Assembly: GCF_023015805.1 (NCBI RefSeq)
Contig: NZ_JALKBA010000011.1
Coordinates: 1 to 64,000, forward strand
Direction: 5' to 3'
From: Cellulophaga sp. F20128
GTDB taxonomy: Bacteria; Bacteroidota; Bacteroidia; Flavobacteriales; Flavobacteriaceae
DNA: 64,000 bases
Shown here: positions 1-64,000 of the stretch, in pieces
Numbering within the stretch: the first letter of the stretch is position 1
Layout: every line of letters begins with the position of its first letter
Position numbers and translations under genes: made by a program
Notes under the pieces: generated by a model
Databases searched by the model: none
The model's input: the letters and a program-made list of their open reading frames with translations, nothing else
Told to the model about the DNA's origin: nothing

Positions 1-1
1 T

Positions 2-238
2 ACAGAAGGGGAGTCTCGGGTACGGATAATTGGAGTAGAATTGATTGCGGATGGTAAGCCTATTTATAGTAATTCAGAAGTTCGTTTTATTGAAAGGGAG
101 GGTAGTTCGGCGGTATACCCCTTGGTATTAGCAAATGACGTTAGGGCAAATAACGGTGCCTCATTAAAAGTGACTTTAGATAATAACAATGGTGAAATAC
201 CAACGAATGGAAAAGTAGTTTTAATGCTACAGGATTAA
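2..238 (+). CDS. C-terminal fragment of an unidentified protein
   Basis: An open frame enters from the left edge and ends with TAA at 236-238, giving about 78 residues. The visible part is hydrophilic and beta-rich in character (alternating V/I with N, D and S), with no Cys and no membrane segment. It has no obvious type IX secretion C-terminal signature. I do not recognise the family. It could be the end of a secreted or surface protein with an Ig-like or beta-sandwich fold, but that is only a guess from composition. The true start lies outside the window. Confidence 0.6.
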   Translation, partial: TEGESRVRIIGVELIADGKPIYSNSEVRFIEREGSSAVYPLVLANDVRANNGASLKVTLDNNNGEIPTNGKVVLMLQD

Positions 239-348
239 TAGAAATATGAAGGAGGTGCGCATAGAAATGCAGCACAAGGTTTTTAATGTTCACTAGGGTG
301 TAGCATAAGCCTTCCTTAAGAAGAAGATTCTAGTTTAAATGGTAAAGC

Positions 349-386
349 AACAGGAAACCCATAACGACAGTTGTGGGTTTCCTGTT
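349..386. repeat. Strong inverted repeat resembling the tRNA-Ser terminator
   Basis: Arms 349-365 and 370-386 are 17 bp each with one mismatch that still permits a G-U pair. The core (aaacccataac / gttgtgggttt) matches the terminator hairpin downstream of tRNA-Ser at 2507-2534. It is followed directly by a tRNA-like tail at 387-403. It is probably a relic of a duplicated tRNA 3' region, though it could still terminate transcription of the gene ending at 238. Confidence 0.65.
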
Positions 387-403
387 GCTGAGAAAGAGAG
401 ATT
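387..403 (-). pseudogene. Truncated tRNA-Ser 3' end remnant
   Basis: These 17 bases match 15 of 17 positions of the tRNA-Ser gene end (2540-2556), covering the acceptor 3' strand and the start of the T arm. They stand in the same orientation and next to an equivalent hairpin. The similarity stops abruptly afterwards, so no functional tRNA is encoded. The arrangement is what a partial duplication or an old att-site duplication would leave. Confidence 0.5.
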
Positions 404-421
404 TGCTTCCTTTCGTGATTT

Positions 422-452
422 CAGATCAAAATCCTGAGCAAGCATAAAAACC
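422..452. repeat. 31-bp direct repeat, copy 1
   Basis: Bases 422-452 match 2399-2429 at 28 of 31 positions (mismatches at repeat positions 17, 18 and 21). Both copies are in the same orientation. Weaker similarity extends upstream to the a/g-rich stretch around 388-403 and 2372-2386. The two copies bracket the MgtC-like and YihY-like genes. Confidence 0.7.
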
Positions 453-901
453 ATTCCAAATGGAGGAACACTGTATTGTGAAACGGAAACTAATAAAGCG
501 TAACGCATTGCGCTCCTCCAATGTGGTGTACATTTTATAATGGATGTACCTCCGGGGAATTGCATTGAAACTCAGTACAGGGCATTGATCTTTAATTTTA
601 GACCCAAAGCGATGATAGCTTATGAAAGAGAGCAAGGTATAGATTAAACAAGGGAAAGAAAACAAAGGAATTAATAGGTCAAGTCCCTTAAAATTATAAA
701 ATACATCTTAGCGTACATTTAAGCAACAAATTTTATTTAGTTATATCAAGCTTATTGCTTTTCCTTAAAACTGTAATGCTTTATAGCCCAAAACAATTTG
801 GGTTAATGAAATGATTATAACAGTTAATATAAGGTGAATCATCATTGTATTTTACATAAATTAAAAACTCACTTAATGGTGTAACTTATAATATACTATA
901 T

Positions 902-1333
902 ATGAATTCAGAATACACTACATTTTTATTCAAAATAGGAATAGCAGCTCTGGCCGGACTTTTTATAGGACTAGAACGAGAGTTTAAAGGGAAAGAAGCC
1001 GGTCTTAAAACAAACGCTTTGGTCGCTATAGGGTCTGCTGTTTTTGTCATTATTTCGCTTCAATTTAGAGGGGAAGACAATACTGATTTAACGCGTGTAT
1101 TAAGCCAAGTTGTTACTGGGATTGGATTTTTAGGAGCTGGCGTAATAATTAAAAAAGAGGGTGGTGTTAGTGGATTAACTACGGCGGCAACAGTTTGGTG
1201 TAGTGCCTCTGTTGGATGTTTATCAGCTGTTGGTATGTATGTTGAACTCGGTTTTTTAACAGTTTTAATTGTTCTTATTAATTTGATTTTTGGCTATATC
1301 GATTCAAAATTTAAAATTTCAACAAAGAAATAG
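902..1333 (+). CDS. MgtC/SapB-family membrane protein
   Basis: A 143-residue protein with four to five hydrophobic segments and the N-terminal family signature: a Gly-rich helix followed by an acidic/basic G-L-E-R-E motif near residues 22-26. It also has the conserved K-T-N-A-L-V and G-A-G-V-I motifs and a late G-L-T-T-A-A-T-V-W motif. It matches the short MgtC/SapB family rather than full MgtC, since the C-terminal cytoplasmic domain of virulence MgtC is absent. MgtC proteins are linked to magnesium limitation and to modulation of the F-type ATPase; the role of short bacteroidete members is not established. The gene is monocistronic and converges on the YihY-like gene with a 37-bp gap. Confidence 0.85.
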   Translation: MNSEYTTFLFKIGIAALAGLFIGLEREFKGKEAGLKTNALVAIGSAVFVIISLQFRGEDNTDLTRVLSQVVTGIGFLGAGVIIKKEGGVSGLTTAATVWCSASVGCLSAVGMYVELGFLTVLIVLINLIFGYIDSKFKISTKK

Positions 1334-1370
1334 ATTATTTTAAAGGGTTTATACCTTGTAATTTCGATAA

Positions 1371-2282
1371 TTAGTCGTTCTCATTACCCTTTAATTCTAT
1401 AGAGGGTTGTATCCCAAAACCATATTTTTCTGCATACACTTTTGTAAATGTGGCTCCAAAAAATAAAATTAAACAAGAGTAAGATACCCAGAGCAAAATT
1501 AAAACCATAGTGCCAGCAGCACCATAGGTGGAATCAAAATCTGCTCTTCCAAAATATAATCCTAATAAGAATTTCCCCAATACAAATAACATAGCTGTTA
1601 TGAACGCACCAATCCAAACCGATTTCCATTTTATTTTCGCGTTTGGTAAATACCTATACATCAGGGCAAAGAGCACGGTAATCATACCTATTGAAAGTAG
1701 GATGTCTAAAGAATAGGTAAAATACACAATAACCTCTGGAAAACTACTACTTAAATACTTCGAGAAGGCAGAGATTCCGGCGGTTACGATAAAACTAATT
1801 AGTAATAAAAATCCAAGGATTAATATAAACGTAAAGCTTCTTGCTCTGTTTATTAGCATACGCCAAAATGTTTGTTGTGGTACTAAATCTATCTTCCAAA
1901 TTTGATTTATGGAGATTTGCAGATGGTAAAACACACCCGTAGCACCAAACAATAAGGTGCCGATACCAATAATTGTCGAGATTACATTTTTTTCTCCATC
2001 TCGAGTTTCAGAAATCATAGTCTCAATAGCAGTTGCGGCATCTCTCCCCAATGCGCTCGATATCTCGTTTGTTAATTCTCCTTGAACAATTTCTTCTCCC
2101 CAAATGGAGCCAATTAGATTCACTATGATTACTAGTAAACCAGGCATAGACAATATCGCGTAATACGCAACCACAGCACTTAGTCTAAAAGGGTTTTCTG
2201 CATCCCAAGCTTTATAGGTTTTCACTAATAAAGAAGGCAAGTCTCTTATTTTAAATTTTTGTGATGTTGTTGTTTCTGTCAA
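1371..2282 (-). CDS. YihY/BrkB-family inner-membrane protein
   Basis: A 303-residue protein with six predicted membrane helices and the family core: an aromatic A-Y-Y-A-x-L-S motif near residue 40, a central F-G-A-T-G motif near residue 113, and a late G-A-A-G-T-M-V-L-I-L-L-W helix. YihY/BrkB proteins (once misnamed ribonuclease BN) are widespread membrane proteins of unclear biochemical function. The C-terminal tail is short and charged. The gene stands alone, convergent with the MgtC-like gene, and lies downstream of tRNA-Ser on the same strand. Confidence 0.9.
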   Translation of the reverse strand: MTETTTSQKFKIRDLPSLLVKTYKAWDAENPFRLSAVVAYYAILSMPGLLVIIVNLIGSIWGEEIVQGELTNEISSALGRDAATAIETMISETRDGEKNVISTIIGIGTLLFGATGVFYHLQISINQIWKIDLVPQQTFWRMLINRARSFTFILILGFLLLISFIVTAGISAFSKYLSSSFPEVIVYFTYSLDILLSIGMITVLFALMYRYLPNAKIKWKSVWIGAFITAMLFVLGKFLLGLYFGRADFDSTYGAAGTMVLILLWVSYSCLILFFGATFTKVYAEKYGFGIQPSIELKGNEND

Positions 2283-2398
2283 TTTAAAACGGTTTAAATT
2301 ATACTAGCAATTTAAGATTATTCAATTTAATTGTTCAATATTTAGGTTTTTTTTAGCAGAATACATGTTGTGGTGAAAAAGAGATTACCTGGGTATCA

Positions 2399-2429
2399 CA
2401 GATCAAAATCCTGAAAAAACATAAAAACC
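2399..2429. repeat. 31-bp direct repeat, copy 2
   Basis: Partner of 422-452, 28 of 31 identical and in the same orientation. It lies between the YihY-like gene start and the tRNA-Ser terminator. No terminal inverted repeats or coding sequence accompany it, so it does not look like an insertion sequence end by itself. Confidence 0.7.
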
Positions 2430-2432
2430 TCC

Positions 2433-2459
2433 AATGCGCAAGGCGCATTTAGTTTTTTT
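2433..2459 (+). terminator. Hairpin plus T-run with plus-strand polarity
   Basis: Seven-base perfect arms (aatgcgc / gcgcatt, 2433-2439 and 2443-2449) are followed by a run of seven T at 2453-2459. This is the layout of a rho-independent terminator on the plus strand. No plus-strand gene lies just upstream, because the YihY-like gene runs the other way. It may therefore end an antisense or small transcript, or be a chance structure. Confidence 0.35.
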
Positions 2460-2506
2460 GTTTCCTTTCAGAAACCCAAGCAAACTTGGCTTGTTCTAGA
2501 AAACAA

Positions 2507-2534
2507 AAAACCCATAACTTCCGTTATGGGTTTT
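2507..2534 (-). terminator. Terminator of tRNA-Ser
   Basis: A perfect 12-bp inverted repeat (2507-2518 and 2523-2534) with a 4-base loop lies just 3' of the tRNA-Ser gene. On the minus strand it runs into a U-rich tract given by the A-run ending at 2510. A near copy of this hairpin occurs at 349-386. Confidence 0.75.
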
Positions 2535-2540
2535 CTTTTG

Positions 2541-2625
2541 CGGAGAAAGAGGGATTCGAACCCCCGGAGGTGTGACCCTCAACAGTTTTCAAGACTGCCG
2601 CATTCGACCACTCTGCCATTTCTCC
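2541..2625 (-). tRNA. tRNA-Ser (anticodon UGA)
   Basis: The minus strand folds as a class II tRNA of about 85 nt. The acceptor stem is ggagaaa/tttctcc, and the D arm contains the usual agagtGGtcgaat pattern. The anticodon stem gcagt/actgt encloses a 7-base loop with TGA at 2589-2591. There is a long variable arm typical of Ser, and a T arm ending in ggTTCGAatcc. CCA is not encoded, as is usual in Bacteroidota. It reads UCA and, by wobble, other UCN codons. Confidence 0.95.
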
Positions 2626-2815
2626 AAGTGTCTCATCAGGTATTCCCTGAATGCGGCTGCAAATATAAGAAGCTTTTTTATTTGGTAAAAGCTTTTTATT
2701 GTTTTTATTTTTTTTGATCCAAAAAACAGCATTCTTTCTTCCTTAAACTGCCCATATGGCCCAAAAATAGGAGGGTAGTAGCCTTCCTAAAAAGAGTGGT
2801 TAAAAAGAATCACGT

Positions 2816-5101
2816 TTAAAAAGGATATCCAATTGCAAAATTAAGTAGAGGTTCGTCAAATTTAAAGTCGTAACGTTCTCCTTTTGGTAAGGACGGATCG
2901 TGAAATGGTGCTGCCAAATCGAACCGAATAACAAATCCTTGAACGTCAATGCGGAGTCCAAACCCTGTACCCATACCCAATTCATTTATAAAATTGGAAG
3001 TAAATTCATCCTTTCCCGAAAAAGTAGGATTGGGTTTTGTATTCCAGACATTGCCTGCATCAACAAACAAGGCCCCTTTAAAAAAAGAATAAATAGGAAA
3101 ACGGTACTCCAAATTTGCTTCGATACTTACGTTTCCGGTTTGGTCAAAATAGGTGCCTGTTGAAGTACCATCTACGGCCTCGTTATACGTACCTGGCCCT
3201 ATTGAACGAGTTCTAAAGGCTCGAATACTATACGGACCGCCAGAGGAATATTGTTTAACAAAGGGAACTACTACAGAATTTCCATAGGCCAATCCATAAC
3301 CTCCAAAAATGCGGGTGGCTAGTGTTTGTTCTCTATTTTTCCCAAAATTATAATGATATCGGAAGTCGGCACTAGCTCTTCCATATTGTGCATATTCTAA
3401 GCCTAGGAATTCCTTGGACGCCCCAACCGTTTTCTCGCTATCAAAAAGACTTATAAGGTTTCCTGAAGTATCAAAGGATGTATTGAAATAAAACTGACTT
3501 TCCTTAGCTGTATCTACCATTTCATTATAGGTAAATGAAAACGTTAAGCCCGAAATAAACTCTTGATCAAAGGTTCGTTGTAAAAATGGATTGTCATTTA
3601 ATATGGTCTGGAATTCATCGGTAACATTTGTTAATTTATTATAACTAACCGCAATGGGGTTAAGTTCATACGTAATAAACTCATTGGCTTCCCAGGTATA
3701 TCCATAGGTTGCATTTCCAGAAAGTAAGGTAAAAAGCTGACTTCGTTTTAAGAAGTTAATTCCCAGACCTGTTTTTGTTTTTGGAATGGCGTACTTAAAA
3801 AATTGCTGACCCATACCAAATGGAGCTATAACCCGAGGGAAAATCAACTCGGTTTTTAAGCCTACTTCTAAACTACTTAAACCCGCTTGGTCCCCACTTG
3901 AAAACTGCGATTCATAACCAAAATTTATACTCGTATTTAAAGTTTCTCCACCTCTAAATAAATTTCTATTACTGTAGGTTAGCGCTAGATTAGGACCTAT
4001 AAAATTATTAGATTTAGAGACGGCTTGCAACTCTGTTCTTACAGCTCTTTTGGTTAATGGTGATAAATAAATATTGGCCTCTAAAACCCCTAAACTATCG
4101 GTTAACGCACTATCGATCTCCTTGTACTGTATGTTCACAAACTTATAAGCACCAATGGTAGAAAGTCTTCTTGCCGTATTTTTTGATGTATTTGAATTGT
4201 AGAAATCACCTTCTTGTAAGGTGATGTATTTGTCCAACCGACTCGATTTAAAAAACTCCTCTTCCTGAATGTAATTCTTGGCCTGGTATCGTTCTATTTT
4301 TGTCGCTGAGGAATCTTGCAAATTATAATTAGAATAAACATTTATTGTTTTAATTTTATAGGGGACAATTGCAGGTGTTGGGGTTCCTGGTTTTAATTTT
4401 AGATACAGATCAAATCGCTTCTTTTTATACCTGTTGGTGTCCGCTTCAAAAACCAAAAAGTCCGAATTAAAATTATAATATCCTTTTGTTTTTAATTCTT
4501 TATCTATTCGCTGTCTTTCTAATTTTAAATGAGAAAGATTAAAACGCATCCCTTTTTCTAAAGGGGTGGTCGCTATGCTTTTTTTAATAGCGCTATAAAT
4601 TGGTACTCCTAAACTATCCAAATGAAAACCTTCCACAACATAAGGTTCCTTTACTTTAAGCTTGTAATTTACGGATGCCTTACGCTTTGTTTCTTTAAAA
4701 GTAGATACTATAGCACTGTAAAAGAAACCATTGTTTTCTAATCTATTTCTTAAAAGATCTTCTATTTCATAGATTTTTACGTTCGATTGATATACCGGTT
4801 TTTCACCAATTTTTTTGTAGAACCAACGGTTTAGGAACCCGGGTTTTTCCTGTTGATTTTTATAGAAAAAGTAAAGACCGGGACGCATTCCTAAAAATTT
4901 AGAATTTGGTTCTGGTCGTATAACCGCTGCTAATTCTGTTTTTAATTGATCTAGGTTTGTAATCATACTATCCGTTTCAATATCCAGTTGAGCTCCCGTA
5001 TACAAGCGGTCGTCTTCAGGGATATATTTGTTGATACTACAGGAGTAAAAACAAAATAAGAAGAAGCAGAAGTACATATAATATGGAACTGTTTTATTCA
5101 C
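2816..5101 (-). CDS. tamL: TamL-type Omp85 outer-membrane lipoprotein
   Basis: A 761-residue protein that starts with a hydrophobic signal ending in a lipobox-like F-Y-S-C (Cys about 21). Three POTRA-like segments follow (roughly residues 30-330), then a 16-strand barrel domain of the BamA/TamA type with the late R-A-F-R-T-R-S-I-G-P-G motif (near residue 640), which corresponds to the conserved VRGY/RGF loop 6 motif of Omp85 proteins. The last residue is an aromatic F, typical of barrel proteins. In Bacteroidota the TamA equivalent is a lipoprotein called TamL. It sits 2 bases downstream of the tamB stop codon, so the two are surely cotranscribed. Role: outer-membrane partner of TamB in envelope assembly or lipid homeostasis (family knowledge). 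Confidence 0.88.
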   Translation of the reverse strand: MNKTVPYYMYFCFFLFCFYSCSINKYIPEDDRLYTGAQLDIETDSMITNLDQLKTELAAVIRPEPNSKFLGMRPGLYFFYKNQQEKPGFLNRWFYKKIGEKPVYQSNVKIYEIEDLLRNRLENNGFFYSAIVSTFKETKRKASVNYKLKVKEPYVVEGFHLDSLGVPIYSAIKKSIATTPLEKGMRFNLSHLKLERQRIDKELKTKGYYNFNSDFLVFEADTNRYKKKRFDLYLKLKPGTPTPAIVPYKIKTINVYSNYNLQDSSATKIERYQAKNYIQEEEFFKSSRLDKYITLQEGDFYNSNTSKNTARRLSTIGAYKFVNIQYKEIDSALTDSLGVLEANIYLSPLTKRAVRTELQAVSKSNNFIGPNLALTYSNRNLFRGGETLNTSINFGYESQFSSGDQAGLSSLEVGLKTELIFPRVIAPFGMGQQFFKYAIPKTKTGLGINFLKRSQLFTLLSGNATYGYTWEANEFITYELNPIAVSYNKLTNVTDEFQTILNDNPFLQRTFDQEFISGLTFSFTYNEMVDTAKESQFYFNTSFDTSGNLISLFDSEKTVGASKEFLGLEYAQYGRASADFRYHYNFGKNREQTLATRIFGGYGLAYGNSVVVPFVKQYSSGGPYSIRAFRTRSIGPGTYNEAVDGTSTGTYFDQTGNVSIEANLEYRFPIYSFFKGALFVDAGNVWNTKPNPTFSGKDEFTSNFINELGMGTGFGLRIDVQGFVIRFDLAAPFHDPSLPKGERYDFKFDEPLLNFAIGYPF

Positions 5102-5103
5102 TC

Positions 5104-8100
5104 TTAGTTGTTGTTTTTGGTTTCTTTGATTTCTTTAGTTTCTTTTTGTTTGCGAAAAATAGCATCCCAGAGTTCGCTAAATTGGTTGAATTCTTGTGTA
5201 AATATTAAGGCAATTCCACTTACAATGGTTTGCCCATCGATCACATTTTCAAATTCATTTTTCCGAAAGCCCTTAAGTCGGTACCTACCGTCCTTTGTTA
5301 AAATATACTCTAGGGCTACGTTACCAATAATGGGCGCAGTTTCACTTGTAGTATTGCTTTCACCTTGGATATCTACTTCACTTCCTACGCGAACGATAAG
5401 TCTATCATCAAATAACTTTTTTTGAGCTGCAATTTCCAATTGGGTCCTATCGGTTGGTGTATCGCCTTGATAATCGGTATAGCTATCAATTCCAAGATCG
5501 AGTTGAATCCCGGTTTTACCTAAAGCCTTGTTAGAAATAGAATTAAGTTGGTCAGAAATAGCATCGTTTAAATTGTTTCTTGCCAGTGTTTCAAAACCTC
5601 CAGAGCTGCCATCACTACTGGTGTTAGAATAAAATCGATTTAATACTAATAAAGAAAAAACTTGTTGGTTTAGTTCTCCTTCTTGTTGATTCACTTCCTG
5701 CATTCTACTGTACACTTGTCCGCCAATAGCCCCTTGTTTATCTTCTGGCATATCTAAGCTAAAAGAAATATTGGGTTGTAATAATTCGCCATTTACATTG
5801 AGATACACCAAAAAGGGTAAAACCTCTTCATATTTATTTTGTACGGACGTATCCGTTCCCGAAATTTGCGATGCCATTAAGGAGGAAGCTGAAGTTTCCA
5901 CATTATAAATGGCACGCACTTCTAGCTTTGCATCAAAGGGATCGCCTGCCCAGCTAATGTTACTTCCTTTGGCTAAACTAAATTTTCTATTCACTAAATT
6001 GTAAAGATTTAGTTCATAATGTCCGCTTGCAATTTCGTAGTTTCCTACAAGGTTTATAATGCCGTTTGGCGCCATAGTAAAAATTAAATCTCCCTGGCCT
6101 GAGGCTGAAAAATTATCACCCGTAGCTTCGTCAATAATAACGGTAACTATTGCATCCTTAGGGATCTTAATTGCGGTAGAAATATCGAAGCCTTTTATAA
6201 GAGCCGATTTTTCTTCTGTTTGGGTAAGAATAGCATCCGGATTTTCTCTATTTACAAAATAGACAACGCCATCTCTATTTTCTATGTTTGCTACATCTGT
6301 AGGTAGTACATAGGTAATATTAGTTTTAGAGCCTAGCGCTAATTTAGCATCTAACTTGGGTAGGTTTAAGTCGCCCGTAAGTTTTCCATTGGCATCAAAA
6401 GTGGCTTTGCCATACATTAAATTATTCTCTTCCTTAGAGGCATTAAGAACTTGAAAATTATTCGCTTTTAGGGTTAGGTTAAAGGAGGGGTTTGAAAAAC
6501 TTTCTGTACCTATATTTCCCGAAAATACCAATGGATTTTTAGCCTCATCATGAATGGTAAAATCAGACATTGTTAAACCAGAATTGTCTATCTCTAGTGT
6601 TTCTTGAACCAAAGTAAAACCAGTATTTAATTTTGCAATATTAAAACTAGCTTCATTAAAGTTTAATTGCCCTTTGTATTGTGGGTTTGCAGTACTTCCC
6701 TTCACATTAAATTGCCCGGACAAAGTTCCTTTTCCTTCCTTGAGTTCACCAAAGGAAAAATTGTTTAAAGCTTCCATTTTAAAGGCATGTAAAGCGACAT
6801 CAAGATTAAGGTTGGATTCGGTGCCTGATGCCCTATAATCTCCACTTACATCCAGATTAATGGCACCACCTTTTAAGCTTGCATTTAAATCATAGGTGTT
6901 ATTGGCACCTAATTTGGTTGTAAAATCTAAGGTACCTAGTTTCGTTTTTAAAACCTCGAATTGTTCAATTTTTAAATTGGCAGTAATCCTAGGATCTTCA
7001 AAAGGTTCTTCAAGGACAAATGCTGTATTTAGGATACCGGAAGCTAGCTTTATTTTAGGATTTAAATAATAAAAAAGCTCATTAATATTGTAGTTTTTAA
7101 ATACTAAGGCAGCATGTTCTTTAGTGTTATTTGCTAGTTTATTTGTCAGTTCAACCGATTGATTTTGTTTTGAAAATACAAAGTTGTTAAATTCAATATT
7201 GCCTTCCGTAATAACAACTTCATTGGTTGGTGGTACATGCCAGCTGCTCTTATTAAAAATTATATCGTCCGGAAGTACTTTAAATACAAGTCGCTCGCGA
7301 TTGCCCGTAATGTCGGCCTTAACATTAAGTATTTTGTCTCCATCCAAATTGCCTACAAAACTGAGTGAAAGCTCGTTATTGGTTTGGATTCCTATGATTT
7401 TAGTGCTTGGGATGTTGATAGGGCCTGCGGTAAAGTTTTTAAAACCAAAATTAAAATTAAAGTTGGTCGTATCTGTATCCATTTTAAATGTTAAACTATC
7501 CAATTCATTCCCTGCATAATTTATATGAGGTGCTGTAATATAGGCGTTTAGTTTTCTCGCTCTTTCATGAAAATCGATAGCAATATTTATAGTGTCTAGA
7601 TCGTTTACATTGGCTAAAAACACATCATTTAGAAGGGGAGACTGAGAAATTTTCCCTTTTAATACGAGGTTCACGGGATTGGTTAGGGTATCCGGAACGG
7701 TTTTATCTCTATAAAAATAACTCACTATATGTCGCTGTAAAGAAGTGCTAAAGGATTGTGGGTTGGCGTTAGAATTTAATTGAAGCTCAATCATTTTATT
7801 CTTTAGAGAAAAGGCTGTAGTGTCTTTTGTAACATGTGCCAAGGCATTAAAATCCCCCAATAAATAAGTTCTATTTTCATAAACTAAAACACCATCATCA
7901 ATTGTGGCATCCGCATCAAAAGCTTCGGTATTTCCCTTAAAATTAGCAGAAATTTTCATCCCAGTTTTTACTGCTTTAGTAAGGAGCCCAAGCCCTTGCA
8001 GGTTAGCACCTACAATATCCAGTTCCGTATTTATTTCAGTAGCAATAGAGTCTAAAAGTACAGATCCATTTAAGTTTAGGTTTATATTTTCGTCTTTGTA

Positions 8101-10146
8101 TTTTGAAAATAGCTTCCCTTTACCATTTGTTATGGCTCCAGAAACGTTAAGGTTCCTTAGGTCGTAATTATTTAATTTAAATTGAGAAACAGTGGCTTCC
8201 AAAGTTGCGTTTAAGGCATTCAAATTTTTCCCGCTGCCCTTTGATTCTAACTCCATACTTAAAGCTCCTAATTGTGGATTGTTTAGAAGTTCGTTTAGCT
8301 TGTAGTTTTCTATGGCTAGATTGGCCTCATAAATTACTTTTTTTCCATTTCTTATATGGGCATCGAGTGTTGCAAGGCCCTGGGTTGTTGTTAGTTTTAC
8401 TTGGGTAGTTACCGCTGCAGTACCCCCTTTTCCGTTTCCTGCAAGCAAAACCTGTTCTGGCAATTGAATTCCTAAATCTTTTTCATTTACAAACTGAACT
8501 AAATCTGTTCTAGTGGTTTTTACAGAAAATGCGGGCAAATCAACATACAACTCATTTGGTTTTATGGGGTTTGTTAGAATTCCGTTGGCTGAAATTTGGG
8601 TAGATTTCCCCCAGTTTATTTCGGCTTGTGATACCGAAATGGAGTCTAAAGTCCCTAAAGCTTGTATACGTCCAGTTAGGTTGTTTTTACTTAATGTTTT
8701 TAGATATTTATTGTTTTTTAAGGCTGATTGAAACTTAAAAGCATCTGAAGTACTAATGTTAAACGAAGGTATGTTTAAAGTGAATTTAGTGGATTCAGGA
8801 GTTTTTAAGAATTGCGAAATACCGGAATAATTTAGCCTAGCATTACCGGTAATGGTATTGTCATTTAATTGCAAGTCTAAGACTGAAAGGGCTAATTCTT
8901 TGTTTGTAATCTTAAAGTTAAAAGATAATTTTTTTAAATCTATTCCTGAGATTTCCTGAAAACTAAACTGATTTAATGTAAAACCTGCACTCTCTTGTTC
9001 AAGGTATAGGTCAGATACTTTTAAAATGCTATTTTCAATAGAAATAGCTTTGGGATTAAAAATATTTTTTTGTGAGTGGGCATTTCCAACCTTGTATTGT
9101 ATAGTATTATTTTCTAAATTTAAACTTGCGATCCTAGCATGTATCTCAGGCCATTGAAAATTTGAAGCAACGCTATCAGCTGTATTTATTTTTGTTTCAG
9201 ATGGTTTACTCAAATTGTTTCCATCAGCCTCGGTATGTATAAGAATTTCGGAATTCTTAAGATGTAAAACATCCAGGTCTAGATTGTTTTTTTCAAGGTC
9301 AATTTGCGGAATTTCAGAATAAAAATCCTTGATATTGACCTTGGCTATGGTATGAGTAGCTTCTATTTTAATATAGGCTGTAACATTTTTAAGTGCAAAT
9401 TCTTCAATAGAAAATTTTGGTAGCGGCGAATCTGAATTGGTAGTGTCAATTACTTTTGTAGGTTTTTGAATCAATTTGATATCTGTGTCAGAAATTTCAA
9501 TTTCTGAGGCATTAAAAATAAGGTTTTCAATATTTATGGTGTCTAAATTCGCTTTTAACTGTCCAATTTTAAACTTAGAATCAATGCCAGCTACTTCATC
9601 ATTAAAATCGATCGTAAAATCGTTTAGTTTTAGGTTCTTTAAAAAAATATGTAAAGGTTTAGTTATACTGTCTTTTGGAAGAGTTTCAGTTGAATCTGTG
9701 CTGGCAAAAGCATCTATTAAAAACTGAAAATTATAACCTGAAATACTATCTTTTCTAATAATATTTGCTCGTAAACCGCTCCAATCTAAATCATCAATCC
9801 CAAGTGCATCTCCTTTGATTATTTTTAGCAGTGGAATATTAGCTTCTAAGGATTTGGAATACAATAAAGTATCTTTGTTTTTATCTGCTAAAAAGAGTCC
9901 GTTTAGTTTTAAATTTCCATCAAAAGTTATAAATAACTTATCAATATTAACTTTGGTATTTGTTTTGTTAGAAACATAAGAAACCGCTTTGTTAACGATG
10001 ATTCTTTGTCCCCAAGGACTTCGTAAAAAAGCGATGAGCAATATCAGAAAAAATAAAAAACCAAAAAGCACACGCACTAGTCGACGCATAAAGCGAAACT
10101 TTCGTTTTTTTATTGTTTTATCTTGTATGTTTCTGTTTGTATTCAA
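5104..10146 (-). CDS. tamB: Translocation and assembly module protein TamB
   Basis: A very long (1680 aa) protein with a basic N-terminus and one membrane anchor near residues 25-45. It is followed by a huge repetitive beta-rich region (AsmA/TamB-like, periplasm-spanning) and a C-terminal DUF490/TamB domain, roughly the last 400 residues. The domain shows family phrases such as the A-S-G-Q-G-D-L motif and G-N-Y-E-I-A-S-G-H-Y. TamB-type proteins form a hydrophobic groove bridging inner and outer membranes, and are linked to phospholipid transport and outer-membrane protein insertion. The adjacent tamL (2-bp gap) supports the call. The bacteroidete form is longer than E. coli TamB (about 1260 aa). 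Confidence 0.9.
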   Translation of the reverse strand: MNTNRNIQDKTIKKRKFRFMRRLVRVLFGFLFFLILLIAFLRSPWGQRIIVNKAVSYVSNKTNTKVNIDKLFITFDGNLKLNGLFLADKNKDTLLYSKSLEANIPLLKIIKGDALGIDDLDWSGLRANIIRKDSISGYNFQFLIDAFASTDSTETLPKDSITKPLHIFLKNLKLNDFTIDFNDEVAGIDSKFKIGQLKANLDTINIENLIFNASEIEISDTDIKLIQKPTKVIDTTNSDSPLPKFSIEEFALKNVTAYIKIEATHTIAKVNIKDFYSEIPQIDLEKNNLDLDVLHLKNSEILIHTEADGNNLSKPSETKINTADSVASNFQWPEIHARIASLNLENNTIQYKVGNAHSQKNIFNPKAISIENSILKVSDLYLEQESAGFTLNQFSFQEISGIDLKKLSFNFKITNKELALSVLDLQLNDNTITGNARLNYSGISQFLKTPESTKFTLNIPSFNISTSDAFKFQSALKNNKYLKTLSKNNLTGRIQALGTLDSISVSQAEINWGKSTQISANGILTNPIKPNELYVDLPAFSVKTTRTDLVQFVNEKDLGIQLPEQVLLAGNGKGGTAAVTTQVKLTTTQGLATLDAHIRNGKKVIYEANLAIENYKLNELLNNPQLGALSMELESKGSGKNLNALNATLEATVSQFKLNNYDLRNLNVSGAITNGKGKLFSKYKDENINLNLNGSVLLDSIATEINTELDIVGANLQGLGLLTKAVKTGMKISANFKGNTEAFDADATIDDGVLVYENRTYLLGDFNALAHVTKDTTAFSLKNKMIELQLNSNANPQSFSTSLQRHIVSYFYRDKTVPDTLTNPVNLVLKGKISQSPLLNDVFLANVNDLDTINIAIDFHERARKLNAYITAPHINYAGNELDSLTFKMDTDTTNFNFNFGFKNFTAGPINIPSTKIIGIQTNNELSLSFVGNLDGDKILNVKADITGNRERLVFKVLPDDIIFNKSSWHVPPTNEVVITEGNIEFNNFVFSKQNQSVELTNKLANNTKEHAALVFKNYNINELFYYLNPKIKLASGILNTAFVLEEPFEDPRITANLKIEQFEVLKTKLGTLDFTTKLGANNTYDLNASLKGGAINLDVSGDYRASGTESNLNLDVALHAFKMEALNNFSFGELKEGKGTLSGQFNVKGSTANPQYKGQLNFNEASFNIAKLNTGFTLVQETLEIDNSGLTMSDFTIHDEAKNPLVFSGNIGTESFSNPSFNLTLKANNFQVLNASKEENNLMYGKATFDANGKLTGDLNLPKLDAKLALGSKTNITYVLPTDVANIENRDGVVYFVNRENPDAILTQTEEKSALIKGFDISTAIKIPKDAIVTVIIDEATGDNFSASGQGDLIFTMAPNGIINLVGNYEIASGHYELNLYNLVNRKFSLAKGSNISWAGDPFDAKLEVRAIYNVETSASSLMASQISGTDTSVQNKYEEVLPFLVYLNVNGELLQPNISFSLDMPEDKQGAIGGQVYSRMQEVNQQEGELNQQVFSLLVLNRFYSNTSSDGSSGGFETLARNNLNDAISDQLNSISNKALGKTGIQLDLGIDSYTDYQGDTPTDRTQLEIAAQKKLFDDRLIVRVGSEVDIQGESNTTSETAPIIGNVALEYILTKDGRYRLKGFRKNEFENVIDGQTIVSGIALIFTQEFNQFSELWDAIFRKQKETKEIKETKNNN

Positions 10147-10329
10147 ATCTAAATATGAAGTAGTAAATTTATTACAATTGGATATATTTATATCAGTATA
10201 CTACTTTAAATTTTAAAGCTATGACATTGGAGAAATAATTTTTAACTCGTTTGCTTTTTTAACTTAATTTTTCAATTTTCAGTAGTAATGGAGTAGCCGT
10301 TTAAATACCTTTCTTTATATTTTATTGAG

Positions 10330-10337
10330 TATTTTTG
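10330..10337 (+). promoter_or_regulatory. Possible -7 element for the nitroreductase gene
   Basis: The octamer tatttttg fits the Bacteroidota -7 consensus TAnnTTTG and lies 83 bases before the start codon at 10421. A clear -33 TTTG at the right distance was not found, so the call rests on the -7 box and its position in the divergent tamB/nitroreductase gap. Confidence 0.4.
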
Positions 10338-10420
10338 CAACCACTAGCCGTATTGCAGGTTTAAATAAGCAGTTGAGCGCTTCGAAAAGAATACTTATTT
10401 TAATAAAGCTGATGAATTAG

Positions 10421-11053
10421 ATGGATATTGTAAAAAAATTAGAATGGCGGTATGCGGTAAAAAAGTTTAATCCAGAGCGTACGCTATCAAAACAAAAAAT
10501 AGAAGTTTTAAAACAGGCTTTTAATTTAACGGCGACCTCATACGGTTTACAACCTATTAAGTTAATTGTATTGAAAAATAAATCGCTACAAGAAAAATTA
10601 ACCGCCCATTCATACCAGCAGCAACAAGTGACACAGGCATCGCATCTATTAATTTTGTGCAGAGAAAAAGAAATTAATGCCACCTATATCTTTAATTATT
10701 TTAAAAGAATACAAGAGGTAAGAGGTACAAGTTCAGAAATACTGGATCCGTTTAAAGCGGAAATGGTCCGTAATTTTGAAATGAAAACTACAGAGGAAAT
10801 CGCGCAATGGGCCATTAATCAAGCGTATTTGATTCTCGGTAATTTACTGACGGTTTGTGCAATTGAAGAAATAGATGCTTGCCCAATGGAAGGTTTTGAT
10901 CCCTTTGGATACGACAAACTTTTGGATTTGGATTCGAAAGGATTGGCGTCTGTTTTAGTCTTGCCCATAGGGTATAGGGCAGTAGACGACTTATTTTCTG
11001 GTTTTAAAAAAGTGCGAAAAGACACCGAAGATTGCATTGTAGAAATAGAGTAA
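10421..11053 (+). CDS. NAD(P)H-dependent nitroreductase family protein
   Basis: A 210-residue flavoprotein of the NfsB/YfkO nitroreductase family. The N-terminal K-L-E-W-R-Y-A-V-K-K-F-N-P motif contributes the Arg/Lys residues that hold the FMN phosphate. The S-Y-G-L-Q-P motif near residue 40 and the C-terminal C-P-M-E-G-F-D motif are standard. Family members reduce nitroaromatics, quinones or flavins, and the physiological substrate is not predictable. It is followed after 88 bp by the DegT-type aminotransferase on the same strand, which may be cotranscribed. Confidence 0.88.
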   Translation: MDIVKKLEWRYAVKKFNPERTLSKQKIEVLKQAFNLTATSYGLQPIKLIVLKNKSLQEKLTAHSYQQQQVTQASHLLILCREKEINATYIFNYFKRIQEVRGTSSEILDPFKAEMVRNFEMKTTEEIAQWAINQAYLILGNLLTVCAIEEIDACPMEGFDPFGYDKLLDLDSKGLASVLVLPIGYRAVDDLFSGFKKVRKDTEDCIVEIE

Positions 11054-11141
11054 AAGTTACTAACTTTACAAGCTGAAAATTGTTAGCTAGGAATACCTTG
11101 CGTATTGCCAAACAGATTTAAGAACAAGTAAACTAAAATAT

Positions 11142-12335
11142 ATGCCAGGATTTGAATTTTTTGGAGAAAAGGAAAGAGCAGAGGTACAAGATGTACTAGA
11201 CTCAGGTGTTTTAATGCGTTACGGATTTGATGGCGTACGGAACAACAACTGGAAAGCGTTAGAATTAGAAGAGGCCTTGACCAAGAGAATGGGGGTAAAC
11301 CACGCCCAATTGGTAAGTAGTGGTACGGCTGCATTAACTGTGGCTTTGGCCAGCGCCGGAATTGGTGCAGGGGATGAAGTTATCATGCCAACTTTTACTT
11401 TTGTAGCCAGCTTTGAAGCTATTTTATCTGTGGGAGCAGTTCCCGTTTTAGTCGATGTAGATGATACCCTTACCTTGGACCCGGTTGCAGTTGCAAATGC
11501 GGTTAACGCAAAAACAAAGGCGGTAATGCCCGTTCATATGTGTGGTTCTATGGCTAATTTAAGAGCTTTAAAGACTATTTGCGATAAGAATAACCTTATT
11601 CTATTAGAAGATGCTTGTCAGGCTATAGGAGGCACTTATGAAGGGAAACCACTAGGGAGCTATGGTGATTTGGGTTGTTTTTCCTTTGATTATGTAAAAA
11701 CAATTACTTGTGGTGAAGGTGGTGCTGTAATTACCAATAATGAGACCTTTTATAAAAATGCAGATCATTATTCTGACCACGGTCACGATCATATAGGAAA
11801 AGATAGGGGAGCGGAAGATCATCCATTTTTAGGGTATAATTATAGAATATCTGAATTACATGCGGCGGTTGGTCTAGCGCAAATAGGGCGTTTGGATGAA
11901 TTTATTGCCATTCAGAAAAAAACGTATACCGTATTGCGTACGGCTTTAGAGGCTATTCCAGAGGTTACTTATAGAACCGTTCCAGAGGGAGGGGAAGAGA
12001 ATTATTCATTCCTTACTATTTTCTTACCTACGGAAGAGTTAACTAGAAAAGCCCATAAAGCATTAGGAGAAGCAGGTGTTGATGCTTGTTTTTACTGGTA
12101 TGATAACAATTGGCATTATTACAGAAAATGGTCACACCTAACAAATTTGACGTCTTTGGGTAAAGTGCCTAATGAAGTAAAAGAACAAATGCCAGATTAT
12201 AGCAAAGCTGATTTTTCTAAATCCGATCAATGGGTAGGACGTACCATCTCTTGTTTGATCAAGTTAGGATGGACGGACGAGGAAGTAAAGAATAGAGCTG
12301 TAAAAATGGCGGAAGCAATTAAGTCTATTTTATAG
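11142..12335 (+). CDS. DegT/DnrJ/EryC1/StrS-family aminotransferase
   Basis: A 397-residue PLP enzyme. Visible family features are S-S-G-T-A-A-L near residue 60, the T-F-T-F-V-A-S motif near 86, E-D-A-C-Q-A near 157, and S-F-D-Y-V-K-T-I-T-C-G-E-G-G with the PLP Lys at about 186. Members transaminate keto-sugars for cell-surface polysaccharides or rare sugars. Here the gene is not in a polysaccharide cluster; its neighbours are a nitroreductase and the convergent ribB. Substrate is therefore unknown. It ends before a strong bidirectional terminator. Confidence 0.9.
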   Translation: MPGFEFFGEKERAEVQDVLDSGVLMRYGFDGVRNNNWKALELEEALTKRMGVNHAQLVSSGTAALTVALASAGIGAGDEVIMPTFTFVASFEAILSVGAVPVLVDVDDTLTLDPVAVANAVNAKTKAVMPVHMCGSMANLRALKTICDKNNLILLEDACQAIGGTYEGKPLGSYGDLGCFSFDYVKTITCGEGGAVITNNETFYKNADHYSDHGHDHIGKDRGAEDHPFLGYNYRISELHAAVGLAQIGRLDEFIAIQKKTYTVLRTALEAIPEVTYRTVPEGGEENYSFLTIFLPTEELTRKAHKALGEAGVDACFYWYDNNWHYYRKWSHLTNLTSLGKVPNEVKEQMPDYSKADFSKSDQWVGRTISCLIKLGWTDEEVKNRAVKMAEAIKSIL

Positions 12336-12354
12336 TTGCATAGGTTAAATAAAA

Positions 12355-12390
12355 AAAGCCCTTAAAACTTAGTTTTAAGGGCTTTTTTTT
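12355..12390. terminator. Bidirectional terminator between aminotransferase and ribB
   Basis: Perfect 14-bp arms (12355-12368 and 12372-12385) with a 3-base loop, A-run before and T-run after (12383-12390). It lies between the two convergent genes, so it can serve both strands. Confidence 0.9.
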
Positions 12391-12407
12391 AGGTCTTAAT
12401 CGCTGTT

Positions 12408-13538
12408 TTAGTACTTAATATACTCAACAATTTCTAAACCATACCCAACAATACCAACGCGTCTTGCCTGGGTTGTATTGGTTAATAATTTTATCTTACT
12501 AATATTTAGATCGTGCAATATTTGTGCTCCTACACCAAAATCTTTGGTGTCCATATCTATTTTTGGGGCTTTAAAAATACCTTCTCTTTGCAACTCTTTA
12601 AGCTGAGATAACCTGTTAAGTAAGTTTAAAGATTGTGATTCCTGATTGATAAATACAAAGGCACCTTTGCCTTCGTCGTTTATCGCGGCGAACATATCTT
12701 CTAATTTTTTATCTGGATTATTGGTTAATGTACCTAGAATATCATTGTTGATTAAAGTGGAGTTAATCCGAGTAAGGATTTTTTCGTCAGAATTCCAGTT
12801 CCCTTTGGTCAGTGCAATATGTACTTGGTTATTGGTAGTTTGTTGGTAGGCGTGTAACCTAAACTCTCCAAAACGGGTTTTAATAGGGAAGTCCTCTTTT
12901 TTTACAATAAGACTGTCGTGATCCATTCTATAGGCAATGAGCGATTCTATAGAAACTATTTTAAGGTCAAATTTCTCAGCAACCTTCATCAGTTGTGGTA
13001 AACGTGCCATAGAACCGTCATCATTCATGATTTCTACAATCACTCCTGCAGGTTGGAACCCCGCCAAGCGTGCAAAATCTATGGCAGCTTCTGTATGGCC
13101 AGTTCGTCTTAAAACACCACCTTCTTTAGCTACTAAAGGGAAAATATGTCCGGGACGAGCCAAATCTTGGGGTTTAATATCAGTTTGTGTAAAGGCACGT
13201 ACCGTTTTTGCACGGTCTGATGCCGAAATACCAGTGGTTACACCATTTCCTCGTAAATCTACAGAAACAGTAAAAGCCGTCTCTAAGGGATCTGTATTGT
13301 TGGATACCATCATGTGCAATCCTAGCTCTTTACATCGCCCTTCTGTGAGGGGTGCGCAAATAAGCCCTTTGCCATAGGTTGCCATAAAATTGATCATTTC
13401 TGGTGTAACGGCTTCTGCGGCAGCTAAAAAGTCACCTTCATTTTCCCTATCTTCATCATCAACTACAATAATAACTTTTCCTTTGCGGATGTCTTCTATT
13501 GCTTCTTCTATTGAATTAAGGTGTATTTTACTTTCCAT
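12408..13538 (-). CDS. ribB: 3,4-dihydroxy-2-butanone-4-phosphate synthase with degenerate GTP cyclohydrolase II domain
   Basis: 376 residues. The N-terminal half (1-205) is a good RibB domain, with D-D-E-D-R-E-N-E-G-D near residue 27 and R-R-T-G-H-T-E-A near 145. It makes the four-carbon riboflavin precursor from ribulose 5-phosphate. The C-terminal half aligns to RibA, but the zinc/catalytic block normally R-x-H-S-E-C-L-T-G-D is replaced by R-I-N-S-T-L-I-N-N-D. The Cys ligands are missing, so GTP cyclohydrolase II activity is unlikely. The start overlaps the stop of the lptF/G gene by one base (TAATG), indicating translational coupling. A separate functional RibA is expected elsewhere. Confidence 0.9.
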   Translation of the reverse strand: MESKIHLNSIEEAIEDIRKGKVIIVVDDEDRENEGDFLAAAEAVTPEMINFMATYGKGLICAPLTEGRCKELGLHMMVSNNTDPLETAFTVSVDLRGNGVTTGISASDRAKTVRAFTQTDIKPQDLARPGHIFPLVAKEGGVLRRTGHTEAAIDFARLAGFQPAGVIVEIMNDDGSMARLPQLMKVAEKFDLKIVSIESLIAYRMDHDSLIVKKEDFPIKTRFGEFRLHAYQQTTNNQVHIALTKGNWNSDEKILTRINSTLINNDILGTLTNNPDKKLEDMFAAINDEGKGAFVFINQESQSLNLLNRLSQLKELQREGIFKAPKIDMDTKDFGVGAQILHDLNISKIKLLTNTTQARRVGIVGYGLEIVEYIKY

Positions 13539-15049
13539 TAATCAGTCTTCTTGGGTTTCTTTTTAAACTTATTTACATAAACATCTATGATACTGCCAAA
13601 AGTAACCAATCCTTTATCATTTGTTGCCCGTAAGGTTAAAAATATACCTAGCGGAAGCATAACTAAGGTTGGGAGCCAAGCGCCAATTACGGGTGATATT
13701 TTACCCACTTTAGCTGAATTGTTTACAAAAACACCTAAAAAGTAATAGGTTAAGAATAAAAGTATGGCAATGACCATTGGTAAACCCAACCCACCCTTTC
13801 TAATTATAGCACCAAGTGGTGCACCTACAAAAAAGAGAACAATACAGGAGAAAGCTAAGGCATATTTGTTATGTAAAGATAAAATATGAATGTTGTAGCG
13901 TTGGTACTTGATTTCTATTTCTTTTTTTCGAGCACCTATAGAGTTTAGCACATTGGTAGTGGCACTGTGCGCATTATTTAAGATTTGTTCTTGTGATTGC
14001 TCATCATAGTATGCTAAGATGTTGTTGGCGAGCGTAGTGGAGTCCTTTGTTTTTTCTGGAGTAACCAACTCTTCAGTCTGGTGCACGTTGGTTGTTCTCT
14101 TTACCTTTTCAATAACCTTTAATACTGCTTTTGATGCGTTAATTTCTGGTTTAAAAGCACCGGCACGCAATGATATATTTTTTGAAAAAGCCTTTATGTT
14201 TTTTAAATTGTCTTTTCTTATAGAATCAATATCCTTTACAAGCCGAGATACATTTTTCATTTTATCTGTATCTATTTTTCGGTCTTCTTCCAAATCCTGA
14301 TCCTCCAAAGTAGATAGGGCTATATTTATAATATATTCATCAAAATTAGCCTTAGCAAAGGGGTGTAACTTTTTTTTAAGGGCACTTTTGGGTTGTACAT
14401 CTTTATAATAATTGCCATCCTTTAAAACCAGTTGTACAATAGGGGATTCCTTGCTGCTAATTAACTCCCCGGTTTTTGCCTTAATAACAACATTGCTAAT
14501 GGCGCCAGTTTCTTTTTGGTGTATGATAACTTTTTCCAGAAAACGATCATTTTCACCAAACTTTTTGTCCACCTTAATATTCATTCCTTCAAAATCACTA
14601 AACACACCTTCCGTAATTACAGCTGCCGGCTTTACTCTTCCTATATTCTGTTTTAGATTGTAAACCTTAAAGGCAGCGGCAGGTGCCACGTTATTCGCAA
14701 AAAAGAAGGCAACCAAACCCAAGAACAATACAAAAACGATAAGGGTACGCATAGCCCGTTGTAAGGAGATTCCAGAGGCTTTCATGGCTGCAAATTCATA
14801 ATTCTCTGCAAGCGTACCAAAAGTTAAAATAGAGGAGAGTACAACGGTAAGTGGCAATACTTTATCGATTAGGCTTGGCATAAAGTAAAAAATAAACTTG
14901 CCAATAATCACAAGGTCTAAACCTTTGCCTGCTAAATCACCAATATAAAGCCAAATGGTTTGGAATATAAATATTACCATCAAGATGGCAAACGAACTTA
15001 AAAAGTTAGAGAGAAATTTGCCTAAAATGTAGCGATCTAGTAGTTTCAA
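13538..15049 (-). CDS. LptF/LptG-family permease
   Basis: A 503-residue protein with membrane helices at the N-terminus (three, within residues 1-120) and at the C-terminus (three, within about 390-480), enclosing a large periplasmic domain. This is the YjgP/YjgQ (LptF/G) topology. The N-terminal L-D-R-Y-I-L-G-K-F-L start and the A-M-K-A-S-G-I-S motif (near residue 89) are typical. It would work with an LptB-type ATPase in lipopolysaccharide export from the inner membrane. It is placed in the operon tpx-dgkA-ftsK-lolA-lptF/G-ribB. The periplasmic domain has a long charged insert of about 100 residues (roughly 255-365). Confidence 0.88.
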   Translation of the reverse strand: MKLLDRYILGKFLSNFLSSFAILMVIFIFQTIWLYIGDLAGKGLDLVIIGKFIFYFMPSLIDKVLPLTVVLSSILTFGTLAENYEFAAMKASGISLQRAMRTLIVFVLFLGLVAFFFANNVAPAAAFKVYNLKQNIGRVKPAAVITEGVFSDFEGMNIKVDKKFGENDRFLEKVIIHQKETGAISNVVIKAKTGELISSKESPIVQLVLKDGNYYKDVQPKSALKKKLHPFAKANFDEYIINIALSTLEDQDLEEDRKIDTDKMKNVSRLVKDIDSIRKDNLKNIKAFSKNISLRAGAFKPEINASKAVLKVIEKVKRTTNVHQTEELVTPEKTKDSTTLANNILAYYDEQSQEQILNNAHSATTNVLNSIGARKKEIEIKYQRYNIHILSLHNKYALAFSCIVLFFVGAPLGAIIRKGGLGLPMVIAILLFLTYYFLGVFVNNSAKVGKISPVIGAWLPTLVMLPLGIFLTLRATNDKGLVTFGSIIDVYVNKFKKKPKKTD

Positions 15050-15053
15050 TGGC

Positions 15054-15695
15054 TTAGTTTCTTATGATGTAGTACCCACTATCTTCGTACTTTTTAACGT
15101 CAAAAGTAAATAAGCTTTTTGATAAAGTTTGATTTGTTTTAAAAGAATTAACAGTAATAGTGGTTTTCGTCCCATTTTTACCGGTTTCTATAAGGTTGTA
15201 AATGTGCTTTGTTTCAATATCAATTCCTAAAAGTCTGGATTTTATTTCAGAATTAGAGTCAATTGGTGTTAAACGTACATACTGGATTTTTCTACCATTC
15301 ATATTTTGAAGAATATCCCAATCATAAGAATGTCCATGTTTGTAAAAGGTCAACATTTTAGACGGTGTTATAGCATTGTCATCGTCCGACTTTTCTTCTA
15401 TGGTTACTTCTTCATTGTCTGGTACAATAGTATATACTTTTTTACCGTCAAACAATTGCTTGGAGCCTAAATAATTAAAAAGATACTTTTCTCCTTGTAA
15501 GGTTACATCACCTCTTGTTTCTCTATTGATATTAGCATCGCTGTTGTTCAAAGAGTGTTTAAAGTCAACAAAAATATTATCGTAGCTATTTACTTTTTGA
15601 TACACCTCATCTAATAAGGCCTTAGCCTTAGCGGAATTTTGTCCTAACGTCACGTTTGCCATCAAAATAAATAATAAAACCCCTAATTTTTTCAT
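15054..15695 (-). CDS. lolA: LolA-like outer-membrane lipoprotein carrier protein
   Basis: I take the ATG at 15693-15695, which gives a clean signal peptide (M-K-K-L-G-V-L-L-F to T-L-G-Q) and about 213 residues. A longer frame from 15731 would overlap ftsK by 26 bases and add a polar leader before the signal. The mature part fits LolA: an early D-F-K-H-S motif, a G-D-V-T-L-Q-G-E-K-Y-L-F strand pair, and a K-M-L-T-F-Y region. It is a periplasmic carrier that moves lipoproteins from the inner to the outer membrane. It sits between ftsK and lptF/G with a 4-bp gap to the latter. Confidence 0.88.
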   Translation of the reverse strand: MKKLGVLLFILMANVTLGQNSAKAKALLDEVYQKVNSYDNIFVDFKHSLNNSDANINRETRGDVTLQGEKYLFNYLGSKQLFDGKKVYTIVPDNEEVTIEEKSDDDNAITPSKMLTFYKHGHSYDWDILQNMNGRKIQYVRLTPIDSNSEIKSRLLGIDIETKHIYNLIETGKNGTKTTITVNSFKTNQTLSKSLFTFDVKKYEDSGYYIIRN

Positions 15696-15705
15696 TGGTA
15701 TGGTA

Positions 15706-18096
15706 TTAATTGTTGTTTTTTTCATTTTCAAAAAATTGGTCTAATGCAATCATATCTGGGAGAAGTACTTGTCTTGCTTTACTTCCCTCAAACTGTCCTA
15801 CAATTCCGGCGGCTTCTAATTGGTCTATGATTCTACCAGCCCTATTATAGCCTAATTTTAATTTTCGTTGTATTAGGGAGGCAGATCCTTGCTGTGCAAT
15901 GACAATCACTTCGGCAGCATCTCTAAACAAAGCATCCCTATCCGAAATATTATAATCAATACTTGTGCCAGACTCGTCTCCACCTACATATTCCGGTAGT
16001 AAATAGGCATCTGCATAGGCGCGTTGTCCTCCTATATAGCCTGTGATGCGTTCTACTTCTGGTGTGTCTACAAAGGCACATTGTACGCGGGTAACATCAT
16101 TGCCCTGGGTATAGAGCATATCTCCACGTCCAATGAGCTGATCTGCACCTTGTGCATCAAGAATTGTTCTTGAATCTATCTTGGAGGTTACTCTAAAAGC
16201 AATTCTTGCAGGGAAGTTCGCCTTTATGATACCCGTAATTACGTTTACAGACGGTCTTTGTGTTGCAATAATTAAATGGATGCCAATAGCTCTAGCCAAC
16301 TGTGCTAAACGTGCTATCGGTGTTTCTACCTCTTTCCCAGCCGTCATAATAAGATCTGCAAACTCATCGATAACCAAAACAATATAGGGTAAAAACATAT
16401 GCCCATCGTTAGGGTTTAATTTACGAGTTTTAAATTTAACATTGTACTCTTTAATATTGCGTACCATTGCTAATTTGAGCAATTCATACCGATTATCCAT
16501 TTCAATACAAAGCGAATTCAACGTATTTATAACCTTAGCATTATCGGTTATAATGGCATCTTCTGAATCTGGCAATTTGGCTAAAAAGTGACGTTCTATC
16601 TTATTAAATAAAGTAAGTTCTACTTTTTTAGGATCTACCAAAACGAACTTAACTTCAGCTGGATGCTTTTTATACAGTAAAGAGGTTAATACGGCATTGA
16701 GCCCCACAGACTTACCTTGTCCTGTAGCACCGGCCATTAGTAAATGAGGCATTTTGGCTAAATCTACCACCAAGGTTTCATTGCTTATGGTTTTTCCAAA
16801 GGCTATGGGGAGCTCCATTTCTGCTTTCTGAAATCTAGTACTAGCAATTACCGAACGCATGGAAACTATAGATGGGTTTTTATTAGGCACTTCTATACCG
16901 ATGGTTCCTTTACCGGGAATTGGAGCAATGATTCGGATGCCCAAGGCAGCTAATGACAAAGCAATATCATCTTCTAAGTTTTTAATTTTAGAAATTCGGA
17001 CCCCTGCCTCTGGTACAATTTCATACAAAGTTACAGTAGGACCAATCGTTGCTTTTATTTGTGCAATACCAATTTTGTAGTTTTTTAAAGTCTCAACAAT
17101 CTTATTCTTGTTTTCCTCTAATTCTTCTTGATTTATAGTAATACCACCACCAGAACCGTGTTGGTCAAGAAGGTCAATATGGGGAAATTTGTAATTAGAC
17201 AGTTCTAAGGTGGGATCAAACTCACCAAAATCATCAACTAACTTATCTGCTAGATTGTCTTTTTCTTCTTTTTCTTCAACAACCTTTTCTACCTCCATAG
17301 CAAGTTTGTCTTCGGCGTCCTCATCTTCTTCCTGAGCAACGGTAACCTCAAAATTATCTGTAGGTGTTTCTTTTTCTTTTTGAATGGGAGGGATATGCTC
17401 TTTATGGGTGTAGGTATCAATAATAACGGGGGCTTCCTCTTTTTCAGGAGCAAGCGAATCATTTACCGAATTTGCAGTAGCCGTTGATTTAAATTCTTCC
17501 GATAGTGCCGCTTTTTTTTGTTTAAAGTAATGTAAGGTTTTATCTGGTGTAAATTTAAACAAGCGCACAAGGATAAAGATTAATCCAAACAATAACAACA
17601 GAAATACGCCAATTTTCCCAGCAAAATCCTGAAGAAAATCGTTCATTTCATATCCGACTAGTCCACCTAACAAAGGCCACTTTCCAGCAAAAAATCCTAG
17701 CGCAATAGAGAGCCAAAGAACAAATATAAGGCCCCATATCCATTTTCGAACTAAACCTTGCCTGCCCAAACTAAAAAATAAAGACAGCCCTGTTAAAAAC
17801 AATAATACAGGGAAAATAAAGGAGGCTAAACCAAATCCTTTATATAAAAACCAGTGCCCAATAGTGGCCCCAAATTTATTCAATAGATTTTTGGCTTGTT
17901 CATTTCTATTGGCAAACTCAGACAAAAGGCTTTGGTCATCTTGCCATGTAAAATAAAAGGAAATAAATGAAAAAAATAAAGCAACAGAAAAGAGCATTAT
18001 AAGACTACCAAACAAGATTTTATTCTGCTTGGATGGAACTAATGTGCGTTTCTTTTTAGAGGGTGCTGTTTTTGGTTTCTTTGTTCGTTTAGCCAT
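15706..18096 (-). CDS. ftsK: DNA translocase FtsK/SpoIIIE
   Basis: 796 residues. A basic N-terminus is followed by four membrane helices (about 27-50, 85-110, 119-137 and 160-180). An acidic linker (about 200-300) leads to the motor domain, with Walker A G-A-T-G-Q-G-K-S at 456-463 and a D-E-F-A-D Walker B. A C-terminal gamma winged-helix domain ends the protein, starting near residue 725. It pumps chromosome DNA through the division septum and activates XerCD at dif. Spacing to dgkA upstream is 44 bp and lolA follows, so it lies inside the operon. Confidence 0.96.
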   Translation of the reverse strand: MAKRTKKPKTAPSKKKRTLVPSKQNKILFGSLIMLFSVALFFSFISFYFTWQDDQSLLSEFANRNEQAKNLLNKFGATIGHWFLYKGFGLASFIFPVLLFLTGLSLFFSLGRQGLVRKWIWGLIFVLWLSIALGFFAGKWPLLGGLVGYEMNDFLQDFAGKIGVFLLLLFGLIFILVRLFKFTPDKTLHYFKQKKAALSEEFKSTATANSVNDSLAPEKEEAPVIIDTYTHKEHIPPIQKEKETPTDNFEVTVAQEEDEDAEDKLAMEVEKVVEEKEEKDNLADKLVDDFGEFDPTLELSNYKFPHIDLLDQHGSGGGITINQEELEENKNKIVETLKNYKIGIAQIKATIGPTVTLYEIVPEAGVRISKIKNLEDDIALSLAALGIRIIAPIPGKGTIGIEVPNKNPSIVSMRSVIASTRFQKAEMELPIAFGKTISNETLVVDLAKMPHLLMAGATGQGKSVGLNAVLTSLLYKKHPAEVKFVLVDPKKVELTLFNKIERHFLAKLPDSEDAIITDNAKVINTLNSLCIEMDNRYELLKLAMVRNIKEYNVKFKTRKLNPNDGHMFLPYIVLVIDEFADLIMTAGKEVETPIARLAQLARAIGIHLIIATQRPSVNVITGIIKANFPARIAFRVTSKIDSRTILDAQGADQLIGRGDMLYTQGNDVTRVQCAFVDTPEVERITGYIGGQRAYADAYLLPEYVGGDESGTSIDYNISDRDALFRDAAEVIVIAQQGSASLIQRKLKLGYNRAGRIIDQLEAAGIVGQFEGSKARQVLLPDMIALDQFFENEKNNN

Positions 18097-18140
18097 TAAA
18101 AATTGTATTCCTTGAGAATAATTAGTCCACCTGGAAATAA

Positions 18141-18512
18141 TTATAAATTAAATATTTTAGGGATGTAAATAATAAATCCAATAATAGTCGCTGCAATAGA
18201 TACGATCATAACTGCTCCAGCGGATATGTCTTTAATGAATCCAATTTTTAGATCAAACTCCGGTTGTATGTAATCTGCAATTTTTTCAACCGCAGTATTT
18301 AAGCCTTCAATGCCCATAACCAAACCAATGGCAATGATTTGCAAAATCCATTCTATGGATGAAATCTCATAATAAAAACCTAGAGCCGTCATTAAAATAC
18401 CAATAAAAAATTGAACTTTAATGCTTGCTTCTGTTTTTAAAAGTAGCAATGCACCCTTTAGGGCAAAACCAATACTGCGCATTCTGTTTTTTGCAAAACT
18501 TTCTTTGGCCAT
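18141..18512 (-). CDS. dgkA: Diacylglycerol kinase family protein
   Basis: A 123-residue, three-helix membrane protein of the DgkA family (also seen as undecaprenol kinase in other phyla). The signature E-G-L-N-T-A-V-E-K-I-A-D stands near residues 69-80, and the N-terminal R-M-R-S-I-G-F-A-L-K-G amphipathic start is typical. It phosphorylates diacylglycerol or undecaprenol with ATP. The start codon is 1 base from the tpx stop, so it is cotranscribed. Confidence 0.92.
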   Translation of the reverse strand: MAKESFAKNRMRSIGFALKGALLLLKTEASIKVQFFIGILMTALGFYYEISSIEWILQIIAIGLVMGIEGLNTAVEKIADYIQPEFDLKIGFIKDISAGAVMIVSIAATIIGFIIYIPKIFNL

Positions 18513-18513
18513 T

Positions 18514-19011
18514 TTATAATACTTCTAATGCAGCCTTGTAATTTGGTTCATCAACAGTTTCTGCAACTTGCTCCGCATGTAAAACGGTTCCGTTTTCATC
18601 TAATACAACAATAGATCTAGACAAAAGCGCTTCTAATGGTCCGTCTGTAAAAGATACTTCATAGGTTTTTCCAAAATTACCATCTTTATAATCAGATAGC
18701 ATTTCAACGTTTTCTATCCCTTCTGCGCCACAAAAACGAGCTTGTGCAAATGGTAAATCCTTAGAGATGCATAAAACTACAGTATTGTCTAAAGTAGCAG
18801 CGTCTTTGTTAAACTGTCTAACAGATTGTGCGCAAGTACCCGTATCTATACTTGGGAATATGTTTAAAACTACTTTTTTTCCTTTGTAGTTTGCCAAGGT
18901 AGCGGTTGATAAATCGTTCTTGGTTAAATTAAATTCAGGCGCAGAACTCCCTATTTTAGGTAGTGTACCTATTGTATTTAATGTATTTCCTTTTAATGTT
19001 ACTATTGCCAT
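18514..19011 (-). CDS. tpx: Thiol peroxidase Tpx
   Basis: 165 residues of the atypical 2-Cys peroxiredoxin Tpx. The peroxidatic Cys is in D-T-G-T-C (about residue 60) and the resolving Cys in A-R-F-C-G (about 94), a spacing of 34 residues as in E. coli Tpx. It reduces hydroperoxides using thioredoxin. It is first in the operon with dgkA, ftsK, lolA, lptF/G and ribB. A TAnnTTTG-like -7 box on the minus strand lies at 19132-19139. Confidence 0.94.
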   Translation of the reverse strand: MAIVTLKGNTLNTIGTLPKIGSSAPEFNLTKNDLSTATLANYKGKKVVLNIFPSIDTGTCAQSVRQFNKDAATLDNTVVLCISKDLPFAQARFCGAEGIENVEMLSDYKDGNFGKTYEVSFTDGPLEALLSRSIVVLDENGTVLHAEQVAETVDEPNYKAALEVL

Positions 19012-19131
19012 AACTGTGTCGTTTTAAATTTGGTGTGAAATTAAAAAATATATGAGTGATATGTAACTATTTTGGTTAAAAAAGTATTTCAGCTGTTTTT
19101 AAAGGTAATAAGAATTAATTATTAGTATCGA

Positions 19132-19139
19132 CAAAGATA
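19132..19139 (-). promoter_or_regulatory. Possible -7 element of the tpx operon
   Basis: The minus strand reads tatctttg, a perfect TAnnTTTG. It lies about 120 bases upstream of the tpx start, implying a leader of roughly 110 nt. No matching -33 TTTG was found at the usual spacing, so support is partial. Confidence 0.35.
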
Positions 19140-19230
19140 TTGTTAAACCTTATACTTTGGAATAGCTGCCCTTTTTTTTAACAGTTCTTGAGTGTTAGAA
19201 GCCAACCGATGCTGGGGTGGTATGCATGAC

Positions 19231-19270
19231 AAATAAAAAGCCGCAATTCTACATGTAGAATTGCGGCTTT
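19231..19270 (-). terminator. Terminator of the peroxiredoxin operon
   Basis: Perfect 15-bp arms (19237-19251 and 19256-19270), loop catg, with a U-rich tract on the minus strand from the A-run at 19231-19239. It lies 21 bases after the DUF6952 stop codon. Confidence 0.9.
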
Positions 19271-19290
19271 ATTTTACTTCGTTAAGTTTT

Positions 19291-19548
19291 CTATTTATCT
19301 ATGGAGCCTAAAACCCGTTGCATAAATTGGTTTAAAGCTTCTTTTTCAGGAACACCTTCTTTTATAGATTTCTGCACCTCTAAAGCACCATACATATTAG
19401 AAATTAACTCTCCAATCACATCCAATTCTTCATCTTTTAAGGAAGAAACTTCTGTAAGCGCCTCTAAGGTTTCAATAGTTTCAAGAACATAATCTTCATC
19501 GTTCTCTTTTATAAAACCTGTAAGGTGTTTAATTATTGGTAATTTCAT
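19291..19548 (-). CDS. Small DUF6952-like protein
   Basis: 85 residues, acidic, with no membrane segment and no Cys. It begins M-K-L-P-I-I-K-H-L and resembles the flavobacterial DUF6952 family; the name is from recall, so treat it with caution. It is the third gene after a peroxiredoxin and a thioredoxin, and its start overlaps the thioredoxin stop by 20 bases, which makes translational coupling likely. A role in the peroxide/thiol system is inferred from context only. Confidence 0.7.
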   Translation of the reverse strand: MKLPIIKHLTGFIKENDEDYVLETIETLEALTEVSSLKDEELDVIGELISNMYGALEVQKSIKEGVPEKEALNQFMQRVLGSIDK

Positions 19549-19843
19549 GTACTAGATCTTTTAAAACGTCATATTTATTAGTCTGAACCTGATTTTTTAT
19601 GGTTCCATTTTCAAAAGAAGCAAAAGTTGGTAAATTATCCACGTTTGCTAATTTTCTAGATTCTGGAAACTTTTCAGCATCAGCCAAAACAAATGTAACT
19701 GATTCATTTTCAGAAGCCTCTTTTTTAAATTTAGGCTTCATTATTCTACAATTACCACACCAAGTGGCAGAAAATTGAACAACAACTTTATTATTTTTAG
19801 CTATGATTTCAGCTAAATTATCTTTTTCTAATTCTAATAACAT
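19529..19843 (-). CDS. Thioredoxin-family protein
   Basis: 104 residues with a single thioredoxin fold. The active site is C-G-N-C (residues about 29-32) preceded by F-S-A-T-W. The cis-Pro is present in N-L-P-T-F near residue 73. No signal peptide is seen, so it is cytoplasmic. It lies between a 2-Cys peroxiredoxin (14-bp gap) and the DUF6952-like gene, so it is likely the dedicated electron donor of that peroxiredoxin. The CGNC rather than CGPC motif would shift the redox potential relative to classical TrxA. Confidence 0.9.
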   Translation of the reverse strand: MLLELEKDNLAEIIAKNNKVVVQFSATWCGNCRIMKPKFKKEASENESVTFVLADAEKFPESRKLANVDNLPTFASFENGTIKNQVQTNKYDVLKDLVHEITNN

Positions 19844-19857
19844 AATCGTTTCAGTTT

Positions 19858-20502
19858 TTAGTTTACGTGTGCAGATAGGTATTCTGCTGTACCCTTAGAA
19901 TTTGCTTGCATAGCATCTTTACCTTCTTCCCAGTTCGCCGGACAAACCTCTCCTTTTTCTTGAACGTGTGTATAGGCGTCTACCAAACGAATAAACTCAT
20001 TTACATTTCTACCCAATGGCATGTGGTTTATTCCTTCATGGAAAACGGTTCCTTCTTCATCAATTAAATACGTTGCTCTGTACGTTACATTATCTCCTTC
20101 AACAGTAATTACTCCTGTTTCGTCGTTATAGGTTTCGTCAGTAATGTCTAAGATGCCTAAAGTTGAAGCCAGGTTTCTATTGCTATCTGCTAAAATTGGA
20201 TAGGTAACACCTTCAATTCCACCATTATCCTTTGGTGTGTTTAACCAGGCAAAGTGAACTTCAGCAGTATCACAAGAAGCACCAATTACAATAGTATTTC
20301 TTTTTTCAAATTCTCCCAAGGCAGCTTGAAAAGCGTGTAATTCTGTTGGACACACAAAAGTAAAATCTTTAGGGTACCAGAATAATAGAACTTTTTTATT
20401 GTTGTTTTGAGCTTCTTCTAAAACATTAAGTTTAAAAGTGTCGCCCATTGCATTCATTGCATTTACATTTAAATCTGGGAATTTTTTTCCTACAAAAGCC
20501 AT
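19858..20502 (-). CDS. 2-Cys peroxiredoxin (AhpC/Prx1 type)
   Basis: 214 residues of the typical 2-Cys peroxiredoxin family. The peroxidatic Cys is in F-T-F-V-C-P-T-E (about residue 50) and the resolving Cys in G-E-V-C-P-A-N-W near residue 190. A conserved Arg follows in T-Y-R-A-T-Y-L-I-D. It reduces hydrogen peroxide and organic peroxides. It leads an operon with a thioredoxin and a DUF6952-like gene. A perfect minus-strand -7 box (tatatttg) lies at 20537-20544. Confidence 0.93.
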   Translation of the reverse strand: MAFVGKKFPDLNVNAMNAMGDTFKLNVLEEAQNNNKKVLLFWYPKDFTFVCPTELHAFQAALGEFEKRNTIVIGASCDTAEVHFAWLNTPKDNGGIEGVTYPILADSNRNLASTLGILDITDETYNDETGVITVEGDNVTYRATYLIDEEGTVFHEGINHMPLGRNVNEFIRLVDAYTHVQEKGEVCPANWEEGKDAMQANSKGTAEYLSAHVN

Positions 20503-20536
20503 TTTTTATATATTTAAGGTTATTATTTTCTACCTA

Positions 20537-20544
20537 CAAATATA
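20537..20544 (-). promoter_or_regulatory. Probable -7 element of the peroxiredoxin operon
   Basis: The minus strand reads tatatttg, a perfect TAnnTTTG, 35 bases before the peroxiredoxin start codon. A -33 TTTG is not evident at the usual spacing. Confidence 0.5.
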
Positions 20545-20631
20545 AGCCGCATCACTGCCTAAAACTCCGGAATAAAATTTTAATTATTTATAACACAATA
20601 AGCTTTGCTTATGTGTGGTTAAAAAGGAATA

Positions 20632-22095
20632 TTAATTGGATTTTAACTGTCTAATTTTTATTGAAAAAGCAGCGAAAATCAATGTCATAAAGGGGCTTAG
20701 CCAGTTAAATATGGCGTATATAAAATATTCACCAACCCCAACCCCTAAAACACCAGACTGATAGGCTCCACAGGTGTTCCATGGAATTAATACGGAGGTT
20801 ACTGTACCAGAATCTTCTAAGGTTCTACTTAAGTTTTCGGGAGCCAAACCTCTGTCTTCATAGGCTTTTTTAAACATTTTTCCTGGAATAACAAGTGCCA
20901 AATATTGATCGCTGGCAATAGCATTTAACCCCAAACAACTAACAACAGTACTAGCAAACAAGCCAAAAGTTGTGGTTGCAACAGCGAGCAGTGCCTTTGT
21001 AATGCGTGCAAGCGCTCCAATTCCGTCCATTATCCCACCAAATACCATAGCACATATAATGAGAAGTATGGTCCAGATCATGCCTTCCATACCGCCAGCG
21101 CTAAACAATTCATTTAGCGTTTCATTATCTGTAATGATGGCTGTATCTGTTAGTACGGAGTGCATAACAGCAGTGGTATTTGAGTCTGCTAATTGGGCCA
21201 AAACATCCGGTTGAAAAATAAAGGCAAATACACCGGCTAAAACAACTCCGGCTCCTAAGGCAATAAGGGGCTTTGTCTTAAATAAGATAAGGATGATGAC
21301 TACAATAGGAACTATAAATAAATAAGGAGTTATATTAAAGGTTTCTTTAATAGCAACCAATAGGCCACTAATATCTGCTGTACCTGTTGTATCAATATTT
21401 AGACTAATAATTGAAAAAACTAACAATGTAATTACAATAGTAGGTACTGTGGTATAGGTCATGTATCTAATATGCGTAAACAAATCTGTACCCGCCATTG
21501 CAGGAGCAAGATTTGTGGTGTCGCTCAAAGGCGACATTTTATCTCCAAAATAGGCGCCAGATATAACAGCGCCAGCAATCATTCCTGTTGGAATGCCTAG
21601 TGCTGTACCAATACCTATTAATGCAATACCTACAGTTGCAGAGGTTGTCCAGCTGCTTCCCGTGGCAATTGAAATAATAGCGGCTATCACAACAGAGGCC
21701 GGTAAAAATATGGTTGGATTTAAAACCTGTAGCCCATAATACACCATAGCGGGGATAATACCACTTACGAGCCATGTGCCAGATAACGCACCAACCAATA
21801 CCAAGATGAAAATAGGTACAAGTACACTTTTTAAATTTTCAAAAATTTCTTTCCCCATTGTAAATAGGGTTGTTTTATTGAAAAAACCAACAATTGCAGC
21901 CACACCACCACCCATCAATAAAATAATCTGATTGGAGTATTCCCCCATCATTTCACCAGCTGCAAAAAAAATATTATAAGCCAAGAGACTCATTAAGATG
22001 AATACCGGTATTAAGGCTTCAAAAAAATTTAATTCTTTATTTTCTACAATATGTTCATTTTTAGGGTCTGAAGTGCTTAAGTTCTGGTTGCTCAT
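20632..22095 (-). CDS. nhaC: NhaC-family Na+/H+ antiporter
   Basis: 487 residues with about 12 hydrophobic segments. The NhaC signatures are visible: S-W-T-T-S-A-T-V-G near residue 147, G-A-Y-F-G-D-K-M-S-P-L-S-D-T-T-N-L-A near 180, and a late W-N-T-C-G-A-Y near 438. Family members exchange Na+ for H+ or, in some cases, malate/lactate. A marine lifestyle fits sodium export. The gene appears monocistronic, 78 bp from the next gene upstream. Confidence 0.92.
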   Translation of the reverse strand: MSNQNLSTSDPKNEHIVENKELNFFEALIPVFILMSLLAYNIFFAAGEMMGEYSNQIILLMGGGVAAIVGFFNKTTLFTMGKEIFENLKSVLVPIFILVLVGALSGTWLVSGIIPAMVYYGLQVLNPTIFLPASVVIAAIISIATGSSWTTSATVGIALIGIGTALGIPTGMIAGAVISGAYFGDKMSPLSDTTNLAPAMAGTDLFTHIRYMTYTTVPTIVITLLVFSIISLNIDTTGTADISGLLVAIKETFNITPYLFIVPIVVIILILFKTKPLIALGAGVVLAGVFAFIFQPDVLAQLADSNTTAVMHSVLTDTAIITDNETLNELFSAGGMEGMIWTILLIICAMVFGGIMDGIGALARITKALLAVATTTFGLFASTVVSCLGLNAIASDQYLALVIPGKMFKKAYEDRGLAPENLSRTLEDSGTVTSVLIPWNTCGAYQSGVLGVGVGEYFIYAIFNWLSPFMTLIFAAFSIKIRQLKSN

Positions 22096-22173
22096 TAAAT
22101 GCCTTAGTTAGTTACCTCGTAATATTACGATTTTGACATGTTTCCTGCAAATTTTCAATTTTAGAAAGCTATT

Positions 22174-23382
22174 TTATACCGTTTTTATAATGTTTAAACT
22201 TTCCATACAGTTTTTCATGACGCGGTAGGTTCGCTCAATATCGTTATCTAGTCCTATTGAAAACCGAATTAAACCATTAGAAAGTCCCATTTCTTTTTGT
22301 TCTTCCAGGGGTATTTCAGAAGAAGTTGATGTCCCTGGGGCACTGAATAGGGTTTTGTAAAATCCTAGACTTACTGCTAAATAGCCAAGATTGCGTTCCT
22401 GCATTAACTCCATAAGTGCATTCGCATTTTCCAGGGTGCCAACATCTATGGTTAGAATACCGCCATAGCCATATTCTTGGTCCATTTGTTTATTCATTTG
22501 AGCGTGACTTGGATGAGAGCCTAAGCCAGGATATACCACGCGCAAACCATCTTTTTCAAAATGTTGGGCCAAATACATTGCATTTTCACTGTGTTTTTTA
22601 ATGCGAATATGCAGTGTTCTTAAATTTTTAAGGATTGAAGCTGCCCGCAAGCTATCTAAGGTACTTCCTAATAACATTCCAGCACCATTGTTTACATCTT
22701 TTAAGCTTAAGCAGAATTCTGTGGTACCACAGACGGCACCAGCAACACAATCACTTGTACCGTTGATGAATTTAGTAAGACTATGGATAACGATGTCTGC
22801 CCCAAGTTTTCCAGGTGTAATGTTTAGTGGTGAAAAGGTGTTGTCTACCACCAAAGGTAGTTTGTGCTTTTTTGCTAGGATTGAAAGCGCTTTAATATCT
22901 GCAATTTCTAGAAGCGGATTACTTACGGCTTCGCAATAAATCATTTTGGTTTGGGGTGTAATTGCTTTTTCTACGGCTTCAATAGAAGTAATATCAACAA
23001 AGGAAGAATTTACATTAAACTTTTTTACAAAGTTTTTTAAAAAGGCGTAGGTACCTCCATAAATAGTCCTGCTACTTACAATATGGTCGCCTGCATCACA
23101 CAATTGCATAATAACAGAGGTTATGGCGCCCATGCCGCTGGCGTATACATTGGCCGATTCTGTTCCTTCTAATGCAGCTAATGCTTCCCCTAAATAAAGG
23201 TTAGAAGGGGAAGAGTGTCTGGTGTATAAATAACAACCTTCTGTATTGCCTTCAAAAGTATCAAACATTGTTTTTGCTGATATAAAGGTGTAGGTGGAGG
23301 AATCAGAAATTGAAGGGTTAACACCTCCAAATTCTCCAAAATATTGTAAATCTAGTATGTTGTCTGATGCTTTAGAATCCAT
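22174..23382 (-). CDS. Cys/Met-metabolism PLP enzyme (methionine gamma-lyase-like)
   Basis: 402 residues of the trans-sulfuration PLP family. Recognisable are Y-x-Y-T-R near residue 51, A-S-G-M-G-A-I near 81, V-V-D-N-T near 178, and the PLP Lys in H-S-L-T-K (K204). Divergence from an Lrp regulator mirrors the known mdeA/mdeR layout of Pseudomonas putida methionine gamma-lyase. However, the position of the catalytic Cys of classical MGL (in Y-G-C-T) is Gly here (Y-G-G-T, G110). The reaction may therefore be cystathionine or another gamma/beta-elimination rather than true methionine cleavage. It is read as an amino-acid-degrading or sulfur-salvage lyase under Lrp control. Confidence 0.85.
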   Translation of the reverse strand: MDSKASDNILDLQYFGEFGGVNPSISDSSTYTFISAKTMFDTFEGNTEGCYLYTRHSSPSNLYLGEALAALEGTESANVYASGMGAITSVIMQLCDAGDHIVSSRTIYGGTYAFLKNFVKKFNVNSSFVDITSIEAVEKAITPQTKMIYCEAVSNPLLEIADIKALSILAKKHKLPLVVDNTFSPLNITPGKLGADIVIHSLTKFINGTSDCVAGAVCGTTEFCLSLKDVNNGAGMLLGSTLDSLRAASILKNLRTLHIRIKKHSENAMYLAQHFEKDGLRVVYPGLGSHPSHAQMNKQMDQEYGYGGILTIDVGTLENANALMELMQERNLGYLAVSLGFYKTLFSAPGTSTSSEIPLEEQKEMGLSNGLIRFSIGLDNDIERTYRVMKNCMESLNIIKTV

Positions 23383-23478
23383 TTTTGTAGTTTTTATACG
23401 TTAAATGTACTTTTTAATAGTTATATTGTCAATTAAAATTAAAATTAGATTAATATAAAACTATTATTACTCAAAATG

Positions 23479-23509
23479 ATAGATTTTAAATCTATAATTT
23501 TGAATTATA
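23479..23509. promoter_or_regulatory. Two adjacent palindromes, likely Lrp-family operator
   Basis: 23479-23495 has perfect 8-bp arms around one central T. It is followed, overlapping by three bases, by 23493-23509 with perfect 7-bp arms around ttg. A TAnnTTTG match (taattttg, 23495-23502) for the plus-strand regulator gene sits inside the pair. Operators overlapping the promoter fit autoregulation by the Lrp-type protein starting at 23533. Confidence 0.55.
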
Positions 23510-23532
23510 GTTCCATCCAAAGAAAATAGACT

Positions 23533-24009
23533 ATGACAAAGTTTGATGAAACCGACAGGAAGCTTTTGGAGTTATTGCAAGAGGATTGCAAGAAAACAAC
23601 AAAAGAATATGCCTATCAATTAAATTTATCCGTTACTGCTGTCTATGAGCGTATTAAGCGGTTAGAACGTGTTGGTGCAATCACCAAATATGTGGCATTG
23701 GTAGATAAAAAGGTGGTAAAGCGATCATTTGTAGTGTTGTGTCATATTAAACTCATACAGCATGCCAAGGAATTTGTTTTGAAGTTTGAGCGGGAAGTTC
23801 AAAAATTACCAGAAGTAGTAGAATGTTATCATGTAAGTGGTGATTACGATTATATTTTAAAGGTTTTGGTTTCAGATATGGATGCTTACAGAGACTTTAT
23901 GGTGACAAAACTTACGGTATTAAAGCATATCGGTAGCACCCAAAGTACTTTTGTAATAAATGAAGTAAAACATACTACGTCCATAGCTGTTGGGTGTGAT
24001 GTTGTGTAA
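23533..24009 (+). CDS. Lrp/AsnC-family transcriptional regulator
   Basis: 158 residues. The N-terminal winged helix-turn-helix begins F-D-E-T-D-R-K-L-L-E-L-L and includes L-S-V-T-A-V-Y-E-R-I-K-R-L as recognition region (about 30-45). A C-terminal RAM/ACT effector domain follows, with V-S-G-D-Y-D-Y-I-L-K near residue 100. Lrp-type regulators bind amino acids. Divergent transcription from the methionine-gamma-lyase-like gene suggests that it controls that enzyme and itself. The intergenic gap (150 bp) has two palindromes. Confidence 0.94.
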   Translation: MTKFDETDRKLLELLQEDCKKTTKEYAYQLNLSVTAVYERIKRLERVGAITKYVALVDKKVVKRSFVVLCHIKLIQHAKEFVLKFEREVQKLPEVVECYHVSGDYDYILKVLVSDMDAYRDFMVTKLTVLKHIGSTQSTFVINEVKHTTSIAVGCDVV

Positions 24010-24162
24010 AAAGGAAAAATTTTTGAGGGAAAAAGGCAGCAGTTAAAAGTGAAGTGCTTAGAGAATAATGATTAGGGGTTAATTATACCTGCATTATATT
24101 GGTTTAATTTTATAACCACAGAAAATAATGCTAATTTTACGACTTTAATTAAAGAGAAATAT

Positions 24163-25563
24163 ATGAATTCATATGATGTTGCCATTATTGGCTCAGGTCC
24201 TGGAGGATATGTTGCAGCGATACGTTGTGCACAATTAGGAATGAAAACTGCAATAATAGAAAAATATTCAACTTTGGGGGGTACATGTCTTAATGTTGGC
24301 TGTATACCATCTAAGGCTTTGTTAGATTCTTCGCATCATTATGAAGACGCTGTAAAGCATTTTGAGGAACATGGGATTGATATTCCAGGTGAAATTAAAG
24401 TCAATCTTGAAAAAATGATTGCTCGTAAACAAGCCGTCGTAGATCAAACTACAGGGGGAATAGACTTTTTAATGAAAAAGAATAAAATAGACGTTTATGA
24501 AGGTTTAGGAGCTTTTAAAGATGCTACTCATATTACCATAACAGGGAAAGAAACAATAGAGATAGAAGCTAAAAATACCATTATTGCAACAGGTAGTAAA
24601 CCATCTTCATTGCCTTTTATCAAATTAGATAAAGAGCGTGTAATCACTTCTACGGAAGCGTTAAAATTGAAAGAAATACCGAAACATTTAATTGTTATTG
24701 GGGGTGGTGTTATTGGTTTAGAGCTAGGACAAGTATACAAAAGATTAGGGGCAGAGGTTTCTGTGGTTGAGTATATGGATCGAATTATTCCTACAATGGA
24801 TGCCGGTTTGTCTAAAGAACTAAATAAGGTTTTAAAGAAGCAAAAATTTAAAATAAATACATCGCACAAAGTAAAATCTGTGGAGCGTAAAGGAGATGAA
24901 GTTATTGTTAAGGCCGATAATAAAAAAGGTGAAGAAGTAACGTTTATAGGCGATTATTGCTTGGTATCTGTTGGAAGACAGGCTTATACAGAAGGCTTAA
25001 ATGCTGAAGCTGCAGGGGTGAAATTAACGGATAGAGGCATGGTAGATGTCAATGAACATTTACAGACCTCAACAGCTAATATTTATGCCATTGGTGATGT
25101 CATTAAAGGGGCTATGCTAGCTCATAAAGCTGAAGAAGAGGGTGTTTTTGTTGCAGAAACTATAGCGGGACAAAAACCACATATAGATTATAATCTAATA
25201 CCGGGTGTAGTTTATACTTGGCCAGAAGTTGCTGCTGTTGGGAAGACTGAGGAGCAGCTTAAAGAGGCTGGAGTAGCTTACAAAACTGGGCAATTTCCAA
25301 TGCGTGCTTTAGGAAGGTCTAGAGCTAGTATGGATTTAGACGGATTTGTAAAAATATTGGCAGATGAAAAAACCGATGAAATTTTAGGAGTTCATATGGT
25401 AGGGGCACGTGCTGCAGATATGATTGCGGAAGCTGTTGTTGCTATGGAGTATAGAGCAAGTGCAGAAGATGTGTCTAGAATGTCACATGCACACCCAACA
25501 TTTACTGAAGCTATCAAGGAAGCTGCTTTGGCGGCAACTGGAGATAGAGCATTACATGTATAA
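24163..25563 (+). CDS. lpdA: Dihydrolipoyl dehydrogenase
   Basis: 466 residues. The FAD-binding G-S-G-P-G-G-Y is at 10-16. The redox disulfide is in G-G-T-C-L-N-V-G-C (C42, C47), and NAD binding is by G-G-G-V-I-G-L-E near 180. The C-terminal active-site His is in H-A-H-P-T-F-T-E near residue 445. It is the E3 subunit of pyruvate/2-oxoglutarate dehydrogenase and glycine cleavage systems. It stands alone here, away from E1/E2 genes, and is closed by a strong terminator. Confidence 0.96.
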   Translation: MNSYDVAIIGSGPGGYVAAIRCAQLGMKTAIIEKYSTLGGTCLNVGCIPSKALLDSSHHYEDAVKHFEEHGIDIPGEIKVNLEKMIARKQAVVDQTTGGIDFLMKKNKIDVYEGLGAFKDATHITITGKETIEIEAKNTIIATGSKPSSLPFIKLDKERVITSTEALKLKEIPKHLIVIGGGVIGLELGQVYKRLGAEVSVVEYMDRIIPTMDAGLSKELNKVLKKQKFKINTSHKVKSVERKGDEVIVKADNKKGEEVTFIGDYCLVSVGRQAYTEGLNAEAAGVKLTDRGMVDVNEHLQTSTANIYAIGDVIKGAMLAHKAEEEGVFVAETIAGQKPHIDYNLIPGVVYTWPEVAAVGKTEEQLKEAGVAYKTGQFPMRALGRSRASMDLDGFVKILADEKTDEILGVHMVGARAADMIAEAVVAMEYRASAEDVSRMSHAHPTFTEAIKEAALAATGDRALHV

Positions 25564-25585
25564 AACTAATTTTTAATATTAAAAA

Positions 25586-25616
25586 AGGCTGTCTATAAAT
25601 TAGACAGCCTTTTTTT
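25586..25616. terminator. Bidirectional terminator between lpdA and the CDGSH gene
   Basis: Perfect 10-bp arms (25586-25595 and 25601-25610), loop taaat, with an A-run before and a T-run after. It separates two convergent genes. Confidence 0.9.
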
Positions 25617-25638
25617 GTTTTACAAGTATTTAAGGTGT

Positions 25639-25872
25639 TTAGTTTTTATGAGAACCATCGCAATAAGGAGGGTTGTTCGTTAACTTACACCTACATAAAT
25701 GACAAGTTTTGTTTTCTTCAACAGCAAACCCTAAAGAAGGTGTTGCGTAGTGTTTACGGTGAGAGCCATCGAAAAATGGCTGATTTTCACTATGGCTGCA
25801 GGTATACCAAGCATACCGCTTGTCTTTTTCTAAATCGACCTTTATGGGAGTATATTGTTTATTATCGCTCAT
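25639..25872 (-). CDS. Small protein with two CDGSH iron-sulfur motifs, the first degenerate
   Basis: 77 residues. The second motif (about residues 59-74) is intact: C-R-C...P-Y-C-D-G-S-H, the three-Cys one-His ligand set of a 2Fe-2S cluster. The first motif (about 22-37) aligns as Y-T-C...P-F-F-D-G-S-H, so two of the three Cys are Tyr and Phe, though the DGSH part is kept. Each change can come from one base (TGT to TAT, TGC to TTC). The protein should carry one cluster, not two. The function of bacterial dual-CDGSH proteins is unclear (redox or Fe-S transfer). Confidence 0.85.
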   Translation of the reverse strand: MSDNKQYTPIKVDLEKDKRYAWYTCSHSENQPFFDGSHRKHYATPSLGFAVEENKTCHLCRCKLTNNPPYCDGSHKN

Positions 25873-26000
25873 TGTTTTCAGTTAATTAACAATAAGCATA
25901 AACCAAAAGTCAATTGTCAAAAATTTAGCCCCTCAATTTTTAGTCAATCTAAATAGAATATAGCAATTGTATGGGGTTCACTTCAGCTATTCGTTCACAG

Positions 26001-26029
26001 ATACTCCTAAGGTTTACATAAATAATGAA
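26001..26029 (+). repeat. 29-bp direct repeat upstream of tsdA, copy 1
   Basis: Matches 26207-26235 at 26 of 29 positions, in the same orientation with an offset of 206 bp. Both copies contain a TA-N3-TTT core, close to but one base longer than the Bacteroidota -7 consensus. It could be a regulator-binding site or a duplicated promoter. Confidence 0.6.
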
Positions 26030-26206
26030 TTCACTTTTCATACTAAAAGACACAACACTTCTGCGCGGTATATACTACATGGGTTCTGTGTCTTAAATTT
26101 TGGCCGAGTCTACTTGAAATTGAGGTTTGGCCTGTTTGAGGCTCCTTACTGATTTTCACCAAAGAAAGGCGTAATACCTATTAATTCGATTATTAAAGAT
26201 TAATAA

Positions 26207-26235
26207 ATACTCCTAGAGTTTGCATAAATAATGAA
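26207..26235 (+). repeat. 29-bp direct repeat upstream of tsdA, copy 2
   Basis: Second copy of the 29-bp element at 26001-26029. It ends about 77 bases before the preferred tsdA start at 26312, a position suited to a promoter or activator site. Confidence 0.6.
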
Positions 26236-26311
26236 ACCCATTCTCGGGTATCAGTTCTAATTTTGTAATACCCCCCACAGTACCTTAGTGCATTTTAGAG
26301 TACATGTGATT

Positions 26312-27349
26312 ATGAAAGATGAAACGAGATACCTTATTCGGAAATTGGTGATTCAAATTACCAAATGCTGTAGTCTAATGCTACTGATTAGTGTAGTTAC
26401 CCTATTGTTTTATTTTGATGTATTTTCTAAAGCTCCACAGCAGCGACTAAAAATATCACTTGCTCCGATAGCTACAGACTTTGATATTTCCTTATTGGAC
26501 AATTCCAAAGAAAATACGGTTGTAAAATATGGTTATGAGCTGTTTAAAAATACACCCAAGTACATTGGCCCAGAAAACAGCAACCTCAATATAAGGACTA
26601 CCGGCAATGCATTGGCCTGTACCAATTGTCATTTACAGGCAGGTACCAAGCCTTTTTCGGCGCCGCTGATTGGTATTACCAATAGGTTCCCGCAATTTAG
26701 AGGTAGAGAGAATAAAATAGGCACTATTGAAGAACGTATTAATGGATGTATGGAGCGAAGTATGAATGGGAAGACATTAGCTGTAGATGGAAAGGAAATG
26801 CAGGCATTTGTAGCGTATGTATCTTGGTTAAGTAGATTGGCACCCAAAGACGGAAAAGTATTTGGTCAAGGGTTTGTGAAAATAGAAATTCCAAATAGGA
26901 AGGTTGATCTACAAAAAGGCAAAAAGGTATTTAAAAAAGTATGTGTTGCCTGTCACGGTACTAATGGCGAAGGTAAAAAAGCGATAGAAGATTTTGTCTA
27001 TGAATACCCTCCTTTATGGGGTTCTGATTCTTATAATAATGGCGCCGGAATGAATCGGGTTATTACAGCAGCACAGTTTATTAAGGCGAATATGCCTTAT
27101 GGAACTACCTATGAGAACCCGGTATTAAGTGATGAGGAGGCTTATGATGTTGCTGGGTACATCAACCAACAAACAAGGCCTTTAAAGCCTCAGCGAGAAA
27201 AAGATTTTCCAGATTTAAAGAAAAAGCCAGTGTCTACACCTTATCCGCCTTATGCGGATACGTTTTCGGTAGAGCAACATCAGCTGGGACCTTTTCAACC
27301 TATTATGACGTTTTATAAGCAAGAATACAATATTGTTAAATCTAAATAA
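26312..27349 (+). CDS. tsdA: Thiosulfate dehydrogenase-like dihaem cytochrome c (TsdA family)
   Basis: About 345 residues from the ATG at 26312 (a GTG at 26288 would add 8). Residue numbers here count from the GTG. A membrane segment (about 28-45) acts as signal or anchor. Two haem c sites are present, C-T-N-C-H at 111-115 and C-V-A-C-H at 219-223. TsdA hallmarks are G-T-K-P-F after haem 1, the R-I-N-G-C-M-E-R-S motif whose Cys (C154) matches the unusual haem-1 axial Cys of Allochromatium TsdA, and K-A-N-M-P-Y-G with Met269 as a likely haem-2 ligand. The C-terminal Y-P-P-Y-A-D and G-P-F-Q-P-I are also typical. TsdA oxidises thiosulfate to tetrathionate or runs in reverse. It is first of four genes. 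Confidence 0.88.
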   Translation: MKDETRYLIRKLVIQITKCCSLMLLISVVTLLFYFDVFSKAPQQRLKISLAPIATDFDISLLDNSKENTVVKYGYELFKNTPKYIGPENSNLNIRTTGNALACTNCHLQAGTKPFSAPLIGITNRFPQFRGRENKIGTIEERINGCMERSMNGKTLAVDGKEMQAFVAYVSWLSRLAPKDGKVFGQGFVKIEIPNRKVDLQKGKKVFKKVCVACHGTNGEGKKAIEDFVYEYPPLWGSDSYNNGAGMNRVITAAQFIKANMPYGTTYENPVLSDEEAYDVAGYINQQTRPLKPQREKDFPDLKKKPVSTPYPPYADTFSVEQHQLGPFQPIMTFYKQEYNIVKSK

Positions 27350-27359
27350 ATCAATACAT

Positions 27360-28040
27360 ATGAAAACTACAGAAAGTAATCCAAGAAGAAAATTTATGGG
27401 AGCTATGATGCTTGGCGCTACAGCGAGCACGCTATCCCTATTAGGCAACCCTGTGTATGCTAATTTACCAGAGTTCGATGATGAAAAAATGGGAGCAATA
27501 GACAACTGGTTCGATAAAATTAAAGGCAAACACAGAATTGTGTATGATGGTTCTACCCCACATGATGGGTTTCCAGTTATTTGGAACTGGGCATTTTATT
27601 TATCGAACAATGAAACAGGATCTGCCGACAGTGATATTACAGCAATGACAGTGTTGCGACACAATGCAATACCCTTTGCCTTAACATCTGAACTATGGAA
27701 GAAATACAAGCTTGGCGAAGTTTTTGGTGTTACCGATAACACAACTAAGGAGCCATCCTTGAGAAATCCGTATTACGAACCTCAGGAAGGCGATTTTCCA
27801 ATGCCGGTTATTCAGGGAATTAAAGATATGCAGCAACGCGGCGCTCTTTTTTGTGTGTGTAATTTGGCGATATCGGTTTACAGTGGCGCTGTAGCACAAA
27901 AAATGGGCTTGGACGCAAAAATGGTATACCAAGAATGGATAGATGCCATTCATCCAGGAATAGAACTTGTGCCATCCGGTGTGTGGGCCTTAGGTAGGGC
28001 TCAAGAACACGGCTGTGGCTATATTTTTGCAGGAGGATAA
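27360..28040 (+). CDS. Tat-exported DsrE-like protein
   Basis: 226 residues from the ATG at 27360. The N-terminus has a twin-arginine motif (N-P-R-R-K-F-M-G) and a hydrophobic stretch ending near A-N-L. The mature part resembles a DsrE/DsrF-like fold, with L-F-C-V-C-N-L-A-I near residue 165 and a closing A-x-x-H-G-C-G-Y-I-F-A-G-G. Cys residues there could carry sulfur, but function is inferred. It lies 10 bp after tsdA and 27 bp before a second, Sec-exported DsrE protein. Tat export usually means folding or cofactor loading in the cytoplasm, which is unusual for this fold. Confidence 0.7.
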   Translation: MKTTESNPRRKFMGAMMLGATASTLSLLGNPVYANLPEFDDEKMGAIDNWFDKIKGKHRIVYDGSTPHDGFPVIWNWAFYLSNNETGSADSDITAMTVLRHNAIPFALTSELWKKYKLGEVFGVTDNTTKEPSLRNPYYEPQEGDFPMPVIQGIKDMQQRGALFCVCNLAISVYSGAVAQKMGLDAKMVYQEWIDAIHPGIELVPSGVWALGRAQEHGCGYIFAGG

Positions 28041-28067
28041 ATCAGGATTAACTATATAAAGAAACTT

Positions 28068-28481
28068 ATGAAAACGTATATAAATTTAGTATTGGCGTGC
28101 TTATTTGCAACAATAGCATTGTCGCAGGAAAAACCAGTGAAAATAGTATTTGATGTCACCAGCAGTAATATTGGGGTACAAAAATCGGCCATCAGGCATG
28201 TGCAAATGATGTCGAAATCCTATCCAGATTCCAAATTTGAAATGGTAATTTACAGTAAAGCCTATGAAATGGTTATAGCCGATAAATCGGCCGTTGCCAA
28301 AGAAATGGCAGCACTGGCTAAAAACAAAAATGTAGATTTTGTGGTCTGTCAGGCATCCTTGAATCGGCACAAGATTGAAGCGTCACAATTAATTAAAGGT
28401 GTGAGAGCTGTTCCTGATGGTATCCTAGAGATTGTTGAAAAGCAGGCGCAAGGCTGGGGGTATATAAAGGAAGGGTTATAG
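28068..28481 (+). CDS. Sec-exported DsrE-family protein
   Basis: 137 residues with a signal peptide (M-K-T-Y-I-N-L-V-L to A-L-S-Q). The mature domain has the DsrE/DsrF/TusD-like pattern: V-F-D-V-T strand, helix, F-V-V-C-Q-A-S-L with a single Cys near residue 94, and the end motif V-P-D-G-I-L-E-I-V-E-K-Q-A-Q-G-W-G-Y-I. Cytoplasmic DsrE proteins carry persulfide sulfur; here the protein is periplasmic. It is the third gene after tsdA. A sulfur-carrier role is inferred. Confidence 0.8.
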   Translation: MKTYINLVLACLFATIALSQEKPVKIVFDVTSSNIGVQKSAIRHVQMMSKSYPDSKFEMVIYSKAYEMVIADKSAVAKEMAALAKNKNVDFVVCQASLNRHKIEASQLIKGVRAVPDGILEIVEKQAQGWGYIKEGL

Positions 28482-28549
28482 AAGTATAAGTGCGTTATCA
28501 GACTTAAGCTAGTATTTTTATTAGGGGCTGTTGACGCTAATTATAGCAT

Positions 28550-29350
28550 ATGGAAGCGGTGTATTTTTTTGGTTATTTAGGCGCATTGTTGGTGGGAATA
28601 ATTTTAGGAATTATGGGAAGTGGGGGTTCAATAATCGCAATCCCCATTTTTACTTACGTATTTCATATTAGCCCTATGGCAACTACCGCCTATTCTCTTT
28701 TTGTTGTAGGGGCCTCGGCTTCAATAGGAGTTGTAAGAAATTGGAGAAAAGGATTGGTAGATTTAAGAGTGGCAGTTGTTTTTGCGATTCCTGCCTTTCT
28801 CATGGTCTTTGCTGTTCGGAAATATATTTTGCCTATCATTCCAGAAGAATTATTTGTCATCAACCATCTTATGGTTACTAAAGATTTGATGGTGATGGTT
28901 CTCTTAGCCTTTACCATGGTATTGTGTTCACTATCAATGCTAAGAAAAAAGAATTCTCAGGTGGTAGCTCATAGTCAACATAGTTACAATTATCCTTTAA
29001 TTGTATTACAAGGGTTGCTTATAGGCTTGTTTACGGGTGTTCTGGGGATTGGTGGTGGATTTTTAATTATTCCTACTTTGGTGCTATTGATAAAACTTCC
29101 AATGAAGAAGGCTGTTGCTACGTCCTTGTTTATTGTCGCTATAAAATCATTGATTGGCTTTGCGGGAGACTTAGGGAATTTTGAAATAGATTGGGCCTTT
29201 CTTTTTACATTTACGATAGTATCTGTATTTGGTATTTTCTTGGGAATTTACCTTTCTGCTTTTATAAATGGAGATAAGCTTAAAAAACTCTTTGGTTGGA
29301 TGTTGTTGTTTATAGCAGTAGGTGTTTTTTATTTTGAGTTAATTTATTAA
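28550..29350 (+). CDS. TauE/SafE-family permease
   Basis: 266 residues with about eight membrane helices in two repeats. Each repeat opens with a Gly-rich motif (G-I-M-G-S-G-G-S near residue 21, G-V-L-G-I-G-G-G-F near 165) followed by I-P. The family exports sulfite, sulfonates or related anions. In this cluster (TsdA and two DsrE-like proteins) movement of a sulfur oxyanion or thiosulfate is the likely role. It is 68 bp after the DsrE gene. Confidence 0.88.
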   Translation: MEAVYFFGYLGALLVGIILGIMGSGGSIIAIPIFTYVFHISPMATTAYSLFVVGASASIGVVRNWRKGLVDLRVAVVFAIPAFLMVFAVRKYILPIIPEELFVINHLMVTKDLMVMVLLAFTMVLCSLSMLRKKNSQVVAHSQHSYNYPLIVLQGLLIGLFTGVLGIGGGFLIIPTLVLLIKLPMKKAVATSLFIVAIKSLIGFAGDLGNFEIDWAFLFTFTIVSVFGIFLGIYLSAFINGDKLKKLFGWMLLFIAVGVFYFELIY

Positions 29351-29381
29351 TTCTGTACGAATTTTTTATAGTTTCCAAAAC

Positions 29382-30497
29382 TTAGTTTTTATTTGGGTTC
29401 AATAATTTCCAGACACTTTGCTTTAACCTATTTAAGGTAGTTTTTACATTTAGTTCGTGTTTGTCATACCCTAACGCAAAAAGGGTACAGATCAGTACAA
29501 AAAATGCCGCTCCAACAATAGCAGCGGTAGGAGAGAGTGAATATTTAAAAAATTGGTAGAGCCCTAAGCCAGTAAAACTGCCGTAGAGAATAATAAAGTG
29601 AATAACATAGATGGATAGGGTGTTTTGCCCAATTTTTAAAATAATCTTATGGGTGATATACGTTCTAAAAAGCATGAATACAGCGAATATCAAGAGGACA
29701 TCGCCCAAGTGAATAAACAGATAATTATTAGAATATACGGCAACGAGAAATTCGGTATTCGTTCCAGCGGAAATCTCATAGAATATTCTAGATGAATTTA
29801 ACAGTACAAGGCCAAGGATAGTGCAGGTAATAATGGCAGTAGGGTATAAGTTTTTATGTTCTTTGTACTTGTAAAATAGCGAAGACATAAAGCCGCCAAA
29901 TGTGGCGTACCCAAACCAAGGAATAATAGTAAAGACAGATCCGTTTGCTCTGGTGAGGTAATTGGCCAAGGCATTGGGTAGATTAGAGTAGGTCCATAAT
30001 TTATAAGTGGGTTCAAATAAAAATAAAACCAAAGTTATAAGTAACAAAGTAAGAGTAAAAACCATAGGTTTTGTTTTGCTTGATAATATATACATACCTA
30101 TAATACCTAATATAGAAAGCCCAATACAGTGTAAAACATCCACCAAATAAAAAGAATTGTAGATGTTTCCGGTTAAAATACCCAGTATATTGGTTCGGAG
30201 TAAGTACCCTATGATTATCAATTGTATACCGCGACGAACCCCTTTTTGAACACGGGGGTTTTTAATTCCAAACTGTTTGCTTCTGATTAATAAATAGGTG
30301 AAAATAAATCCAGAAACCGTAAAGAAAACAGGGGCCGTCATACCTCTAAAATAACGCCAAAGACTATAACTCCACAACGTTTTATCCTTATAAACAGGAT
30401 CTAACAATCCGTCTATAAAATGCCCTTGAAGCATCATTAAAATAGCCCAAGCACGCATAGCGTCAATAAAATACAATCTATAATTAATATCTTTCAT
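29382..30497 (-). CDS. Membrane acyltransferase (heparan-alpha-glucosaminide N-acetyltransferase / DUF1624-like)
   Basis: I choose the ATG at 30495-30497, giving 371 residues that start just before the conserved F-I-D-A-M-R-A-W-A-I-L-M-M-L-Q-G-H-F motif. A longer frame from 30554 would put a -7 box (30552-30559) over its own start. About ten helices follow. The M-L-Q-G-H-F motif contains the family's catalytic His. Members move an acetyl group across a membrane onto a sugar; the substrate here is unknown. The gene stands alone. Confidence 0.8.
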   Translation of the reverse strand: MKDINYRLYFIDAMRAWAILMMLQGHFIDGLLDPVYKDKTLWSYSLWRYFRGMTAPVFFTVSGFIFTYLLIRSKQFGIKNPRVQKGVRRGIQLIIIGYLLRTNILGILTGNIYNSFYLVDVLHCIGLSILGIIGMYILSSKTKPMVFTLTLLLITLVLFLFEPTYKLWTYSNLPNALANYLTRANGSVFTIIPWFGYATFGGFMSSLFYKYKEHKNLYPTAIITCTILGLVLLNSSRIFYEISAGTNTEFLVAVYSNNYLFIHLGDVLLIFAVFMLFRTYITHKIILKIGQNTLSIYVIHFIILYGSFTGLGLYQFFKYSLSPTAAIVGAAFFVLICTLFALGYDKHELNVKTTLNRLKQSVWKLLNPNKN

Positions 30498-30551
30498 GGG
30501 AAGGAAGCAGCTACCTGCCTGCAATACTGGTTTTTCAATGGCTTTAATTTG

Positions 30552-30559
30552 CAAAACTA
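30552..30559 (-). promoter_or_regulatory. Possible -7 element for the acyltransferase gene
   Basis: The minus strand reads tagttttg, a perfect TAnnTTTG, 55 bases before the preferred start codon. It supports the downstream ATG over the one at 30554. The -33 element is unclear. Confidence 0.4.
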
Positions 30560-30616
30560 GCTAAAATGCTCGCAAATGATTCTTATTTGAAGTATTTTCG
30601 TTAAAAATAGTATGGT

Positions 30617-31150
30617 ATGAGTAGAATTTTAGCATTCGCAGGAAGTAATTCTAGTACTTCTATAAATTATAAATTGGTAAAGCACACCGTTAGCAATTTA
30701 AATGGGCATTCGGTAGAATTGCTAGATGCAGCTACAATGGCAATCCCTATGTTTAGTGAAGATGTAGAAAAAACAGCAGGATATCCACAGGTATTAAAAG
30801 AATTAAAGGAGACTATTGCTAATGTAGATTCCCTTGTTATTTCGGTAAATGAACACAATAGTAGTTTGTCTGGTTTTTTTAAGAACTTAATAGATTGGTT
30901 GTCGCGAATTGATCGTAATTTTTTAGGAGATAAAAAGATTTTATTACTTTCTACGTCTCCTGGTAAAAGAGGAGGGATCGGGGCTCAAGATACAGCCAAG
31001 GCTATTCTTCCAAGATTTGGGGCAGAAATTGTCGCTACCTTTTCACTGCCTTCTTTTTATGATAATTTTTCTGTAGACTCAGGAATTTTGGATGCAGAAT
31101 TAAAGGAAAAACACCAGGCAGCAGTATATCAATTTTTAGCTAAAATCTAA
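30617..31150 (+). CDS. NADPH-dependent FMN reductase family protein
   Basis: 177 residues with a flavodoxin-like fold. The N-terminal phosphate-binding loop A-G-S-N-S-S-T-S-I-N is at about 8-17, the V-N-E-H-N-S-S-L-S-G motif is near 77-86, and the S-T-S-P-G-K-R-G-G motif is near 112. It reduces FMN or quinones with NAD(P)H. Only 6 bp separate it from the TTG start of the pabB-like gene, so the two are probably cotranscribed. Confidence 0.92.
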   Translation: MSRILAFAGSNSSTSINYKLVKHTVSNLNGHSVELLDAATMAIPMFSEDVEKTAGYPQVLKELKETIANVDSLVISVNEHNSSLSGFFKNLIDWLSRIDRNFLGDKKILLLSTSPGKRGGIGAQDTAKAILPRFGAEIVATFSLPSFYDNFSVDSGILDAELKEKHQAAVYQFLAKI

Positions 31151-31156
31151 ACTACT

Positions 31157-32464
31157 TTGCGAAAATCGGTTTCTTTTAAGGTTGATGACCTTTTTGAGTT
31201 TAAGGCGAAGCTATTGCAGTGGAGTCAGCAATTTAACGAGGTGGTATGGCTAGATAGCAATAAACATACAGGCAAATACAGCTCCTTTGATGCGGTATTG
31301 GCAGCTGATGCTTTAACGGCCATTGCAACCGATTCCTTCAATGCTTTTGAAGATTTAAAGGTGTATCAAGCGGAAACTAAAGATTGGATTTTTGGGTATT
31401 TATCCTATGATTTAAAGAACAATATAGAGCGCTTAAAATCTGAAAATTTTGACGGACTACATTTTCCAGACCTTTACTTTTTTCAGCCCAAGAAGATTAT
31501 TCAAATCATTGCCGGAGAGGTGCATTTCCTGTATTTAAATATGGTGGATGATGAAATTGATTTAGATTATAAGGAAATTTCTGCTGTACCGTTAGAAACT
31601 GATAAAATACAAGGGGAGGCAGTACCCATTCCTATTAAAATGAGAATCTTTAAGGATGAGTATTTTAAGGGGCTTGGTAAAATGTTGCAGCGCATTCATA
31701 GGGGTGATATTTACGAGGCTAATTTTTGTCAAGAATTTTATGCAGAAGGTGTAACTATAAACCCCCTGCGAACCTATTTAGAATTGAATAGTATATCGGA
31801 ACCGCCCTTTGCCGTTTTTCTAAAACTTAACGATAAGTACTTATTGTCTGCTTCGCCTGAGCGATATATTAAAAAAGAAGGTTTTAAAATTATTTCTCAA
31901 CCCATTAAGGGAACAGCAAAACGTTCCTTAAACGTGGAGGAAGACGAGGCATTACGGTTGTCTTTAGAAAAGGATGAGAAGGAAAGAGCCGAAAATATAA
32001 TGATCGTAGATCTTGTGCGTAACGATCTTTCTAAAAGTGCAGAAAAAAGTAGTGTCGTTGTGGAAGAATTATGCAAGTCATATACATTCAAACAAGTACA
32101 TCAGATGGTTTCAACCATAACTTCAATAGTATCCGCGGATAAAAACCCGGTTGATATTATACAACAAACCTTTCCTATGGGAAGTATGACGGGCGCCCCA
32201 AAGGTTTCTGCTATGCGTATTATTGAAGAATTAGAAGCGACAAAAAGAGGCTTGTATAGTGGTGCTGTTGGGTACTTTACCCCAGATCAAAATTTCGATT
32301 TTAATGTGGTCATACGTAGTATTTTATACAATGCCACCGAAAAATATGTTTCCTTTTCTGTGGGTGGGGCTATCACAGCCCGATCAGTACCTGAAAGGGA
32401 GTATGAAGAGTGTTTGTTAAAAGCAAAAGCAATGCGACAAGTATTAGAAGGTAAAGTGTCTTAG
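31157..32464 (+). CDS. pabB: Aminodeoxychorismate synthase component I
   Basis: 435 residues of the anthranilate synthase component I/PabB family. Recognised motifs are G-D-I-Y-E-A-N-F-C-Q-E near residue 182, P-I-K-G-T-A-K-R near 249, D-L-V-R-N-D-L near 286, and G-S-M-T-G-A-P-K near 347. PIKGTAKR and the lack of a glutamine amidotransferase partner favour PabB (folate) over TrpE. The start is a TTG at 31157; no nearby ATG keeps the conserved N-terminus. It is followed by tilS after 15 bp. Confidence 0.9.
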   Translation: MRKSVSFKVDDLFEFKAKLLQWSQQFNEVVWLDSNKHTGKYSSFDAVLAADALTAIATDSFNAFEDLKVYQAETKDWIFGYLSYDLKNNIERLKSENFDGLHFPDLYFFQPKKIIQIIAGEVHFLYLNMVDDEIDLDYKEISAVPLETDKIQGEAVPIPIKMRIFKDEYFKGLGKMLQRIHRGDIYEANFCQEFYAEGVTINPLRTYLELNSISEPPFAVFLKLNDKYLLSASPERYIKKEGFKIISQPIKGTAKRSLNVEEDEALRLSLEKDEKERAENIMIVDLVRNDLSKSAEKSSVVVEELCKSYTFKQVHQMVSTITSIVSADKNPVDIIQQTFPMGSMTGAPKVSAMRIIEELEATKRGLYSGAVGYFTPDQNFDFNVVIRSILYNATEKYVSFSVGGAITARSVPEREYEECLLKAKAMRQVLEGKVS

Positions 32465-32479
32465 TTTATTTACATTTGT

Positions 32480-33790
32480 ATGGTGCTACAAGAATTTAAA
32501 AATCATATTAAAACCAATTTTCCTGCCTTGTTGCAAGGTCCATTGCTATTGGCGTGTAGTGGTGGTATTGACAGTGTTGTTTTAGCCCATTTATGCGCTT
32601 TGAGTGAGCTGGATTTTGCATTGGCTCATTGCAATTTTAAATTAAGAGGAGCCGCCAGTGATGCTGATGAAGAGTTTGTTAGAGAATTGGCTGTAAAATT
32701 AGATAAAAAAGTATACGTAACTACTTTTGATACAAATGCCTATATAGCATCAAATAAAGTATCACTTCAGATTGCAGCAAGAGAGCTCAGGTATCAATGG
32801 TTTAACAATATTAGGGATCAGGATGGTTTTTTAACAGTGCTTACTGCGCATCAGGCAGATGATAATCTAGAGACTTTTTTAATAAATCTTTCTCGAGGAA
32901 CGGGAGTTGATGGGTTAACTGGTATTCCGGCTGAAACCAACAGTGCTACAAGACCAATGTTGCCCTTTACTAGAGCTCAAATTTTAACCTATGCCACTAC
33001 AGGAAAAATAGTATGGAGGGAAGATGGCACCAATGCAGAAACTAAATATTTAAGAAATAGTATACGACACAATATTGTGCCGCTTTTAAAGGAGTTACAT
33101 CCCACTTTTTTAAAGAATTTTGAGAATACCCAAAAGTACCTGCAGCAAACTGCTGTATTGGCCGATAATCACATCAAACAAGTACAAAAAGAACTGTTTG
33201 TTCATAAAGGAGATCTTGTAGAAATTTCAATACCTAGGTTGCAACAATACCTACCCACCAAAAGTTATATCTATGCTTTGCTTAAGGACTTCGGTTTTAC
33301 GGAATGGGAAGATGTTTTGGGCTTGTTAACTGCAGTAAGTGGTAAGGAAATACACTCTAAAACGCATCGTTTGCTAAAAGATAGGGATGTTTTACTACTG
33401 CAGACACGGAAAGAAACCCCAATGGATTCCTATGATATAGCCCTAGAAGGGGAGTCGTCTAAATTGCCTATTCGGTTACAGCTGACAGAGGTTACTGCAA
33501 TGGAAGAAATTTCATCGGATGCTATTTATGTTGACAAAGACAAGTTGGTTTTTCCCTTACAGCTACGAAAGAAGCGGGAAGGGGATGTTTTTTATCCCTT
33601 TGGACTGAAAGGAAAGAAAAAACTTAGTAAGTTTTTTAAGGATGAAAAAATAGACGTTATCTCTAAAGAAGCACAGTGGCTGCTTTGTTCTGGTGATAAA
33701 ATTGTATGGGTTGTTGGGAGACGAGCAGACAATAGGTTTAAAATAGAACGTACGACAGCCAACATATTAAAAATCAAATTACTACATTAA
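32480..33790 (+). CDS. tilS: tRNA(Ile)-lysidine synthetase
   Basis: 436 residues. The PP-loop S-G-G-I-D-S is at 27-32, followed by H-C-N-F-K-L-R-G and T-A-H-Q-A-D-D-N-L-E-T (near 122-132), and the C-terminal TilS domain with K-K-L-S-K-F-F-K-D near 377. It converts the wobble C of tRNA-Ile(CAU) to lysidine using ATP and lysine, and is essential for reading AUA. It lies in a run with the FMN reductase and pabB genes. Confidence 0.95.
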   Translation: MVLQEFKNHIKTNFPALLQGPLLLACSGGIDSVVLAHLCALSELDFALAHCNFKLRGAASDADEEFVRELAVKLDKKVYVTTFDTNAYIASNKVSLQIAARELRYQWFNNIRDQDGFLTVLTAHQADDNLETFLINLSRGTGVDGLTGIPAETNSATRPMLPFTRAQILTYATTGKIVWREDGTNAETKYLRNSIRHNIVPLLKELHPTFLKNFENTQKYLQQTAVLADNHIKQVQKELFVHKGDLVEISIPRLQQYLPTKSYIYALLKDFGFTEWEDVLGLLTAVSGKEIHSKTHRLLKDRDVLLLQTRKETPMDSYDIALEGESSKLPIRLQLTEVTAMEEISSDAIYVDKDKLVFPLQLRKKREGDVFYPFGLKGKKKLSKFFKDEKIDVISKEAQWLLCSGDKIVWVVGRRADNRFKIERTTANILKIKLLH

Positions 33791-33879
33791 TGCTGTCAAA
33801 TTCACTATTTTAAAGTGAATGCTATTTGGTCTTACTTTTTAAACTTTAAATCTAACTTTATAAAATATTAGCAGCATAT

Positions 33880-36279
33880 ATGCGACGATTAAAATTAATT
33901 TTAAAAATAGGAGTGCCAATTTTAGGGTTGTTCATATTGGGCGTTAGTATTTTCTTATACACCCTTACACCCAATTATGAAGGAGAAAGGTTTTTAAGTC
34001 ACTTATCAGATAATGTGCAAGTGTATTATGATAATTACGGTATTCCCCATATCTATGCGCTTAGTGAAAAGGATGCCTTGCGTACTTTAGGCTATGTACA
34101 AGCGCAAGATAGGCTATGGCAAATGGAGTTACTAAGGCGTATAAGTGCAGGTGAATTATCTGAGGTTTTTGGCGAAGAGTTGTTAGCAACCGATAAGCTG
34201 TTTTTAGCCTTAGGGATCGATGATTATTCTAAGAAAACAATTGAAAATTTAGATTTAAATAGTGATTATGTACAGTTGGCAGAAGCCTATTTAGACGGTA
34301 TTAATCAGTTTGTAGAAGAAGGTCCAACGCCTTTAGAATTTTACCTTACGGGAATAGAAAAGCGACCTTTTGTATTAAAAGATGTATATAATACCATTGG
34401 GTATATGGCTTTTAGTTTTGCTATGGCCCATAAGACAGATCCTTTACTTACTAGTATTAAAGATAAATTGGGAACGGCCTATCTTCAGGATTTAGGGATA
34501 GAAACCATGGCTAATTCTACCTTGATAAAAAATTACAACCCACTTACAGATTCTACTCAGATAAATTTGTCGGCTTCCCTATATAAAACATTGGCAAAAT
34601 TGCCATTACCGCAGTTTGAAGGGAGTAATAGTTGGGTGCTAGCCCCTGATAAGACAAAGAACGGCAGTGTTATTTTAGCCAATGATCCGCATATTGGTTT
34701 TGCACAACCTTCGGTTTGGTACGAAGCCCATATTAGTACCCCTACCTATAAAAAATATGGCTACCACTTGGCCGGAATGCCCTATCCTTTGTTGGCGCAT
34801 AACAGACAGTTAGCCTATGGGATTACGATGTTTGAAAATGATGATGTTGATTTTTATTGCGAAGAGACAAATCCAGACAATCCTGTTACTTACAAAACAG
34901 AGAATGGTTGGGAAGGGTATTCTTATCATGAAAAAACAATCAAAGTAAAAGGGGAGGACGATGTAAAATTCACGATTAAATCTACCCGGCATGGCGCTAT
35001 ATTAAACGAAGTTCTTCCTGGAATAACGAATGATAAACCAGTTGCTATTTCTTGGATATATACCCAACTAGAAAATAAACTGCTAAGTGCTTTATACGGC
35101 ATGTCTCATTCAGAAACCCAACGTACTTTTAAAAGTCATTTGGTTGATATTCATGCGCCTGGTTTAAATATAATGTATGGAGATGCAGAAGGAAATATAG
35201 CGTGGTGGGCCACTGCTAAACTATATGAAATGCCAGATAGTACCCATACAAAGTTTATTTTGAACGGTAGTGATGGTAAGCAAGACCGTATTGGCTATTT
35301 GGATTTTTCACAAAACCCACAGTCTGAAAACCCTCCTTCAGATTATGTGTATTCTGCCAATAATCAACCCGATTCTGTAGCCGGTAAGTTTTATCCTGGA
35401 TATTATTTGCCAGAAAATAGAGCCAAACGTATTGTTAGTTTGCTGGAACCCAAATCTGATTGGGATTTAGAGGCTACAAGTAAGATGATTACAGACGTGA
35501 CCTCTTCTGTAAACCCTACTATGGCTGTAAATATGTCTAAAGAAATAGATATAACTAATTTAGAAGATGCTCATATTAAATTATTAGATGCTTTGGGAAA
35601 ATGGGAGGGGGAGGCAGAAGTAAATAGTGTAGAACCTACAATCTTTCATCGTTGGGTCTATTATATGTTGGAGTATACCTTTAAAGACGAATTGGGGGAT
35701 GATCTTTTTAATCAATTATTAAGCACCCACTTTCACAAACGGTTATTGGTGCCTCTGGTAGCTAATGAAAATTCTATTTGGTGGGATAATATAGAGACTA
35801 CAGAGGTTGTGGAAACCCAAAAAAGTATACTTCAGAAATCCTTTGAAAAAGCAATTCAATCCTTAACCAATGAATTTGGAAGTAATGTATCAAAATGGAC
35901 TTGGGGAAAGGTACATACCTTAGAACACAAACACCCCTTAGGGGAAGTAAAGGCACTGCGTAAGTATTTTAATGTAGGCCCTTTTCCGGTAAATGGAACA
36001 CAAGAAGTTATTAATAATATGGGCTTTACCTATGATGAGACGGGAGCGTATAAGGTTACTTCGGGACCATCAACCCGAAGAGTCATAGATTTTTCTGATA
36101 TTGAAAATAGTATTAGCATTCTTCCTACAGGTCAGTCTGGAAACCCATTTAGTTCGCATTATAACGATCAGGCTAAGATGTTTGTCAATGGAGAATTCCG
36201 TAAAATGATGATGAACAAAGAAGAAATTATAAAGACCAAAAAATCTTTGCTTACTTTTAGGGTTAAGTCAGTGAATTAG
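33880..36279 (+). CDS. Penicillin acylase family protein (S45 Ntn-hydrolase)
   Basis: 799 residues. An N-terminal membrane segment (about 8-28) acts as signal or anchor. An alpha-chain region follows with Y-D-N-Y-G-I-P-H-I-Y near 50 and Y-V-Q-A-Q-D-R-L-W-Q-M-E near 72. The autocatalytic site G-S-N-S-W-V-L has Ser249 as N-terminal nucleophile of the beta chain, and N-D-P-H-I-G-F follows. It hydrolyses amide bonds of an acylated substrate (penicillin, acyl-homoserine lactone or other); the true substrate is unknown. It is located in the periplasm or at the membrane. It is followed 18 bp later by the YifB-like gene. Confidence 0.93.
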   Translation: MRRLKLILKIGVPILGLFILGVSIFLYTLTPNYEGERFLSHLSDNVQVYYDNYGIPHIYALSEKDALRTLGYVQAQDRLWQMELLRRISAGELSEVFGEELLATDKLFLALGIDDYSKKTIENLDLNSDYVQLAEAYLDGINQFVEEGPTPLEFYLTGIEKRPFVLKDVYNTIGYMAFSFAMAHKTDPLLTSIKDKLGTAYLQDLGIETMANSTLIKNYNPLTDSTQINLSASLYKTLAKLPLPQFEGSNSWVLAPDKTKNGSVILANDPHIGFAQPSVWYEAHISTPTYKKYGYHLAGMPYPLLAHNRQLAYGITMFENDDVDFYCEETNPDNPVTYKTENGWEGYSYHEKTIKVKGEDDVKFTIKSTRHGAILNEVLPGITNDKPVAISWIYTQLENKLLSALYGMSHSETQRTFKSHLVDIHAPGLNIMYGDAEGNIAWWATAKLYEMPDSTHTKFILNGSDGKQDRIGYLDFSQNPQSENPPSDYVYSANNQPDSVAGKFYPGYYLPENRAKRIVSLLEPKSDWDLEATSKMITDVTSSVNPTMAVNMSKEIDITNLEDAHIKLLDALGKWEGEAEVNSVEPTIFHRWVYYMLEYTFKDELGDDLFNQLLSTHFHKRLLVPLVANENSIWWDNIETTEVVETQKSILQKSFEKAIQSLTNEFGSNVSKWTWGKVHTLEHKHPLGEVKALRKYFNVGPFPVNGTQEVINNMGFTYDETGAYKVTSGPSTRRVIDFSDIENSISILPTGQSGNPFSSHYNDQAKMFVNGEFRKMMMNKEEIIKTKKSLLTFRVKSVN

Positions 36280-36297
36280 TAATAAAAATGAATCCTT

Positions 36298-37833
36298 ATG
36301 CTTACAAAAATTTACGGTAGTGCAGTTTTTGGAGTGGAAGCTACCACAATTACAGTGGAAGTCAATATCGATAAAGGCATCGGGTACCATCTGGTAGGTT
36401 TGCCTGATAATGCTATTAAAGAAAGCAATTACCGTATTGCGGCAGCACTCCAAAATAACGGTTATAAAATTCCAGGAAAAAAGATTACTATTAATATGGC
36501 GCCAGCCGATATGCGGAAAGAAGGTTCTGCCTATGACTTAACACTGGCTTTGGGTATTTTAAGCGCCTCCAGTCAAATTAAGTCGACCGAGATAGAGAAG
36601 TATATCATTATGGGTGAAATCTCCTTAGACGGAAGCTTACAACCTATAAAAGGGGCATTGCCCATAGCTATAAAAGCCAAAGAAGAAGGTTTTGTTGGCT
36701 TTATCTTACCCAAGGAGAATGCACGGGAGGCGGCTATTGTTAGTGGTTTAAAGGTGTATGGCGTAGCGAATATTACGGAGGTGATCAATTTTTTCGACAA
36801 AGGCACCCCTTTAGAAGAAACGATAATTGATACTCGAGCAGAATTTTATAAAAGTTTGGATTTTCCGGAATTCGATTTTTCTGATGTCAAGGGCCAGGAA
36901 AGTATAAAACGTTGTATGGAAATTGCAGCTGCAGGTGGACACAATATCATTTTAATAGGCCCACCCGGTGCAGGAAAGACAATGTTGGCCAAAAGATTGC
37001 CTTCCATTTTACCCCCTATGACCTTGCATGAGGCTTTGGAGACCACTAAAATACACAGTGTGGTGGGTAAAATTAAGAACATGGGGCTCATGAATCAACG
37101 GCCGTTTCGCAGTCCACATCACACCATTTCAGATGTAGCTTTAGTTGGCGGCGGGGCCTATCCACAGCCGGGTGAAATATCATTATCGCACAACGGGGTT
37201 TTGTTTTTAGATGAGTTGCCAGAGTTTAAACGAGGCGTTTTAGAAGTGATGCGTCAGCCTTTGGAAGACAGGGAGGTAACTATTTCTAGAGCACGCTTTA
37301 CGGTGACCTATCCCAGTAGTTTTATGTTGGTTGCCAGTATGAATCCTAGTCCCTCTGGTTATTTTAACGATCCGGATGCTCCGGTAACCTCTTCTCCAGC
37401 CGAAATGCAACGGTATTTAAGTAAGGTTTCCGGTCCTTTGTTAGATCGGATTGATATTCATATAGAGGTAACCCCTGTTCCTTTTGAAAAGTTATCAGAC
37501 GAGCGCAAAGGGGAGGGCAGTGTTGCAATTCGAAAGCGAGTAACGGCAGCACGGGAGTTACAAACTATCCGATTTACGGAATTGGAGAATATTCATTACA
37601 ATGCCCAGATGAATACCAAACAAATTCGCTTGTACTGTAAATTAGACGACGCTTCTAAGGCCTTGTTAAAAAATGCGATGGAACGACTAAACCTTTCGGC
37701 TAGGGCCTACGACCGGATTTTAAAGGTAGCACGGACCATTGCAGATTTAGATGCAGCAGATCATATTGTTGGGGATCATATTTCAGAAGCCATACAATAC
37801 AGGAGCTTGGATAGAGAAGGCTGGTTGGGGTAA
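36298..37833 (+). CDS. YifB/ComM-family Mg-chelatase-like AAA ATPase
   Basis: 511 residues. The N-terminal ChlI-like domain carries D-I-G-K-G-x-x-x-x-x-V-G-L-P near 23-35. The AAA core has Walker A G-P-P-G-A-G-K-T near 222 and H-N-G-V-L-F-L-D-E-L-P-E Walker B near 300. The C-terminal Mg-chelatase domain has the N-L-S-A-R-A-Y-D-R motif near 468. ComM in Vibrio is a branch-migration helicase for natural transformation, and a role in recombination of incoming DNA is plausible here. Confidence 0.93.
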   Translation: MLTKIYGSAVFGVEATTITVEVNIDKGIGYHLVGLPDNAIKESNYRIAAALQNNGYKIPGKKITINMAPADMRKEGSAYDLTLALGILSASSQIKSTEIEKYIIMGEISLDGSLQPIKGALPIAIKAKEEGFVGFILPKENAREAAIVSGLKVYGVANITEVINFFDKGTPLEETIIDTRAEFYKSLDFPEFDFSDVKGQESIKRCMEIAAAGGHNIILIGPPGAGKTMLAKRLPSILPPMTLHEALETTKIHSVVGKIKNMGLMNQRPFRSPHHTISDVALVGGGAYPQPGEISLSHNGVLFLDELPEFKRGVLEVMRQPLEDREVTISRARFTVTYPSSFMLVASMNPSPSGYFNDPDAPVTSSPAEMQRYLSKVSGPLLDRIDIHIEVTPVPFEKLSDERKGEGSVAIRKRVTAARELQTIRFTELENIHYNAQMNTKQIRLYCKLDDASKALLKNAMERLNLSARAYDRILKVARTIADLDAADHIVGDHISEAIQYRSLDREGWLG

Positions 37834-38140
37834 TTGGCGTTTTAAAAGAACACTATTTGTTACTGTATTTTTAAAATGATCGTAGTGCTTTCGGTATTTA
37901 ATGAAAATAATGATCATTCAATCGCATTGAGGAGGTCTTCAATTTATTTAATTTTTAACTTCAGCCTGATATTTGGAAAAGTACATTTTCAAGTCTCCAT
38001 AAAACGTTTAATTACAAGAGATTTTAGATTTAACACACTGCGATTGTTCCAGGGATCAATCTGCAAGGCAATTGATTTCAGGGGCCCTAAGTTTGATTTT
38101 TATAAATTGATACTATAATCAGAAGGAATAAAAGAGAACG
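37834..38140. other. 307-bp intergenic region, nothing recognised
   Basis: Spacer between the convergent YifB-like and sulfatase genes. One short plus-strand frame (37876-38118) exists, but it has no family character and unusual composition, so I do not call it. No clear terminator hairpin was seen. Confidence 0.5.
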
Positions 38141-39703
38141 TTAAGGTTTAGCTTTTTGCCAACCGCCAATAAGTTGTTCTGATAATCCTTTTACAACTTT
38201 GATAAGTGTTTGTTCTGCTACTATATTAACCATCTCATTCGGATCATTTTCCCGATCAAACAATTCTCTATTTTTCAATTCACCTCTCGTTCCAGTTTTA
38301 GGATCCCAAGTATACCATTCTATGTAGTGATATTTTTTGGTGTTAATGGAATACCCCATATATCTATTGCCATCAGCGGATTGTCTTGGTCTGCGGTGAA
38401 ACTGACTAAATGCGGCTTCCTTCCATACGCGTTTAGGGTCTTTGATTAAGGGCACAAAACTTGTTCCCTGCAGGTAATCAGGTACTTCTATTCCTGCCAA
38501 TTCACAAAGCGAAGGAAACATGTCTATCAATTCGGTAATTTCAAATGTTTGAGCCCCTCGATTTTCTTGGTTTGGATAACGAATGATCATCGGTACTTGT
38601 AAATCAATATTGTAGTTGGTCATTTTCCCCCAGCTATTATGGTCTCCTAATTTCCAACCATGATCTCCCCATATAATAATAATAGTATTTTCGTAAATCC
38701 CTATCTCTTTCATGTGAGATATGAGATTGCCTAGCAAAGCATCCACATAACTGACACTTGCATAATATCCGTGCTTTAATATCCGTGAGGTGTCTTCACT
38801 CATTCGGTATGAAGATTGAGGGTGGCCAATTTGGTTGAAACCGTCATAGTGCCGTAATTCATACATAGAATTCATAGTATGGCTCGGTGCGTTTTCTGGT
38901 ACGTTTTTATTTGCAGCCAACGGAATTTTTTCTGGGTCGTAAAGATCCCAATATTTTTTAGGGGCAGTAAACGGAAGGTGCGGCCGAAAATAACCAAGCC
39001 CCATATAAAAAGGTTTGTCATTTTTAGCCAGACGCGTAAGTGTCCTTTTAGCTAGTTCGGTTTGTGCTCCGTCATAGTACAATGTATCGTGAACTGCAGC
39101 AGCTTCCCAAGCAGGTCCTGTATTCCATCCATCTGCGTACCTCACAGGTCTAAGGGCTAATAAGGAGTCTCTTTTAAGTGCTTGTGAGTGATTGACTTCT
39201 TCGCTGATGTAAAATGTTTCTCCGTCTCTTTTTAACCAATCGGGTCGTAAATATTGAGCAGGACGCAAATCTGGCTCATCCCAAGAGATGGAATCGGGCA
39301 TATAATTATGAAAAATCTTACCAATATTAACGGTGTGATATCCAAATTTTGAGAAGTATTGCGGCATAGTCACTGTATTTGGATTGATGTCGCGGAACTT
39401 ATCCCCAAGATGCCAAACACGGGTAGAATCAGGTCTTAAACCAGTCATTAAACTTGCTCGTGAAGGAGCACAAACTGCTACTTGCGTGAAGGTTTGTCTA
39501 AAGGTCATACCTTCAGCAGCGAGTTGGTCAATATTTGGGGTGATTGCTGTGGCGTCGCCATAAGCCCCCAGGGTAGGACGAAGATCATCAATAGATACAA
39601 ACAGAATGTTGGGCTTTACAACGTCTTTCTTGTCGGTGTTACAACCAAATAGTGTAAGTAATGAAAGGAGGAGTAGGTAATATAGAGCGTAATTTTTATT
39701 CAT
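38141..39703 (-). CDS. Sulfatase lipoprotein, iduronate-2-sulfatase-like
   Basis: 520 residues. A signal peptide ends in L-F-G-C (lipobox Cys21). The sulfatase core has metal-binding S-I-D-D near 37-40 and the maturation motif C-A-P-S-R, whose Cys78 would become formylglycine. It also carries G-K-I-F-H-N near 123, typical of the iduronate-2-sulfatase-like group, and G-D-H-G-W-K-L-G-D-H near 341. It removes sulfate from sugars of algal or host polysaccharides. It stands alone here; no glycosidase, SusC/D pair or maturase is adjacent, which is unusual for flavobacterial sulfatases. Confidence 0.92.
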   Translation of the reverse strand: MNKNYALYYLLLLSLLTLFGCNTDKKDVVKPNILFVSIDDLRPTLGAYGDATAITPNIDQLAAEGMTFRQTFTQVAVCAPSRASLMTGLRPDSTRVWHLGDKFRDINPNTVTMPQYFSKFGYHTVNIGKIFHNYMPDSISWDEPDLRPAQYLRPDWLKRDGETFYISEEVNHSQALKRDSLLALRPVRYADGWNTGPAWEAAAVHDTLYYDGAQTELAKRTLTRLAKNDKPFYMGLGYFRPHLPFTAPKKYWDLYDPEKIPLAANKNVPENAPSHTMNSMYELRHYDGFNQIGHPQSSYRMSEDTSRILKHGYYASVSYVDALLGNLISHMKEIGIYENTIIIIWGDHGWKLGDHNSWGKMTNYNIDLQVPMIIRYPNQENRGAQTFEITELIDMFPSLCELAGIEVPDYLQGTSFVPLIKDPKRVWKEAAFSQFHRRPRQSADGNRYMGYSINTKKYHYIEWYTWDPKTGTRGELKNRELFDRENDPNEMVNIVAEQTLIKVVKGLSEQLIGGWQKAKP

Positions 39704-40067
39704 TGCTTTTAATAATTTATGTACACTAGAACTTAATATGAACGCCTGTTATATGGTTAGAACGCATATTAAAAGTAGCAAATTTTTGGTTTATAAGTTA
39801 GCGAACGCTTTTTTTGTTTTAAAAACAAATCTAAGTATTTTGGAGACTTGCCTACGGTAGCTAAGCCTAAAATGCTGCATTGCGTTTTGTTTGTGCACTT
39901 ATTTTTTAGGCTGTAACTGCTTTTTTCCATTTGTGAGTTTCCGTAAATTCCTTGATAATTCTATTCGGTGTTCTTTTAACGATAAATGTTGGCTTCACTA
40001 AAAAAGTAAAGCCAACATTTAGTCATAAGCAATCTATTTGTTATAGATTTTATAATCCCTATTTAAG
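39704..40067. other. 364-bp intergenic region with one strong hairpin
   Basis: AT-rich spacer between the sulfatase start and the end of the three-gene stress block. It carries the inverted repeat at 39984-40020. No clear promoter for the sulfatase was found by eye. Confidence 0.5.
39984..40020 (-). terminator. Inverted repeat downstream of the HPF/eRF1-like block
   Basis: 15-bp arms (39984-39998 and 40006-40020) with one mismatch and a 7-base loop, 48 bases after the stop of the last gene of the minus-strand block. It lacks a clear U-run, so it may be a processing or rho-type end rather than a classical intrinsic terminator. Confidence 0.5.
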
Positions 40068-40448
40068 CTATTTATTTTTAAAATGCTTTTTTACAAAAGC
40101 AATCTGTTCATTATCAGTAATATTGTCTGATGCTTCTATATCAATTTTTATATTTTTAAAATGTGAATCTTTTTTCAAGTAATTGTGTAATTCTACTTTT
40201 GCATTTGTTGGTCCAAATAATAGTACATGATTGTGTTTTAAAATTTGAGCTCCAATTTTGTCATAAAATTCTTTATGCATTTGCTGTCTTTTGTTATGCA
40301 TAAGACTTTCGCTTCTATTGGAGGCTTCTTCTTGGGTTTCTGACGTAAATTCAGAAACAATTGAATACGATTCTTTTTTTGAATTTATATCAATCAAATT
40401 AGCGATGGAATGATCCATCCAGATACCTAAGTTGTTATTTGTTGTCAT
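40068..40448 (-). CDS. Small eRF1-like / conserved hypothetical protein
   Basis: 126 residues, soluble. It begins with L-G-I-W-M-D-H-S-I-A-N-L-I. The C-terminal half (about 60-120) reads like the small bacterial relatives of release-factor eRF1 domain 3: Y-D-K-I-G...H-N-H-V-L-L-F-G-P-T-N-A-K-V-E-L...D-N-I-T-D-N-E-Q-I-A-F-V-K-K-H-F. The match is from pattern memory and needs a profile search. It is the last of three genes with an HPF-like factor (11-bp gap), so a role in translation stress is plausible. Confidence 0.6.
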   Translation of the reverse strand: MTTNNNLGIWMDHSIANLIDINSKKESYSIVSEFTSETQEEASNRSESLMHNKRQQMHKEFYDKIGAQILKHNHVLLFGPTNAKVELHNYLKKDSHFKNIKIDIEASDNITDNEQIAFVKKHFKNK

Positions 40449-40459
40449 ATTGTAAATTT

Positions 40460-40774
40460 TTAGTTTTTTTGAATTTTTCCAAGAACACTTTCTATGGCAG
40501 TTTTTATTTTATCAATAGCGCTAGTTACGGCAATATCCATAGTGTTTGCTTGACTAGTAACAGCGATGGGTTTTCTGCCTTCAATTCTAGCTTCTAACAA
40601 ACAGGATATATTATTAAATCCGTCTTTACTTCCGTTTTCATCTTTCAAGTGTACCTCAATTCTAGTGACGTGAGATTCAAATCTTTGTAGCGCTTCTGAA
40701 ATTTGAGAAGAAAAAAAATCGGATCTTCTTTTTTCTCCTTTAAGTGTTTTGTCTGTATTTATTTGGATTGTCAT
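40460..40774 (-). CDS. HPF/RaiA-family ribosome-associated protein
   Basis: 104 residues of the sigma-54 modulation/HPF-RaiA fold: V-T-R-I-E-V-H-L-K-D near residue 36 and C-L-L-E-A-R-I-E-G-R-K-P-I-A-V near 58, then a long helix. Family members bind the 30S decoding region and cause ribosome hibernation. The protein is short, lacking the C-terminal dimerisation domain of long HPF. It is 2 bp downstream of the 70-aa gene and cotranscribed with the eRF1-like gene. Confidence 0.75.
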   Translation of the reverse strand: MTIQINTDKTLKGEKRRSDFFSSQISEALQRFESHVTRIEVHLKDENGSKDGFNNISCLLEARIEGRKPIAVTSQANTMDIAVTSAIDKIKTAIESVLGKIQKN

Positions 40775-40776
40775 AT

Positions 40777-40989
40777 TTATTGGTTTTTATGTTTTAGTGT
40801 ATACGATTCTAATAAATTATTTAGGGAATCTAAATAATCTTTTAACGCTTGGCTTCCTATTCCTTTTTCCGCCTTGGATTGAGAGCTTCTAGGGATTTCA
40901 ATCAAGTATTTTATCAGTTCAGGGTATTCCTCTTGAATTTTTAAGGTAGTTAATCGGATCTTGTCATTAAGGTCTTTTTGAGATTCCAT
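40777..40989 (-). CDS. Small hypothetical protein, first gene of stress block
   Basis: 70 residues, highly charged and helical in character, no Cys and no membrane segment. It starts M-E-S-Q-K-D-L-N-D-K-I. It is not recognised. The stop lies 2 bp before the HPF-like start, so it is expressed with the HPF-like and eRF1-like genes. A minus-strand -7 match (taaatttg) lies at 41022-41029. Confidence 0.6.
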   Translation of the reverse strand: MESQKDLNDKIRLTTLKIQEEYPELIKYLIEIPRSSQSKAEKGIGSQALKDYLDSLNNLLESYTLKHKNQ

Positions 40990-41021
40990 TTTCTATAAGT
41001 TTTTAAAATTAAAAGCACCTT

Positions 41022-41029
41022 CAAATTTA
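41022..41029 (-). promoter_or_regulatory. Possible -7 element of the HPF/eRF1-like block
   Basis: The minus strand reads taaatttg, a TAnnTTTG match, 33 bases before the start codon of the 70-aa gene. A -33 element is not clear. Confidence 0.35.
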
Positions 41030-41250
41030 AAGCTGCCTTGAAGAAGGGTGCTATTGATTTAACCAACTATTTAAAGTTGTTTGATTCCTGCTTTTTGAGC
41101 TTTATGGAAACGGTTTATCTGACTATAGACGGCAATTGTACAATATTCCGCTTTTTGTTGATTTACTTCTTCATGCTTAGTATACAGCTTTAATTCTTAG
41201 ACCTTGCCAATACTGTCTTAAAACTAAAGAACTATATTAATTGGTTGATC

Positions 41251-41277
41251 CAAACCCATAGGGTTTGCTCTTTTTTT
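41251..41277 (+). terminator. Orphan plus-strand terminator
   Basis: Perfect 7-bp arms caaaccc / gggtttg (41251-41257, 41261-41267) followed by a T-run 41271-41277. The nearest upstream genes are on the other strand, so it may end a small RNA or an antisense transcript. Confidence 0.45.
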
Positions 41278-41542
41278 CTATTGAAAAAGTTTTGGTGTAA
41301 AGACTCATTGTTCTGTGTGTATTGAACATACAAAACTTTATTTTTTTGATCTACGCTAATTTTTGGTAGGTGCTGTTTGTATCTAGCAAGTGGGGAAGAG
41401 CCGAATGTAATCCTTCTGGAATTTTGTTTGAGAATTTTGCTAAATTATTTTTTTTAGGGAAAGTAATTAATATCACACTGCTTTTTAAAAAGTTTGTTGT
41501 TTATTGTTGCCTCCTATTTTGAACTCTAAAAATAATCGATGC

Positions 41543-42211
41543 ATGGCGAATCTTGATGTGGTATATGAAAACAAGGATTTTATAGTCGTAAACAAGAATG
41601 CAGGACGCATCAGTGAAAAGAGCCCCTTCGAGGATAATACAGTCGAAGATCAGGTTTTTAATCACCTTTTAAAAGTCAAGCCGAAGCCGTATGTTGGGGT
41701 GATACACAGATTAGATCGGGTAACCAGTGGGGTGTTGCTTTTTGCAAAGAAAAAAAGCATACTGGTAAAATTCAATGCGTTGTTTAGCAGTCGGCAAGTG
41801 CAAAAAACCTATTTGGCTATTGTTGCCAACAAGCCGCCAAAGGATAAAGGACACTTGGATCATTTTCTCATAAAAAATAAGCTCGAAAAAAAGGCCGAAA
41901 TAGTGCAGTCTAAATCCAAAGACTCCTTAGCTTGTAATTTATCCTATGAACTTATAGGTGAAAATGATTTTGGGTATCTTTTAAAGGTACAACCAAAAAC
42001 AGGGCGTTTTCACCAAATTAGAGCCCAATTGGCTCATATAGGGCTCCCGATAGTTGGGGATGAAAAATATGGTTCCAATAAAAAATACCTCCCATTGTCT
42101 GTTTGCTTGCATGCATGGAAAATAACGTATCTGGACTCGGTTTCTAAGGAGAAAATCAGCTTTGAGGCAACACTACCAAAAAATGATTTTTGGACTTTTA
42201 AATCAATCTAA
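41543..42211 (+). CDS. RluA-family RNA pseudouridine synthase
   Basis: 222 residues from the ATG at 41543; the upstream TTG frame adds 13 residues unlike the family. The catalytic motif H-R-L-D-R-V-T-S-G (Asp58) is intact, as are the late T-G-R-F-H-Q-I-R-A-Q-L motif and V-G-D-E-K-Y-G. There is no S4 domain, so it resembles the RluA/RluC-type catalytic domain alone. It isomerises uridine in rRNA or tRNA; the target is unknown. Monocistronic. Confidence 0.9.
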   Translation: MANLDVVYENKDFIVVNKNAGRISEKSPFEDNTVEDQVFNHLLKVKPKPYVGVIHRLDRVTSGVLLFAKKKSILVKFNALFSSRQVQKTYLAIVANKPPKDKGHLDHFLIKNKLEKKAEIVQSKSKDSLACNLSYELIGENDFGYLLKVQPKTGRFHQIRAQLAHIGLPIVGDEKYGSNKKYLPLSVCLHAWKITYLDSVSKEKISFEATLPKNDFWTFKSI

Positions 42212-42444
42212 GCATTGTGACTAACCAGGATTGAGTTTTACACTGAACAATTATACCTCTAAATTTTGAGTTGAGCATAGGGGTACTATAGCTTGTTATC
42301 TTCCTGTATACCACAATTGCAATCTCTTTGAGAAGAAAGGATATAAAAAGGTGACTTAAAACTAGAATTTGAGTACTTGGTGGTATTTATATAATTTATT
42401 ACATGTATGTTCCTATATTTAGTTTTTAATAAATCAGCCAAATT

Positions 42445-44637
42445 ATGCATAAATTTAACTCTGTCTTTGTTTTCTTTTTTTTAGTGATTTTTTATGCTTG
42501 TACAGAGGAAGAAAGTATTCCCTTGGTGCCAGACACAACTGCACCTACTGTAAATTTATCTATTGCAGGTTTACCTAATGTTGTTGCAGGTGAGGCTATT
42601 GTGGTTAGTAATAAAATAGAAATTAATATTGATGCCAACGATGAGGGAGGAGTTGCAAAGATAGAAGCGTTTATTAATGACGTAAAGGTAGGTGAAGATA
42701 CTATGCCACCTTATGCTATTACAATAGATGTGTCGTCTTATGCATCTAAGGCAGGAAAAACAGGAAATTATAAAAACTATACTTTAAAGATAGTAGCAAC
42801 TGATAAAGTTGGAAACTCCTCATCTAGTGAGATTCCAATAAATATAGACAATGAAATTCCTTCAATCACCGAAGTTTCTTTAGGGGGTGACGAAGTAATA
42901 AATGGGGATTTAAACACGGTGTTATTTGCAGTTGTAGACAATCAGGAAGTGTCTTCAGTTTTGGTATATCTAAACGAGGAATTGCTTTATGATATCAAAG
43001 ACGAAGTGTATGAGGTAAATATTGATACTTCTGCCTTAACGGATGGGGAAAATACACTAAAGATTGAAGCCAAAGACAATGCGCAAAATATAGCTAGTCA
43101 TGAAGTGCAATTTATTGTAGATAATACGGGGCCAATTATTTTGTTGGAATCCATTATAGAGGGACAAGAAATTGATGAGTCAATCCGTTTAGAACCCCAA
43201 GTTTCAGATGTTTATTCTGCAATTGCATCCCTAGAAATTTTTTATAAAGAAACAAGTTTAATGCTTTTTGATAGTACGGCTACCAATTTTGAAACAGATT
43301 TTGATCCTAATGCTTATGAGGTAGGGGATGGTAAATTGACAATTGAAGCTAAAGATAATTTAGGAAATACAAGTCAGTTAGAAGTTAGTATCAATATTTT
43401 AAGGTTAATCCTTAAAATTACAATTCCTGAAGGTTATTTTAGTCCAGCAATACAATCATTTCATAAACATTATGTGTTTGCCTCAAAAATGGATGGCACT
43501 TTAATAGATGTAGAAGAAATACGATTCCCTACTAGGGAGGTGAAGTTGCATTCCGTAGAAGAATTTGAAAATAGTGAGCAATTTACATTAACATACGCCT
43601 CAATGGGCAATAATGGGGAGAGTTCCTACTTGTACAGTCTCTCCAATTTTAATCGTGAATTTCCTAAAAATATAAATTTAGAAGCATCTAAAAGATTTAA
43701 AGTGGCCAATAGTAACCTTTATCCAATTTCGGGGTTTGATGCATCAACAGAGGTATATGCCTTTGGAAAGGATTATCATTTTACATCCTCAGCGGAGGGT
43801 GATAAATTATTGCAGTTGTTTGACCCTGTAGATCATCAATACAAGACGAATGACGTATATGTATATAGTTACAATCCCTTGGTTGATTTTTATAACTATC
43901 AATTTGTTGAGAAACCAATTCCAGCCGATTTTGAAATTAATTTCGAAGATTTCAGTGATGAAAATTTAGAACAGAAACAATTTACAACAGTTTCTAGCAC
44001 TTTTTATACAAATAATAGCAAATCATTTTCTATTTACGGGTATCAAAGTCAAGAAGATATGGAGAACGATATATTTCATAAAATATGGGAATATGGTTAT
44101 GGCGTTGATATTCCTTTTACCAGTTATGAATATCAATTAAATACCCAATTTTATGCCTATGCGCACGAGCTAATCATTGGAAATTATTATTCTCGTGGTT
44201 TAGGTTTGCCTAATGATGTAATTGATATTCCAAATTGGACGGTAGATTATTCTTTTCAAAATAATACTTTAAACCTTGTGACATCAGAAAACAGCCATAC
44301 TAATATTGAAATATATGCAGAAGGGGGTTATGATGTTGGTAGTCCTTATGTTTGGAATTTAGTTTATGATAGTGCTACAAACGATGAAATTGTCTTGCCA
44401 GAAATTCCGAGTGAACTACAAAACTTTGGATTTTACAATCAATTTCAAAACGCCGAACTAGAAATTCAGCGAGTCGGACTTTTAAAGTATAAAGAGGTGG
44501 ATAGCTATGCTGATTATATAGAAAATATAGTGCTAAAAAATAATTCTTTTGGTAAGGCAGCCCCTCAATTTGAAAGTATTTTTTCTGGGGATTATTATCC
44601 TATTTTCAATGCCGATAGTTATTTGTATAATAAGTAG
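42445..44637 (+). CDS. Large lipoprotein with Ig-like repeats and unknown C-terminal region
   Basis: 730 residues. The signal peptide ends in I-F-Y-A-C (lipobox Cys about 19). Three bacterial Ig-like repeats follow (about 30-135, 135-225, 225-320), each with an I-D-N-x-x-P or V-D-N-T-G-P boundary and the K-x-x-D-x-x-x-N/G-N pattern of such domains. The rest (about 320-730) is rich in aromatic residues and not recognised; it may be a beta-propeller or beta-sheet domain. It is likely surface-exposed on the outer membrane. No neighbour suggests a function. Confidence 0.8.
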   Translation: MHKFNSVFVFFFLVIFYACTEEESIPLVPDTTAPTVNLSIAGLPNVVAGEAIVVSNKIEINIDANDEGGVAKIEAFINDVKVGEDTMPPYAITIDVSSYASKAGKTGNYKNYTLKIVATDKVGNSSSSEIPINIDNEIPSITEVSLGGDEVINGDLNTVLFAVVDNQEVSSVLVYLNEELLYDIKDEVYEVNIDTSALTDGENTLKIEAKDNAQNIASHEVQFIVDNTGPIILLESIIEGQEIDESIRLEPQVSDVYSAIASLEIFYKETSLMLFDSTATNFETDFDPNAYEVGDGKLTIEAKDNLGNTSQLEVSINILRLILKITIPEGYFSPAIQSFHKHYVFASKMDGTLIDVEEIRFPTREVKLHSVEEFENSEQFTLTYASMGNNGESSYLYSLSNFNREFPKNINLEASKRFKVANSNLYPISGFDASTEVYAFGKDYHFTSSAEGDKLLQLFDPVDHQYKTNDVYVYSYNPLVDFYNYQFVEKPIPADFEINFEDFSDENLEQKQFTTVSSTFYTNNSKSFSIYGYQSQEDMENDIFHKIWEYGYGVDIPFTSYEYQLNTQFYAYAHELIIGNYYSRGLGLPNDVIDIPNWTVDYSFQNNTLNLVTSENSHTNIEIYAEGGYDVGSPYVWNLVYDSATNDEIVLPEIPSELQNFGFYNQFQNAELEIQRVGLLKYKEVDSYADYIENIVLKNNSFGKAAPQFESIFSGDYYPIFNADSYLYNK

Positions 44638-44952
44638 TAAAAGTTAGTAAATTATCGGATTTTATATTTTAATGTATTAATTAGTAAAAAGATATTAAAA
44701 TTATATACTACTAAAGGAACTAGTTTTGTAGGAGCCTATATCTGTACTTTGTGTTATATGATAAAGAGTTGTCACTGCGAGTGATTTTTTTTAGTAGCAG
44801 TAGCGGAAAAAGAATTAGTATCGAGAAGCTTTTAATTCAGAAAAAATTCTCTATACCTAATTCCTTATAGGAGCAACACTTAGTCTGAAGACTGCCACTG
44901 GATACGGAACACTGTCAAACAACAAATAACAACCGTCAATCAAAACCTAACA
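44638..44952. other. 315-bp intergenic region with a degenerate repeat
   Basis: Spacer between two convergent genes. The stretch 44771-44829 resembles a common flavobacterial intergenic repeat, and 44889-44945 is A/C-rich low-complexity spacer. No gene is seen. Confidence 0.45.
44771..44829. repeat. Degenerate intergenic repeat element
   Basis: It starts gtcactgcgagtga and ends gtatcgagaagc, with a central stretch between. The flanks resemble a short interspersed element that I recall as frequent in flavobacterial genomes. Only one copy is in the window, so multiplicity cannot be shown here. Confidence 0.35.
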
Positions 44953-45717
44953 TCAAAACCCTTCAAAAACGCCCAAACCAAAAAGGGCAAAGTCGTATTT
45001 AGCGGGATCGTTAGCGTCTAACTTGCGCAGACTTTTGTCTAATTCGGCCAAAGCCTTGGCATCATTTTGTTTTCGTTTTAGCAAGCCTAATTTACGGGCC
45101 ACATTGCCTGAGTGTACATCTAAGGGGCATGAAAGTAGAGCAGTAGGTATGGTTTTCCAAATACCAAAATCAACTCCGGTAGCAGCATCACGTACCATCC
45201 AGCGTAAAAACATATTGATGCGTTTGGCAGCAGATCCCTTTAATGGGTCAGATACATGCTTGGTAGTACGTTTGGGGTGTGGAATTTCAAAGAACACGGC
45301 CTTAAATTTAGAAATGGCCGTTTGTAAATTATCAGTTGCGGTATATTTTGCAAATACTGCTTCTAATCCGTTATGATGGGTATAGATATTTTGGAGACTT
45401 TTGACAAAAAAAGACAAATCGGTTTCATTAAAGGTTCGGTGTACAAATCCTTGAAACCTGTCCAAATCGTCATCGGAATGGTGCAGTATAAAGTCGTGAG
45501 GCGCATGATCCATCAGTTCCATCATCCGGGAGGCATTCGTAATAATGCTTTTGCGATTTCCCCAAGCTATAGTTGCTGTTAGAAAGGCTGCAATTTCAAT
45601 ATCTTCCTTTTTCGTAAATGCATGCGGAATTTGGATGGGGTCTGTTGTAATAAACTCCGGGTTGTTGTATTGTATTACTTTTATATCTAAAAACTCTTTC
45701 AATTCTGTCTTTGTCAT
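44953..45717 (-). CDS. TIGR02757-family protein
   Basis: 254 residues. It opens with the family pattern L-K-E-F-L-D-I-K...Y-N-N-P-E-F and has I-P-H-A-F near residue 29, a W-G-N-R-K-S-I near 53, and C-P-L-D-V-H-S-G-N-V-A-R near 200. The family is conserved in Bacteroidota and resembles helix-hairpin-helix DNA repair glycosylases in layout, but its function is unproven. The start overlaps the CPBP gene end by 4 bases, so it is the last gene of a lolD-CPBP-TIGR02757 operon. Confidence 0.88.
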   Translation of the reverse strand: MTKTELKEFLDIKVIQYNNPEFITTDPIQIPHAFTKKEDIEIAAFLTATIAWGNRKSIITNASRMMELMDHAPHDFILHHSDDDLDRFQGFVHRTFNETDLSFFVKSLQNIYTHHNGLEAVFAKYTATDNLQTAISKFKAVFFEIPHPKRTTKHVSDPLKGSAAKRINMFLRWMVRDAATGVDFGIWKTIPTALLSCPLDVHSGNVARKLGLLKRKQNDAKALAELDKSLRKLDANDPAKYDFALFGLGVFEGF

Positions 45718-46271
45718 TCTAAAGGGATGTCTAGTAGTTTAGCGGCTAAGAGCGGCATAAATAAAATTAAGCTGTGACAAGCATGCAGTAGGATAGACCA
45801 ACCCAATCCAAATTTTATACGAATAAAGGAGGCGAAAGCGCCTAAAACTAGTTGTGGAGCTACTAAAAACGGTGCTAAAATTAGGATGGTGGGTGTAATT
45901 TCAAAATTGGATATATGTACAGCACCAAATAGGACAATGGAGGTGTATAAGGCTAATTTAAAGTATTTCGAATTTTTAAAGAACACTAAAGGGCCTCTAA
46001 AAATAAACTCTTCAAACAGGGGAGCGGCAATTATTGCCATTAACCCCAACAAGGGTAATCCCATTTCATCCATGGCTTTGTTTAATGCGTGCTCATTGGG
46101 GTCTACTATTCCAAACGACTCCCAAATGGTGTTAAAAACTACAATGCCAATACCAAAGGCTAGGCCTAAGAAAAGTAATTTGGCAAAAACTGTAAGTCGG
46201 TAGTGAATAGCTGTGTTTTCATCTTTTTGATACACAGGATTTTTTAAAAAATAATAAACTTCTTTTAGCAT
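45714..46271 (-). CDS. CPBP-family intramembrane metalloprotease
   Basis: 185 residues with four to six membrane helices. The Abi/CPBP motifs are present: E-E-F-I-F-R-G near residue 86 (EExxxR), F-G-A-V-H near 115 (FxxxH), and H-A-C-H-S near 164. These residues bind a metal in Rce1-type proteases. Substrate unknown. It lies between a lolD-like ATPase (2-bp gap) and TIGR02757 (4-bp overlap). Confidence 0.9.
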   Translation of the reverse strand: MLKEVYYFLKNPVYQKDENTAIHYRLTVFAKLLFLGLAFGIGIVVFNTIWESFGIVDPNEHALNKAMDEMGLPLLGLMAIIAAPLFEEFIFRGPLVFFKNSKYFKLALYTSIVLFGAVHISNFEITPTILILAPFLVAPQLVLGAFASFIRIKFGLGWSILLHACHSLILFMPLLAAKLLDIPLE

Positions 46272-46273
46272 CC

Positions 46274-46936
46274 CTAGCTTGTAATTTGTCCGTCTACCAT
46301 AACTAATTTACGATCTGCCATATCAGCAAGTTCTTGGTTATGGGTTACAATAACAAATGTTTGTCCAAATTCATCCCGAAGCTTAAAAAATAATTGATGC
46401 AGATTGTCTGCACTTTCAGAATCTAGATTTCCACTAGGTTCATCAGCAAAAATTATAGAGGGATTGTTAATTAAGGCACGTGCCACGGCAACACGTTGTT
46501 GTTCCCCTCCAGAAAGTTCATTGGGTTTGTGCTGGTGCCTTTTTTCAAGGCCTAAGAAATTTAAAAGTTCCTTGGCTCTTTTTTCAGCCTCGGCTCTTGG
46601 CGTCTTTTTTATAAATGCTGGAATGCAAACATTTTCTAATGCCGTAAATTCTGGCAGTAATTGATGAAACTGAAAAATAAAACCAATGTGATTGTTTCTA
46701 AATCTAGCTAATTCTTTGTCCTTTAACTTGGTAATGTCTGTGTTGTTAATTAATAGTTCACTATTAGATGTTGCGGAAACAGCATCTAAAGTACCTAGAA
46801 TTTGTAATAAAGTTGTCTTGCCAGCGCCAGAAGATCCTACAATAGAAACAATTTCTTTTTCTTGAATATGGACATCTACGCCCTTAAGAACTTGCAGATC
46901 CCCGTAGAATTTTTGTATGTTTTTGGCTTTAATCAT
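46274..46936 (-). CDS. ABC transporter ATP-binding protein, LolD/FtsE type
   Basis: 220 residues. Walker A G-S-S-G-A-G-K-T is near 35, the Q loop follows, the signature L-S-G-G-E-Q-Q-R is near 140, and Walker B I-I-F-A-D-E-P is near 161. The MacB/LolD subgroup is indicated by the [18 protein letters not shown] region. Its permease partner is not adjacent. A role with LolCE-type permeases in lipoprotein release is likely but not proven. Confidence 0.9.
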
Positions 46937-47136
46937 CTATCTTATTTTTTCACGGTTGAAAGTAATCATTAGCAATGATACTGCAAAAATAAATAAAAGA
47001 AAGGCCACTTCTTTATTCTATTTTATTCCTATTTTTGAAAGAGAAGATACCAATTGGAGGTGCTAATTTTTAATCAATTGTTAATAATCTGTGTTGTAGT
47101 CTGTTATAGATTGCTAGAATAAACTAAAAAGCAAAT

Positions 47137-47736
47137 ATGTCATTTTATAAAAACTTTGAAGAATATAATTTAAAAGCTACGGACGACGTAAAAGAAAAAT
47201 ATTCCAAAATAATAGAAGGTGTAGGTGAGGATGTTCAAAGGGAAGGATTGGTAAAAACGCCTGAAAGAGCAGCAAAAGCAATGATGTTTCTAACACAAGG
47301 GTACAAGCAAGACCCTGTGGAAATATTAAAAGGAGCCATGTTTAAGGAAGATTATGACGATATGGTCATTATAAAAGATATTGAGTTGTATTCCTTATGT
47401 GAACACCATATGCTTCCCTTTTTTGGCAAAGCACATGTTGCCTATATTCCAAACGGACATATTGTAGGGCTTAGTAAAATACCTAGGGTGGTCGACGTTT
47501 TTGCGAGGAGACTGCAAGTGCAAGAGCGACTAACTCATGATATTCTAGAATGCTTAAACAATACCTTAAAACCAAAAGGGGTTGCAGTTGTAATTGAGGC
47601 ATCGCACATGTGTATGATGATGCGAGGTGTTCAAAAACAGAATTCTGTTACCACAACCTCAGGATTTAGAGGACAGTTTGAAAAACAAGAAACAAGGAAT
47701 GAGTTTTTAAAGCTTATAAGTTCTAATTTGTCATAG
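47137..47736 (+). CDS. folE: GTP cyclohydrolase I
   Basis: 199 residues. Zinc and catalytic residues are in S-L-C-E-H-H-M-L-P near residue 89 and S-H-M-C-M-M-M-R-G near 157. The G-L-S-K-I-P-R-V-V motif is near 110. It converts GTP to 7,8-dihydroneopterin triphosphate for folate or pterin synthesis. It is followed 50 bp later by two small membrane proteins and the sulfite dehydrogenase genes on the same strand, but its own function need not be linked to them. Confidence 0.95.
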
Positions 47737-47786
47737 ATGTGGCATTCAATTTGCAGATTGGTTGAAGAATATTAATTTTAAACCGT

Positions 47787-48089
47787 ATGACAACTAAAAA
47801 AAATACAAAAATAAGAGATTTATTTCTTGGGCTTCTTTTTGATGCCGTGGGAATGCTCTCCTATACTGTCCTGGGATTGGGAGAGTTCTCAGACCTTGTT
47901 TGGGCTCCCTTATCTGCTTGGTTAATGACTAGAATGTATAAGGGTAGAATAGGGCAGGCTGCAGCAATGGTTTCCTTTGCTGAAGAACTAATTCCAGGGA
48001 CAGATTTTATACCCTCCTTTACCATCATGTGGCTGTATACCTATGTGTTTAGTGGTTCAAAAACTGATAAAATAATAAGTAAAAAATAA
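47787..48089 (+). CDS. Small membrane protein, conserved hypothetical
   Basis: 100 residues with two or three hydrophobic stretches (about 10-32, 35-50, 78-92) and a basic N-terminus. F-A-E-E-L-I-P-G-T-D-F-I-P near residue 63 is notable. It is not recognised. The stop codon abuts the start of the next small membrane gene (0-bp gap), and the sorA-like gene follows, so it may belong to the same transcript. Confidence 0.7.
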   Translation: MTTKKNTKIRDLFLGLLFDAVGMLSYTVLGLGEFSDLVWAPLSAWLMTRMYKGRIGQAAAMVSFAEELIPGTDFIPSFTIMWLYTYVFSGSKTDKIISKK

Positions 48090-48275
48090 ATGAAGAAAAA
48101 ACACATCCCGTATATAGTGCTCGTTTGCTGTGTATTGTTGATTGGTATGCATTTGGTAATGGCTAATTTTAACGATCTAACTCTTGGGTTTTATGTAGGA
48201 ATAATTTCTGCTGTGTTGGTTGCCATTGCAATGCTACTCAACATACGAGATCGCAGAAGAGGAAATATTAAATAA
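48090..48275 (+). CDS. Very small two-helix membrane protein
   Basis: 61 residues: a short basic start, a hydrophobic helix (about 7-24), a second helix (about 32-49), and a strongly basic end (R-D-R-R-R-G). It is not recognised. It starts right after the stop of the 100-aa protein and is 20 bp before the TTG start of the sulfite oxidase gene. It may help anchor or assemble that enzyme, or simply share the transcript. Confidence 0.6.
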   Translation: MKKKHIPYIVLVCCVLLIGMHLVMANFNDLTLGFYVGIISAVLVAIAMLLNIRDRRRGNIK

Positions 48276-48295
48276 CGATTAAATATTGATTTAGT

Positions 48296-49516
48296 TTGAA
48301 AAGAAGAAATTTTGTTAAGAAGGCCACCTTAACTACAATGGCTGGAATTATTGGAGCCGATATTGTATTTGGAGCCAACATGCCGCTAAATTACAACCCA
48401 ATGGCGTTGCAAGATGCAGACCCCTTTCAGTTGTTTGGATTGGATAAGGAGATGGTTGTTTTAAATGATAAGCCATGGAATATTGAAGCGAAAGCGCATT
48501 TATTGGATGAAAAAATAACCTCCAATAAAAATATGTTCATTCGTAATAACGGGTTAATTCCAGAAAATATTGATGTTGATAATTGGGTGCTCACCATAGA
48601 TGGAGAATCTGTAAGTGAATCAAAAACATATTCCTTAAAAGACTTAAAATCAAAATTTAAGCAGTATACCTATCAACTAACCGTTGAATGTGGAGGTAAT
48701 GGTAGAAGTGAGTTTAATCCACCAGCCAAAGGCAATCAATGGACCATAGGTGCGGTATCTTGTGCAAACTGGACCGGAGTACGCCTACAAGATGTTTTAA
48801 ATGATATAGGGATTAAAAGTGATGCGGTGTACATTGGATATCACGCCGCAGATACACATATTAGTAGGGATCCAAATAAAGAGCCAATTTCAAGAGGGGT
48901 CCCCATAGCTAAAGCAATGCAAGAAGAGACTTTATTGGCTTTTAAAATGAATGGAGAAGATATACCCGTGTCTCACGGATATCCGTTGCGTTTGGTTTGT
49001 GGGGGATGGCCTGCGTCTACCTCTGGGAAGTGGGTGAATAGAATAAGCATTCGTAATATTGTACATGATGGTACTAAAATGATGGGCACCGCATATAGAG
49101 TACCTTGCAATGCCGTGGCTCCAGGTGATGTTGTGAAGGATGAAGATATGTGTATAATAGAATCTATGCCCGTAAAATCACTGCTTACCTATCCAAAATC
49201 GGGGGCTATGATAAAGGACGGGAATACATTAAATATTAGAGGACACGCTTGGGCTGGTGAGTTAGCCGTTGAAAAAATGGAGTATTCCATAGATTTTGGT
49301 GCTACCTGGAAGGTGTGTACATTGGATAAACCCGTAAATCGATTGGCATGGCAGCATTTTTCTGCTTCGGTGTCTTTCCCTAAAAAAGGATATTATGAAA
49401 TATGGGCAAAGGCTACGGATGCTAATGGGGTAGGTCAACCTATGTTAGTTCCGGGTTGGAATCCTAAAGGTTATTTAAATAATGCGTGTCATAGAATAGC
49501 AGTAAAAGTTAATTAA
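48296..49516 (+). CDS. Sulfite oxidase/dehydrogenase molybdoprotein, SorA-like
   Basis: 406 residues from a TTG start that opens a Tat signal (K-R-R-N-F-V-K-K). The molybdopterin domain has V-E-C-G-G-N-G-R-S with Cys132 as the Mo ligand, I-G-A-V-S-C-A-N-W-T-G-V near 152, and G-Y-P-L-R-L-V near 237. A C-terminal Mo-co dimerisation domain (about 275-400) follows. It oxidises sulfite to sulfate in the periplasm and passes electrons to the cytochrome encoded next (start immediately after the stop). Related YedY-like reductases lack this dimerisation domain, which supports sulfite dehydrogenase. Confidence 0.85.
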   Translation: MKRRNFVKKATLTTMAGIIGADIVFGANMPLNYNPMALQDADPFQLFGLDKEMVVLNDKPWNIEAKAHLLDEKITSNKNMFIRNNGLIPENIDVDNWVLTIDGESVSESKTYSLKDLKSKFKQYTYQLTVECGGNGRSEFNPPAKGNQWTIGAVSCANWTGVRLQDVLNDIGIKSDAVYIGYHAADTHISRDPNKEPISRGVPIAKAMQEETLLAFKMNGEDIPVSHGYPLRLVCGGWPASTSGKWVNRISIRNIVHDGTKMMGTAYRVPCNAVAPGDVVKDEDMCIIESMPVKSLLTYPKSGAMIKDGNTLNIRGHAWAGELAVEKMEYSIDFGATWKVCTLDKPVNRLAWQHFSASVSFPKKGYYEIWAKATDANGVGQPMLVPGWNPKGYLNNACHRIAVKVN

Positions 49517-50011
49517 ATGGCAGGAGATAATGAATTTAAAGCCCAAGCAAAGCAAGTGTACCGTATGCTAGTTGTGGTTTGGTGTATTGTGCTCTTGGGA
49601 GCTGTTTTTGCAGCATATGTGCTTGTAGATCCTAGTTTATCCGCTTTTAAGGATAAAAGTGAAACAGAGCTATCTGTGGTGCGTGATGAAGTTACCGAAG
49701 ATGATTGGGATAAAGTTGAAAACGGTATACACTTACGAACAGGTTTTGTTGAAGGCGAAGGCTTGTTGACGGTTGTAAATAATTGCACCAGTTGTCATTC
49801 AGCGAAATTAGTGACTCAAAATAGAATGTCCAAAGAGCGATGGGTGGCGACAATTCGTTGGATGCAAGAGACCCAAAACTTGTGGGATTTGGGGGAAAAT
49901 GAGGAGGTAATAGTAAATTATTTAGCAAAAAATTACGCTCCAACAACCGTTGGTAGGCGTGAAAATTTACAAACTACAGCATGGTATGATTTACAGGTAA
50001 ACGCGAATTAA
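49517..50011 (+). CDS. Membrane-anchored monohaem cytochrome c, SorB-like
   Basis: 164 residues. One N-terminal membrane helix (about 17-36), then a haem c site C-T-S-C-H (C90, C93, H94). A Met near 105 is a candidate sixth ligand. Its start codon directly follows the SorA-like stop, the layout of SorAB sulfite:cytochrome c oxidoreductase, so it is the likely electron acceptor. Confidence 0.85.
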   Translation: MAGDNEFKAQAKQVYRMLVVVWCIVLLGAVFAAYVLVDPSLSAFKDKSETELSVVRDEVTEDDWDKVENGIHLRTGFVEGEGLLTVVNNCTSCHSAKLVTQNRMSKERWVATIRWMQETQNLWDLGENEEVIVNYLAKNYAPTTVGRRENLQTTAWYDLQVNAN

Positions 50012-50332
50012 TTACTTAAGAAATCTACCTAAGCCAAGTCTAACTAACATCTTTTTTTCAAAATCCCAGAAAAATTTAAACTGACCAAAAAGCCAACCAT
50101 ATGCCACTAAAAGAAATTGGTATATTGGAAAGATAATGGCTATTCTAAGCGTGGTGTATACAATTCCACCCCACCAAATTCCTTCAGGGAAAGCGGTGCG
50201 GGCTATTCCTAAAAAAGAAAGGACGGGTTTTGCAACATAAATTGATGAAGAACCTGTAATACCAAAAACAATAAAAATAATAACTACTTGAAAATTGCTT
50301 TGGATGCCCCAACGCTCTTTTAATTTCTGCAT
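50012..50332 (-). CDS. DUF6787-like membrane protein
   Basis: 106 residues with two hydrophobic regions (about 16-40 and 55-82) and a basic C-terminus. The L-K-E-R-W-G-I start and F-G-I-T-G-S-S-S motif match the flavobacterial DUF6787 family as I recall it. Function unknown. It converges end-to-end with the cytochrome gene and is last in the minus-strand group with DUF6146. Confidence 0.75.
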   Translation of the reverse strand: MQKLKERWGIQSNFQVVIIFIVFGITGSSSIYVAKPVLSFLGIARTAFPEGIWWGGIVYTTLRIAIIFPIYQFLLVAYGWLFGQFKFFWDFEKKMLVRLGLGRFLK

Positions 50333-50364
50333 GTAACTTAAGAATAAGCTGCAAATATAAAATC

Positions 50365-50820
50365 TTATATGCGAGGAACAAAATGTCCTAGACGTTGATT
50401 GTACTTTCTTTGAAAATAAATAAAGTAATTGTATAGTTTATAGTTTACTTCGTAACCGTAATCTGTGCCAGGAGCGTAATCTATTTGCATTTCATACAAG
50501 CTTGTATTGTGTCTAAATGGCTGGGAAACCCTGCTATTCCATTCCGCTACATAAAAAATGTTCTTGCTTTCTAAGTAAGACTGCGAGTAAAACTGGTAGG
50601 GTTTTGCATGGCTAGCTAGCCAGAAATCAAAACCAGGATCTATAATTGTTATTTCATATTCCGTTTTTTCATCTGCGATTACCACCGGATCGCCTTCGGT
50701 TTTGTTGAATATTTCCTTTTCAGACTCTGAAATGTCTAATTGCTTTTTGGTACTTGCGCAACTAGTTAATAAAAGTATGCTGCAAAATACTATTCCCGAT
50801 ATAAAGTGTAATTTTCTCAT
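50365..50820 (-). CDS. DUF6146-like lipoprotein
   Basis: I choose the ATG at 50818-50820 (151 residues), which opens directly into a lipoprotein signal (M-R-K-L-H-F to L-L-L-T-S-C). A longer frame from 50859 would start inside the terminator hairpin of the upstream gene. The mature part ends with Y-N-Y-F-I-Y-F-Q-R-K-Y-N-Q-R-L-G, characteristic of DUF6146. Likely outer-membrane, function unknown. Confidence 0.8.
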   Translation of the reverse strand: MRKLHFISGIVFCSILLLTSCASTKKQLDISESEKEIFNKTEGDPVVIADEKTEYEITIIDPGFDFWLASHAKPYQFYSQSYLESKNIFYVAEWNSRVSQPFRHNTSLYEMQIDYAPGTDYGYEVNYKLYNYFIYFQRKYNQRLGHFVPRI

Positions 50821-50850
50821 AACATGATTGTTTACTATAATATACGAAAA

Positions 50851-50880
50851 AAAAGCCATTAGGGTTTCCTAATGGCTTTT
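50851..50880 (-). terminator. Terminator after the DUF937 gene
   Basis: Perfect 13-bp arms (50851-50863 and 50868-50880) with loop gttt and a flanking A-run on the plus strand (U-run on the minus strand). It stands 20 bases beyond the DUF937 stop codon. Confidence 0.88.
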
Positions 50881-50900
50881 TGAATTTGCACATACGGTTG

Positions 50901-51539
50901 TTATTTACCAAATAAGCCTCCTAATAGACCGCCAAGTCCAGAGCTACTTTTTTTGTCATTTCCGCCCAAAATCATACCTGCTACATCGTCTAAGATGCTG
51001 CCGTCACCATCAGAATCTAGAAAAGATTCTATTAAAGATTGTTGGTTGTTGTTGTCGCCTCCTAGCAAGCCACCTAGTAGGTTGCCAATACCGTTAGGTT
51101 CAACTACTTGTTCGTTCCTCGCTTGCTTTCCTAAAACGCCCATTAAAATAGGGGCTGCTACTTTTAGTATAGTTGCTACGGTGTCTGCACTTACGCCAGA
51201 TTTTTGGCTCAACGCATTTTGTACTTGAGGTTGTTTTGCTCCTAATACGTGGTTTAAGATGCCTTGACCGTCATTCATAACAGATGAATCTATTCCGCCA
51301 CCAAACAAACTACCAAGGTTATCTAGGATGCTGCCATCGTGTTTGTTAGATAGGGCATTCATAAGTCCTTGAGCCCCTTCCGGAGAAGCTGTGTTTTTTT
51401 TCATAGCTCCCATTAATAACGGTAGTGCCATGCTTAATACACCTGCTGTTTTTTGCTCAGATTCTCCTGCTTGACCTGCAACACCTTTAATAATTTGTGT
51501 GCCCATTGGGCTGTTTAATAAATCTAGTAATCCTGACAT
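50901..51539 (-). CDS. DUF937-domain protein
   Basis: 212 residues, Gly-rich and low-complexity at the C-terminus (repeated G-G-L-L-G-G patterns). The DUF937 core has S-P-M-G-T-Q-I-I-K-G-V-A-G near residues 10-22 and M-A-L-P-L-L-M-G-A-M near 32. A short D-x-D-G-D-G-S acidic motif occurs near 175. The family is widespread and without assigned function. It lies downstream of serC-serA. Confidence 0.88.
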   Translation of the reverse strand: MSGLLDLLNSPMGTQIIKGVAGQAGESEQKTAGVLSMALPLLMGAMKKNTASPEGAQGLMNALSNKHDGSILDNLGSLFGGGIDSSVMNDGQGILNHVLGAKQPQVQNALSQKSGVSADTVATILKVAAPILMGVLGKQARNEQVVEPNGIGNLLGGLLGGDNNNQQSLIESFLDSDGDGSILDDVAGMILGGNDKKSSSGLGGLLGGLFGK

Positions 51540-51617
51540 TTCTTTTATAGTTAATGTTTAATAATGTTCTAAAATACAAAAAAATTGGCTACAATTTACT
51601 TGTGAATATTGTTAAGG

Positions 51618-52571
51618 TTATTTTAGTAATGTGATGATTTTAGTCGCTAATTCTTTGCCAATTCTGTCTTGTGCTTCCATTGTTGCCGCACCAATATGAG
51701 GGGTTAATGATATTTTGGGGTGCATTAGAATTCTGATTTCAGGTGAAGGTTCAGATTCGTACACGTCTAATCCCGCAAAAGATACTTTGTTGTTTTCTAA
51801 AGCGTCTACCAATGCAACCTCATCTAAAACCCCGCCACGTGCCGTGTTAATGATTCCAACCCCATCTTTCATCATATCGATCTCATTCTTTCCTATGATA
51901 TATGCTTTTTGTGCTGGGGCATGAATAGTAATAAAATCGGATGTTTTTAAAACTTCTTCTTTGGCTGTGTTTTTTAGTGTAAAGGAAACAGTTTGTCCGT
52001 CGTAAAATTCAATAGCGATGCTTGCTGCCTCTACCTGTGGATCGTAATACAGTACATGCATTCCTAGGCCTAGGGCTGCCTTAGCTGTAGCCTGACCAAT
52101 TTTTCCGAAACCTATGATGCCTATTGTTTTTCCCTTAAGCTCAACACCCTTGGCGTAGGCTTTTTTTAGTTGCTTAAAGTGGCTATCTCCCTCTAAGGGC
52201 ATTACCCTGTTGGAATCATATAAAAATCGAATTCCACCTAATAAGTGCGCAAAAACTAACTCGGCTACGGCTTCTGATGATGCAGCAGGAGTGTTGATAA
52301 CATGTATCCCTTTTGTTTTGGCATAATCCACATCAATATTGTCCATACCAACGCCACCGCGACCAATTAATTCTAAGGAAGGACAGAGGTCTATAAGATC
52401 TTTTTTTACTTTAGTGGCGCTGCGCACCAATAAAGCAGAAATCTTATTCTCATTGATGTAATTGATGAGTTGTTCTTGTGCTACTGTTGTTGTGCTTACA
52501 GAGAATCCGGCTTTTTCCAAGGCGTCCTTACCGCTTTGTGCTATGCCGTCATTTGCTAATATTTTTTTCAT
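51618..52571 (-). CDS. serA: D-3-phosphoglycerate dehydrogenase-like protein
   Basis: 317 residues of the D-2-hydroxyacid dehydrogenase family. NAD-binding G-F-G-K-I-G-Q-A is near 155, catalytic Arg/Glu follow in the second half, and the closing P-H-I-G-A-A-T motif has the catalytic His near 292. It is a short form without the ACT regulatory domain. Being 13 bp downstream of serC strongly supports SerA, first step of serine synthesis. Confidence 0.88.
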   Translation of the reverse strand: MKKILANDGIAQSGKDALEKAGFSVSTTTVAQEQLINYINENKISALLVRSATKVKKDLIDLCPSLELIGRGGVGMDNIDVDYAKTKGIHVINTPAASSEAVAELVFAHLLGGIRFLYDSNRVMPLEGDSHFKQLKKAYAKGVELKGKTIGIIGFGKIGQATAKAALGLGMHVLYYDPQVEAASIAIEFYDGQTVSFTLKNTAKEEVLKTSDFITIHAPAQKAYIIGKNEIDMMKDGVGIINTARGGVLDEVALVDALENNKVSFAGLDVYESEPSPEIRILMHPKISLTPHIGAATMEAQDRIGKELATKIITLLK

Positions 52572-52584
52572 AATTCTTAGGTGA

Positions 52585-53649
52585 TTATGCGTTTCGTTCT
52601 AAATCACTCATTACATCTACAAGTACGCCAACGCTATCTAGAGAAAGTGCGTTATACATAGAAGCTCTATAACCACCAACCGATCTATGACCATTAATTC
52701 CGTTAATGCCTGCTTCTTTACACATCGCTTCAAAAGAATTCTTGAGGCTTTCATCGGTCAAAGTAAAAGTTGCATTCATTAAAGAGCGATCTGCTTTTTC
52801 TGCATACCCTTTAAATAATGGGTTTAGGTCTATTTCAGAATACAACAACTGAGCCTTTTTATTGTTTATTTCTTCAATGGCTTTAACGCCGCCTAAATTC
52901 TTTAACCATTGTAAGGTGAGCATAGAAACGTAAACAGCAAAAACAGGAGGAGTATTAAACATACTCTCTTTGCTTATGTGTACTTTATAATCTAACATGG
53001 ATGGTATTTGTCTTGATACTTTTCCTAATATGTCTTCTTTTACGACAACTAGGGTAGCTCCAGCAGGACCCATATTTTTTTGGGCACCAGCGTAGATTAA
53101 ATCAAATTGAGAGAAGTCCAATACCCGTGAAAAGATATCAGAACTCATATCGCAAACCATAGGAATTTTAGTTTTTGGAAATTCCTTTACCTGGGTTCCA
53201 AAAATGGTATTATTAGATGTTAGGTGAAAATAATCCAAATCGGAAGGAACCATATAATTTTTTGGTATATAGTTAAAATCTTTATCTTTAGATGATCTTA
53301 CTTCAACTACTTCTCCAAAAAATTTAGCTTCTTTTATTGCCTTATCGCTCCATGTGCCTGTATTTAAATAACCCGCTTTTGACTCCAATAGGTTGTAGGC
53401 TGTCATTAAAAATTGCATACTAGCACCTCCTTGTAAAAACAACGCCTTATATCCTTTGTCCTTTAATCCTAAAAGTTCTAAAGCAAGGGATTGAGCAGTG
53501 TCCATAACATCTACAAAATCTTTACTTCTGTGAGATATTTCTATTAGGGATAAGCCAGAGTCGTTAAAATTGATTACGGCCTCTGATGCTTTTTGCAATA
53601 CCTCTTTGGGTAATATACAAGGTCCTGCACTAAAATTATGTTTTTTCAT
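52585..53649 (-). CDS. serC: Phosphoserine aminotransferase
   Basis: 354 residues of the class V aminotransferase family. It begins M-K-K-H-N-F-S-A-G-P-C, and has L-Q-G-G-A-S near residue 73, D-M-S-S-D-I near 167, and the PLP Lys in Y-A-G-A-Q-K-N-M-G-P-A-G near 190. The C-terminal G-H-R-S-V-G-G-Y-R-A-S is typical SerC. It makes phosphoserine from 3-phosphohydroxypyruvate and also serves pyridoxine synthesis. It forms an operon with serA. Confidence 0.95.
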   Translation of the reverse strand: MKKHNFSAGPCILPKEVLQKASEAVINFNDSGLSLIEISHRSKDFVDVMDTAQSLALELLGLKDKGYKALFLQGGASMQFLMTAYNLLESKAGYLNTGTWSDKAIKEAKFFGEVVEVRSSKDKDFNYIPKNYMVPSDLDYFHLTSNNTIFGTQVKEFPKTKIPMVCDMSSDIFSRVLDFSQFDLIYAGAQKNMGPAGATLVVVKEDILGKVSRQIPSMLDYKVHISKESMFNTPPVFAVYVSMLTLQWLKNLGGVKAIEEINNKKAQLLYSEIDLNPLFKGYAEKADRSLMNATFTLTDESLKNSFEAMCKEAGINGINGHRSVGGYRASMYNALSLDSVGVLVDVMSDLERNA

Positions 53650-53704
53650 TTGTAAAAATTTGTTTGTCTAAAATTGGATTATTAGAACGATAATTTGTTT
53701 TCGA

Positions 53705-53740
53705 ATAGACCAGCTATACTATTTTATAGTAGAAGTCTAT
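53705..53740 (-). promoter_or_regulatory. Nested inverted repeat in the serC leader
   Basis: Outer arms atagac / gtctat (53705-53710, 53735-53740) enclose inner arms tactat / atagta (53717-53722, 53726-53731). It lies 56-91 bases before the serC start. It could be an operator or a leader hairpin controlling serine synthesis; there is no direct proof. Confidence 0.4.
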
Positions 53741-53800
53741 GCAATTTATAACTAGGGTAAAGGTCTAACTTTTATCACAATGCGCCTTTTTAAATTTTAA

Positions 53801-54868
53801 TTAATTTTGGGATGTTTTCAACAAGAATTCAACAGTGTCTATATTGTCTGCGTAATCAGTTAGACTAGGGTGTTGGGTGTTTCCAAATTTAATCTCGTTC
53901 TTAAACAGACCTTCAGCGACAATACACTGTATCTTATCCTCATCAGCTGCTAGCTTTTTGTTTAAGCTATCTAAAGAATCGTAATACTCATAGAAAACAG
54001 TTGAAATGGGAGAGCCATAGCTTTCATCCTCCTTAATCATTAAAAAACCATTTTCTAGGATATTAAATTCGCTCATGAGATAAACCGCCTTGTTATAATC
54101 GTAGTTGTTGGCGTATTTATGGTGATTTATAATGTCTTGCTGTGGGTACATTGCCTTGAAAAATGCTTCAAAATCATATCCTTGGGGAACAAATAATTTA
54201 GAGACGCTTCTACAGCCTAATCCGTAATACCTAAAGATATCCTCGCTTAAGGCTTCTAACTGATCTTTACTTTCCTCACCCGTTAAAATGGCAACAGAAT
54301 TTCTGTTTTTGCGTATAATATTAGGTTTCTTTCCAAAATAATGTTGAAAATAACGGGCGGTATTGTTACTGCCCGTGGCAATTACAGCGTCAAAATTTTC
54401 AAGTTTTCCGTCTACAAAAACAATATGATTTTTAAGCTCAGGAAGGCAATCAATAAGGTAGGAAGCAATAAAGGGTAGTAAAATCTTATCATTGGAAGAC
54501 AGTTTTATTACGGCTGTATGTCCTGTTATTAGAGTGGCGAGAAAATCGTGAAAACCAACAAGGGGTATATTCCCAGCCATTATTATGGCTATATTCTTGT
54601 TATTAAGAGGGGTTGAGTTGTATAACCTAAACCAATTGATTAATTCTTTTTCGGTTAATAATTGGCTCCAGCTATCCAGGCAAAAATGGATGTTTTCTTT
54701 GGTGAACCAGCCATTGTGTATGTTGGCTGATATACTAGCTTCGTTAATCCTGGAGATCCATGGGTCTGTGCTTTCTATTGGCTCTTTAGTATTTGCAAAT
54801 TCACAAAAATTGGCAAATAAAGTTCCTAATTTGGAAAAAGCAGCTATTCTATCCTCAAGTTTAGTCAT
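53801..54868 (-). CDS. Acyl-CoA reductase (LuxC-like)
   Basis: 355 residues of the acyl-CoA reductase family. A Rossmann-like A-G-N-I-P-L-V-G motif is near residue 98, A-T-G-S-N-N-T near 164, and Y-Y-G-L-G-C-R-S near 214 with Cys219 as the likely acyl-thioester nucleophile. Family members reduce fatty acyl-CoA or acyl-ACP to aldehyde. It is divergent from a ferredoxin and lies upstream of serC, a conserved flavobacterial arrangement as I recall it. Confidence 0.88.
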   Translation of the reverse strand: MTKLEDRIAAFSKLGTLFANFCEFANTKEPIESTDPWISRINEASISANIHNGWFTKENIHFCLDSWSQLLTEKELINWFRLYNSTPLNNKNIAIIMAGNIPLVGFHDFLATLITGHTAVIKLSSNDKILLPFIASYLIDCLPELKNHIVFVDGKLENFDAVIATGSNNTARYFQHYFGKKPNIIRKNRNSVAILTGEESKDQLEALSEDIFRYYGLGCRSVSKLFVPQGYDFEAFFKAMYPQQDIINHHKYANNYDYNKAVYLMSEFNILENGFLMIKEDESYGSPISTVFYEYYDSLDSLNKKLAADEDKIQCIVAEGLFKNEIKFGNTQHPSLTDYADNIDTVEFLLKTSQN

Positions 54869-54872
54869 TTTA

Positions 54873-54904
54873 TTTGTATAGTGATTTAATAGGGTTTACC
54901 TTTG
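54873..54904 (+). promoter_or_regulatory. Ferredoxin promoter, Bacteroidota type
   Basis: A -33 tttg at 54873-54876 is followed after 20 bases by a -7 tacctttg at 54897-54904. This fits the TTTG-N19-21-TAnnTTTG consensus of Bacteroidota sigma factors. It implies a leader of about 45 nt before the ferredoxin start at 54956. Confidence 0.7.
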
Positions 54905-54906
54905 TG

Positions 54907-54914
54907 CAAAAGTA
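54907..54914 (-). promoter_or_regulatory. Possible -7 element of the acyl-CoA reductase gene
   Basis: The minus strand reads tacttttg, a TAnnTTTG match, 38 bases before the acyl-CoA reductase start and only 2 bases from the ferredoxin -7 box. A palindrome (actgat / atcagt, 54919-54935) lies next to it. Confidence 0.4.
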
Positions 54915-54952
54915 GATATACTGATGAAATATCAGTCTAAAAATTGATATAA

Positions 54953-55306
<354 letters not shown>

Positions 55307-55330
55307 TTAGTTTTATATAAAAGTATATTA

Positions 55331-55360
55331 AAAACGAGGACATATGTCCTCGTTTTTTTT
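55331..55360. terminator. Bidirectional terminator between ferredoxin and TonB receptor
   Basis: A perfect 26-bp palindrome at 55331-55356 followed by T at 55353-55360. It separates two convergent genes. Confidence 0.92.
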
Positions 55361-55383
55361 GTTTCTGTTGTAAGGTAAAACTT

Positions 55384-58074
55384 TTAAAAGCTAAAACTAA
55401 TTCTGCTAAAAACATAGGTTCCATCAGAACCCATTTGTACAGAATCGGCTAAACCACCTTGGTCTGTCCAACCGTCAAACTGAGGTGTTGGGTAGTTGTT
55501 AAACAAATTATTTGCTCCAACCGTAAGTTTAAGGTTATCACATAGCTCATAACCAGCGCTTAAATCGACTACCAAGGCTGCCTTATAGATGTCGGTAGCA
55601 ACTGGGAATAACGCATCGGCTTCTCCTTGTGTTGTTGCAGGAGTGTCTACCCATTGGAAATCTTGTAATTGAACCTCGCTGAATTGAGTTAAGGTTGCTT
55701 GTGCGTTAAATTTAGGTTTGGAATACCCTAAGTTAAGTCCAAATTTATAATCGGGTGCAGCAGCTTCTAAATAGGCTTGTGAAAAAGGACCAAAAAAGGT
55801 AAATTCATTCAAATTGCCATTGTGGATTTCTTTTACTTCTAAATCGTTAAAGTTACCAATTAGGCCAATTGTAGCCTTTCCGTTACTCCCTACGGCAGTG
55901 CTGTAATTTAGAACAATGTCTAATCCGGTTGTTTTGGTGTCCACACCATTTGCAAAAAACTGTGCAGCATCTACTCCTAAGGGACCTAATACAGTTTGAT
56001 CTGTGAAGTTGTCTGTTAAAATAATTCTGTCATCCACAGCAATGGAATAAGCATCTATGGTTGCAGAGAATCCTCCATTAGTATAGGAGAAACCAAAGCT
56101 GGCATTAAATGCTTTTTCTTCATTTAGTTGTCCTATTCCAAAGGCTTTGGTAATTGTACTATTGTTGGCAGATAGTAAGGAGGGTACCGATTCTCCTGCC
56201 ACAATATTGGTGAATATTAGGTTGTAGTACAGTTGTGCAAGTGAGGGAGCTCTAAAGCCAGAAGAAATGGAGCCTCTAAATGCTAAATGATCACTGACTT
56301 TGTATCTACTGGCAAGTTTAAAATTAAAAGTACTACCAAAATCACTGTAGTTTTCATAGCGGAGGGCGGCGGCAAGCATTAGCGCTTCGGTTGCATTTAA
56401 TTCAGAATCCACATAGACGCCATAATTAGTTCTTCCGCGATCTACCTCGTTGGCGGGACTATAGCCTGGGAAGCCCTGTGAACTTCCTGGTAAATCATCA
56501 CCATTGCTATCCTGGGCTACCGTTTGAGTGGCTGGGTTGGTAATGGGTACTCCATTTTCATCATACAAAGAATACGATGATTCTTCCCCAGAAAAGATTC
56601 CAAAATTTTCTGTTCTGAATTCAAAACCGTAGGCCACATTTAAACCGGCCGCAATATCTTCAAAATACTTGCTAAAATCTAAGCCAGTTGTGTTCATAGA
56701 AAGGTAGTGACCACCAGCATCAAAATCGGTAGGTGAGGCATCTTGCATAGAAGCATTGTTGGAATTTTTAATGTAGTAGTGAAAATTATTTTTCCCGTAT
56801 GAGTTGTTAAAATCTACATTCCAACCATTATCCATAGTGTGTCTAACTCCAGCAGATATAGAAGCGTCATTAATGATGGATGTTATTTGTGGTGTAAAGC
56901 CGTTGGGGTAAAGGCTAGGAACAGCTCTATTGTCACCGTCTGCAAAGCCATCTCTAGAAAATGCGTTGGCATTTGTGTCTCTGTAATTTCTGCCTCCAAA
57001 GGCATAAACCTCTGTGTTTTCGTCAACAGGAATAGCTGTGTTTAGCATAAAGTTAAATCCGTCTATGGCCGCACCTCCGTATCCTTTTCTCCAAGAGAAA
57101 CCAGGTCTTAAGGTTTTTTCTTTCGATAAAAATTCGGTTGTAATATTAAAAAAACCACCATTATCGCCTAGTGGTAAGCCGTAGTTAACGTCAATTTTGG
57201 TTGAAGTACCATCAAATTTTTTGTCTTTGCCGTCTAGTCTGTTTTCGCCTTCTACATTGTAAAGCGTTTCTCCAGTTTCTTCGGCCCAACCTTTTCCAAT
57301 TGCAGTACTATAGGCACCGTAGGTAATGCCCCCCGTGAAACCATCGGTATTGTTTTTAAGTACAATGTTGATTACACCGGCGATAGCATCAGAACCATAT
57401 TGAGCGGATGCTCCATCTCTTAATACTTCAATTCTCTTGATGGCAGAGGCGGGAATGGCATTTAAATCCGTTCCAGAATTACCACGACCTCTAGTGCCAA
57501 AAATATTTACCAACGAAGATTGGTGTCTTCTTTTTCCATTAACTAGAACTAGTGTTTGGTCTGGTCCTAGCCCTCTTAAGGAGGCCGGTACAATATGATC
57601 TGCACCATCAGAGCCTGATTGTTTTGTAGCGTTAAAGGAAGGGGCTGCGTATTGTAAAATATCGTTTACTTCTACTTTCCCTGTGTTTGATGCTATTTCA
57701 GCAACATCCAAAACATCTATTGGTACCGCAGTATCTGTGGCGGTTCTATTGGGACTTCTAGAGCCAACCAACTGTATCTCGTCTAAAAGCATTCCTTCAG
57801 ATAAGGTAATGTTTAGAGTTGCTTTGCCAGCAGCATTAACTTCCTGGGTATTGTAACCAATATAACTAAATACTAGTGTAGGATTTGCACTTGTGCCAAT
57901 AGTGTAGTTTCCATCAAAATCTGTCGATGTTCCGTTTGTGGTTCCTTTTTCCAGGATATTTACTCCGGCAAGTGGAGTGCCTTCGCTGTCTGTTACTGTG
58001 CCTGTTATTGTGCCTTGGCTAAAAGCGAAGGAAAAGAATAACAGGCTAAATAAAAGTGAAATTTTGTTTTTCAT
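55384..58074 (-). CDS. TonB-dependent receptor
   Basis: 896 residues. A signal peptide ends near A-F-S-Q, then an N-terminal carboxypeptidase-regulatory-like domain (about 20-95), a plug domain (about 110-245) with V-N-G-K-R-R near 179 and R-I-E-V-L-R-D-G-A-S-A-Q-Y-G-S-D-A-I-A-G near 213, and a 22-strand barrel ending in F. It imports an unknown substrate (iron chelate, cobalamin or oligosaccharide) using TonB energy. No SusD-like partner is present, so it is not a classical SusC. A glycosidase remnant lies next to its start region on the opposite strand. Confidence 0.93.
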   Translation of the reverse strand: MKNKISLLFSLLFFSFAFSQGTITGTVTDSEGTPLAGVNILEKGTTNGTSTDFDGNYTIGTSANPTLVFSYIGYNTQEVNAAGKATLNITLSEGMLLDEIQLVGSRSPNRTATDTAVPIDVLDVAEIASNTGKVEVNDILQYAAPSFNATKQSGSDGADHIVPASLRGLGPDQTLVLVNGKRRHQSSLVNIFGTRGRGNSGTDLNAIPASAIKRIEVLRDGASAQYGSDAIAGVINIVLKNNTDGFTGGITYGAYSTAIGKGWAEETGETLYNVEGENRLDGKDKKFDGTSTKIDVNYGLPLGDNGGFFNITTEFLSKEKTLRPGFSWRKGYGGAAIDGFNFMLNTAIPVDENTEVYAFGGRNYRDTNANAFSRDGFADGDNRAVPSLYPNGFTPQITSIINDASISAGVRHTMDNGWNVDFNNSYGKNNFHYYIKNSNNASMQDASPTDFDAGGHYLSMNTTGLDFSKYFEDIAAGLNVAYGFEFRTENFGIFSGEESSYSLYDENGVPITNPATQTVAQDSNGDDLPGSSQGFPGYSPANEVDRGRTNYGVYVDSELNATEALMLAAALRYENYSDFGSTFNFKLASRYKVSDHLAFRGSISSGFRAPSLAQLYYNLIFTNIVAGESVPSLLSANNSTITKAFGIGQLNEEKAFNASFGFSYTNGGFSATIDAYSIAVDDRIILTDNFTDQTVLGPLGVDAAQFFANGVDTKTTGLDIVLNYSTAVGSNGKATIGLIGNFNDLEVKEIHNGNLNEFTFFGPFSQAYLEAAAPDYKFGLNLGYSKPKFNAQATLTQFSEVQLQDFQWVDTPATTQGEADALFPVATDIYKAALVVDLSAGYELCDNLKLTVGANNLFNNYPTPQFDGWTDQGGLADSVQMGSDGTYVFSRISFSF

Positions 58075-58163
58075 AAGGGTTGCTTTTTAGGTTTTACTTT
58101 CTTAAAGGTAATGAAATTTGTAGTTAGTTTATAGTATCTTTAAACAGAAGTATACTACACACT

Positions 58164-58501
58164 ATGAGGAATCTATCTATTAAACTGTTTGTATTTCTAT
58201 TTTGTTTTTACTACTCGCTGGTATAAACAGCGCTCATGGTTAAAGCTTTCAGTATTTATGCTCCTTATGTCGATAACCTAGATGCTCTTGTTAATTTTAT
58301 TGCTGATGAGCTAGTTCCAATGGTATTAATTCCCTTGTGCTGCAAATTAATTACCGTTACATCTTTACATCCAAGCCGGAATTAAGAGAAAAGAATCCTT
58401 TGCATAAGGCTGATATTGAAAAATTATAAAAGTGTGTAATGCAAACTGTTTGGTCTGATGCGGTTGTTTTTTTAGAAGAATTTGATAGCTATAAGTGTTG
58501 A
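58164..58501 (+). pseudogene. Frameshifted, internally deleted GH20-like glycosidase remnant
   Basis: An ATG at 58164 opens a signal-like hydrophobic stretch, broken by an in-frame TAA. The frame resumes with Y-A-P-Y-V-D-N-L-D-A-L-V-N-F-I-A-D-E-L-V-P-M (to about 58322). A single missing G there shifts the frame, and the next frame reads G-I-N-S-L-V-L-Q-I-N-Y-R-Y then F-T-S-K-P-E-L-R-E-K-N-P-L, the usual continuation in family 20-type glycosylhydrolases. A stop follows, then in the same frame M-Q-T-V-W-S-D-A-V-V-F-L-E-E-F, which looks like the C-terminal end of the same family. The middle (a few hundred residues) is gone. Sure it is a remnant; moderately sure of the family. Confidence 0.7.
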
Positions 58502-58636
58502 AAAAACTAGCTTTTAAAAAGCCAAGTGGCTAGTTTTAAAGCCGTGGTAAAGCCAATTGATGATATTAAAAATTAGGAGTCGGTTCTCATTTTGTATTAG
58601 AAATTTATGGACCTGTAAATTGTAAAAACTTAATCT

Positions 58637-58644
58637 TATATTTG
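58637..58644 (+). promoter_or_regulatory. Probable ychF -7 element
   Basis: tatatttg is a perfect TAnnTTTG, 28 bases before the ychF start codon. A ttg at 58620-58622 is the nearest -33 candidate but is only 14 bases upstream, shorter than usual. Confidence 0.5.
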
Positions 58645-58671
58645 CACCTCAATTTTTAGAAAAACTCATAG

Positions 58672-59766
58672 ATGAAAGCAGGTATTGTTGGATTGCCAAA
58701 CGTAGGAAAGTCTACTCTTTTTAATTGTTTGTCTAACGCAAAGGCACAAAGTGCAAATTTTCCGTTTTGTACCATAGAACCTAATATTGGTGTGGTTAAT
58801 GTACCGGATTCCAGATTGGAGAAATTAGAGGAGTTGGTAGATCCCGAAAGAGTGTTACCGGCAACTGTAGAGATAGTCGATATTGCAGGCCTTGTTAAGG
58901 GTGCAAGTAAGGGGGAAGGACTGGGAAATCAGTTTTTGGGAAATATACGAGAGACAGATGCTATTTTGCATGTTTTGCGTTGCTTTGATGATGACAATAT
59001 TGTCCATGTTGATGGGTCGGTAAACCCTATGCGAGATAAGGAAACTATTGATATAGAGCTGCAATTAAAAGATTTAGAGACCGTTGATAAGAAACTTGAA
59101 AAAGTAAAGCGAACCGCAAAGACGGGTAATAAAGAGGCTCAAAAGGAAGAGGTTGTTTTGTTGAAAATAAAACAAAATTTAGAGGCAGGTATCTCGGTAA
59201 GAGCTATTGATATAGAGAAAGACGATCGACTGGAGTTTGTAAAACCTTTGCAGTTTATTACAGATAAACCAGTGATGTATGTTTGTAATGTAGGTGAAGA
59301 TGCTGCTGCCACAGGGAATGCTTATGTAGAAACGGTTAAGGAAGCGGTAGCTATTGAAAATGCCGAAGTTATCTTCCTAGCGGTAGGTACAGAAGCTGAT
59401 ATCACAGAATTAGAAACCTACGAAGAAAGACAAATGTTTCTAGAAGATCTAGGTTTGGAAGAGCCGGGTTCGGCCAAGTTAATTCGAGGTGCCTATAAAT
59501 TATTAGATTTGGAAACTTATTTTACAGCGGGTGTTAAGGAGGTTCGTGCTTGGACAATTCCAGTAGGAGCAACTGCGCCTCAGGCAGCTGGTGTAATTCA
59601 TACCGATTTTGAAAAAGGCTTTATACGTGCAGAGGTAATTGCATACAATGATTATGTTGCCTACGGGAGCGAGGCTAAAGTTAAAGAGGCTGGAAAAATG
59701 CGAGTAGAAGGCAAGGAATACGTTGTTAAAGACGGTGATGTTATGCATTTTAGGTTTAATGTGTAA
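58672..59766 (+). CDS. ychF: Redox-regulated ribosome-binding ATPase YchF
   Basis: 364 residues of the Obg-like (OLA1/YchF) family. P-loop G-L-P-N-V-G-K-S is at 7-14, [16 protein letters not shown] near 69-84, and N-V-G-E near 203 at the G4 site (no NKxD), which accounts for ATP over GTP preference. A C-terminal TGS domain (about 280-364) is present. It binds the ribosome and is linked to oxidative stress. Confidence 0.96.
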
Positions 59767-59837
59767 ATTGCTTTGAACATTGTATTTGCGTTTGTAGTAG
59801 AGTGCATTTTTTTTACAGTTTAAATTAATTTTAGAGG

Positions 59838-60740
59838 ATGGTTAGTAAATCGTCCGCTTCATTGGGTGTTCTTTATGCAGTGCTTGGTGTAGTTTTGTTT
59901 TCGGCAAAGGCAGTACTTGTAAAATTAGCGTATCAGTATCATATCGATACGGTTACGCTTTTGCTTTTTAGAATGTTGTTTTCTTTGCCATTTTACATCA
60001 CCATAGCGCTTTTAGTAAAACCTTTAAAACCAGCTGAAATCAAAAAAACGGATTATCTATGGATTGTCTTTTTTGGATGTATTGGATATCATTTAGCGAG
60101 TTATTTTGATTTTGTTGGGTTGCAATATATCAAAGCCGGATTGGAACGTATTATTCTGTTTGTGTACCCTACAATAGTTGTTTTGCTGTCATGGTTGGTA
60201 TTTAGACATAAAATTTCAAAAACACAGTTCCGCGCAATTTTAATTGCTTATTTCGGGATTTTGATTATTTTTTGGAATGAAGTTGGCTGGTCTGGAAATG
60301 ATGCGCTATGGGGTGGCTTTATGGTTTTGCTTAGTGCAATTGCTTATGCTTCTTATTTGGTAGGAAGTGGATGGTTACTTCCTAAATTTGGAGTGTTAAC
60401 ATTTACGGCCTATGCCATGCTTGTATCTACTGCAGCTGTGCTTGTGCATTACCTTTTTGTAGGGAATTATCAGCTGTTGGATTACCCAATGGAAGTTTAT
60501 ATTCTAGCCGTAGTGATGGCAATTTTTTCAACCTTAATACCTTCTTTTTTGGTGTCAGCTGCAATTAAGCAAATTGGAGCGGCTACTTTTTCTGTCTATG
60601 GGAGTTTGGGGCCTGTGGCTACTATAGTTTTGGCGTATTTTTTTCTCGATGAAAAAATATCATATATTCAGGGGTTGGGAATGTTGGTTGTGATTTATGG
60701 TATTGTTTTGATCTCTATAAAAAAGAAAGAAATTAATTAG
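59838..60740 (+). CDS. DMT-superfamily (EamA) transporter
   Basis: 300 residues with ten predicted membrane helices in two EamA repeats (about 10-150 and 155-295). Typical are the early F-S-A-K-A-V-L-V-K motif and the late S-V-Y-G-S-L-G-P-V. It is likely an exporter of metabolites such as amino acids; the substrate is unknown. Monocistronic between ychF and parE. Confidence 0.9.
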   Translation: MVSKSSASLGVLYAVLGVVLFSAKAVLVKLAYQYHIDTVTLLLFRMLFSLPFYITIALLVKPLKPAEIKKTDYLWIVFFGCIGYHLASYFDFVGLQYIKAGLERIILFVYPTIVVLLSWLVFRHKISKTQFRAILIAYFGILIIFWNEVGWSGNDALWGGFMVLLSAIAYASYLVGSGWLLPKFGVLTFTAYAMLVSTAAVLVHYLFVGNYQLLDYPMEVYILAVVMAIFSTLIPSFLVSAAIKQIGAATFSVYGSLGPVATIVLAYFFLDEKISYIQGLGMLVVIYGIVLISIKKKEIN

Positions 60741-60879
60741 GAAAAACTAAGTTCTAGGCTGTTGCATAATACTATCAACAAAATAACTGCTGTATTGTTA
60801 ATTACTTTACTGCATTGGGGTTTTATCTTTTTCTAACACTTCCTATATTAGCGTGCAAACTGAAATTTGCATAAAATTA

Positions 60880-62736
60880 ATGTCAGACAACACTAAATAT
60901 ACAGAAGATAATATACGTTCGCTAGACTGGAAAGAGCATATTCGTATGCGACCAGGAATGTATATTGGTAAATTAGGTGACGGTTCTTCGGCAGATGATG
61001 GTATTTATATTCTTCTCAAAGAAGTTTTAGATAACTGTATTGATGAATTTGTGATGGGTGCTGGGAAAACCATTGAAATTGGAATTAAGGACAATGTTGT
61101 AAGTGTTCGTGATTATGGTCGTGGTATTCCTTTAGGAAAAGTGGTAGATGTAGTTTCGAAAATGAATACCGGGGGAAAATATGATTCCCGAGCTTTTAAA
61201 AAATCTGTTGGTTTAAATGGAGTAGGCACCAAGGCAGTTAACGCACTGTCAAATTTCTTTAAGGTTGAATCTTCTCGAGATGGGCAGTCTAAATGGGCTG
61301 AGTTTAGTCAGGGTAATTTAGTAGCAGAAGAAGGGCCTTTGGATTCATCAAAACGAAAAGGAACCAAAGTTTCTTTTACGCCAGACGAGGCCATCTTTAA
61401 AAAATATACCTATAGAAATGAGTATATAGAACGAATGATTAAAAACTATGTATACCTAAATCCAGGGCTTACTATAGTTTTTAACGGGGAAAAGTTCTTT
61501 TCGGAAAATGGACTGCGCGATTTGTTGGAAGACAACAACAGTGCAGATGATATGTTGTATCCTATTATTCATTTAAAAGGAGCAGATATCGAAATAGCTA
61601 TAACACATAGTAAAAGTCAGTATAGTGAGGAATATCATTCGTTTGTAAACGGACAACACACTACGCAGGGTGGAACACATTTGACAGCTTTTAGAGAGGC
61701 AATTGTTAAAACCATTCGTGATTTTTACGGTAAAAATTATGAAGCTTCGGATATTCGTAAGTCTATAATTTCTGCCATTTCAATTAAGGTGATGGAGCCT
61801 GTTTTTGAGAGTCAAACCAAAACAAAGCTAGGTTCTACAGATATGGGCGGGGAATTCCCTACCGTACGGACCTATATTAATGATTTTGTTGGAAAATATT
61901 TAGACAACTACCTTCATAAAAATCAAGCTACGGCTGAAAGCCTACAACGTAAAATAGTACAAGCGGAGCGGGAGCGTAAAGATTTGTCAGGAATTCGAAA
62001 ATTAGCGCGCGATCGGGCTAAAAAAGCGAGTTTGCACAATAAGAAATTACGAGATTGCCGGGTGCATTTGGGGGATTTAAAAAAAGATAGACGTTTAGAG
62101 TCAACCTTATTTATTACTGAGGGAGATTCGGCTTCTGGATCCATTACAAAGTCTAGAGATGTAAATACCCAAGCGGTGTTTAGCTTGCGAGGGAAGCCCT
62201 TAAATTCATACGGAATGTCTAAAAAGATCGTGTATGAAAACGAAGAGTTTAATCTGTTACAAGCAGCGTTAAGTATTGAGGAGTCAATGGAGGACTTGCG
62301 CTACAATAATATTGTAATTGCAACGGATGCCGATGTGGATGGTATGCATATTCGATTGTTGTTAATCACCTTCTTTTTGCAGTTTTTTCCTGAATTGATC
62401 AAAGAAAACCATCTGTATATCTTACAGACCCCTTTGTTTAGGGTGCGTAATAAAAAAGAAACTTTTTATTGCTACAGTCCTGAAGAAAAGGCTGAAGCGA
62501 TGGGAAAATTAAGCGGGAAACCAGAAATTACCCGATTTAAAGGATTGGGAGAGATTTCTCCAGATGAGTTTCAACACTTTATAGGTGATGATATCCGCTT
62601 AGAGCCAGTAATGCTAGATAAGGCAATGTCTATTGAGCAATTACTGAGTTTTTATATGGGGAAAAACACCCCGGACCGACAAAAATTTATTATAGAAAAT
62701 CTTAAAGTAGAACTTGATATAATTGAGGAAAACTAA
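60880..62736 (+). CDS. parE: DNA topoisomerase IV subunit B
   Basis: 618 residues from the ATG at 60880; the upstream frame adds 9 residues before the family start. The GHKL ATPase domain has E-V-L-D-N-C-I-D-E near 50 and G-V-G-T-K-A-V-N-A near 118. The TOPRIM domain has E-G-D-S-A-S-G near 416 and D-A-D-V-D-G-M-H near 487. The short length fits ParE. The parC-like gene follows after 30 bp. Confidence 0.93.
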
Positions 62737-62766
62737 TTATAAACCAATAAACACGAATCTTTCTTT

Positions 62767-64000
62767 ATGGAAGAGAATGAAGAAGTAAACGAAAACCTTA
62801 CAAATGACACTGAAAATCCTCAAGAAGCCTTAACCAAGGTAACTGGGATGTATAAGGATTGGTTTTTAGATTACGCCTCTTATGTTATTTTAGAACGTGC
62901 CGTGCCTGCCATCGAAGATGGTTTTAAGCCTGTGCAACGTAGAATTATGCATTCGCTTAAGGAGTTGGATGACGGAAGGTATAACAAAGTCGCTAATGTT
63001 GTAGGGCACACTATGCAGTATCACCCCCATGGTGATGCGAGTATTGCGGATGCAATGGTGCAAATTGGCCAAAAAGAGTTGTTGATAGATACCCAAGGGA
63101 ACTGGGGTAATATATTAACAGGGGATAGGGCTGCAGCATCGAGGTATATTGAAGCTCGACTGTCTAAATTTGCCTTGGAAGTTATTTTTAGTCCAAAAAT
63201 TACGGAATGGCAGCAATCTTATGATGGTCGTAAGAAAGAGCCTGTAAATCTTCCCGTTAAATTTCCTCTACTTCTAGCTCAGGGTGCCGAAGGGATCGCT
63301 GTTGGTTTGTCTACTAAAATTTTACCACATAACTTTATAGAGCTTATTGATGCGTCTGTTAAGCATCTTAAAGGTCAGAAATTTAAATTGTATCCAGACT
63401 TTCCAACCTCAGGAATTATAGATATTAGTGGGTATAATGACGGCTTGCGCGGCGGTAAAATTCGCGTAAGGGCAAAAATAGCACAATTAGACAAGAGTAC
63501 CTTGGTTATTAATGAGATACCCTATGGTACTAACACCTCTTCTTTAATAGATTCGATCCTTAAAGCAAACGAAAAAGGAAAGATAAAAGTTAAGAAAATT
63601 GAGGATAATACAGCTGCCGATGTGGAGATTCTTGTGCATTTGCCTTCTGGTATTTCGCCAGACAAAACAATAGATGCGCTGTATGCCTTTACGGCTTGTG
63701 AATCTTCCATATCTCCTTTAGGTTGTATTATAGAAGATAATAAGCCGCTATTTATTGGGGTCACCGAAATGCTAGAGCGTTCAACAGATTACACTGTAGA
63801 ATTATTAAAAGCGGAACTAGAAATTCAACTTGGAGAGCTAGAAGAGCAATGGCATTTTTCTTCCTTAGAACGAATTTTTATAGAAAACAGGATTTATCGC
63901 GACATTGAAGAAGAGGAAACTTGGGCAGGTGTTATTACGGCAATTGATAAGGGTTTGATGCCGTATACCAAACATTTAAAGCGCGCAGTAACAGAGGCAG
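62767..64000 (+). CDS. parC: DNA topoisomerase IV subunit A, 5' part (cut by window end)
   Basis: The ATG at 62767 opens a frame that stays open to the window edge (411 codons visible). It shows the ParC/GyrA breakage-reunion domain: I-E-D-G-F-K-P-V-Q-R-R-I near 49-60, H-P-H-G-D near 86, and R-A-A-A-S-R-Y with catalytic Tyr127. The acidic N-terminal leader is short. Its place right after parE supports ParC rather than GyrA. The C-terminal beta-propeller is outside the window. Confidence 0.93.
   Translation, partial: MEENEEVNENLTNDTENPQEALTKVTGMYKDWFLDYASYVILERAVPAIEDGFKPVQRRIMHSLKELDDGRYNKVANVVGHTMQYHPHGDASIADAMVQIGQKELLIDTQGNWGNILTGDRAAASRYIEARLSKFALEVIFSPKITEWQQSYDGRKKEPVNLPVKFPLLLAQGAEGIAVGLSTKILPHNFIELIDASVKHLKGQKFKLYPDFPTSGIIDISGYNDGLRGGKIRVRAKIAQLDKSTLVINEIPYGTNTSSLIDSILKANEKGKIKVKKIEDNTAADVEILVHLPSGISPDKTIDALYAFTACESSISPLGCIIEDNKPLFIGVTEMLERSTDYTVELLKAELEIQLGELEEQWHFSSLERIFIENRIYRDIEEEETWAGVITAIDKGLMPYTKHLKRAVTEA

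Follow-up and report, generated by a model that had tools for sequence, protein, structure and literature searches.

A tsdA operon with two putatively exported DsrE-fold proteins in Cellulophaga: an apparently undescribed variant of thiosulfate metabolism in Bacteroidota

Periplasmic thiosulfate oxidation has been described through Sox or TsdA, the latter a relative of SoxA, and DsrE proteins are known to carry sulfur inside the cytoplasm. A locus in Cellulophaga sp. F20128, in which a gene for a TsdA-type dihaem cytochrome is followed by genes for two DsrE-like proteins that both appear to be exported and then by one for a TauE/SafE permease, raises the question of whether these genes belong together and of what DsrE-type proteins might do outside the cytoplasm. 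The locus lies in a stretch of 64,000 nucleotides (contig NZ_JALKBA010000011.1), here called the window, for which a first-pass annotation had suggested a four-gene thiosulfate module. The gene arrangement is far beyond chance, and the operon looks like an apparently undescribed variant of thiosulfate metabolism; PMC full-text searches gave, among the matches listed, no title or abstract in which TsdA is joined with exported DsrE proteins.

The four genes and their products

The four open reading frames (ORFs) share one strand, are separated by 10, 27 and 68 bp, and lie where the first-pass annotation had placed them (Table 1). That gene 1 encodes a TsdA-type dihaem cytochrome is borne out by matches to PF21342 (SoxA-TsdA_cyt-c, 50 bits, cut-off 27) and PF00034 (60.2 bits) and by its best solved relative, the A. 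vinosum enzyme AvTsdA (E 8e-48). It has the SoxA/TsdA domain and two CXXCH haem motifs, CTNCH (C103-H107, haem 1) and CVACH (C211-H215, haem 2), and two such motifs are present in 62/62 aligned TsdAs (alignment A5, from which a short reading, L012, was left out). As judged by alignment, the haem-ligand residues of TsdA appear to be in place: C146, which falls at the C96/C123 position of AvTsdA when aligned to 4wqc, would be the distal haem-1 ligand, and M261 the haem-2 Met ligand, within a motif, K258-x-N260-M261, that is invariant in all 62. The haem-1 cysteine had been pointed out before, correctly as to the residue but under the number C154, which counts from a GTG at 26288, whereas counting from the ATG at 26312 makes it C146. 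S150, R132 and R142, corresponding to the TsdA-specific Ser127 (absent in SoxA), R109 and R119, are invariant in the family alignment. TsdA homologues also have in common a C-terminal tail (about residues 293-345) that extends past the A. vinosum enzyme and in which His323 is invariant.

Table 1. Positions of the genes, flanks and repeats in the window
Feature	Position	Strand	Description
CDGSH gene	25639-25872	-	left flank of the insertion
Insertion, approximate extent	25957..29381		from blastn ends and the close spacing of the flanking genes in relatives
Two imperfect 36-nt direct repeats	25994-26029, 26200-26235	+	upstream of tsdA, within the inserted stretch
tsdA (gene 1)	26312..27349	+	dihaem cytochrome c, probably membrane-anchored
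Gene 2	27360..28040	+	DsrE-fold protein, predicted Tat export; distant relative of NF052225 thiosulfate dehydrogenase
Gene 3 (dsrE)	28068..28481	+	DsrE protein, predicted Sec-type export; conserved Cys C94
Gene 4, TauE/SafE permease	28550..29350	+	PF01925, 139.2 bits; facultative partner
Acyltransferase gene	29382-30554	-	right flank of the insertion

The identities first given to genes 3 and 4 likewise stand. Gene 3 is a DsrE protein (PF02635, 34.9 bits, cut-off 22.7; nearest PDB entry 2pd2, E 2.1e-9), and the PF01925 score of gene 4 compares with a cut-off of 32.6 bits. C94 of gene 3 is kept in 56/56 homologues (alignment A6, without L009, L035, L046, L051, L060 and L078, which have cut or doubtful starts) and in 9/9 of a more divergent set, and its N-terminus combines a basic start, a hydrophobic stretch of 1.7 (at least 1.6 in 40 of the 56 homologues) and a Q20 found in all 56.

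Gene 2, described earlier as DsrE-like, is so by fold and not by Pfam profile. The window protein has no Pfam match, and PF02635 matches 0/81 family members at E 0.1, but the DsrE fold is recognised and a profile-profile comparison aligns residues 158-225 with gene 3 (probability 76, E 2e-5). Its cysteines are C165-x-C167 and C219. Searches of the PDB with gene 2 gave an unrelated best match by profile (E 0.36) and a best value of 0.68 by sequence, and a search of plasmids gave no match. The family alignment (A4), in which L003 and L004 are represented by the longer copies L029 and L046, excludes the copy of Marixanthotalea marina (L044:7001-7675), which, through decay or a sequencing error, has one in-frame stop at an invariant Trp position. 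The twin Arg is found in 80/80 rows that reach it. Of 81 homologues, 44 are matched by the Tat model TIGR01409 and 39 by TIGR02811 (E 0.1); neither model matches the window protein itself, where the hydrophobic stretch is modest (best 18-mer 1.4; at least 1.6 in 24/81 homologues). Read from sequence, gene 2 (Tat) and gene 3 (Sec-type) would both be exported, which supports the proposal of two exported DsrE-fold proteins in a thiosulfate/tetrathionate module. The family NF052225, named "thiosulfate dehydrogenase", is matched by 79/81 gene-2 homologues at E 0.1 or better, although the window protein reaches only 17.9 bits and the best of 392 genomes 41.2 bits against a curated cut-off of 300 bits, which none passes. 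That gene 2 might be unrelated to sulfur was considered and rejected because of its fold, this similarity and its linkage.

Conservation and the wider neighbourhood

A scan of genome contigs found 105 gene-2 relatives, the best 80 of which were kept as loci; these come from Flavobacteriaceae genera, Algoriphagus, Cyclobacteriaceae or Flammeovirgaceae, Chitinophagaceae and other Bacteroidota, and one from a MAG titled Chlorobiota. Among these best 80 of 105, 59 have tsdA immediately upstream on the same strand, 57 have dsrE immediately downstream, and TauE follows on the same strand in 15; no TsdA lies within reach in 19 and no DsrE in 21, several contigs being cut. What is conserved in these loci is a core of tsdA, gene 2 and dsrE, and the idea of four genes as a fixed system is rejected because TauE occurs in only those 15 loci. 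An OsmC-like gene takes the place of TauE after dsrE in one relative (L003). In four Bacteroidetes MAGs (L063, L069, L079, L083) gene 2 precedes a small conserved ORF and genes that by eye resemble hydrolase genes, with no TsdA or DsrE within the locus.

Of 392 Bacteroidota genomes, 48 have TsdA (E 1e-30) and 10 have gene 2, all 10 being among the 48 (Fisher 3e-10, kinship ignored). The two genes lie at most 300 bp apart in seven of the 10, 4.6 kb apart in an eighth and on different contigs in two. Among the three proteins, distances are correlated (r 0.60, 0.52 and 0.83, reached by 0/999 permutations), as expected for co-inheritance, to which species history could contribute part.

More widely in Bacteroidota, the recurring unit is TsdA with an exported DsrE, and gene 2 is often missing from it. 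Of 47 TsdA genomes examined (all 48 except G436; nine of the 47, including the window genome, seen with 1.5 kb flanks), 20 have DsrE on the same strand no more than 2.5 kb from TsdA, and in 12 of those 20 it adjoins TsdA directly with no gene 2 between, one of them (G207) having gene 2 elsewhere. An export-type signal is seen by eye at the start of all 23 TsdA-linked DsrE readings (15 + 8), and in a sample of nine the identity to gene 3 falls to 22% with the Cys kept. DsrE is present in 14/40 fetched loci, accompanied by a SoxB-like protein in seven, by two half-length sulfur-transporter proteins in seven and by TauE in four. Four SoxB-like proteins score 250-275 bits with the SoxB model TIGR04486 (cut-off 550), which also matches weakly, below cut-off, in 10/14 control genomes. 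Full-length metallo-beta-lactamase/rhodanese (persulfide dioxygenase-like) proteins occur in L149, L157, L162 and L165, and in L154, L160 and L163 such readings run into the end of the locus; other matches of the query are rhodanese domains only. One stretch of G441 (L162) holds gene 2, two DsrE, TsdA, SoxB-like, transporter and dioxygenase-like genes. In the window genome, the sulfur-transporter pair and two dioxygenase-like proteins are encoded on contigs other than that of the module. SoxY and SoxZ (PF13501, PF08770) were matched in 0/21 genomes, in a search that had no positive control that matched.

Gene 2 is a candidate to stand in for SoxB. By locus, SoxB-like proteins occur in 0/80 gene-2 loci (best 80 of 105) versus 8/34 TsdA loci without gene 2 (p 3e-5), two sets that differ in family make-up and include many cut loci; counted by genome, strong SoxB-like matches occur in 1/13 gene-2 genomes versus the same 8/34 (Fisher p 0.41).

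The insertion site and its surroundings

Most genomes of the genus lack the module, which is an insertion. The lpd and acyltransferase genes that flank it are kept in 18/18 genomes of the genus, and in 7/7 same-genus relatives the CDGSH and acyltransferase genes are separated by 16-61 bp, with no TsdA-motif ORF, where the window holds about 3.5 kb including the module. Gene 2 is found in 2/18 of these genomes, that of the window and G009, one of the seven relatives; in G009 some 0.77 Mb separate it from the lpd gene. Visual inspection of the window's ORF list revealed no integrase or transposase. One empty-site relative (G006) has a 280-aa ORF between lpd and the CDGSH gene (L168 1583-2425) with no counterpart in the window.

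The two direct repeats are 83% alike, 206 bp apart from start to start; shuffled sequence gave no match to a 27-nt core, and no copy of an 18-nt core was seen in the fetched loci except the window's own. A sigma-70 promoter scan gave three sites versus 16.3 in shuffles, the flavobacterial -33/-7 promoter pattern had no match, and terminator-like sites numbered 13 versus 3.7 in shuffles, several of them inside genes. At 20632-24009, 2-6 kb upstream of the module, genes for a Cys/Met PLP enzyme (most similar to the O-succinylhomoserine sulfhydrylase and methionine gamma-lyase models, with scores below the cut-offs of both) and an NhaC-type antiporter are divergent from an Lrp/AsnC regulator gene.

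Possible roles and comparison with known systems

We propose a periplasmic thiosulfate/tetrathionate operon in which TsdA oxidises, the cysteines of exported DsrE proteins carry or process and TauE moves a sulfur oxyanion, a reading to which we give an even chance. The gene order, folds, conserved residues, co-occurrence and insertion have been established above; direction, substrates, DsrE chemistry, hand-over and transported ion we infer as follows. TsdA, anchored to the inner membrane through an N-terminal helix, would convert thiosulfate to tetrathionate through a Cys146-S-thiosulfonate at haem 1, with electrons passing via the His/Met haem 2 to the respiratory chain. Gene 2 (CxC and C219) and gene 3 (C94) might react with tetrathionate or with the TsdA-bound thiosulfonate, so that Cys-S-thiosulfonate or sulfane adducts would form on both and the DsrE-fold proteins would serve, outside the cytoplasm, as carriers or in a second processing step. 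TauE, where present, may transport an oxyanion, for example sulfite or thiosulfate, through the membrane. A carrier role joins the Cys-S-thiosulfonate intermediate reported for TsdA (PMC4423706) with the uptake of thiosulfonate from tetrathionate reported for Metallosphaera DsrE, where DsrE3A-TusA are described as thiosulfonate carriers (PMC4175335). Several observations weigh against this reading: TsdA is out of reach in the 19/80 gene-2 loci (best 80 of 105; several contigs cut) and on another contig in 2/10 sampled genomes; by eye, the ORF list has no further electron-carrier gene adjoining tsdA in the window; and no SoxB-like protein was found in the window genome (TIGR04486, E 1e-10, with the model's weak matches in 10/14 controls) or in the 80 loci, so the onward route from tetrathionate is not evident in the window genome.

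The haem-2 motif also counts against it, since it equals K252/N254/M255 of the C. jejuni enzyme CjTsdA, reported to be a tetrathionate reductase in vivo (PMC5146829), and use of thiosulfate versus tetrathionate could therefore run either way. In a tetrathionate reductase system TsdA would serve respiration or detoxification by reducing tetrathionate; the DsrE proteins would bind tetrathionate and present thiosulfonate to haem 1, an account also in keeping with the SoxB result for the window genome. We nevertheless think it unlikely: TsdA is reported to be bidirectional (PMC6879331), relatives in several cases have oxidative neighbours, and the haem-2 residue does not set direction. Asn260 as proof of a reductase is rejected because AvTsdA K208N is reported to show the same residual reductase activity as the wild type (PMC6879331). 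A quite improbable alternative makes gene 2 itself a haem-free thiosulfate dehydrogenase (TSD) of the Acidithiobacillus type, with TsdA mainly its electron acceptor. The wide, faint similarity of its homologues to NF052225 agrees with this, as does the A. ferrooxidans TSD gene AFE_0042, reportedly annotated as a Tat-signal protein with a product of about 25 kDa (PMC2754497, PMC6335251); against it are the scores far below the family cut-off, a TsdA that keeps its own full active site, and the fact that the identity of AFE_0042 with NF052225 is a putative one. Equally improbable in our view is protection against reactive sulfur species, with exported thiol proteins and TauE detoxifying polythionates or sulfite without energy conservation: the TauE family is named sulfite exporter, an OsmC-like gene follows dsrE in L003 and occurs in 3/80 gene-2 loci (best 80 of 105), and the module is sporadic in the genus (2/18 genomes), but a TsdA that has both haems and every catalytic residue is an electron-transfer enzyme and relatives link the module with oxidation genes.

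A pair of TsdA and exported DsrE kept across Bacteroidota would give these heterotrophs a periplasmic carrier step in the turnover of thiosulfate or tetrathionate, and a DsrE fold with CxC offers a structural hypothesis for the haem-free TSD. It is conceivable, if doubtful, that in Bacteroidota exported DsrE-fold proteins replace SoxYZ, TsdA handing thiosulfonate to a DsrE Cys and SoxB-like or gene-2 proteins cleaving it, which would amount to a Sox-like pathway without SoxYZ; a DsrE-like domain would then be the catalytic fold of the haem-free TSD enzymes.

TsdB is the partner of TsdA in known systems. Cytochrome c4 is reported as another (PMC6704655), whereas the window TsdA has exported DsrE proteins as its likely partners. 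With the A. vinosum and C. jejuni enzymes it shares the dihaem fold, the Cys haem-1 ligand, the Arg/Arg/Ser substrate site and the haem-2 Met, and with CjTsdA also K-x-N-M at haem 2; it differs from them in its predicted N-terminal membrane helix and its conserved C-terminal tail with H323. The co-occurrence of tsdA and soxB in Bacteroidetes has been noted before (PMC7608252), and TsdA with SoxB-like genes, as in the Erythrobacter TsdA-SoxB-Sdo pathway, recurs in 9/40 fetched Bacteroidota loci; in contrast, SoxB-like genes are lacking in 80/80 gene-2 loci (best 80 of 105), and the word DsrE is absent from the text of the Erythrobacter paper (PMC7608252). The Acidithiobacillus TSD (AFE_0042)/NF052225 resembles gene 2 in Tat signal, in size and in profile similarity over residues 101-221 of gene 2, yet gene 2 is far below the family cut-off and the A. 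ferrooxidans gene is reported to neighbour doxDA and rhodanese genes (PMC6335251), not tsdA. The Metallosphaera DsrE3A-TusA system shares a DsrE-type protein with a reactive Cys, and its thiosulfonate chemistry is the model for our proposal; it is described as a cytoplasmic sulfur route beside Hdr-like genes (PMC4175335), whereas the DsrE proteins of the window carry predicted export signals and stand beside TsdA.
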